Below are positions 1 to 35,253 of a stretch of DNA of 35,253 nt, in pieces. The notes beneath the pieces were generated by a model that saw only the letters and a list, made by a program, of their open reading frames with translations, did no database searches and was not told the DNA's origin. This stretch comes from Azospirillaceae bacterium. Lineage in GTDB: Bacteria > Pseudomonadota > Alphaproteobacteria > Azospirillales > Azospirillaceae. How positions within the stretch are numbered: position 1 is the first letter of the stretch; every line of letters begins with the position of its first letter. The stretch is from positions 1-35,253 of the forward strand of contig JANQJV010000381.1 in assembly GCA_028281465.1 (NCBI GenBank). The letters are read 5' to 3'. A program made the translations under genes and the position numbers.

Positions 1-118
1 TGCCGGCTGGACCGCCGCCATCTTGGCGGCCGGCCGCTGGGCGTGGTCCGGGCCGGCTGGAAGCCGGCGCTCCGAAACAGGGCGGCCCGAGGACCGGTCA
101 TTGTTTCGGGCCGTTGGC
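1..118 (-). repeat. Dispersed palindromic repeat, copy 1 (partial at window edge)
   Basis: GC-rich non-coding repeat that matches the reverse complement of the copies at 21183-21355 and 31413-31622 and has the orientation of 34755-34913. It is cut by the window start. It contains the element's CGGCCGCCAAGATGGCGGCGG core (here in reverse complement) and the CCGAAACAGGGCGGCCCGAGG segment near its right end. Compared with copy 3 it lacks 24 bp between two GCCGGCG direct repeats, so the long hairpin is damaged. No coding frame is credible. Confidence 0.85.
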
Positions 119-440
119 ATCAGATCCAGCGCCACGCATGCAGTCGGCCAGAAACTTGTTTTCTAGGGCGACTTTCCAAGATACGATGAGTGTGTAGATA
201 TTGTCTGTATTTATCTGACATAGCACCATAAATTACACTGATGACCGCTTGGATGGAATGACAGACGTCTTAACAACTGTGCTCAAGCGGCGAACCGATA
301 GCACAGATAAACGAGGATGGACACGGTTCATCCCACCAACGGTTGCGAGTAAAGACCGATGGTACAACCACGCTCAATGCCAGCAGCCCTTGGTTCGATT
401 TGGCATGGTGCCTTCTTCGGTGAATGACGATGCCACGGCC

Positions 441-474
441 GTTGCTCCATTTCAATAGTTGCTCCATTTCAATA
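441..474. repeat. Perfect 17-bp tandem duplication
   Basis: The unit GTTGCTCCATTTCAATA occurs twice head to tail, at 441-457 and 458-474, with no mismatch. It lies in the AT-richer region about 240 bp upstream of the pentapeptide-repeat gene. It may be a slippage product or a duplicated binding site; the sequence does not decide. Confidence 0.85.
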
Positions 475-557
475 TTGGATGCCGTAGAAAGACGGTGCAT
501 ACGGAAAATTTTATTTCTATTGCGACCTTGGGTGCTGCATTTGTCGTTGCGCACGGA

Positions 558-587
558 GACACTTTTTATTTTGTCTAAAAAAGTGTC
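558..587. promoter_or_regulatory. Inverted repeat, possible operator upstream of the pentapeptide gene
   Basis: GACACTTTTT at 558-567 and AAAAAGTGTC at 578-587 form perfect 10-bp arms around a 10-nt spacer. The right arm runs into CATAAT (587-592), which resembles a -10 hexamer. An operator overlapping a promoter is the simplest reading. An A/T-rich hairpin is possible, but the stem is too AT-rich for a typical intrinsic terminator. No specific regulator can be named. Confidence 0.4.
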
Positions 588-709
588 ATAATTTAATTGA
601 CGAATGGTAAATATAACTTCTCTTGGTTAATGATTTCTTGTCTTTGGCCGTGCGCCGCCTTAAGATACGGCTGGGATTTGGTCGGACTTTGAGTGGGCAG
701 GTTTCCGGC

Positions 710-1945
710 ATGGAGGATTGGGCACCGGCAACGAAGGAGCTTCTCGTTCATTTGAAGCTGCACCGGGCCTTTCTGGCCAAGCGCCGCCATGGCCGGCGTC
801 TGGCCAAGGTGGGAATGACCCTACAGAACATCCGGCTGGATGGCGTGCAGTTCCGCGAGGCCGAGTTGACCGGATTGATTGCCCACCATTCTTCATTGAC
901 CTGCTGCGATTTCGCCATGGCCGATTTGTTTGGCGCGGATTTTACCGAGTCGGATCTGACCGGCAGCAGCTTTCGCCGCGCCGACCTTAAGGGAGCCCGC
1001 TTCGTCAATGCGATCCTGCGCCGAGTCGAGTTCACCGAGGCAGACCTACGCCCAGGGCAATTGGTCAAATCGGTCCGTGGCGATCGAGACCAGCCGGCGG
1101 ATTTTGAAGGGGCCGACATCAGTCAGGCGATCCTGTCCCGCGCCGATTTGCGTGGCGCCAACCTGGCGGTGGCGTCGGCCCAGGCGGCCAATTTTCGCGA
1201 AACCAACATGCTCAGTGCCAATCTCACTGGCGCTGATCTGACCGACGCCAACATGACTCGGGCTAAGCTCAAGGGTGCTATCCTGAACGGCGCGGTTTTG
1301 CGACGGACCGTTCTGACCAACGCCGATCTGCGCAATGCGGTTCTGCGCAACGTGGACCTGTCGAGCACCGATCTGAAGGGCGCCAACCTGGAAGGCGCCA
1401 TCCTCAGAGCCTCTTCGGTGCCCCTGCCGGAGGAGCTGGGCGAACCGATCCAGCAACACAGCGAGTGGATCCGCACCAATGGGGTCGGCGGGCGGCGTGG
1501 TGATCTGAGCGGCATGGACCTGTCGCGGCTGGACCTGACCGGGGTCGATCTGAGCGGGGCGCTGTTGCGCGGCGTTGATCTGGGCGGGACGAAGCTCATC
1601 GGGGCGCTTTTGATGCTGACCGATCTGCGCGATGCTCGCCTGGTCCGGGCCGACCTGACCGGGGCCGTCTTGAACGGTGCCAATCTGTGCTGCGCCGACT
1701 TGACCGAGGCTAAACTGTGCGACGCTGAGCTTCGGCCCATGGAGATATTGGACACAGGCCGCCAGCCGACCGGCCGTCGTCTGCGCGTGCGCCTGACCCA
1801 TGCGAAGGTGGTTGGAACCGATTTCCGCGGTGCGGTGTGCCAGGACGTCGACCTCGACGGCGCGACCCTTAGAAATGTCAAACTGGCGCGCGGCGAGCTG
1901 TCGGGTGCGGCGTTGGGCGAGGATGCCCCGCGATTGGCATCCTGA
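710..1945 (+). CDS. Pentapeptide-repeat protein
   Basis: A 411-residue protein dominated by A(D/N)LXX pentapeptides, for example ADLFGADFTESDLTG and GADLTDANMTRAKLKGA, which fold as right-handed quadrilateral beta-helices in this family. There are two repeat blocks, separated near residues 255-300 by a non-repetitive linker (EELGEPIQQHSEWIRTNG). The HSEWIRTNG stretch resembles the short head segment often found before such helices, so the protein may be two fused modules. There is no signal peptide or membrane segment, so it is probably cytoplasmic. The ATG at 710 is preferred, with GGGCAGG about 8 nt upstream. The frame is open to a TTG at 623, which would add 29 residues but has no Shine-Dalgarno sequence. 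The cellular role is unknown. It ends 101 bp before ribE. Confidence 0.85.
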   Translation: MEDWAPATKELLVHLKLHRAFLAKRRHGRRLAKVGMTLQNIRLDGVQFREAELTGLIAHHSSLTCCDFAMADLFGADFTESDLTGSSFRRADLKGARFVNAILRRVEFTEADLRPGQLVKSVRGDRDQPADFEGADISQAILSRADLRGANLAVASAQAANFRETNMLSANLTGADLTDANMTRAKLKGAILNGAVLRRTVLTNADLRNAVLRNVDLSSTDLKGANLEGAILRASSVPLPEELGEPIQQHSEWIRTNGVGGRRGDLSGMDLSRLDLTGVDLSGALLRGVDLGGTKLIGALLMLTDLRDARLVRADLTGAVLNGANLCCADLTEAKLCDAELRPMEILDTGRQPTGRRLRVRLTHAKVVGTDFRGAVCQDVDLDGATLRNVKLARGELSGAALGEDAPRLAS

Positions 1946-2046
1946 AATGGACCGGCGGTGCCCACGCCGGATAGACTCCGCAAAGAGGATTGCAGGGTCG
2001 ACAGCCCACCTGCGGTACTCCCACATGACGTAGGGTGTCTCTTGCC

Positions 2047-2637
2047 ATGTTCACCGGAATCATTACTGACATCGGCCGTGTCCGCACCGTGGAGCGGCGT
2101 GGTGACATCCGTTTTACCCTTGCCACCGGTTTCGACGCCGCCGGTCTGGCAGTGGGGGCCTCGGTTGCCTGCAGCGGCGTCTGTCTGACGGTGGTCGACA
2201 CCGGCAGCGATTGGTTTGCCGTCGAGGTGTCCGCGGAAACCCTGTCCAAAACCACGCTGGATACCTGGACTGAGGGCACGCAGGTGAACCTCGAACGCTC
2301 CCTACGCCTGGGCGATGAACTGGGGGGGCACCTGGTGTTCGGCCATGTCGATGGGTTGGCGCGGATCGTCGACAGTCGGCCGGAGGGAGACAGTCTGCGG
2401 TTCCGGTTCCAAGCCCCGCCACGCCTGGCGCGCTTCCTGGCGCCGAAGGGATCGGTGGCCTTGGATGGGGTGTCGTTAACCGTCAACGACATCGATGCAG
2501 ACGGCGTGTTCGGCATCAACATCATCGCTCATACGCGCGATGCCACCACCTTTGGTACCGCGGCACCCGGTCAGGCGGTCAATCTTGAGGTCGACATGCT
2601 GGCCCGATACGTCGCCCGGCTGACCGGGCACCTCTGA
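2047..2637 (+). CDS. ribE: Riboflavin synthase, alpha chain
   Basis: Catalyses dismutation of two 6,7-dimethyl-8-ribityllumazine molecules into riboflavin and the pyrimidinedione used again by RibH. The 196-residue protein has the family's start MFTGIITDIG and two lumazine-binding barrels. The first (about 1-97) carries ACSGVCLTVV and LGGHLVFGHVDG. The second (about 98-190) carries LDGVSLTVNDI. The ATG at 2047 is chosen because MFTGI is the near-invariant N-terminus; an in-frame GTG lies 12 nt earlier. ribH follows after 73 bp. The usual neighbours ribD (upstream) and ribBA (between ribE and ribH) are absent here. Confidence 0.97.
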   Translation: MFTGIITDIGRVRTVERRGDIRFTLATGFDAAGLAVGASVACSGVCLTVVDTGSDWFAVEVSAETLSKTTLDTWTEGTQVNLERSLRLGDELGGHLVFGHVDGLARIVDSRPEGDSLRFRFQAPPRLARFLAPKGSVALDGVSLTVNDIDADGVFGINIIAHTRDATTFGTAAPGQAVNLEVDMLARYVARLTGHL

Positions 2638-2710
2638 ACGGCGGCGCGGGCTTGCCCTCGGGACCGGGTGGCCCGGACGCCAGACCGCTTTGTGTGAAAG
2701 ACCGAAACCG

Positions 2711-3187
2711 ATGACCGACCCCAACCCTGATGCGCCCCATGTGCTGGTTTTGGAAGCGCGCTTCTACGATGACATTGCCGACGAACTGGCCAAGGGGGCT
2801 CTCCATGCATTGAAGGAGGCTGGGGCGGGTCATGAACGGTGCGCGGTGCCCGGTGCGTTCGAGCTGCCGGCCGCGTTGCGCTACGCCATGCTTTCGCCGG
2901 AGTACTATTCTGCGCGACGGCGCTTCGACGGCTTCGTCGTGCTCGGGTGCGTGATCCGGGGGGAGACCAGCCATTATGATTTGATCTGCACGGAGGTGGC
3001 GCGTGCCTTGCAAAGTCTGGCGGTGGAGCATGCCTTGGCGCTCGGGTTTGGTTTGTTGACAGTGGAAAATCAGGAACAGGCCTGGGCCCGTGCCGATGTG
3101 CGGCGGCGTAACCTGGGTCGGCTCGCCGCCCGCGCCTGTCTTGACATGATCGACCTCAAGCGCCATTTCCGCCTGGATCTTCGTTGA
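2711..3187 (+). CDS. ribH: 6,7-dimethyl-8-ribityllumazine synthase
   Basis: Condenses 5-amino-6-ribitylamino-uracil with dihydroxybutanone phosphate to form the substrate of RibE. The 158-residue sequence shows RFYDDIADELAKGA at the start of the fold, the substrate loop VPGAFELPAAL, the catalytic region CVIRGETSHYDLIC with the conserved His, and GLLTVENQEQA. These are diagnostic of lumazine synthase, which forms pentamers or icosahedral capsids in other bacteria; the assembly state cannot be told here. The ATG at 2711 (MTDPNPDAP) is preferred over a GTG at 2690. nusB starts 12 nt after the stop, so co-transcription with ribE and nusB is likely. Confidence 0.96.
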   Translation: MTDPNPDAPHVLVLEARFYDDIADELAKGALHALKEAGAGHERCAVPGAFELPAALRYAMLSPEYYSARRRFDGFVVLGCVIRGETSHYDLICTEVARALQSLAVEHALALGFGLLTVENQEQAWARADVRRRNLGRLAARACLDMIDLKRHFRLDLR

Positions 3188-3199
3188 CCCCAGGCGAGT

Positions 3200-3739
3200 A
3201 TGCCCCACAGCGACATCCCGGCCGGTGTCGGTCGCGGCCGGTCCGGCAGCGGCTCGGCGATCGCACGACGGCGCGCCGCCCGCTTGGCTGCCGTCCAGGC
3301 CCTGTATCAGATCGATTTGGCCGGCGCGCGCGTGGAAACGGTTTTGTCCGAGTTCCTCAATCTTCGGCTCGGCTGGGAGGTGGACGGCGACCGGTTCGTG
3401 CCGGCCGATCCGCAGTTGTTCGCGGCGATCGTGCGCGGTGCGGCGACTCGGCAAACCGACGTCGACGCGATGCTGGATCAAGCATTGGCGGAACGCAGCC
3501 GTTTAAGTCGGATCGAGCCGCTTTTGCGCTCGATTCTGCGAGCTGGTGCCTTCGAGTTGCTGGCGCACCACGATATCGAGCCGCGCATTCTGTTGAACGA
3601 ATATATCGATGTCACCCATGCGTTCTACGCCGGACGCGAGCCGGCCGTGGTCAACGGTGTGCTCGACCGGCTTGCCCATGTTCTCCGCCCCGATGATGTC
3701 AACACCGTCCGTCCCGATCCCGCTGATGGATTCGCCTAG
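3200..3739 (+). CDS. nusB: Transcription antitermination factor NusB
   Basis: All-helical RNA-binding protein which, with NusE (S10), binds boxA and supports antitermination on rRNA operons. The 179-residue product has the family's ARRRAARLAAVQALYQIDL helix after a roughly 20-residue glycine/arginine-rich leader, then RIEPLLRSILRAGAFELL, ILLNEYIDVTHAFY and the C-terminal FVNGVLD-like VVNGVLDRLAHVLR. It is somewhat longer than enteric NusB because of the leader and an insert (LGWEVDGDRFVPADPQL), a pattern common in alphaproteobacteria. It overlaps thiL by 14 bp. The ribH-nusB-thiL order is widespread in proteobacteria. Confidence 0.95.
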   Translation: MPHSDIPAGVGRGRSGSGSAIARRRAARLAAVQALYQIDLAGARVETVLSEFLNLRLGWEVDGDRFVPADPQLFAAIVRGAATRQTDVDAMLDQALAERSRLSRIEPLLRSILRAGAFELLAHHDIEPRILLNEYIDVTHAFYAGREPAVVNGVLDRLAHVLRPDDVNTVRPDPADGFA

Positions 3740-4724
3740 GCCTGGCCTTAGCGAGTTCGATCGCATCGACCGGTTCATGAAACCATTGACCCGGGGGTAT
3801 CCCGGTGCATTGGCTCTGAGCGACGATGCCGCTCTGCTCGTCCCCGAAGCGGGGTGGGAGATCGTGGTGACCACCGATGCCTTAGTGGCCGGCGTGCATT
3901 TCCTGGCCACGGATGCGCCGGAGGACACTGCTGCCAAGCTCCTACGTACCAATCTTTCCGATTTGGCGGCCATGGCGGCTGATCCGTTCGGCTACATGCT
4001 CACGGTCGTTTTGCCGCGCGTCGTGGACGATGCTTGGCTCTCGCGCTTCACCGCCGCCCTGGCGGAGGATCAGGCGCGGTACGGCGTGCATCTGATCGGC
4101 GGCGACTCGGTGAAGACCGATGGCCCCATCGTGCTGTCGGTCACCGCGTTCGGTCGCGTGCCGGCTGGGACCGCAGTGCTGCGCAGCGGTGCTCGGCCGG
4201 GTGATACGGTGTTTGTTACTGGTACGATCGGCGATGCCGCCATGGCGCTGCGCGACGTGCTCGGTGAGCGGTCGATTGAAGACCCGGAGCACCGAACGGC
4301 CCTTCTGCAGCGATTGCGTCGGCCCACACCGCGCGTGGCGTTTGGTCGGGCATTGCGCGGCATTGCATCCGCCGCCATCGACGTCTCCGACGGGTTGGTG
4401 GCGGATTTGGGCCATGTCTGTACGGCCTCGGGCTGTTCGGCAACCATCGAGGCAACACGCGTGCCCTTTTCGCCGGCGGTCACTGCGCTGATCGCGACCG
4501 AACCGGCGCTGCTCGGCCGGGCGGTGACCGGTGGCGACGATTACGAGTTGCTGTTTACCGTGCCGCCCGGCCGGCGTGCTGCTCTTGACGCCGTGGCCGC
4601 CGCCGCCGATCCGGTGGTCACTGAGATCGGCCGGATCGAAGGGGCTGCCACGCCACGTGTGCGCCTGGTCGGTGCGGATGGTGCCGCCATGGCTTTGACA
4701 CAGACCGGTTGGTCGCATTTCTGA
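3726..4724 (+). CDS. thiL: Thiamine-monophosphate kinase
   Basis: ATP-dependent phosphorylation of thiamine monophosphate to thiamine pyrophosphate, the last step of the pathway. The 332-residue product shows the PurM/ThiL-fold motifs in order: LSDDAALL near residue 27, TTDALVAGVHF, LRTNLSDLAAMAADP, LIGGDSVKTDGPIVLS, DVSDGLVADLGH and GGDDYELLFTVP. The ATG at 3726 lies inside the end of nusB (14-bp overlap); the frame is open further upstream, but that part is a shadow of nusB. The TGA stop falls inside the first unit of a 13-bp tandem repeat, so gain or loss of later units would not change the protein. TPP made here is the cofactor of NifJ encoded downstream. Confidence 0.95.
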   Translation: MDSPRPGLSEFDRIDRFMKPLTRGYPGALALSDDAALLVPEAGWEIVVTTDALVAGVHFLATDAPEDTAAKLLRTNLSDLAAMAADPFGYMLTVVLPRVVDDAWLSRFTAALAEDQARYGVHLIGGDSVKTDGPIVLSVTAFGRVPAGTAVLRSGARPGDTVFVTGTIGDAAMALRDVLGERSIEDPEHRTALLQRLRRPTPRVAFGRALRGIASAAIDVSDGLVADLGHVCTASGCSATIEATRVPFSPAVTALIATEPALLGRAVTGGDDYELLFTVPPGRRAALDAVAAAADPVVTEIGRIEGAATPRVRLVGADGAAMALTQTGWSHF

Positions 4725-4770
4725 CTGGCCCGTCTGACTGGCCCGTCTGACTGGCCCGTCTGACTGGCCC
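4721..4770 (+). repeat. 13-bp tandem repeat at the thiL stop codon
   Basis: The unit CTGACTGGCCCGT occurs as 4721-4733, 4734-4746, 4747-4759 and a partial 4760-4770, almost four perfect copies. Each unit holds a TGA; that of the first unit is the thiL stop. The array is not in multiples of three and lies outside the coding region apart from its first four bases. It may be a slippage-prone minisatellite, with possible effects on mRNA between thiL and the next gene. Confidence 0.9.
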
Positions 4771-4883
4771 TTGACAGAGCGGGCCGTCGACGCCGATTTT
4801 CTTGCATCGCATCATCGGCACAGGTTAGACATCGAAGGGGTGGCCTATCGCTACGGTGGGCGGCAATCGGAGGGACCAACGCC

Positions 4884-5336
4884 ATGATGCTGATCATTGG
4901 TGTTTTGCTGCTCGGTGGGCTAGGCGGCGGCGGCTGGTTCTTCTACCAGTCCTATATGGTGCCGCCAGCTGAGGCTACCGAAGTGGTGGAGGAGGAGCCG
5001 GAGGTACCGTCCGGTCCGCCCGCCTTCGTGCGCATCAAACCCATGGTGTTGCCCGTGGTCGGAGAGATGCGCGTCCGACAGTTCATCACCTTGGTGGTCA
5101 CCCTTGAGGTGGTCAACCAGGCGGCGGCTGACCAGGTGTACGCCATCATGCCGCGCGTCACCGATGCCTTCCTGACCGCACTGTACGGCGGCATCGAGGA
5201 CGGCAACGTGATGGACGGCAACCTGGTCAATGTCGACGGCGTGAAGCACCACCTGCTTAGAGCCGGCCACAAAGTGCTTGGTGAGATGGTGGTACGCGAC
5301 GTACTGGTCCAGGCGGTGCACCAGCGCCGTCTATAG
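4884..5336 (+). CDS. FliL-like single-pass membrane protein
   Basis: A 150-residue protein with one N-terminal membrane segment (about 3-24, LIIGVLLLGGLGGGGWFF), an acidic proline-rich linker (about 30-48) and a C-terminal domain. That domain has the layout of flagellar FliL: a strand around VRIKPMVLPVV, then VRQFITLVVTLEVVN, a helix ending FLTALYG and a final helix ending VLVQAVHQRRL. The last arginine-rich pattern is typical of FliL-family C-termini. FliL surrounds the flagellar stator, but no other flagellar gene is nearby, so a flagellar role is not shown and the assignment rests on pattern only. GGAGGGA lies 8 nt before the ATG. It is followed after 209 bp by hppA on the same strand. Confidence 0.75.
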   Translation: MMLIIGVLLLGGLGGGGWFFYQSYMVPPAEATEVVEEEPEVPSGPPAFVRIKPMVLPVVGEMRVRQFITLVVTLEVVNQAAADQVYAIMPRVTDAFLTALYGGIEDGNVMDGNLVNVDGVKHHLLRAGHKVLGEMVVRDVLVQAVHQRRL

Positions 5337-5545
5337 GGCCGGTTGGCCGGACACCATAACACGGGCGCGCAGGTGCCGGCGCCGATAGGCTCCCGGGCGG
5401 TTCCTGGCTCCGGCGGTTGCATTCGTGCCGCTGTTTCGGCATGCTGTGCTGTCCCATCGCACGGCCGTGCCGTCCCAATCCGGGGTTTGTGGTGCGCGGT
5501 CGCCTTAAGAAACATCAAAACGTCCATTTCGCCTTGGGGGACTCC

Positions 5546-7645
5546 ATGACCGTTGCATTGTTCGTGTTTGTCATTCTGTGCGGCGCGTTGGCGCTTGCCT
5601 ACGGCGGTTTCGCCGCCCGGCAGGTTCTGGCCGCTGGTACGGGGTCGGCACGTATGCAGGAGATCGCCGCCGCCGTTCAGGAGGGGGCCGGTGCCTATCT
5701 AAACCGCCAGTACACCACCATCGCCATCGTCGGCGCCGTCATTCTTGTCATTCTTGGCATCATCCTGGGCTTGCACGTGGCGGTCGGTTTCCTCATCGGG
5801 GCGGTGTTCTCCGGCGTGGCCGGCTACATCGGCATGAACGTGTCGGTGCGCGCCAATGTGCGCACGGCCGACGCCGCCAGCCAGGGCCTGGCCCCAGCCC
5901 TCGACATCGCGTTCAAGTCCGGCGCCATCACTGGCATGCTTGTGGTCGGCCTCGGCCTTCTGGGTGTGGCCGTCTACTACGCGCTGATGTTGGCCATCGG
6001 CCTGGACCTGCGCGCGACCCTGGAAGCCCTGGTGGCCTTGAGTTTCGGCGCCTCGCTGATCTCGATCTTCGCCCGTCTCGGTGGCGGCATCTTCACCAAA
6101 GGGGCGGATGTCGGCGCCGACCTGGTCGGCAAGGTGGAAGCCGGCATTCCGGAGGACGACCCGCGCAACCCGGCGGTGATCGCCGACAATGTCGGTGACA
6201 ACGTGGGGGACTGCGCCGGCATGGCCGCCGACCTGTTCGAGACCTACGCCGTGACCATGGTGGCCACCATGCTCTTGGCGGCGATCTTCTTCGTCGACAT
6301 GTCGCAAGAACAGCTGCTTCTGTACCCCTTGGCCATCGGTGGCGTCTGTATCCTGGCCTCGATCGCCGGCACCTTCGCCGTACGCCTAAGCGGGCCGGGC
6401 GACAAGAATGTCATGGGCGCGCTCTACAAGGGGCTGATCGCGACCTGCGTCGCGTCGGCTGTACTGACCCTCGCGGTGAGCTATCTCTTGATCGGTGGTA
6501 CTGGTGTCGAGACCACGGCGGGTGACACGATCACTTGGACCAGCCTTTGGCTGTGTACCCTGGTCGGCCTTGCCGTGACCGGCCTCATGGTTTGGATCAC
6601 CGAATATTACACGGCGACCGCCTACAGGCCGGTGCGTTCCATTGCCAAATCCTCCGAGACCGGGCATGGCACCAACGTGATCCAGGGTCTGGCGGTTTCC
6701 ATGGAGGCAACGGCCGTCCCCGTCATCGTCATCTGCGCTGCCATCATCGTCGCCTATGGCCTCGCCGGTGTGTACGGCATCGGTGTGGCCGCCACCACCA
6801 TGCTGGCTCTGGCCGGCATGATCGTTGCCATCGATGCGTATGGTCCGGTGACCGACAATGCCGGCGGTATCGCCGAAATGGCCGATCTGCCCAAGGAAAT
6901 CCGAGTCACCACGGATTTGCTGGACGCCGTTGGCAACACCACCAAGGCCGTTACCAAGGGGTATGCCATCGGCTCCGCCGGTCTAGCCGCTCTGGTTCTG
7001 TTCGCTGCCTATCTGGAAGACCTCAAGCATTACTTCCCGGATGCCGACGTGGCTTTCCAGCTTCAGGATCCGTATGTGGTGATCGGCCTGCTGATCGGCG
7101 GTCTGCTGCCGTATCTGTTCGGTGCCATGGGCCTGACGTCGGTTGGCCGGGCCGCTGGTTCCGTGGTGGTTGAGGTTCGCCGCCAGTTCCGTGAGATCGC
7201 TGGAATTATGGAAGGGACGGCCAAGCCTGACTACGGCCGCGCCGTGGACATGCTGACCAAGGCGGCGATCAAGGAAATGATTGTCCCGTCGATGCTGCCG
7301 GTGTTCGCGCCGGTCGTGCTCTTCATTGTCATTTCGCTCATCGCCGGTCAGAACGCCGCATTCAGTGCATTGGGTGCCATGCTGCTCGGTACCATCGTCA
7401 CCGGCATCTTCGTCGCCATCTCCATGACGGCGGGCGGTGGTGCGTGGGATAACGCCAAGAAATACATTGAGGAAGGCAACCACGGCGGCAAAGGATCCGA
7501 AGCCCACAAGGCGGCCGTGACTGGCGACACGGTTGGCGACCCGTACAAGGACACGGCAGGCCCGGCCGTCAACCCGATGATCAAGATTATCAACATCGTT
7601 GCCATCTTGCTCCTGGCCATCGTCGCCAAGCTGTTTGGCGGCTGA
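5546..7645 (+). CDS. hppA: K+-independent H+-translocating pyrophosphatase
   Basis: Membrane-bound pump that couples pyrophosphate hydrolysis to proton export across the inner or intracytoplasmic membrane. The 699-residue product is strongly hydrophobic with about 15-16 membrane spans. It shows the substrate and Mg2+ sites [21 protein letters not shown]-type (about residues 190-210; the run is split here by length limits) and [19 protein letters not shown]. The potassium switch reads [11 protein letters not shown], with Lys467 and Thr470; K+-independent enzymes carry Lys and Thr there, whereas K+-dependent ones carry Ala. The ATG at 5546 gives the usual hydrophobic start ([20 protein letters not shown]). 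The frame stays open about 130 bp upstream without support. A proton pump is inferred from the K+-independent subclass. Confidence 0.96.
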
Positions 7646-7737
7646 TATCCGTCACTGCCTGCTGCCCCGGTCGCGACCTCCGGGTCTTGGTCGGGGCAGT
7701 TGTGCTTCCAGCCTTTGCTTCTGAAAGGGGTATTGGG

Positions 7738-8097
7738 ATGGCGCAAGAGGATGGTGACGCACCGCCGCTCAGTTTCGACGAATTCCGGCGTGTCGACATT
7801 CGCGTCGGCACCATCGTGGCGGCCGAGCCGTTCCCGGAAGCGCGCAAGCCGGCCATCAAGCTGCAAGTCGACTTCGGCACCGAGATCGGCGTCCGCAAGA
7901 CCTCCGCTCAGATCACCAAACACTATGCACCTGAGGCACTGATCGGTCGCCAGGTTGCCGGCGTGGTCAACTTTCCGCGCAAGCAGATTGGCAAATTCAT
8001 GTCCGAATGCCTTGTTCTTGGTTTCCCCGATGCCGACGACGAAGTGGTGTTGATCCGTCCCGACATGGGCGTCCCCAACGGCGGGCGCATGTACTGA
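7738..8097 (+). CDS. csaA: tRNA-binding protein CsaA
   Basis: A 119-residue stand-alone tRNA-binding domain of the EMAP/TRBD OB-fold type, similar to CsaA, which binds tRNA and was described as a chaperone-like secretion factor in Bacillus. Visible motifs are FRRVDIRVGTIVAAEPFPEA, KLQVDFGTEIGVRKTSAQIT, GRQVAGVVNFPRKQIGKFMSE and the C-terminal VVLIRPDMGVPNGGRMY, which fit the family along its whole length. GAAAGGGG sits about 9 nt before the ATG at 7738. It lies 92 bp after hppA on the same strand, and no functional link to that gene is evident. Confidence 0.93.
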   Translation: MAQEDGDAPPLSFDEFRRVDIRVGTIVAAEPFPEARKPAIKLQVDFGTEIGVRKTSAQITKHYAPEALIGRQVAGVVNFPRKQIGKFMSECLVLGFPDADDEVVLIRPDMGVPNGGRMY

Positions 8098-8633
8098 TCG
8101 TCGCGCGGAGTGCTGCTTTCCGACAGGCCCGTTTCACGCCGTTGTCGACGGCGGTGGCGCGTGTTGGCCAATTGGCAGCGTTCCGGTGCCGCCATGCCGA
8201 GGCTCGGTTTCCCGGATCGCTGACGGCCGCCTTGGCCCCGGCCCAGGTCTTCAAGCACGTGCGATGCACGTGTTTCGTGCCGAACCGGCCATCAGTGGTC
8301 AGGCCCGCTGCGCTTGGCTGTGGCCCGTCTCGGAGCGCCGACGTCGAGCCGGCTGGATCTCCGCCATCTCTGGTGGTTCGCTCATCGGTGTGACCGGCCG
8401 ACGGCCAGCCGGCGCGATACCGCCCCTCTGCAACAATCGGATTCCACGGGCGGTCGGAAACATGGGCCGTGACTTTTGCCGGTCCATCAACATCTGAATC
8501 CACGGCTCTAACGGCAGGAAATCCGATATTACTGCTGACTAACCTCTCCGGCCATTCGCTACTCGGCCCAACTTGGCGGCTGTGCTATGGCTGGCGTCGT
8601 GCGGGTCGGCGATGCCGGTGGGAGATGGGACCG
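8098..8633. other. Non-coding interval between csaA and the sigma factor
   Basis: No gene is supported in these 536 bp. Several open frames exist on both strands, but none has a ribosome binding site or recognisable protein character. A small hairpin, CACGTGC-GAT-GCACGTG (8256-8272), is followed by TTTCG and could be a weak terminator for csaA. The promoter for the sigma factor is expected near the right end but is not obvious. Confidence 0.5.
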
Positions 8634-9272
8634 ATGGGCGAAGCGGGCAGGCAGGCGGCGGCGGCTGAGGCGGAGGTCGGGCCGACCGGGCCGTCTGACG
8701 CCGCGCTGGTTGCCGGTCTCAAGGCCGGCGACGAACTGGCTGCGGAGACTCTGGTGCGCTGCCATGGTGGCTGGATGCTCAAGGTCGCCCGGCACTATTG
8801 TGGCGATGCGGCGGCGGCGGAAGACTGCGTGCAGGAAGCCTTCCTGAACGTTCTGCGCAAGATCGATGGGTTCGAGGCGCGCGCCAGCCTGCGCACTTGG
8901 CTGCACCGCATCGTCGTCAATCAGGCACTGATGCGCCGTCGGGTGCAGGTGCGCCGCAAGGAAGACACGATCGACGCTTTGTTGCCGGCGTTCGATGCCG
9001 AGGGGCACCGCATCGCCGAACCGTCGGCTGGCTTGACTCCGGCCGACGAAGAGCTGGCCCGCCAGGATTTACGATTGCTGGTGCGGCGCAAAATCGGCGA
9101 ACTTCCAGAAAGCTACCGTGTTGTTTTGGAACTGCGGGACATTGAAGACCTGGATACTCGCGAAGTGGCCCAAACACTGGGCCTTACCGAGACCAATGTG
9201 AAGGTCCGTCTGCACCGTGCCCGATCGGCTTTGCGCACGCTGCTTGAACCGGTTCTGCAAGGAGAGCTGTGA
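8634..9272 (+). CDS. ECF-type RNA polymerase sigma factor
   Basis: Extracytoplasmic-function (group 4) sigma factor of 212 residues. Region 2 is visible as DELAAETLVRCHGGWMLKVA, then DAAAAEDCVQEAFLNVLRKI and FEARASLRTWLHRIVVNQAL, ending in a basic MRRR stretch. A linker of about 45 residues leads to region 4, ELPESYRVVLELRDIEDL and LGLTETNVKVRLHRARSAL, which reads the -35 element. GGGAG lies about 9 nt before the ATG at 8634. An ATG at 8625 is in frame but directly abuts that sequence, and the frame is open to 8469. The stop overlaps the start of a zinc-binding anti-sigma gene, so the pair is translationally coupled. Its regulon is unknown; nifJ downstream is a candidate only by position. Confidence 0.92.
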   Translation: MGEAGRQAAAAEAEVGPTGPSDAALVAGLKAGDELAAETLVRCHGGWMLKVARHYCGDAAAAEDCVQEAFLNVLRKIDGFEARASLRTWLHRIVVNQALMRRRVQVRRKEDTIDALLPAFDAEGHRIAEPSAGLTPADEELARQDLRLLVRRKIGELPESYRVVLELRDIEDLDTREVAQTLGLTETNVKVRLHRARSALRTLLEPVLQGEL

Positions 9273-9604
9273 TGATCGGCCGTCTCTGGCAGCGGCTTTG
9301 GGTTTGCCCCCGGCGCCGGGGCGACCCGGCGGAGATCACCTGCAGAGCTTTTCATAGGTTCATCGTGGATTACCTCGACGGTGACCTGCCGCGCGTCGAG
9401 CGCGCGGAGTTTGAGCGGCACCTGGCCGTTTGCCCCGATTGCCGGCACTATCTGGAGGGGTATCGACAGACAGTCCATCTGGTACGGTTGGCGGCGGGCG
9501 ATCAGGGTGTGCCCGAGGCCGTTCCGGAAACGCTGGTTCGGGCGGTGGTGACGGCCCAGCGCAGTCGGCCGTCGGCGGTCCCGCCGGGCGGTGCGGCGTC
9601 TTGA
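9272..9604 (+). CDS. Zinc-finger (ZAS/zf-HC2) anti-sigma factor
   Basis: A 110-residue protein carrying the anti-sigma zinc-binding pattern: Cys24 followed by His50-x3-Cys54-x2-Cys57 (HLAVCPDC). The region between them (DYLDGDLPRVERAEFERHL) matches the helix that clamps the partner sigma factor. No membrane segment follows, so it is a soluble member, a class that often responds to redox or oxidative signals; the actual signal is not known here. The ATG at 9272 uses the last base of the sigma stop (TGATG), with AAGGAG 7 nt upstream; a GTG at 9269 is an alternative. The C-terminal 45 residues are Ala/Pro/Arg-rich with no recognised domain. Confidence 0.9.
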   Translation: MIGRLWQRLWVCPRRRGDPAEITCRAFHRFIVDYLDGDLPRVERAEFERHLAVCPDCRHYLEGYRQTVHLVRLAAGDQGVPEAVPETLVRAVVTAQRSRPSAVPPGGAAS

Positions 9605-9820
9605 GGGGTCGGCACACCTGGCGCTCCCGCGCCACAGCGTCGCAGGATTGACCCATCTCATGGCGATTGGCCAGCCAGCCGCCCAGGTTTGATTGCATTC
9701 GTAACGAATCCAAGGCCGTGTCGCACACGGTACCGCTCTGCCACGCCGGTTCGTTCGCACGGCGGGTTGGTGGTTCGGTGCAAGTGACCGCGCCCGAGGT
9801 CGCCCGGTTGGAGACATGCC
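9605..9820. promoter_or_regulatory. Spacer before nifJ with two short dyads
   Basis: The 216-bp gap holds two perfect small inverted repeats: ATTCGT-A-ACGAAT at 9697-9709 and CCGTGT-CGC-ACACGG at 9716-9730. The first could be an operator half-site pair upstream of nifJ; the second is a compact GC hairpin. No T-tract follows either, so a terminator is not supported. No promoter hexamers are called. Confidence 0.35.
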
Positions 9821-12800
9821 ATGACGTCCGTCGGCTCCCGCATCATGGACGGCAATGAGGCCGCAGCCTCGATCGCCTATCGGCTGAGCGAGGTGATCGC
9901 CATCTACCCGATCACCCCGGCCTCGCCCATGGGCGAATGGGCCGACGAATGGGCTGCCGCGGAGCGGCAAAATCTGTGGGGGACCGTCCCCAAAATTGTT
10001 GAGATGCAGTCTGAGGCGGGGGCGGCCGGCGCCATCCATGGTGCGCTGCAGGCGGGCACGCTGGCGACCACCTTCACGGCCTCGCAAGGCCTGCTGTTGA
10101 TGATCCCCAATCTTTACAAGATCGCCGGTGAACTGACGCCATTCTGCCTGCATGTGGCGGCGCGGACGGTGGCGACGCATGCCCTGTCGATTTTCGGTGA
10201 CCATTCCGACGTCATGGCCTGCCGGCAGACCGGTTTCGCCATGCTGTCCTCCGGCTCGGTTCAGGAGGCGCAGGATCTGGCGCTGGTGGCACATGCCGCG
10301 ACTCTGCGGGCACGCGTGCCGTTCTTGCATTTTTTCGACGGCTTTCGAACCTCGCATGAGCTCAATGACGTCATGCCGCTGGCGGATGCCGATCTGGTGG
10401 CACTGGTCGACGACGACGCCGTTTCGGCGCATCGGGCGCGGGCGCTCAGTCCCGATCACCCGGTGATCCGCGGTACGGCGCAGAACCCGGATACGTTCTT
10501 CCAGGCGCGCGAGGCCAGCAACAGCCACTACGAGGGGTGCGCCGGTCTGGTGCAGGACACCATGGACCGTCTGGCGGAACGGACGGGCCGGGCGTACCGG
10601 CTGTACGACTACGCCGGCCACCCGGCGGCCGAACGGGTCATTGTCGCCATGGGGTCGGGCGCCGAAACCGCGCGGCGCACCGCGCAATGGCTGGCGGCAC
10701 GTGGTGAGCGGGTGGGCGTGCTCACCGTGCGGCTGTTCCGGCCGTTCAGCGTTGCCGATTTCGTCACGGCCCTGCCGGAGACCGTGCGCCGCATCGCCGT
10801 GCTCGACCGAACCAAGGAACCGGGCGCCGTCGGCGAACCCTTATTTCTGGACGTGGTGGCGGCGCTGGCGGATGCCGAGGACGCGGGTACCGGACGCTTC
10901 GCCGCGCCGCCGCGTGCGATCGGCGGGCGGTACGGTCTGTCCTCCAAGGAATTCACGCCGGCCATGGTGCAGGGGGTGTTCGATGAACTCGGCAAATCGC
11001 GCCCGCGCCGCCGCTTTACCGTCGGTATCGACGATGACGTCACGCATCTCTCCTTGCCGGTCGGCCCTGCGCTCGATATCGAACCGCCGGGTACCGTACG
11101 CGCCCTGTTCTTTGGCCTCGGTTCGGATGGCACGGTGGGCGCCAATAAGAACTCTATCAAGATCTTGCATGAAGCCGGGGGCCGCCACGCCCAGGGCTAT
11201 TTCGTCTATGACAGCCGCAAGTCAGGTGCCGTCACCGTGTCGCATCTGCGGTTCAGCCCAGAACCGATCCATGCGCCGTATCTGATCGACCGGGCGGATT
11301 TCGTCGCGTGCCATCATCTGCCGCTGCTCGACCGGCAGGACGTGCTGGAGCAGGCGCGGTTCGGCGCCACGGTGCTGCTGAATGCTCCGGGCGGTCCCGC
11401 GGCGGTGTGGGACCGGCTGCCAGCCGAAGCTCAGCACATTGCCATCACCTGCAACCTGAAGTTGTTCGCCATCGATGCCTCTCGTTTGGCACGCGACATG
11501 GGTTTGGGGCGGCGCATCAACACGATCATGCAGACCTGTTTCTTCGTCTTGACCGAGGTCATGCCGGTCGACCAGGCAATAGAACAAATTGGGGACTTGT
11601 TGGCCAAGACCTATGGTCGGCGCGGGACGTCCGTGGTCAAGGCCAATCTGGAAGCGGTGGCGCAGGCGCCGGCGCACCTGTTTGCCGTGCCTGTCCCCGA
11701 TCGGGTCACCACTCAGATGCATCGCTTGCCTGCGGTCGCCGGCCCGGCACCGGATTTCGTTCGGGCGGTCACGGCGGAATTGCTGCTCGGCCACGGCGAC
11801 GAACTGCCGGTCAGCGCGTTGCCGGCGGATGGCACGTGGCCGGTCGGAACGGCACGTTTCGAAAAACGGCGCATTGCCGATGAAGTTCCGGTCTGGCACG
11901 CCGATACCTGCATCCAGTGCAACAAATGCGCCATGGTCTGTCCACACGCCGCCTTGCGCGTCAAGGCGGTGGAGCGATGCAACCTGGCTGACGCGCCGGC
12001 CGGCGTCGCTATGCCCGCCTATCGGGGTAACGAGTTTCCCGGTTGGGCTTACCTTCTGCAGATTTCCGCTGACGACTGTACCGGCTGCACCCTGTGCGTG
12101 GACGTCTGCCCGGTCAAGGACAAGGCTGGTGACGGTCGCAAGGCGCTTACCATGCAGCCGGCCGATGCGGTCCGGGCACAGACCGTCGGTCAGTTCGAGT
12201 GGTTCCTTGGGCTGTCTGAGACCCCGCGTGCCACAGTGCCGCTCAATGCCAAGCAGGTGCAGTTGTTCCAGCCGTTGTTCGAGTTTTCCGGCGCTTGCTC
12301 CGGTTGTGGCCAGACACCCTACGTCAAGCTGCTGACGCAATTGTTTGGTGATCGCACGGTGATTGCGAATGCCACCGGCTGCTCGTCGATCTACGGCGGC
12401 AATCTGCCGACCACGCCCTACACCACCAATGCGGACGGGCGCGGTCCCGCCTGGGCCAATTCTTTGTTCGAAGACAACGCCGAATTCGGATTCGGCATCC
12501 GGGCCGCCATGGATCAGTTGTATGCGGCGGCTCGAGGCCTCCTGATGCGGCTCGCGCCGGCCCTGGACGGGGCGTTGGTGACCGGTCTGGCCGAACGCGG
12601 CCATGGCGAAGCGGCGATAGCGGCGCAGCGGGAGCGCGTGGTGGCGCTACGCACGCGCCTTGCGGACCTGGAGGATGCGGACGCCCGTCGTTTGGCCGAG
12701 CTGGCCGACTACCTGGTGCCAAAGACCGTTTGGATTGTCGGTGGCGACGGCTGGGCGTACGACATCGGCTATGGTGGCCTCGATCATGTCCTCGCTTCGG

Positions 12801-13393
12801 ATCTGAATGTGAACATTCTGGTGGTCGACACCGAGGTGTACTCCAATACCGGTGGCCAGCAATCCAAGGCGACACCGACCGGGGCCGCCGCCAAATTTGC
12901 CATTGCTGGCCGGGCTGCGGCCAAGAAGGACTTGGGCATGCTGGCCATGACCTACGGCCATGTGTACGTGGCTCAGGTTGCTTTCGGTGCCAAGGACGCC
13001 CAGACCGTCCGGGCGTTTCTGGAAGCGGAATCCTATGACGGCCCATCGCTGATCATTGCGTATGCCCATTGCGTCGCCCATGGCTATGGCATGGAGGATG
13101 GGTTGGGGCACCAGAAGGGAGCCGTGGACAGTGGTCATTGGCCATTGTACCGCTATGACCCCCGCAAACTGGCGGGTGGCGGCCGGCCGCTCGAGCTCGA
13201 TACCCCGGCTCCCAAGGCCTCCCTGGCCGATTTCATGGCCAAGGAGAACCGCTTCGCCAGCGTCGGCCGCACCGACCCGGACCGATTCCAAGACCTCTTG
13301 GCGACGGCCGATGCCACCGCCAAGATGCGCTACCAGCGCCTGAAGTTCCTGAGCGAATACCGTCCGATCGGCAATGGCAAAGCTCCGGGGTGA
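9821..13393 (+). CDS. nifJ: Pyruvate:ferredoxin (flavodoxin) oxidoreductase, NifJ type
   Basis: Single-chain PFOR of 1190 residues that converts pyruvate and CoA to acetyl-CoA and CO2 while reducing ferredoxin or flavodoxin. Domain order is intact: N-terminal pyrimidine-binding domain (YPITPASPMGEWADEWAA), CoA and linker domains, then a two-cluster ferredoxin domain with C697-C700-C703-C707 (CIQCNKCAMVCP) and C753-C756-C759-C763 (CTGCTLCVDVCP). The TPP domain has proximal-cluster cysteines C826, C829 and C854 and the fourth in AHCVAHGYGM. It also has GDGWAYDIGYGG near 975 and VVDTEVYSNTGGQQSKATP. All ligands are present, so the enzyme should be functional. The start MTSVGSRIMDGNEAAA is the family's usual N-terminus. 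It lies downstream of an ECF sigma/anti-sigma pair. No nif genes are near, so a nitrogenase role is not implied. Confidence 0.96.
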   Translation: MTSVGSRIMDGNEAAASIAYRLSEVIAIYPITPASPMGEWADEWAAAERQNLWGTVPKIVEMQSEAGAAGAIHGALQAGTLATTFTASQGLLLMIPNLYKIAGELTPFCLHVAARTVATHALSIFGDHSDVMACRQTGFAMLSSGSVQEAQDLALVAHAATLRARVPFLHFFDGFRTSHELNDVMPLADADLVALVDDDAVSAHRARALSPDHPVIRGTAQNPDTFFQAREASNSHYEGCAGLVQDTMDRLAERTGRAYRLYDYAGHPAAERVIVAMGSGAETARRTAQWLAARGERVGVLTVRLFRPFSVADFVTALPETVRRIAVLDRTKEPGAVGEPLFLDVVAALADAEDAGTGRFAAPPRAIGGRYGLSSKEFTPAMVQGVFDELGKSRPRRRFTVGIDDDVTHLSLPVGPALDIEPPGTVRALFFGLGSDGTVGANKNSIKILHEAGGRHAQGYFVYDSRKSGAVTVSHLRFSPEPIHAPYLIDRADFVACHHLPLLDRQDVLEQARFGATVLLNAPGGPAAVWDRLPAEAQHIAITCNLKLFAIDASRLARDMGLGRRINTIMQTCFFVLTEVMPVDQAIEQIGDLLAKTYGRRGTSVVKANLEAVAQAPAHLFAVPVPDRVTTQMHRLPAVAGPAPDFVRAVTAELLLGHGDELPVSALPADGTWPVGTARFEKRRIADEVPVWHADTCIQCNKCAMVCPHAALRVKAVERCNLADAPAGVAMPAYRGNEFPGWAYLLQISADDCTGCTLCVDVCPVKDKAGDGRKALTMQPADAVRAQTVGQFEWFLGLSETPRATVPLNAKQVQLFQPLFEFSGACSGCGQTPYVKLLTQLFGDRTVIANATGCSSIYGGNLPTTPYTTNADGRGPAWANSLFEDNAEFGFGIRAAMDQLYAAARGLLMRLAPALDGALVTGLAERGHGEAAIAAQRERVVALRTRLADLEDADARRLAELADYLVPKTVWIVGGDGWAYDIGYGGLDHVLASDLNVNILVVDTEVYSNTGGQQSKATPTGAAAKFAIAGRAAAKKDLGMLAMTYGHVYVAQVAFGAKDAQTVRAFLEAESYDGPSLIIAYAHCVAHGYGMEDGLGHQKGAVDSGHWPLYRYDPRKLAGGGRPLELDTPAPKASLADFMAKENRFASVGRTDPDRFQDLLATADATAKMRYQRLKFLSEYRPIGNGKAPG

Positions 13394-13569
13394 GGCGTCG
13401 GGGTGTTTCCGAACGCCGGTGCCGATTCGGGTGGTCTTGGAGCGTGCTCACCGAGTCCGCCGAAACATCTCCGGCACGGCAAGCGCACGCTGCTGGGGCT
13501 GGCGGTTTCTTCTGACCGCGGAGCGAGCCCCGGCATCGCACCCGGGATGGGCCATGAGGGCCCGACTCT

Positions 13570-15126
13570 TTATCCCTGCTTCCACCGCAGCACCGGTTTG
13601 CGGGCGGCTTGGGTTTCGTCCAGGCGGCGGCGTGGGGTGAAGTGGGGGGCGGCGTCGAAATGGGCTGTGTCGCCGGCCTTCGCCCGCAGGATCAACCCGC
13701 GCAGGGAATTGATGAAGCGGTCGAGCGAGCGCTTGCTTTCGGTCTCGGTCGGCTCGATCAGCATGGCGCCGTGTACCACCAGCGGGAAATACACCGTGAA
13801 CGGGTGGAAGCCTTCGTCAATCAGCGCCTTGGCGATGCCCAGGGTCTCCACGCCGGTATCCTTCAGGCTGCGGTCGTCGAACAGCGCCTCATGCATGCAC
13901 GGCCCCTCGAAGGTCGGCGGCAGCAGGTCGCGCAGCCGGGCCATGACGTAGTTGGCGTTGAGCACGGCATCGCTGGCCGCCTGGTACAAGCCGTCGGCGC
14001 CGTGGCTCATCATGTAGCTGAGCGCGCGGACGAACATGCCCATCTGGCCGTGGAAGCCCTTGAGCCGGCCGAAGGCGCGGCCGTCCGCCGTCGGGTCCGC
14101 GGCACTTTCGACCAGGCGCAGGCTGTCAGCCGTGTGCACCAGATATGGGTAAGGTGCAAAAGGAGCCAGCGGCTCGGACAACACCACCGGCCCGCTGCCC
14201 GGCCCGCCGCCGCCGTGCGGTGTGGAGAAAGTCTTGTGTAGGTTGATGTGCATGGCGTCGATGCCGAGATCGGCCGGGCGCACGCGGCCGACGATGGCGT
14301 TGAAATTGGCACCGTCGCAATAGAAGAACGCGCCGACGTCGTGCACCGCTTGGGCGATCTCGACGATGTCCGGTTCGAACAGGCCGCAGGTGTTCGGGTT
14401 GGTCAGCATGATCGCCGCCACATCCCCGTCCAGCTTGGCCTTGAAGGCTTCCAGGTCGACCCGGCCACGGTCGTTGGCCGGGATGGTCGCCACCGTGAAG
14501 CCGCAGGCAACCGCCGTCGCCGGGTTGGTGCCGTGCGCGCTTTCCGGCACCAGCACGCGGCGCCGCGCCGTCTTACCGCCTTCCCGGTGGTCGAGGGCGG
14601 CGCGGATCGCCATCATGCCGCACAGCTCGCCCTGGGCGCCGGCCGCCGGTGACAGCGCCACCGCTGGCATGCCGGTCAGCGTCTTCAGCCAGTGCGCCAG
14701 CGCATCGATGAGCTGCAGCGCGCCCTGCACCGTGCTCTCCGGCTGCATCGGGTGGACGTCGGCGAAGCCGGGCAACCGCGCCATCTTCTCGTTCAGGCGC
14801 GGGTTGTGCTTCATGGTGCAGGAGCCGAGCGGATAGATGCCGGCGTCGATGGCATAGTTCTTCTGGCTCAGCCGCGTGTAGTGGCGCACCACTTCCGGCT
14901 CCGACAGATCCGGCAGGCCGATGCGCGCGCGTGGCGCCAGCCCACCGAGCCGAAGCGGCACATCCGGCACCGGCGGCAGATCGACGCCGGCATGGCCGGG
15001 CCGATCCAGCTCGAAGATCAGCGCCTCTTCCAACTGCAATCCGCGGTGGCCGCTGACGGTGCCGGGCCCGCCGACGGCACTGATGTCGTCGGAGGCGGAG
15101 GTGGGGGGCGGGGTCATGGCGTTCAT
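13570..15126 (-). CDS. gcvPB: Glycine dehydrogenase (decarboxylating) subunit 2
   Basis: C-terminal half of the split P-protein. It carries the PLP site and, with GcvPA, decarboxylates glycine and passes the aminomethyl group to lipoyl-GcvH. The 518-residue sequence shows YPLGSCTMKHNPRLNE, LSPAAGAQGELCGM, VPESAHGTNPATA and the PLP lysine Lys298 in NLHKTFSTPHGGGGPGSGP, followed by the glycine-rich loop. GGAGG lies about 10 nt before the ATG at 15126; upstream in-frame codons fall within gcvPA. It is the last gene of the gcv operon and converges on nifJ across a 176-bp gap with no clear terminator. Confidence 0.96.
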   Translation of the reverse strand: MNAMTPPPTSASDDISAVGGPGTVSGHRGLQLEEALIFELDRPGHAGVDLPPVPDVPLRLGGLAPRARIGLPDLSEPEVVRHYTRLSQKNYAIDAGIYPLGSCTMKHNPRLNEKMARLPGFADVHPMQPESTVQGALQLIDALAHWLKTLTGMPAVALSPAAGAQGELCGMMAIRAALDHREGGKTARRRVLVPESAHGTNPATAVACGFTVATIPANDRGRVDLEAFKAKLDGDVAAIMLTNPNTCGLFEPDIVEIAQAVHDVGAFFYCDGANFNAIVGRVRPADLGIDAMHINLHKTFSTPHGGGGPGSGPVVLSEPLAPFAPYPYLVHTADSLRLVESAADPTADGRAFGRLKGFHGQMGMFVRALSYMMSHGADGLYQAASDAVLNANYVMARLRDLLPPTFEGPCMHEALFDDRSLKDTGVETLGIAKALIDEGFHPFTVYFPLVVHGAMLIEPTETESKRSLDRFINSLRGLILRAKAGDTAHFDAAPHFTPRRRLDETQAARKPVLRWKQG

Positions 15127-15128
15127 GG

Positions 15129-16475
15129 TCACAAAACCTCCTTCAACGCCCAGCACAGCGCATCCATCTGCGCCTCGGTGTTGGTCTCCGTCACGGCCAC
15201 CAGCATAAGGTCGGCCAACCGGTCGTCTTGCGGGAACAGGCGCGACACCGGCACACCCGCGAGCACGCCACGCGCCGTCAAGGCATCGACCACCTTGCGC
15301 GCGCGCCGCGGCAGCCGCACCGTGAACTCGTTGAAGAAGCCGTCGTTCAACACCGACACACCGGGCAGAGCCGCGATTTTGTCGGCGAGTTGCACCGCCA
15401 TGGCGTGGTTGAGCCGGGCCAGATGGCCCAGGCCGCTCTCGCCGAGCAGGCTCAGGTGGATGGTGAAGGCAAGCGCACAGAGTCCGGAGTTGGTGCAGAT
15501 GTTGCTGGTTGCCTTCTCACGCCGGATGTGCTGCTCGCGGGTCGACAGCGTGAGCACGAAGCCGCGCCGGCCGTCGGCGTCCACGGTCTCGCCGCACAGC
15601 CGCCCGGGCATCTGACGCACGAATTTGTCGCGGCAGGCGAACAGGCCGACATACGGCCCGCCGAAACTGAGCGCATTACCGAGACTCTGGCCTTCCGCCG
15701 CCACGATGTCGGCCCCCATGCTGCCCGGGGACGGCAGGAGGCCGAGCGCCACCGCCTCGGTGACAACGACGATCAACAGGGCCCCCTTGGCGTGGCAGGC
15801 CTGGGCCAGAGCCGTGTAATCGTGCACCTGGCCGAACACGCTCGGGTACTGTACGACCACGCACGAGGTGGCATCGTCGACCAAGCCGGCCAAGTCTTCC
15901 GTACCCTCCGGATCGGGCGCTGCTTCCACAAGCTCGAAGCCGACGAAGCGCGCTTCGGTCTCGGTGACGGCGCAGTAATGCGGATGCAGCCCGCCCGACA
16001 GCACCGCCTTTTTCCGGCGCGTCACCCGGTTGGCCATCATCACCGCTTCGGCGCAGGCCGTGGCACCGTCGTACAGCGAGGCGTTGGCCACCTCCATGCC
16101 GGTGAGCATGGCCACCTGGGTCTGGAACTCGAACAGATACTGCAGCGTGCCCTGGGTAATCTCGGGTTGGTATGGCGTATACGAGGTCAGGAACTCGCCG
16201 CGCTGGATCAGGTAGTCCACCGAAGCCGGCACGTGGTGCCTGTACGCGCCGGCACCGAGGAAACAGGCGACCGATCCGGCCGGCACATTGCGCTCGGCCA
16301 TCTCGCGCAGGCGGCGTTCCACCGCCAATTCACCCTGGTGGTTGGGAAGCGCCTTGATCGGACCGTCGAGCCGGGCCGAAACCGGCACGTCGTGGAACAG
16401 CTCGTCCACCGACGCAACTCCGATCGTGGCCAGCATGGCCGCCCGGTCGGCGGCCGTCAAAGGCAGATAGCGCAT
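15129..16475 (-). CDS. gcvPA: Glycine dehydrogenase (decarboxylating) subunit 1
   Basis: N-terminal half of the split P-protein, 448 residues, forming the heterodimer partner of GcvPB. Diagnostic stretches are [70 protein letters not shown] and [13 protein letters not shown], all typical of this subunit and retaining the PLP-enzyme fold without the catalytic lysine. The ATG shares one base with the gcvH stop (TAATG), and its own stop lies two bases before the gcvPB start, so translation is coupled. Separate subunits rather than one GcvP chain are seen in many bacteria including some alphaproteobacteria. Confidence 0.96.
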
Positions 16476-16855
16476 TATCCCAACTCCTCCACGAACCTCG
16501 CGTACGCGGCCTCGTCCATCAGCGCCTCGAGTTGGGCTGGATCGCGCGGCCGCAGCTTGAAGAACCAGCCTTCCCCCAAGGGATCGGCATTCACTTTCGC
16601 CGGTTCGTCGGTCAGGGCGTCATTGGCGGCGACCACTTCGCCGGCTACCGGAGCGAAGATGTCGCTGGCCGCCTTGACGGATTCGACCACAGCGATCTCA
16701 CCGCCCTGCTCCACCTGCTTGCCGATGTCGGGCAACTCCACGAACACCACGTCACCCAGTCGTTCCTGGGCATGGGCGGTGATGCCGACCACGCCGATGC
16801 CGTCGTCTTCAACGCGGATCCACTCATGGTCCTTGGTGAACCGAATCGTCGCCAT
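16475..16855 (-). CDS. gcvH: Glycine cleavage system H protein
   Basis: Lipoyl carrier that shuttles the aminomethyl intermediate between the P, T and L proteins. The 126-residue product has the family start [33 protein letters not shown], and the lipoylated Lys61 in [19 protein letters not shown]. The C-terminal part has [13 protein letters not shown] and ends YARFVEELG. Length is normal. The gene starts 81 bp after gcvT and overlaps gcvPA by one base. The L protein (lipoamide dehydrogenase) is not in the window. Confidence 0.97.
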
Positions 16856-16936
16856 CGCTGCTGCCTCCGTGTTGATTGTCTGCTGTCGCCAAAGGCCGAC
16901 GCCGGGGCTGGGCCGATGGGCCCGCGGTCCGGTCGC

Positions 16937-18058
16937 TCAGCCGCGTGCGTACCGGTGCGGCACGAACGGCAGGGGCACCACTGTCGCCTCGTGGGCCCTG
17001 CCGCGGATCATCAGCGAAAGCCGCGTGCCCGGTGCCGACGCCACCGTCGGCACCATGCCCATGGCGACCGGAGCGCCGGCGCTGGGACCAAAGCCGCCGC
17101 TGGTAACCACGCCGAGCCGGCTGCCGTCTTCGCCAGCAATCTCCGTGCCTTCGCGGGCGGGTGCGCGGCCGGCCGGCCGGAGGCCGACGCGGCGGCGCGG
17201 CGGGCCGTCTTCGATCTGCGCGGCGATGATCGCGGCGCCGGGATAGCCACCCTCACGCCGACGCCGTTTGCCGATGGTCCAGGCGAGATCGGCCTCCACC
17301 GGGGTGGTGGTGGTGTCGATGTCGTGCCCGTATAGGCACAATCCGGCTTCTAGGCGCAGCGAATCCCGGGCGCCCAGGCCGACCAGTGCCACTTCGGGCT
17401 GGTCCAGCAGGCGTCGCGCCAGGGCCTCGGCATGGTCCGCGGGAACGGACAGTTCAAAGCCGTCTTCGCCCGTGTACCCCGAGCGTGTCACAAAGGCGTC
17501 GACCGCATCGATGCGCACGGTCTGGCCGGTCATGAATTTCTGGGCCGTGACCGCCGGCGCGAACCGGGCCAGCACGGCCGCGGCGGCCGGGCCTTGCAGC
17601 GCCAGGAGCGCCCGTTCCGGCAGCGGCGTGACCCGTGCGTGGCCACCCAGACCGGCCTGCAGATGCGCGATGTCGGCGTCCTTGCAGGCGGCGTTGACCA
17701 CCAGGAACAAGTGGTCGCCGGCATGGGTGATCATGAGATCGTCCAGGATGCCGCCGTCGGTGTTGGTGAACACGCTGTAGCGCATGCGCCCTGGGCGCAG
17801 CGCCTGGATGTCGCCCGGTACCAAGGTCTCCAAGGCTTCGGCTGGCACGCCGCCGCTAGGTGCGTCCAACCGCACCTGGCCCATGTGCGACACGTCGAAC
17901 AGGCCGGCCTGGCTGCGCGTGTGCAGGTGCTCCTTCAAAATGCCGTTGGCGTACTGCACCGGCATTTCATAACCGGCAAACGGCACCATGCGGCCCCCGA
18001 GTTCGGTGTGCAGGGCATGCAATGGCGTCGTTTGTAAAAGGGTTTCGGTCTCGTTCAT
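16937..18058 (-). CDS. gcvT: Aminomethyltransferase, glycine cleavage T protein
   Basis: Transfers the methylene group from aminomethyl-lipoyl GcvH to tetrahydrofolate, releasing ammonia. The 373-residue product shows TPLHALHTELGGRMVPFAGYE-type N-terminus, GLFDVSHMGQVRL (about 52-64), RMRYSVFTNTDGGILDDLMI (about 91-110) with the conserved acidic pair, GYTGEDGFELSVP, and a C-terminal barrel domain with GVVTSGGFGPSAGAPVAMG. The ATG at 18058 is preceded by GAGG at a suitable distance; the longer frame to 18118 would run into the riboswitch. It is first in the gcvT-H-PA-PB operon, directly behind a tandem glycine riboswitch. Confidence 0.96.
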   Translation of the reverse strand: MNETETLLQTTPLHALHTELGGRMVPFAGYEMPVQYANGILKEHLHTRSQAGLFDVSHMGQVRLDAPSGGVPAEALETLVPGDIQALRPGRMRYSVFTNTDGGILDDLMITHAGDHLFLVVNAACKDADIAHLQAGLGGHARVTPLPERALLALQGPAAAAVLARFAPAVTAQKFMTGQTVRIDAVDAFVTRSGYTGEDGFELSVPADHAEALARRLLDQPEVALVGLGARDSLRLEAGLCLYGHDIDTTTTPVEADLAWTIGKRRRREGGYPGAAIIAAQIEDGPPRRRVGLRPAGRAPAREGTEIAGEDGSRLGVVTSGGFGPSAGAPVAMGMVPTVASAPGTRLSLMIRGRAHEATVVPLPFVPHRYARG

Positions 18059-18084
18059 AACAGGGTCCTCGACAGGATTGGAGT

Positions 18085-18100
18085 CACACCGGTTGGTGTG
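18085..18100 (-). other. Hairpin between riboswitch and gcvT
   Basis: CACACC-AACC-GGTGTG forms a perfect 6-bp stem with a 4-nt loop between the second aptamer and the gcvT ribosome binding site. No U-tract follows. It could belong to the expression platform of the riboswitch, although the alternative pairing partner is not clear by eye. Confidence 0.4.
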
Positions 18101-18106
18101 ATCAGC

Positions 18107-18302
18107 CCCCTCTGTCATGGACCTGAGAGATTCACCGCTCCGGATCGGACCGGCTTACTCCTTCGGTGAGGCGGACGCATGCGCCGCCTGCTTTCCAGAG
18201 TGCCTCTCCCTGCGGTCCGTTTGCCTGAGAGTTTCCGGGGCCGGTTGCTCCTTCGGCGCCGGTCCGCCACCCGAGTGGGCGTCGGCCGGTCTCTCCCGCC
18301 AG
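18107..18302 (-). ncRNA. Tandem glycine riboswitch (two aptamers)
   Basis: Read on the minus strand, two glycine aptamers occur in series. Aptamer I (about 18302-18206) runs from GGCGGGAGAGACCGGCC through GCCGAAGGAGCAACC to AAACTCTCAGGCAAACGGAC. Aptamer II (about 18204-18107) runs from GGCACTCTGGAAAG through CACCGAAGGAGTAAGCC to GAATCTCTCAGGTCC and GACAGAGGGG. The CTCTCAGG and CCGAAGGAG signatures are typical of the family. The element precedes gcvT by about 50 nt, so it very likely switches the gcv operon on when glycine is plentiful. The mechanism (translation or termination) is not settled. Confidence 0.95.
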
Positions 18303-18388
18303 GGATCAGTGGCGTGTCTCGAAGGGCGGCTGTTCACCGCCCGGATCACTCAGCTCCGTGCAGGTCGCGAATGCGTAATGCGCATAGT

Positions 18389-18416
18389 AGGGTAGGGCTC
18401 CGACGCCGAATGTCAA
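18389..18416 (-). promoter_or_regulatory. Sigma70-type promoter of the gcv operon
   Basis: On the minus strand a perfect TTGACA (18416-18411) is separated by 16 bp from TACCCT (18394-18389). Transcription from there would give a leader of about 80 nt before the first glycine aptamer. The -35 match and placement are good; the -10 is only fair, though the same TACCCT recurs in the candidate promoter at 18521-18550. Confidence 0.55.
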
Positions 18417-18520
18417 TGCCGCAGGCCAGCATACACCTGGGTGGACGAACGCGCTGCGGGATGATCCGCGACCGGTTGCCGCCCATGCCGTTGGCTTAAA
18501 CCGATTGGCGTGAAGTGTGA

Positions 18521-18550
18521 TTGACCGGAAATCAAACTGTCACGTACCCT
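18521..18550 (+). promoter_or_regulatory. Candidate promoter of the EF-G-like gene
   Basis: TTGACC (18521-18526) lies 18 bp before TACCCT (18545-18550), about 175 bp upstream of the start codon. The hexamers resemble the gcv promoter on the opposite strand. The long leader that would result contains no element I recognise. Confidence 0.4.
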
Positions 18551-18723
18551 CGATTGACCATGCCCCAAACGCCCACGACCGCTCCGGACTGCCGCCCGGC
18601 ACCGTGCGTTGGGTCGCAGGCCGGCTCATCCGGCGGCGCGGCCCCGAGCCTCCGAACATCGCTCGCCTTCGCCGGCACGGACCGGCCAAGCCGGTCGTTT
18701 TGGGTTTACACACGGAGACATCC

Positions 18724-20778
18724 ATGCCCAATGGCACCAAGCCAGCCTCGCCGCGCTGCGCTGCCCTGGTCGGCCCGTATCTGAGCGGGAAGACGACGCT
18801 GCTCGAAGCCCTTTTGCTCGCCTGTGGCGCGACCACGCGCAAGGGCAGTGTCAAAGACGGCAACACGGTCGGCGACTCAGCCCCGGAAGCCAAGGCGCGT
18901 CTGATGAGCGTCGAGGTCGCGCCGGCGAGTGCCGCGTATCTGGACGAGCAATGGACGTTTCTGGACTGTCCTGGCTCGGTGGAACTGTGGGGCGAAACCC
19001 AAAACGCGCTGATGGCCTGCGACGTGGCCGTGGTGGTGTGCGAACCGGTGCCCGACAAAGCCCTGCTGATCAGCCCGCTGTTGAAATTCCTTGATGACAA
19101 TTCGATTCCGCACCTGTTATTTATCAATAAGATCGATCAGCTCAGTGGCAACCAGACGCGCACACGCGACGTTTTGCAGGCCTATCAGGCGGTGTCGGCG
19201 CGCCCGTTAGTGTTGCGCCAGGTGCCGATTCGCGAAGGTGAAACCATCACCGGCTATATCGATCTCGTCAGCGAGCGCGCCTACCATTACAATCCGAATG
19301 CGCCGTCCGACCTGGTGCCATTGCCCGACGAAATGCAGGAACGCGAGCAGGAAGCGCGCCAAGAGATGTTGGAAGCGCTGGCTGACTATGACGATCATCT
19401 GCTGGAAGAGTTGCTGGAAGACATCAACCCCGACAAAGAAGAAATCTATCGCAACTTGACCAAGGATCTGCAAGCCGACCTGATCGTGCCCGTATTCTTG
19501 GGTTCCGCCGAGCGTGACGGCGGCATTCGGCGACTGCTCAAGGCGCTGCGTCACGAAGCCCCGGAGGTGTCGGACACGGCCGAGCGGTTGGACGTTCCGG
19601 CAGAGGGCAGCGCCGCGGTGGTCCAGGTGTTCAAGACGTACATGGCACCGCACGCCGGCAAGCTCGCCTTCGCCCGGGTCTGGCGCGGCACGGTGAGCGA
19701 TGGCATGACCATGGGCGACGAGCGGATCGGCGGGCTTTACCGAATGCTCGGTACGCAACAGACCAAGATCACGCAAGCCGGGGCCGGCGAGGTGGTGGCG
19801 CTCGGCCGCATGGAAGCGTTCAGGACCGGCGACATCTTGATCGAGGGGAGCGGCAAGCAACGCTCGCCGTTGTGGCCGGTCGCCCCGGCACCGGTGTACG
19901 CGCTTGCCATCCAGGCGGAAAACCGCAACGATGAAGTCAAGCTGACCACAGCGATGCAGAAACTGTCGGAGGAAGACCCGTCGCTGTCTCTGGCGCTGAA
20001 CCAGGATACCGGCGAACTGGTGCTGTCCGGTCAGGGCACCATCCACCTGGACATCGCCCTGGAGCGGCTTCGCACCAAGTACAACGTGTCCGTGAAAGGT
20101 CGCAAACCGCAGACACCATACAAGGAATCCATCCGCAAGGAAGTTGCCCACCACTCGCGCTATAAAAAGCAGTCGGGCGGGCACGGCCAGTTCGCCGATA
20201 TCCATATCGAGATCAAGCCGCTGCCGCGCGGCGACGGTTTCGCCTTCACAGACACTGTCGTCGGTGGCGTCGTGCCGCGGCAATACATCCCAGCAGTCGA
20301 GGCCGGCATACGGGAATGGCAGAGCCAGGGGCCGCTCGGCTTCCCGGTGGTGGACTTCACCGTGAACCTGAGTGCCGGGCAATACCACTCGGTCGACAGC
20401 TCGGAGATGGCGTTCAAGACCTGCGCCCGGCAGGCCATGACCGAAGCCATGCCGAAATGCGAGCCGGTGCTGTTGGAGCCGATTTTGGTCGTCACAATCT
20501 CCGTGCCAAGCGACTTCACCAGTAAGGTCAATGGCATGATATCGGGCCGGCGCGGCCAGATTCTCGGCTTCGACGCCAAGGACGGCTGGACCGGATGGGA
20601 CGAGGTGCGCGCCTACATTCCGCAGGCTGAAATGCACGACCTGATCGTCGACCTGCGCTCCCTGTCGCAAGGCACCGGGTTCTATATCTACGCCTTCGAC
20701 CGCTTGCAGGAACTGACCGGCAAACTCGCCGAAAAAGCCGTGGAAGCCCACCAGGCCCTGCGCGCCGACGCGGCCTAG
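18724..20778 (+). CDS. Elongation factor G-like protein (non-canonical FusA paralogue)
   Basis: A 684-residue translational-GTPase-family protein with the EF-G domain order. The G domain has P-loop GPYLSGKT (17-24), G3 DCPG (81-84) and G4 NKID (135-138). Domain II lies around 300-380, then domains III-V, with QSGGHGQFADIHIEIKPL in domain IV and a domain V ending near RSLSQGTGFYIYAFDRLQEL. Two features of true EF-G are missing. The RGIT switch-I motif is replaced by a RLMSVEV-like stretch. The DTPGH histidine that drives GTP hydrolysis is a serine (DCPGS). It therefore belongs to the EF-G-like paralogues and probably does not do routine translocation; its function is not known to me. The ATG at 18724 begins just before the P-loop; the longer frame to 18517 has no homology. 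Confidence 0.9.
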   Translation: MPNGTKPASPRCAALVGPYLSGKTTLLEALLLACGATTRKGSVKDGNTVGDSAPEAKARLMSVEVAPASAAYLDEQWTFLDCPGSVELWGETQNALMACDVAVVVCEPVPDKALLISPLLKFLDDNSIPHLLFINKIDQLSGNQTRTRDVLQAYQAVSARPLVLRQVPIREGETITGYIDLVSERAYHYNPNAPSDLVPLPDEMQEREQEARQEMLEALADYDDHLLEELLEDINPDKEEIYRNLTKDLQADLIVPVFLGSAERDGGIRRLLKALRHEAPEVSDTAERLDVPAEGSAAVVQVFKTYMAPHAGKLAFARVWRGTVSDGMTMGDERIGGLYRMLGTQQTKITQAGAGEVVALGRMEAFRTGDILIEGSGKQRSPLWPVAPAPVYALAIQAENRNDEVKLTTAMQKLSEEDPSLSLALNQDTGELVLSGQGTIHLDIALERLRTKYNVSVKGRKPQTPYKESIRKEVAHHSRYKKQSGGHGQFADIHIEIKPLPRGDGFAFTDTVVGGVVPRQYIPAVEAGIREWQSQGPLGFPVVDFTVNLSAGQYHSVDSSEMAFKTCARQAMTEAMPKCEPVLLEPILVVTISVPSDFTSKVNGMISGRRGQILGFDAKDGWTGWDEVRAYIPQAEMHDLIVDLRSLSQGTGFYIYAFDRLQELTGKLAEKAVEAHQALRADAA

Positions 20779-21182
20779 GGAGGATTCAAGACCACAAGCC
20801 ATGAAGCGTACGGCGACTGCGATCCTTCGGGTGAGGGTGACGCGGGCGGCGGGCACGTGACCCTGCTATGGAAACAGAGGGGGTTATCTATATAAATCAA
20901 CGGCTTAATTCTAGCGCGAACACCGGGCCAAAGCCCCGCTCCCGCGGGGAGTGGGGCGAAGGTGTCTCGGCCTGAGCGATTGCCAATCACCCGTCCAGCG
21001 GCGCCACCTCCCTCTGGCCGCTGTCGCGCTCATCTTTGCGTATTTTTTTGGGCACATCTGTTGGAGGACATTCGCCCTCTGGGAGTCATGGAGAGAATCG
21101 GGACGAAAGCCCGATCCACCCTTCGATGCTCGAATCCGTGGGAGAGCACGGTGCTCTCCCCCGTCGGGTGGGAGGGTGTAAT

Positions 21183-21355
21183 ACCAACGGCCCGAAACAC
21201 GGACCGGTCCTCGGGCCGCCCTGTTTCGGAGCGCTGGCATCCTTGCCGGCTGGACCGCCGGCTTCCAGCCGGCCCGGACCACGCCCAGGAGCCGGCCGCC
21301 AAGATGGCGGCGGTCCAGCCGGCAGGGATGCCGGCGCTCCTCAGTTCAGCGCCGA
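21183..21355 (+). repeat. Dispersed palindromic repeat, copy 2
   Basis: Collinear with 31413-31585 and reverse-complementary to copies 1 and 4. It begins CCAACGGCCCGAAACAC and includes CCGAAACA/TGTTTCGG and GGCCCGA/TCGGGCC dyads. It has a 33-bp inverted repeat, left arm 21228-21260 and right arm 21308-21340. The arms differ at two places; both are C-to-T on the left arm opposite G on the right, so an RNA stem would keep G-U pairs. The tail shared by copies 3 and 4 after GTTCAG is missing here. It lies between convergent genes. Confidence 0.88.
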
Positions 21356-21377
21356 TGATTTGCTGAAAAAACAGAGT

Positions 21378-21423
21378 GCTAGAGCGGTTTCCGCGAACCA
21401 GCGTGCGCGGAAACTGCTCTAGC
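21378..21423. repeat. 18-bp inverted repeat (GCTAGAGCGGTTTCCGCG type)
   Basis: GCTAGAGCGGTTTCCGCG (21378-21395) and CGCGGAAACTGCTCTAGC (21406-21423) pair along 18 bp with one mismatch around a 10-nt loop. Intergenic palindromes with CTAGAGC ends are familiar in alphaproteobacterial genomes. It sits 114 bp beyond the stop of the sensor kinase and may act as its transcription end or be another extragenic palindrome. It is unrelated in sequence to the larger dispersed repeat beside it. Confidence 0.8.
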
Positions 21424-21536
21424 CCGCCGCCGCTGCACCGTGTTCATCTGCGGTGGTGCAGGCCCCGGAACGGGCCATGTCCGGCGACTCTCCCCAAGCA
21501 AGCGACGTGTACGATGTACGCTCGGGAAGTCGGTCG

Positions 21537-24500
21537 TCAAATCGGACTGTCGTCACTCTGGTGAGCTTGTCGATGCCGCTCGATGGCCCGTAAGACCTTG
21601 GACAGCTCGGTGCGGAGCCGATGGCAGGCGTCGGCCGGAACCGACAGTTCGCCATGGCGTGACGTATGCTCCAGGTCCCGCACTAACGTCTCGAGAGTCC
21701 AAGCTCCCAGCGTGGCCGCGACCGGCTTCAGGTTGTGGAGCAAGGAACCGATGGCCGGCCAGCGGCCAGCCTCGACGGCCCGGTCCAGCGCGACCGGCGC
21801 GTCGCCGTAGACACGGACGACCGCAGCCAGATACTCCGTCATCCGCTCCGGTACGTCGCCGCACATGGCCAGGCAATACGCCAGGTCCACGACCGGTGTG
21901 GCCGTGTCCGCGGCTTCGGCCGGTGCCGGAGGCCGTGCCGACCCAAGCCGGGCAGGGCCGCCGCCCAGGAACCGGTGGAGGATGGCGCCCAGATCGGCCG
22001 GCTCGACGGGCTTCGTCAGATGGTCGTCCATGCCGGCGGCCAGGCTCCGCTCCGCCTCGCCGACCATGGCGTGGGCGGTCATGGCGATGACCGGCAGGCC
22101 GGTGAGGCCGAGATCATCGCGGATGGCACGGACCGCGCTCAGACCATCCATCTCGGGCATGCGCAGGTCCATGAAGACCAGATCGAATGCGTCGGTGCGA
22201 AGGCGTTGCAAAGCCTCCGAGGCACCAGCGGCCGTCTCGACGGCAAGCCCGGTGTCCGCCAGCAGGCCTTGCAGGACCAGCCGATTATCCGGGGCATCGT
22301 CGACCACGAGAATCCGTTTGCCGGTCCACCCGTCTCCATTCCCGAATGACGGGTCGAGCGGTGCTGTCGCGGGCCCGGCCTCGTCCGCTGCGGCGGCGGT
22401 CAGGCCAATCACGTCCCGGATCGTTTTGGCCAATGGCCCGGGGAGGATCGGCTTCATGAGCACGGCGTCCGCATCGGCTCCGGTCGCCGGCTCGGCCATG
22501 GCCGTCCTCTCACGCGGACAGGCCATGAGAATGACCGGCGTCCGCGCAAGCGCCATGTCGGCCCGAATGCGCGTCAAGGTCCGCCCCGGTGTCTCCTTCG
22601 GCAGATCAGCGTCGAGAAGCACGGCGTCGAAAGGATCATCGGTTTCGAAGGCCTGGGACAGGGTGGCCAGGGCGCCGTCACCGTTGTCATCCGTGGCGAC
22701 CTGTACGCCCAGACGTGTTGCCATGGCGGCGATCGCCGAGCGGGCGGCCGCGTTGTCCTCCACCACCAAGATGCGCACATCCTGAAGGAGCGGTTCGGCG
22801 GCTGGCACGGCGCCGGTCTCCACCCGCCCCATGGCGACCGTGAAGGAAACGCTGGTGCCCGCTCCCGGTTCACTCTCCAGCCACAACCGGCCGCCCATGA
22901 GCGTAACCAGGCGGCGGCTGATGGCCAGACCAAGGCCGCTGCCGCCGAACCGGCGCGTGATCGATTTGTCGCCCTGGCTGAACGGCTCGAACAGACGCGC
23001 CTGCGTCGCCGCATCCATACCGATGCCGGTGTCCCGGATCGTGCATGATACGCGCACGGCCTGGGGATCGGGGCCGTCCGCCGTCATCGTCACGACGACC
23101 TCGCCCCGGTCGGTGAATTTGACGGCGTTGCCGACCAGATTGAGCAGTACCTGACCCAGGCGCAGCGGATCGCCGACCAGGCGGCAGGGCACCGTCGGCG
23201 CAACGTCGACCACCAGGTCAAGGCCCTTGCTTGCCGCCGTGGGGCCGACCACGGCGGCAAGCTCGGCCACCAGGTCAGGAACCTCGAAGGCGATCGATTC
23301 CAGGTCCAGCCGCCCGGCTTCCACCTTGGACAGATCGAGTATGTCGTTCAGCAGGCCGAGCAGCGTCCGCGACGCCGCATCGGCAATTTCGAGATACGCC
23401 TGCCGGCGTGAGTCCGGCCCTGGGCGCAGCGCCAGTCGCACCATGTTGACAATGGCGTTCATGGGCGTGCGGATTTCATGGCTCATGTTGGCGAGAAATT
23501 CGGACTTGGCCTGGTTGGCGCGTTCAAGGTCCTCAGTCCGTGCTGCCACCCGCGCTTCGAGACGGGTGTTCGATTGGCGCAATGCCCGCGTCAATCGCAG
23601 CCGTTGCAGGTACAGGAGCAGGCTCGCCAGAAGCGCGGCGGCGAGAATGCCCATGAACACCAGTCCGGTGATTGCTTCGACGAAATGCGACTCCAGCAAT
23701 CCAGGCGGCTGGAATCGCAGCTCGGCATCGGGTGGGACAGCGGATGGATCGATCTCCCAACGTTTTAGTTCGGTCCAGTCGAACACGATCCTGGCTGGGT
23801 CCTGGCCGGGAAGCCGGTCGAGCGCCGTGGGGCCGTGTTCCAGAACGTCCAGTGCGGCATTGATGGCGATGCGTCCGGCGAGGGTCGGGCTGGCCACGTG
23901 ACCGCCGACGATGCCGGACCCGATCAGCGGTTCGAAGAAGCCGTAGATCGGTACGGCACTGGCTTGGGCAAGCCGGCTCACGACGTAATCGGGTTCGAAG
24001 CGCCGTCCGGTTGCATCCTGGAACACCAGAGTGAACAGGACGAGGCTGTCATCGGACAAAGTGGACAGACGACGTTCAAGGTCTTCGAGCCGGAAATCCT
24101 GCAGGACCGTCACGGTCATCGCGTCGAAGGTCGACGTGCCCAACAAACCCTTCAGGATCGCCACGAAGGTCTGAGACGGCCTGGTGCGATCGCCGACAAC
24201 GACGATGTTACGGGTTTGCGGCCGCTGGGCCAAAGCAAGATCGATCGTGTTGAGCAACCGGTCAGCGACCTTGGTCCCGACGCGACGCATGGCGTCAGGG
24301 CGACGGAAATCGACCGATCCCGGCGAGACGGCGATGATGGCGACCTCGGAAAACGCCGGGTGTTGCAGCTTGGACAGCAAAGAAAGGGCGGCGTACCCGT
24401 CGGCAACGATCACCTTGGGTAAGGCGTTTCGGTATTTCGCGGCCAGAAGGTCACCCCATTCCTGTTCCGTCGACGCCAGAACGCGTCGTTCGTTGAGGAA

Positions 24501-24722
24501 CTCGAAGAGAATCTCGGTCGGCCGGCCCCGTGTCTGCATCTCCGCTTCGACGGCATTCAGCATCGGACCGGTCCAATTCGAGGCAGGAGAAAACGATGAC
24601 AGGAAAAGAATCGTGTCGGCAGGGTTGGACCCCGCCGCCTGGACCGGAGCGCAAGGGGACAACAGGGCAAGGACCAGGACCGAGGCGCACAGCCACTGCA
24701 GCGCCACCTGGCGATGTCTCAT
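21537..24722 (-). CDS. Hybrid sensor histidine kinase with periplasmic ABC-substrate-binding-like domain
   Basis: A 1061-residue multidomain sensor. A signal peptide or first membrane segment (about 8-29) precedes a periplasmic region (about 35-340) resembling the ABC_sub_bind family (ILFLSSFSPASNW, VIVADGYAALSLL, VPIYGFFEPLIGSGIVGG). A membrane span (about 345-373) and a coiled coil follow. HisKA has phospho-His415 (SHEIRTPMN), and HATPase_c has DPLRLGQVLLNLVGNAVKFT, DTGIGM and GGSGLGLAISRR. Receiver 1 has Asp704 (LLDADLP) but Ala where the switch Thr usually lies. Receiver 2 has Asp852 (FMDLRMPEMDG) and is complete. The HPt-like C-terminus has His996 in HNLKPVAATLGA, with Pro where Gly is usual. 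Its ATG overlaps the response regulator stop (ATGA). The ligand is unknown; such periplasmic domains bind small molecules. Confidence 0.93.
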   Translation of the reverse strand: MRHRQVALQWLCASVLVLALLSPCAPVQAAGSNPADTILFLSSFSPASNWTGPMLNAVEAEMQTRGRPTEILFEFLNERRVLASTEQEWGDLLAAKYRNALPKVIVADGYAALSLLSKLQHPAFSEVAIIAVSPGSVDFRRPDAMRRVGTKVADRLLNTIDLALAQRPQTRNIVVVGDRTRPSQTFVAILKGLLGTSTFDAMTVTVLQDFRLEDLERRLSTLSDDSLVLFTLVFQDATGRRFEPDYVVSRLAQASAVPIYGFFEPLIGSGIVGGHVASPTLAGRIAINAALDVLEHGPTALDRLPGQDPARIVFDWTELKRWEIDPSAVPPDAELRFQPPGLLESHFVEAITGLVFMGILAAALLASLLLYLQRLRLTRALRQSNTRLEARVAARTEDLERANQAKSEFLANMSHEIRTPMNAIVNMVRLALRPGPDSRRQAYLEIADAASRTLLGLLNDILDLSKVEAGRLDLESIAFEVPDLVAELAAVVGPTAASKGLDLVVDVAPTVPCRLVGDPLRLGQVLLNLVGNAVKFTDRGEVVVTMTADGPDPQAVRVSCTIRDTGIGMDAATQARLFEPFSQGDKSITRRFGGSGLGLAISRRLVTLMGGRLWLESEPGAGTSVSFTVAMGRVETGAVPAAEPLLQDVRILVVEDNAAARSAIAAMATRLGVQVATDDNGDGALATLSQAFETDDPFDAVLLDADLPKETPGRTLTRIRADMALARTPVILMACPRERTAMAEPATGADADAVLMKPILPGPLAKTIRDVIGLTAAAADEAGPATAPLDPSFGNGDGWTGKRILVVDDAPDNRLVLQGLLADTGLAVETAAGASEALQRLRTDAFDLVFMDLRMPEMDGLSAVRAIRDDLGLTGLPVIAMTAHAMVGEAERSLAAGMDDHLTKPVEPADLGAILHRFLGGGPARLGSARPPAPAEAADTATPVVDLAYCLAMCGDVPERMTEYLAAVVRVYGDAPVALDRAVEAGRWPAIGSLLHNLKPVAATLGAWTLETLVRDLEHTSRHGELSVPADACHRLRTELSKVLRAIERHRQAHQSDDSPI

Positions 24723-25492
24723 GAAACCCAGTCCGCCTGAGCGTTGAACCGATAGCCAACGCCGCGGATGCCACGGATGAGCTGCGGATTACGGGCATCG
24801 TCGACCAATTTGCGGCGCAGACGGAGGACCAGCCAATCCACCGCTCGCGCACTGCTTGCTTCGGTGCGCCCGATGGCATCGAGGAGCTCCCGCCGGGCCA
24901 AGGCCGCACCGGCCTGCCGGATCAGGGCCTCCAAGAGCCTGGCCTCGCTCAAGGTCAGGACGGTCAGGTCACCGTTCGGCGTTTCAAGCGTTCGGTTGAC
25001 GGGATCGAACCGCCGGCCGGCGAACCGGTATGCCGTTGGCCTGACTTGCTCCTCGCGGCCCTTGCCGCCGCCCGCAGGCAGTCGTTGTAGGAGGTTTCGA
25101 ACTCGGAGCAGGAGCTCGCGTGGATTGAACGGTTTCGTGATGTAGTCGTCGACGCCGAGCTCCAGCCCCGCCAGACGATCGGCCTCGCCATCCCGGGAGG
25201 TTAGAATGACGACGCCCATGCTGACACGGTACCGGCGAATGAAGGGCACGAGATCGTATCCGGACCCGTCCGGCAACCGCACGTCCACGACAGCCAGAGC
25301 CAGGTCATGTTCGGCCAAGGCGATCCGCGCTTCGGCGACGGTGTTGGCAATCACCACATCGTAGCCGGCCGTCGCAAACACGCCGTGCAGAAAGCTCTGC
25401 TGGACAAGCTCGTCTTCGACAAGAAGCAATCGGCACGGTGAACCGGCCGACTGCGCCTCGACCATGACCGATTGCAGCGGACTCGAAGGCAT
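24719..25492 (-). CDS. OmpR-family response regulator
   Basis: A 257-residue two-domain DNA-binding regulator. The receiver has the acidic pair Glu26-Asp27 (LLLVEDE), phospho-acceptor Asp70 (VVDVRLPDGSG), switch Thr98-Ser99 (ILTSRDG) and Lys120 (DDYITKPF). The winged-helix output domain (about 155-250) shows LTVLTLSEARLLEALI, RRELLDAIG, RAVDWLVLRLRRKL and IRGIRGVGYRF, typical of OmpR/PhoB output domains. AAGGA lies 5 nt before the ATG at 25492. The stop overlaps the kinase start by 4 bp, so the two form an operon with the regulator first. The kinase also has its own receivers and HPt-like domain, so this regulator is the likely end point of that phosphorelay. Confidence 0.94.
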   Translation of the reverse strand: MPSSPLQSVMVEAQSAGSPCRLLLVEDELVQQSFLHGVFATAGYDVVIANTVAEARIALAEHDLALAVVDVRLPDGSGYDLVPFIRRYRVSMGVVILTSRDGEADRLAGLELGVDDYITKPFNPRELLLRVRNLLQRLPAGGGKGREEQVRPTAYRFAGRRFDPVNRTLETPNGDLTVLTLSEARLLEALIRQAGAALARRELLDAIGRTEASSARAVDWLVLRLRRKLVDDARNPQLIRGIRGVGYRFNAQADWVS

Positions 25493-26309
25493 GGAAATCC
25501 TTGGCCTCGATCGGAGTCGGCCGGATTGGTTCGCCACCATTTATACGGCCTGATCACGCAGCCCGGCAACAATTCACGGGAACTGATGCGAGACGAGGGA
25601 CAGGCCGCATCAAATTCTTGATTACTGTGTGTCGAACTTGTGATGACCTGCCGGTCCACCGCCTTCGCCACGGCTCAGCCGTTCCAATCGGTCACCGTTG
25701 CGGACACTCAGACGACCATGATCCATCGTCGCTCCCTATCCGTTGCTCAAGCACCACAGTATCCAGGCATCTCAACGGCGTCATGGACGCTTAATGGCAA
25801 GTATGTTGAACGCCCGGCACAGGCGATCGCGCCGATTTTACAACCTCTGATTTTCTTCTAGGCTTTAGCATTCAACCATAAATATCTGAATCTGTCGCCT
25901 ACTCTCCTCTTGTTCGCACGGGCGGATCGGATACCCAGAGGACGAGAGAAAACTCAGTCAACACAACTGCAACAATTCGCAAATGGACCATCAACATCCA
26001 CCGGGACTGTTGGTGGCATTGGACGAACTCGACAACCGATTTCCCACGTCGGCTTTGCCATACGGCTTGTCGCAGGCCCCACACGGGGGCCCGTCATCAA
26101 TCCCGAGGGATGCCATGACGTCTCGGTTGTCCGTGACTTTCGTTCTGACCAGGCCGCATTCGACGGTCACGAAACCTGCGCCCATCACCAGGTCGACCAA
26201 ACCTGACCGCAGTGGCGCTCTATTGGATACCAATGGACAAGAGCGATCTACACGGGCCCGTGCACGCAAAAAAGCTTTGGTCGCACATTCCGATCATAAG
26301 GAGACTTCA
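25493..26309. promoter_or_regulatory. Long divergent intergenic region, two-component genes and autotransporter
   Basis: These 817 bp are more AT-rich than the neighbouring genes and carry no supported gene. The plus frame that runs in from 25983 is an upstream extension of the autotransporter without initiation signals. Visible dyads are GGCCCC-ACACG-GGGGCC (26075-26091), ATTGG-ATA-CCAAT (26222-26234) and the perfect palindrome CACGGGCCCGTG (26251-26262). The last lies about 50 bp before the autotransporter start. These are candidate operator sites, possibly for the adjacent response regulator. A small RNA cannot be excluded. Confidence 0.5.
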
Positions 26310-29108
26310 ATGCACGGAACCCATCCCGTCCGCGGTCGGTTGACGGATCATCTCATGACCGGTGTCTCTACGCGGGCGATGCTGCTTTGCGGGTGCTTGG
26401 CTCTGGGTGGGGGCGTCCTTCTATCGGCCCCTACCGCCCGCGCCGCCAACGACGCCCTCACACCCGGATCTGGGGACACCGAGATCGAGGGCATTGATAC
26501 TTGGGACCTGAATGCGGCTCAAGGCGCCGCCGATGCCAATCTGAATTTCGACAATGGTGGCGGCTCGAATTTCCTGACCATTCGCAACTCCGGCACGAAT
26601 AACCAGACTGCTAGTGTTGGCACGATCGCGGTAATCGATAACAATGGCACTCACAAGATCGTTCTTGGTGATCCGAACCAGTCGACGTCAAACGTCCTCA
26701 TCGTGAATGGAGTCGTGTCCGGCGATGTGGCAACCGACGATAATGATCTTGATCTGGAAATCAGAGGCGGACGCGACGGAAACTCGAACACCGTGGAATT
26801 CCGCTCCAATGTCAACACCGGATTTGGGGTCATCCAATTCAAGGATGGCACCATCAATGGGACAGGAAGGGCCATTGCCCGATTCACCGGCACCGGCCAA
26901 ACCGTCAATGCGAAATTCATTGGCGAAGGAGAAGGGCACGTCATCGTCGGCAACGGCGTCGATCCCGCGAGTGTCACTTTCAGCGGCGGCTTCATTGGGC
27001 GGCTGGAGGACGATACCGGACTGACGGCCCTGAACGACGACGATCCGGTCGGCCTGTTCCAGGTGCTTCCCAATGCCACCGCAACCGTGACCACCGACCT
27101 GTTCGCCGGCCGCGATTTGGCATCCGATCCCGATGACAATCCCGATGAGGTGGCCATCGACATCGACGGCACGCTGATCCTCGACGGGTCGACGGCGGCG
27201 TTCCCGGTGATCGCCAGCGGCCAGGTCGATTTCGACGGTACGGTCACCGTGACCGGACCGAACAGCCTCACCATCACAGGCGTCCAGAACCAAAACTCCG
27301 CCGGTACACCGATCGCGGTCGACGGAACCCTGACGACGCTGCTGTCCACGGCGGGTGCCACCCTCACTATCGAGTGTGCCGAGACAACCTATATTTTGTC
27401 ATTTGAGTTCGAAGGGGCCAATCCGGTCGCCTGCGACAATCCCGTAACCATCGGTGCCAACACCAACACGACGCTCAACGTCGGCAACCAGATCGTCTTG
27501 AGAGGCGGGGCGCTTCCCGATATCCGGGGCATGAGCAATACCAACCGCGTCGCCGGCGGTCCGGTGACCATCGGTGGCGCCGGCACCACCACGCGTATTG
27601 TGATCAACCGGTCCGCCACTTTCGATCCGACCACGACCGCGGTGATCGATGCCACGGCAGTGCCGGTCACGATCCACGAAGGCGGGACGATCACCGTCTC
27701 GCTCGGTACCAATACGGGGCCGGCCTATGTGGTGAGCGACAAGATCGTGGTGATCGACAGCAGCACCCAGGTCCAGGGCAGCGCTAGCGGCCCAACCACT
27801 TACTCGGCATTGATTGCCAACGGAACGATCGTCCTCGTCGACACGGCAACGCTTGATCTGGTTCACGATACCACCAGTAACGTACAGCAAGACCTGGTCA
27901 TCACATTCGCGGTCGAGGAGACGGTGCCGGAACCAGTCGAGCAGGCGATGACGGCGACGACGAGCGCCGAGGTCGTCATCGACTGCGCGGGCAATGCCCG
28001 CACCCTGGCCGCCGGCTCCGCCGCTGCCGGGGATTCCGAAGCATTCAGTGCCCTCGCTTGCTTGACGTCGCAGGAGGAGGTCGAGACCGCGTCCGAACAG
28101 CTCACGCCCGATCCCCATGGCGGTGGCACGGTGGCCCTGATGAGCGTCACCACACAAACCAATACGGTGATCGGCTTCCGCCTCGCGTCGCTCCGGGAAA
28201 ACACCCTGTATGCCGAAAGGGCTCCCCTGGGTCTGGCGGCTGGCGATGATGGGGCGCTCCGGCACGCGGTGTGGGCCAAACCCTATACCAATCACGTCCA
28301 ACAGGGCGAACGCGGCGGGGTGGCCGGATTCGATGCCTTCACCTGGGGCATCCTCGGCGGCGTGGACACCGAATTCCTCCCCGGTGCGATCGACGGTGCA
28401 CGGGCCGGCATCAGCATCGGATATGCCGACACCCATGTGTTCGGAAGCGGCGCAGCCGATAGCGAGAACCGGATCGACAGCTATCAGGTGGCACTGTACG
28501 GCGACTACACCACCGACCGGTATTACGTGGAGGGCATTCTCGCGTTCTCCTGGAACGAGGTGGCGACACGGCGGCGAATCACGTTTGGAGGCCTCGACCG
28601 CACCGCTGAGGGCCGCTATGCCGCCCGACAGTATGCCGCCCGCTTCGACGCGGGCCTGCCGATTCGTGTTGGCGACGGCCCTGTCGTCACACCCACCGCC
28701 GGCTTCCAGTACATCCAGGTAGAGAGCGACGCCTACACCGAGACCGGTGCCGGAAACCTGAACCTCGCGGTCGATCAGGACACGCTGCGCCAGGCGCTCG
28801 GCATGGTCGGGGCCAAGGTCCATACCGACCTCGACGTTCTCGACGGACGATTGCGGCCGGAGCTGCGGGGGACGCTTCTGTACGACTTCGCCTCCGACGA
28901 GGCCGTGTCCACCGCCACCTTCACGGCCGGTGGCGCATCGTTCCAGACGACCGGCGCGGACGTCGCCGAACTCGGCGGCGCCATCGGCCTTGGCCTTGGA
29001 TTCACCAGCGACGATCAACGCTGGACCGTTTCGGCGGACTATGAGGCCACGCTCAAGGACGACTTCAGGGGCCACACCGGCATGGTCCAAGCAACTTTGC
29101 GGTTCTGA
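26310..29108 (+). CDS. Autotransporter (type Va secretion) outer-membrane protein
   Basis: A 932-residue protein. Its long signal peptide has a charged start and a hydrophobic core (MLLCGCLALGGGVLLSA) with likely cleavage after ALA-type TARA near residue 45. The passenger (about 46-640) is Asn/Gly/Thr-rich with repeated short strands (GGSNFLTIRNSGTNNQTASV, GTIVLVDTATLDLV), as expected for a beta-helix. An autotransporter beta-barrel follows from about residue 652 (HAVWAKPYTNHVQQGE). It shows alternating strands such as SYQVALYGDYTTDRYYVEG and ends in the terminal aromatic signature TLRF. AAGGAGA lies 6 nt before the ATG at 26310. The passenger carries four cysteines in two pairs, which is unusual for this class. 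The function of the passenger is unknown; I see no protease or adhesin motif. Confidence 0.92.
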   Translation: MHGTHPVRGRLTDHLMTGVSTRAMLLCGCLALGGGVLLSAPTARAANDALTPGSGDTEIEGIDTWDLNAAQGAADANLNFDNGGGSNFLTIRNSGTNNQTASVGTIAVIDNNGTHKIVLGDPNQSTSNVLIVNGVVSGDVATDDNDLDLEIRGGRDGNSNTVEFRSNVNTGFGVIQFKDGTINGTGRAIARFTGTGQTVNAKFIGEGEGHVIVGNGVDPASVTFSGGFIGRLEDDTGLTALNDDDPVGLFQVLPNATATVTTDLFAGRDLASDPDDNPDEVAIDIDGTLILDGSTAAFPVIASGQVDFDGTVTVTGPNSLTITGVQNQNSAGTPIAVDGTLTTLLSTAGATLTIECAETTYILSFEFEGANPVACDNPVTIGANTNTTLNVGNQIVLRGGALPDIRGMSNTNRVAGGPVTIGGAGTTTRIVINRSATFDPTTTAVIDATAVPVTIHEGGTITVSLGTNTGPAYVVSDKIVVIDSSTQVQGSASGPTTYSALIANGTIVLVDTATLDLVHDTTSNVQQDLVITFAVEETVPEPVEQAMTATTSAEVVIDCAGNARTLAAGSAAAGDSEAFSALACLTSQEEVETASEQLTPDPHGGGTVALMSVTTQTNTVIGFRLASLRENTLYAERAPLGLAAGDDGALRHAVWAKPYTNHVQQGERGGVAGFDAFTWGILGGVDTEFLPGAIDGARAGISIGYADTHVFGSGAADSENRIDSYQVALYGDYTTDRYYVEGILAFSWNEVATRRRITFGGLDRTAEGRYAARQYAARFDAGLPIRVGDGPVVTPTAGFQYIQVESDAYTETGAGNLNLAVDQDTLRQALGMVGAKVHTDLDVLDGRLRPELRGTLLYDFASDEAVSTATFTAGGASFQTTGADVAELGGAIGLGLGFTSDDQRWTVSADYEATLKDDFRGHTGMVQATLRF

Positions 29109-29190
29109 ATCTCGGTGGGGCGGCGCTCGCATACGCCGCTCCGCTCGAAAACCCATGACGCCGGACGACCGACCTTCCTTACCGATCCGC

Positions 29191-30438
29191 CTAAACGTCG
29201 CTCGATGCCGTGTTGCCGATGGCGCGCCGCCGACCCATGATGCCGCGATAGATGTCGGAATCGTCGACCACCCCGACCAGCCGACCGTCCTGCACCATGA
29301 GCAGCGGCCAATCGCTCTCGTGGCGAAAGGCGATGGCACGCCGGATCGGCAGGTCGGGCGTCGTGGCCACGACCTGGTCGGCGCTCAGATCTTGGGGCAC
29401 ATCCGCTTCCGTGCAGACCGTCGGGTGAATGGTCGCTCCATCCAGCCGGAGCTCGCCGATGGCGTCATCCGGCGTCAGACGCACGCGAAGACGGCCGGGT
29501 GGATCCAGCGCAATGGTGCCGTCCGCCTCGCGCGGCAAGCCGTCAAGGCCGCGCATCAGGGTGCGGCCGCGCAGCACATTGAGCGGATTCACTTGGGAAA
29601 CGAAGGCGGCGACATAGTCGTTGGCCGGTTGCAGGACGATTTCCTCCGGCGTGCCATACTGAATGATGCGACCACCGTCCATGATGGCGATGTGATTGCC
29701 CAGTTTGAGCGCCTCGTCCAGGTCGTGGCTGACGAACAGGATGGTCTTCTTCAGGCGCTTCTGCACGGCCAGCAATTCGTCCTGCAAACGGTCCCGGATC
29801 AGCGGGTCCAAAGCCGAAAATGGTTCGTCCATCAACAGGATATCGGCATCGGTGGCAAACGCCCGAGCCAGACCGACGCGCTGCTGCATGCCACCCGACA
29901 GCTCATGGGCGAACTTGTCCTCCCAACCGTCGAGTTGGACCAACGCCAGCATGTCTCGGACGATCCGGTCCCGGTCCTGCTTCCGCGTGCGGCGCAACTC
30001 CAGACCAAGGGCGACGTTCTCGGCCACGGTGCGCCAGGGCAGGAGAGCGAATTGCTGGAACACCATGGCGACGCGGGTGCGGCGGATGGCCCGCAGGGTG
30101 CGGGCGTCGCACGCTGCGATGTCGACTGGCGCGCCGCCGGCCCGGTCGGCAACCAGAACCCGGCCACGCGCCGCTGTGTTGAGCCCGTTGACACAGCGCA
30201 GTAGTGTCGATTTGCCCGATCCACTCAACCCCATCAACACACAGAGTTCACCTTCGTGAACGGTCAGATGGGCGTCGGCCACCCCCAGGACCGCCCCCGT
30301 CTCCTGCAAGATCATTTGGCGGTCGGCCCCGTCGTCGATCCGTGTCAAGGCGGCTTGACGTTGCTCCGCCCGGGTGGCGAAGACGACGTCGACGGCTTCA
30401 AAGCGCACCGCCGGTGTCTTGTCCGCGTCTGCGCTCAT
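29191..30438 (-). CDS. choV: Choline ABC transporter, ATP-binding protein
   Basis: A 415-residue ATPase of the quaternary-amine (ProV/OpuA) class. Walker A is GLSGSGKST (70-78), the Q-loop is MVFQQFALLPWRTV, the signature is LSGGMQQR (180-187), Walker B is ILLMDEP (200-206) and the switch His lies in FVSHDLDEAL. The extra C-terminal region (about 280-415) ends in a CBS-like unit (WPLLMVQDGRLVGVVDDSDI), as in ProV-type regulators of uptake. Its ATG overlaps the choW stop by 4 bp. Substrate assignment to choline is by the neighbouring ChoX and GMC dehydrogenase, so a broader betaine/choline range is possible. Confidence 0.9.
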   Translation of the reverse strand: MSADADKTPAVRFEAVDVVFATRAEQRQAALTRIDDGADRQMILQETGAVLGVADAHLTVHEGELCVLMGLSGSGKSTLLRCVNGLNTAARGRVLVADRAGGAPVDIAACDARTLRAIRRTRVAMVFQQFALLPWRTVAENVALGLELRRTRKQDRDRIVRDMLALVQLDGWEDKFAHELSGGMQQRVGLARAFATDADILLMDEPFSALDPLIRDRLQDELLAVQKRLKKTILFVSHDLDEALKLGNHIAIMDGGRIIQYGTPEEIVLQPANDYVAAFVSQVNPLNVLRGRTLMRGLDGLPREADGTIALDPPGRLRVRLTPDDAIGELRLDGATIHPTVCTEADVPQDLSADQVVATTPDLPIRRAIAFRHESDWPLLMVQDGRLVGVVDDSDIYRGIMGRRRAIGNTASSDV

Positions 30439-31286
30439 TTGGCAGCTCCCCGACGGCCGGCCGGGCGTTTGACGATCCGATCGAGCAGGATCGCCAGGAT
30501 CACGATCGACAAGCCGGCCTCGAACCCCATGCCGACATTAACCGTGTTCAACGCCCGCACCACCGGCTTGCCGAGACCGTCGGCACCGACCAGGGCGGCA
30601 ATCACGACCATGGACAGGGACAGCATGATGCATTGGGTCAAGCCGGCCATGATGGTCGGCAGTGCATGCGGCAGCTCGATCTTCCACAACACGTCCCATT
30701 TGGTCGCGCCGAAGGCCTCGCCGGCCTCGATCAACGGCCGCGGCACGGAGCTGATGCCAAGATAGGTCAGGCGGATCGGTGCCGGCAGCGCGAACACCAC
30801 GGTCGAGATGAGCCCCGGCACCACGCCGAGGCCGAACAGGATCAAGGTCGGGATCAGATAGACGAAGGTCGGAATGGTTTGCATCAGGTCCAGCACCGGC
30901 TGGATCATGGCGTAGAGCCAGGGGCGATGCGCCGCGACGATGCCGATCGGGACGCCGATGATCATGCAGGTGGCGGTGGCACACAAAACCAACGCCAGCG
31001 TCTCCATGGTGGCTTCCCAATAGCCAAGGTTGATGATGAAGAGCAGGCTGAACACGCAGGCCAAGGTCAGACGGATCGACCGATGCAGCAACCACGCCAG
31101 GAAAGCGATCAACCCGACGACGGCCAGCGGATGCATCCAAAGCAGAAAGTCGATCAACGCCTCAATCTGAAATCCAACCACATCTGATATGAAGTTAAAG
31201 AACCAGGCGGCATGCTCGTCAAGCAGATCCACACCGTCACGAATCCAGTTCCCCAACGGAATCTTGTTGTCGGTCAGCCAGTCCAC
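30435..31286 (-). CDS. choW: Choline ABC transporter, permease
   Basis: A 283-residue inner-membrane permease of the ProW/OpuAB type. After a short polar N-terminus it has six or so hydrophobic spans (HPLAVVGLIAFLAWLL, LTLACVFSLLFIINLGYW, LALVLCATATCMIIGVPIGI, TFVYLIPTLILFGLG and others). The EAA-type coupling loop is EAGEAFGATKWDVLWKIELP. It is translationally coupled to choV (ATGA overlap). It is separated from choX by 424 bp containing repeat copy 3, so it may depend on read-through or on its own promoter. Confidence 0.93.
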   Translation of the reverse strand: MDWLTDNKIPLGNWIRDGVDLLDEHAAWFFNFISDVVGFQIEALIDFLLWMHPLAVVGLIAFLAWLLHRSIRLTLACVFSLLFIINLGYWEATMETLALVLCATATCMIIGVPIGIVAAHRPWLYAMIQPVLDLMQTIPTFVYLIPTLILFGLGVVPGLISTVVFALPAPIRLTYLGISSVPRPLIEAGEAFGATKWDVLWKIELPHALPTIMAGLTQCIMLSLSMVVIAALVGADGLGKPVVRALNTVNVGMGFEAGLSIVILAILLDRIVKRPAGRRGAAK

Positions 31287-31710
31287 GGATCAAACCTCCG
31301 AGAAGATGCGACAGGCGGGTCAGGGAAAGCCGCTGCTATGAAAACTCAACGGATTTTTCTTTACATATCAATAGCTTAGCTCTGGCCCGAGCAAGGGGCA
31401 CAAAGGGTTAAGACCAACGGCCCGAAACACTGACCGATCCTCGGGCCGCCCTGTTTCGGAGCGCCGGCATCCGTGCCGGCTGGACCGCCGGCGTCCAGCC
31501 GGCCCGGACCCCGCCCAGCAGCCGGCCGCCAAGATGGCGGCGGTCCAGCCGGCAGGGATGCCGGCGCTCCTCGTTCAGTGCCGAAACCGACCGTGTCGTC
31601 AAGGCAGGCCATGGGTATAAGTTATTGATGTAGAGGGTAAATTCCGTCCAGTTGTCGTAGCGGGGGGGGCGTTCACGCGATCGAACGATCATCGATGAGA
31701 GCCGTTGGCA
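31287..31710. other. Intergenic interval splitting choX from choWV
   Basis: No gene is supported in these 424 bp. Repeat copy 3 fills 31413-31622. The flanks are comparatively AT-rich (for example 31340-31380 and 31610-31650). In related choXWV loci the three genes usually follow one another closely, so the gap is unusual. No promoter for choW can be named with confidence. Confidence 0.55.
31413..31622 (+). repeat. Dispersed palindromic repeat, copy 3 (most complete)
   Basis: About 210 bp. The left part has the CCGAAACA/TGTTTCGG and GGCCCGA/TCGGGCC dyads. The core is a 33-bp inverted repeat (31458-31490 and 31538-31570), with a single mismatch, around a 47-nt centre. A tail, CCGAAACCGACCGTGTCGTC, ends at the GCCATGGGTAT segment near 31620 and is shared with copy 4. 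TCCAGCCGGC is present twice inside (31494-31503 and 31544-31553). As RNA it would fold into a very long GC-rich stem. No frame is credible, and no transposase or target duplication is visible. Confidence 0.9.
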
Positions 31711-32658
31711 TCACCCGTCAAGGCCGAGATGCTGCCGGACCGCCTGCAGACCGGGGGTGCCGTCGCGTGCCGACACGCCGTCGAGCCAGCCCTCCAGAAT
31801 GCCGGGGTTCGTCCGCAGCCAGTCGGCCGCAGCGTCATTCGGCACCTCGCCGTCTTCCAGGATCGCCCCCATGATCTCGTTTTCCATCGTCAGCGTGAAG
31901 ATCAGGTTCTTCAGCAGCGCGCCGACATTGGGGCACTCTTCGACGTAGCCCTTGCGCGTGTTGGTGTAGACCGTGGCGCCGCCGAAATTCGGCCCGAACA
32001 CGTCGTCGCCGCCGTCGAGATAGGTCAGGTCGAAGCGGGCGTTCATCGGATGCGGTTCCCAGGCCAGGAATACCACCGCCCGGTCGCGCCGCACGGCGCG
32101 GGCCACCTGGGCCAGCATGCCCTGCTCGGAGGATTCGACCACCTCGAACCCGCCGAGACCGAACCGGTCTTCATCGATCATGGACTGGATCAGCCGGTTG
32201 CCGTCGTTGCCCGGCTCAATACCGTAGATCTTGCCGTCCAGGGCATCCTCGAACCGAGCGATATCGGCGAAATCGGTCAGGCCCTGCTCGGCCAGCGTGG
32301 TCGGCACGGCCAGCGTATACTTGGCCCCTTCCAGATTAACGCCAACGATGTCGACCGAACCTTCGTCGCGATACGGAGCGATGTCGGCTTCCATGGTCGG
32401 CATCCAATTGCCCAGAAAGACGTCGATATCGCCATTCTTCAGGCTGATGTAGGTGACCGGGACCGAGAGCACGTCGGCTTCCGGCCGGTAGCCGAGACCG
32501 GACAGAACGACGCTCGTGGCGGCCGTTGTCGCCGTGATGTCGGTCCAACCGACATCGGAAAAGCGGACTGTGGTGCAGGCATCCGGGTCGGTCGCAGCCA
32601 GGGCAATCGCCGGCGTCAAACCCAGGGCCAGGACCGTCGATCGAAGCAGCCCCTTCAT
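31711..32658 (-). CDS. choX: Choline ABC transporter, substrate-binding protein
   Basis: A periplasmic binding protein of 315 residues with a signal peptide (MKGLLRSTVLALGLTPAIALA, cut near residue 21). The choline pocket of Sinorhizobium ChoX (Trp43, Trp90, Tyr119, Trp205, with Asp45 and Asn156) is matched with exactly the same spacing: Trp38, Trp85, Tyr114, Trp200, Asp40 and Asn151. They sit in DVGWTDI, GNWMPTM, GAKYTLAVP, FLAWEPHPMN and GNDGN. This is strong evidence for choline, perhaps also acetylcholine, rather than glycine betaine. The ATG at 32658 is chosen because the signal peptide starts there; the longer frame has no such start. It is transcribed towards choW and diverges from the betA-like gene. 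Confidence 0.94.
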   Translation of the reverse strand: MKGLLRSTVLALGLTPAIALAATDPDACTTVRFSDVGWTDITATTAATSVVLSGLGYRPEADVLSVPVTYISLKNGDIDVFLGNWMPTMEADIAPYRDEGSVDIVGVNLEGAKYTLAVPTTLAEQGLTDFADIARFEDALDGKIYGIEPGNDGNRLIQSMIDEDRFGLGGFEVVESSEQGMLAQVARAVRRDRAVVFLAWEPHPMNARFDLTYLDGGDDVFGPNFGGATVYTNTRKGYVEECPNVGALLKNLIFTLTMENEIMGAILEDGEVPNDAAADWLRTNPGILEGWLDGVSARDGTPGLQAVRQHLGLDG

Positions 32659-32884
32659 AAGGCAGGTCCCCCGCAATGGTTTCGTTTCGTAGCTGCCGGC
32701 CGTCTTGTCGGCGGTTTGGAACCGCGGGCCGGCGAGGGTGAAGGCCGGAAACAGTCGCACAGCAAATTCTTAATGCCAATCCTAATCCATGCTAAGGGAG
32801 TCCGGATTGGCGGGCGGAGCGGCCTCGCGACCGCTCGCCGCTCCAATGTTTCGGCGAGTCCATCTGAACAGGAGTTGAGCACCC
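32659..32884. promoter_or_regulatory. choX/betA divergent region with overlapping dyads
   Basis: A 226-bp divergent promoter region. GCCAATCC (32775-32782) pairs with GGATTGGC (32804-32811). To its right GGAGCGGC (32816-32823) can pair with GCCGCTCC (32837-32844). Alternatively GAGCGG (32817-32822) can pair with CCGCTC (32831-32836). The two right-hand pairings exclude each other. Operator sites or an attenuator for the betA-like gene are possible. No betI regulator gene is in the window. Confidence 0.4.
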
Positions 32885-34564
32885 ATGGGCCGGGCGATCC
32901 CGAACCGGGACTATGATTTCATTATCGTTGGCGCCGGCTCCGCCGGCTGCGTGCTGGCCAATCGGTTGACCGAAGACGCCGACGTCCGGGTCCTGTTGCT
33001 GGAAGCCGGCGGCAAGGATCGCAGCCTGTTCATCCATATGCCCTCGGCGCTCAGCTATCCGATGAACGACCCCAAGCTGAGCTGGCAATTCCACACCGAG
33101 CCGCAAGCGCATATGGACGGCCGTCGGCTACACTGGCCGCGCGGGCGGGTGCTCGGCGGATCGTCCTCGATCAACGGCATGTGCCACGTCTTCGGACATC
33201 CCTACGACTATGATCGCTGGGCCGATGAAACCGGGTTCGCCGACTGGGATCACGCCCACTGCCGCCCCTACTTCCGCAAAGCGGAACACCGCGACAAGGG
33301 CGGCGACGCATATCGCGGCGGGGCCGGTCCGACCGGTGCCGTGACGGGGCTCGGCCGCAATCCCCTCTATCACGCCTGGGTCGAGGCCGGTCGCCAAGCC
33401 GGTTACCCAGTCACCGAAGACCAGAACGGCTTCCAGCAGGAAGGCTTCGGCGACATGCAACGAACCATCGAGCGCGGCCGGCGTTCGAGCACCGCGGTGG
33501 CGTATCTGCGCCCGGTCCTGGGACGGCCGAATCTCACCGTGGTCATCCGCGCCGTGACCACGCGGGTCTTGATCGAAAACGGTCGGGCGGTCGGGGTCTG
33601 CGTCAGCATCAAGGGCGGCCGTGAGCAGACGGTGCGCGCGACCCGCGAGGTGATCGTCAGCAGCGGACCGCTCAACACGCCGAAGCTCCTCATGCTGTCA
33701 GGGATCGGCGATCCGGCACAGTTGAAGGCCCACGGCCTTCCGGTGCATACCGACCTGCCCGGCGTCGGCGCCAATCTGCAGGATCATCTGGAAGTCTATA
33801 TCCAGCACGCCTGCACCCAACCGATCACGCTGTACGGCGCCCAGGCACCGGCGGCCAAGGCGCGGATCGGTTTGGAATGGCTCTTGTTCAAGACCGGGCT
33901 CGGCGCCACCAGTCATTTCGAGGCCGGCGGGTTCATCCGCAGCGCGCCCGGATACAGTCATCCAAACATCCAGTATCATTTCCTCCCGATCGCGATCAAT
34001 TACGACGGTTCCAACCCCTCGGACCGTCATGGCTATCAGGCACACATGGGCCCGATGCGCCCGACCAGCCGCGGCACCGTGACCCTGCGCTCCGCCGACC
34101 CGCGCGACGACCCGGTCATCGATCCGAACTGCCTGTCGACGGAGCGGGACGTGCGCGAATTCCGCGACGGCGTTAAACTGACCCGCGACGTGTTCGCACA
34201 GTCTGCCTTCGATCCGTTCCGGGGCGAGGAGCTGCGCCCAGGTCCATCGGTCAAGACCGACGCCGAAATCGACGCCTTCGTGCGCGCCTATGCCGAGAGT
34301 GCCTACCATCCAAGCTGTACTTGCAAGATGGGCGCCGGCGACGACCCCATGGCCGTGGTCGACGGGGCGGGACGGGTCTATCGGCTCGACGGTCTGCGCG
34401 TGATCGACAGCTCGATCATGCCGTCGATCCCCTCCGGCAACCTCAACCTGCCGACGATCATGCTCACGGAGAAGCTGGCCGATCGCCTCCGCGGCCGCGA
34501 TCCCCTGCACGCCACACCGGTGCCGGTCTACGAACCGGCAGACTGGCAGACCCGGCAGCGGTGA
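32885..34564 (+). CDS. betA: GMC-family choline dehydrogenase
   Basis: A 559-residue FAD flavoprotein of the glucose-methanol-choline family, the length of BetA. The dinucleotide-binding motif is IIVGAGSAGCVLANRL (about 13-28), and the FAD-proximal region is WPRGRVLGGSSSINGM. Signature 2 reads SSGPLNTPKLLMLSGIG, the catalytic His475 lies in YHPSCTCKMG, and the C-terminal motif is PSGNLNLPTIMLTEKLAD. Divergence from choX makes choline the likely substrate, oxidised to betaine aldehyde at the membrane or cytoplasm. The region after GGSSSING reads MCHVFGHPYDYDRW, where BetA usually has MVYIRGH-like residues, so another alcohol substrate is possible. BetB and BetI are not seen. AGGAG lies about 12 nt before the ATG. 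Confidence 0.88.
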   Translation: MGRAIPNRDYDFIIVGAGSAGCVLANRLTEDADVRVLLLEAGGKDRSLFIHMPSALSYPMNDPKLSWQFHTEPQAHMDGRRLHWPRGRVLGGSSSINGMCHVFGHPYDYDRWADETGFADWDHAHCRPYFRKAEHRDKGGDAYRGGAGPTGAVTGLGRNPLYHAWVEAGRQAGYPVTEDQNGFQQEGFGDMQRTIERGRRSSTAVAYLRPVLGRPNLTVVIRAVTTRVLIENGRAVGVCVSIKGGREQTVRATREVIVSSGPLNTPKLLMLSGIGDPAQLKAHGLPVHTDLPGVGANLQDHLEVYIQHACTQPITLYGAQAPAAKARIGLEWLLFKTGLGATSHFEAGGFIRSAPGYSHPNIQYHFLPIAINYDGSNPSDRHGYQAHMGPMRPTSRGTVTLRSADPRDDPVIDPNCLSTERDVREFRDGVKLTRDVFAQSAFDPFRGEELRPGPSVKTDAEIDAFVRAYAESAYHPSCTCKMGAGDDPMAVVDGAGRVYRLDGLRVIDSSIMPSIPSGNLNLPTIMLTEKLADRLRGRDPLHATPVPVYEPADWQTRQR

Positions 34565-35253
34565 CGAACAAGAGGCCCGTCTCCCTCAGGGAGGGGGGAG
34601 GGTGGGGCGAGGGTCGTGCCGCCAAGCCGATGAGCGACCATCGGTCAACCCGACACACCCTCAGCCGGCCGCGTGCCGCAGCCACCGGCGTATCAGCCGA
34701 CGGAGACGCCCGTTTGGGGGCACGGCGCATCTGTCTCTGTCTTGGATATCCAATCTCATACCCATGGCCCGCATTGACGACACGGTCGGTTTCGGCGCTG
34801 AACGAGGAGCGCCGGCATCCGTGCCGGCTGGAAGCCGGCGGTCCAGCTGGCAAGCATGCCGGCGCTCCGAAACAGGGCGGCCCGAGGACCGGTCATTGTT
34901 TCGGGCCCTTGGTTATCAGTGCGCGCCGTGCGCCAACCACCGAGTCAGTGCATTTTGATTTCGCTCCATTTCCGAGTTGTGTGAATCCCGTCGCCGAGAG
35001 GGAGAGGGCTCCGGTGTCCGCTCAAGTCCCACACCGGTCTTTCGACCGACCCACCATGACCGAAACGGTGGCTTTTCGACGGCGTGCCCTCCTTTATAGC
35101 ACGGTTGTCGGCATGAAGATCGGTCGTTCATTGGTGACGCGAAGCCCGTGCTCTAGACCCCGCAAAACCCCGGCGAGCACCTCACAGAGAGGGCGTAGTT
35201 TCTTGTTAGTCACTCACCGGCCTTGCGGCCGACCTGCCGGGGATGAAACAGTC
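34565..35253. other. Non-coding interval after betA to the window end
   Basis: No gene is supported in these 689 bp. A purine-rich CTCCCT-C-AGGGAG dyad lies just after betA (34581-34605 region), copy 4 of the repeat lies at 34755-34913, and the last 340 bp show only short frames without start signals. A GC hairpin CGGCC-TTG-CGGCCG-type dyad is near 35217-35232. A gene may begin beyond the window, but nothing shows it. Confidence 0.5.
34755..34913 (-). repeat. Dispersed palindromic repeat, copy 4 (50-bp internal deletion)
   Basis: Reverse complement of copy 3 along nearly its whole length, from the GCCATGGGTAT tail (34755 side) to the CCGAAACAATGACCGG head (34913 side). Relative to copy 3 it lacks exactly 50 bp, the interval between the two TCCAGCCGGC direct repeats, with one copy kept. 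The deletion removes most of one hairpin arm's partner and the centre. Elsewhere only scattered substitutions separate the copies. Confidence 0.88.

Follow-up and report, generated by a model that had tools for sequence, protein, structure and literature searches.

A high-copy MITE of an Azospirillaceae genome carries two GGAG-tagged REP hairpins in inverted orientation and is probably dispersed with TNA target duplication

The related segments scattered through the window, i.e., the whole 35,253-nucleotide stretch analysed here (contig C94 of a 6.33-Mb Azospirillaceae genome assembled in 426 contigs), are probably copies of a MITE that a TNA-duplicating transposase mobilises in trans and that carries a REPIN related to the hairpins of a RAYT gene of the same genome. 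The original prediction listed four such segments, and all of them are real; sequence comparison placed them in a single repeat family, with copies in both orientations. The copies in the window and the parts of the most complete one are as follows:

31411..31618, + strand: copy 3, full 208-bp form, with a TAA target duplication at 31409-31411 and 31618-31620
31411..31457, + strand: copy 3, left (A) arm, with the ATACCAACGGCCCG-type terminal inverted repeat, which reads AGACC in this copy
31458..31570, + strand: copy 3, REP doublet (REPIN-like core), with hairpins GGAGCGCCGGC.. and GGACCGCCGGC.. on one side and their inverted partners on the other
31571..31618, + strand: copy 3, right (B) arm, terminating in GGCCATGGGTAT
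21181..21354, + strand: copy 2, with complete left arm and core, and in place of the right arm a different repeat starting ATGATTTGCTGAAAAAACA
34758..34915, - strand: copy 4, 158-bp internal-deletion form, with a TCA duplication at 34756-34758 and 34916-34918
1..118, - strand: copy 1, interrupted by the contig start

The limits of copy 3, first placed at 31413-31622 by a reading that missed the defined ends and the TNA duplication, were corrected to 31411-31618 because these ends are defined and accompanied by that duplication. For copy 3, the description of a 33-bp stem that has a single mismatch and encloses 47 nt proved exact; this stem corresponds to fold columns 48-80 paired with 128-160. 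Copy 4 lacks 50 bp between two TCCAGCCGGC repeats, and copy 2 lies between convergent genes. A third repeat (ATGATTTGCTGAAAAAACA...AGAGCGGTTTCCGCGAACC...GCGGAAACTGCTCTAG; window 21354-21425), present in 11 copies in the sample described below, takes the place of the right end in copy 2 and in a copy in stretch L124.

The element was surveyed in 1.69 Mb of the genome, taken as stretches of which many were picked because the repeat was present; base-by-base reading covered approximately 27% of the genome. The sample contained 70 complete elements, most commonly of 208 bp. In this master form, MITE-like ends (ATACCAACGGCCCG...GGGCCATGGGTAT) enclose the inverted pair of GGAG-tagged REP hairpins, in the order A arm (ATACCAACGGCCCGAAACAATGACCGGTCCTCGGGCCGCCCTGTTTC), 113-bp core and B arm terminating in GCGGGCCATGGGTAT. 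Hairpins of the type GGAGCGCCGGCATCC[N]TGCCGGC are located at both ends of the core in opposite orientation, and a second hairpin with the tag GGACC lies inward of each. Terminal inverted repeats, ATACC(A/C)NNGGCCCG, are present at both element ends, and the outer ends are conserved across every size class, REP-free copies included. Being short, non-coding and dispersed at high copy number in both orientations, the element has the attributes of a MITE, and its two REPs, arranged as inverted repeats with a spacer, have those of a REPIN. It lacks the GTAG-type tag that adjoins a 20-40-bp hairpin in the GTAG REP superfamily, as its own tag is GGAG; hairpins combining GGAGC with GCCGGC were found 197 times in the sample, and the GTAGC control three times.

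Genome-wide, the core pattern returned 401 matches with up to three mismatches (none for the reversed control), and the end pattern TNATACCNNNGGCCCG returned 305 exact matches (none for the control). The full-length matches, among those listed, had E values of 1e-79 or lower. Arm counts of 290 (from stretches not picked for the element) or 454 (exact pattern, scaled) correspond to an estimated family size of about 150-230 copies. The proposal of an unnamed, non-autonomous, high-copy family resembling MITEs or REPs was borne out, and the element is in fact both, a MITE whose cargo is a REP doublet. The copies had also been described as lying only between genes, which holds in bulk: 68 of the 70 complete copies are intergenic, and the overlap with genes predicted by a home-made gene caller exceeded 25 bp in the remaining two, versus 80% of random points. 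Convergent gene pairs flank 20 of 47 copies, compared to 16% of intergenic regions, and divergent pairs flank just two. In keeping away from genes and in their preference for sites where genes converge, the copies behave as REPs generally do (PMC3733652).

The arms of the element were absent from all 118 relatives searched. Weak matches in relatives were discounted, being short, GC-rich and mostly restricted to the core, with none spanning the arms. The sole foreign match to the left arm was on contig JANQKQ010000058.1 (L052), filed under Rhizobiaceae, whose genes appear to be alphaproteobacterial; the tested part of this contig had no counterpart in the genome of the window beyond short repeats. 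The REP core pattern was found in one of the 398 genomes of the phylum sample, namely the window's own. A plasmid search and an IMG/VR scan with the arm of the element returned nothing of use, and a literature search with the core sequence gave unrelated matches only. The REP core did match a viral contig with 38% GC in IMG/VR (IMGVR_UViG_3300001336_000216, L203:5600-5800), which bears tandem hairpins GGGAGCGC[A/C]GGCATC[C/T]NTGCC[G/T]GC with nearly the same core. This contig was set aside, being unrelated in context and belonging to an unrelated genome.

Target duplications were read as a TNA that shares its last base with the start of the left end, mirrored at the right end. The variable base matched in all nine of the 90-92-bp copies (expected 2.8; permutation p = 0.0003) and in 14 of 24 copies measuring 201-215 bp (expected 6.3; p = 0.0009), and the duplication matched in 5/8 copies of the 101-140-bp class (p = 0.012). 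Unequal duplications were observed in 10 of the 24 long copies bearing TNA on both sides; they likely result from mis-assembly across repeats of such length, and some may represent genuine recombination. We read these mismatches as chimeric assembly joins because the short copies, which can be spanned by reads, show none. Target duplications are not known for RAYT/Y1 enzymes. The TNA duplication therefore points to a duplication-making transposase, not to RAYT-type movement.

A 3-bp TNA target is used by some IS5 subgroups, and from the target of the window's family we presume an IS5-like transposase. The element is similar to IS5-type MITEs in its target, but its terminal inverted repeat matches no IS5-type locus found in the genome. 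With about 27% of the genome read base by base, no autonomous partner with the element's ends was identified among the DDE_Tnp_1 or DUF4096 loci or at their ends, and the DDE_Tnp_1_2 matches were two of these already checked loci. In the mechanism that we propose, a TNA-duplicating transposase would make the copies in trans, the REP pair would travel as a passenger with a relationship to the RAYT locus, and slippage deletions would then be promoted by the hairpins, down to the REP-free 91-bp form. The REP pair may have originated at the RAYT locus, or the transfer may have gone in the reverse direction. We suggest only tentatively that REP hairpins are spread as MITE cargo by a duplication-making (DDE-type) transposase and not by the RAYT.

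Apart from the 208-bp form, the elements measured 90-92 bp (n = 9), 123 bp (n = 8), 135 bp (n = 1), 158 bp (n = 2) and 174-193 bp (n = 8), and a small number were symmetrical, with AA or BB arms. A 6-10-bp homology was found at the deletion junction in 21 of 28 shorter copies and involved eight different repeat sequences, including AGCGCCG, GCCGGC, CAGCCGGC and TCCAGCCGGC; the 123-bp class alone had two different main junctions. By chance, direct-repeat junctions arise in 1.8% of random endpoint pairs, or in 17% when deletion lengths are fixed to the observed ones, a control that is partly circular. The 91-bp copies are REP-free, fold into one hairpin and have arm polymorphisms common to the long copies. 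Based on the junctions at direct repeats and the shared arm polymorphisms, the shorter forms most likely descend from the 208-bp form, copy 4 of the window being one such deletion. The palindromic cargo is seen here to erode at direct repeats built into its own hairpins. In a rather unlikely variant of the proposed mechanism, the MITE would have started instead as a 91-bp REP-free ancestor, from which a single REPIN insertion with an AGCGCC duplication gave the 208-bp form, the intermediate sizes being later deletions. The 90-92-bp copies do have the most regular duplications, as well as the single-hairpin fold, but such a course is at odds with eight different junction sequences at direct repeats, AGCGCCG among them, and with the polymorphisms shared between 91-bp and long copies, which recurrent deletion predicts.

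One Y1 transposase gene passing the Pfam family was found in the genome. It encodes a RAYT (G000:C136:305-1018) that passes the NCBIfam model NF047646 (REP-associated tyrosine transposase) with 93.7 bits against a cutoff of 80. An inverted pair of GGAG hairpins lies upstream of this gene and another hairpin in its 3' end; the sought RAYT gene with matching hairpins was thus found, and its flanking arrangement is that of a REPIN system. The protein search also indicated weaker RAYT-like stretches on contigs C66 and C337. Relatives of the RAYT are about 23-47% identical, and eight foreign RAYT loci that were scanned had no convincing matching hairpins. An ordinary REPIN family moved by this RAYT, with the arms as a conserved spacer and TNA as a target preference, would agree with the inverted tagged pair, the extragenic location and the hairpins around the gene. 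We consider it improbable, given the nine-out-of-nine TNA matches in the short copies, of a kind not known from RAYT/Y1 enzymes, and the REP-free 91-bp copies that retain both ends and duplication. Moreover, REPINs are almost absent outside the MITE arms: among 219 REP units, 207 are located beside MITE arms, three at stretch edges and nine alone, and the clear solo units are those at the RAYT gene, the others being a shortened-arm variant and decayed copies. This distribution speaks against the REP pair by itself being what replicates. The dispersal route is legible from the sequence here, as the ends, the TNA duplication and both REP-bearing and REP-free copies of one transposon are present in a single genome, together with a RAYT gene flanked by hairpins that match this cargo. 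At L174:6273-6402 and L144:1299-1427, which have homologous flanks, the arms around a REP doublet are strongly shortened (ATACCAACGGC-TTTCGG...GCTCC-GGTAT).

Perfect hairpins following GGAGC numbered 251 in the sample; in addition to the stem GCCGGC, 40 of them had the compensated stem GCCGAC/GTCGGC. Control tags gave scattered matches (3-30 each), except for GGACC, the tag of the element's own second hairpin. The 40 hairpins belong to a second dispersed family with unrelated arms (CAAGAAACGAACGGTGCC...GGTGAGAAC) and TNA-like borders (L184:69-112, L184:7230-7500, L136:14282-14545 and others). This family is about 270 bp long, occurs in at least 40 places among the matches listed (214 candidates), and has arms CAAGAAACGAACGG...GGTGAGAAC that enclose two GGAGCGCCGACG-CCTC-GTCGGC hairpins in inverted orientation. 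The window's family has inserted repeatedly beside the right end of this second family, with about ten cases in the sample. The presence of the same GGAG-tagged pair in two families whose arms are unrelated suggests, tentatively, that the pair may give a MITE some advantage, e.g., processing aided by the RAYT or tolerance of copies close to gene ends.

The stem differences of copy 2, which had been taken as a hint of selection on an RNA or cruciform, do keep G-U pairing. However, departures from the long stem over 32 copies of 208 bp comprised 46 pair-breaking, 30 one-sided pair-keeping and no two-sided changes, and the whole-structure covariation score within the family equalled that of shuffles; the G-U pairing is therefore true yet not evidence of RNA selection. 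The sole covariation seen was between the two different repeat families of the genome. Conservation in the stems of the short hairpins exceeded that of other G/C columns only slightly (p = 0.047). The whole long stem was rejected as a selected unit, as variation concentrates in the short-hairpin loops and is uncompensated. A selected RNA element at gene ends (terminator, sRNA or mRNA stabiliser) would be consistent with the very stable fold (z -7.6) and with the excess of copies between convergent genes, but REPs and tolerated insertions show the same gene-end placement, and the lack of covariation within the family, the lack of an Rfam match at the element and the hallmarks of a mobile element make it very unlikely. 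Metagenome mis-assembly that inflates copy number and junctions is hardly credible, even though 69 of the 115 contig ends inspected, from stretches selected for the element, fall inside it or close by and unequal duplications are commoner in long than in 91-bp copies, as many copies have different unique flanks and matching duplications and the read-spannable 91-bp copies are dispersed too.

Among known systems, QMITE2 of Coxiella burnetii is a MITE of 150-190 bp that has both terminal inverted repeats and direct repeats and encloses a GTAG REP (PMC5896051). It resembles the MITE described here in holding a REP and in being found between genes and at gene 3' ends, and its smaller copies resemble bare REPs (PMC5896051). 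In contrast to the TNA of the window's family, its duplications are 7-11 nt long and variable in sequence; it has 78 copies, fewer than estimated here, and another sequence and tag, and its small forms lose the terminal inverted repeats (PMC5896051), whereas in the small forms here it is the REPs that are lost and the ends that are kept. As QMITE2 demonstrates, a REP carried within a MITE was already known (PMC5896051); the family of the window is set apart by its TNA duplication, its REP-free copies and its GGAG tag, and by the existence of the second family, whose stem is compensated. REPINs and GTAG REPs associated with RAYT genes share the inverted tagged pair, the extragenic location and the hairpins flanking the RAYT (PMC3116915, PMC3733652, PMC8266576), but the element differs from them in its GGAG tag, its TNA duplications and the near absence of hairpins outside the TIR-bearing element. 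In the section of the source that describes them, GTAG-15 dimers of Anabaena variabilis lie in long palindromes and CGTC-1 dimers of Halothiobacillus neapolitanus in 41-bp palindromes, so that REP dimers are likewise enclosed in a fixed longer palindrome; REP-free palindromes were not found there, and that section describes no duplication (PMC3733652). In contrast, REP-free copies with matching TNA exist in the genome of the window, which identifies the outer part of the element as a transposon.

Several other features were recorded. The window at 35196-35253 and contig ends in L037, L043, L119, L159 and L177 share GCCGGGGATGAAACAGTCCAGTTTTCCGAGCGCATATATAGC, apparently a long collapsed repeat. 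Tandem FGE-sulfatase-like domains at L084:227-6113 and L144:94-4393 end in RVVRGGSW...LGFR with variable positions and resemble the target proteins of diversity-generating retroelements; element copies sit between these paralogues. A 13-bp unit, TCTGACTGGCCCG, is repeated in tandem at the end of a gene (window 4720-4770), and a glycine riboswitch aptamer is located on the minus strand of the window at 18203-18308 (63.5 bits).
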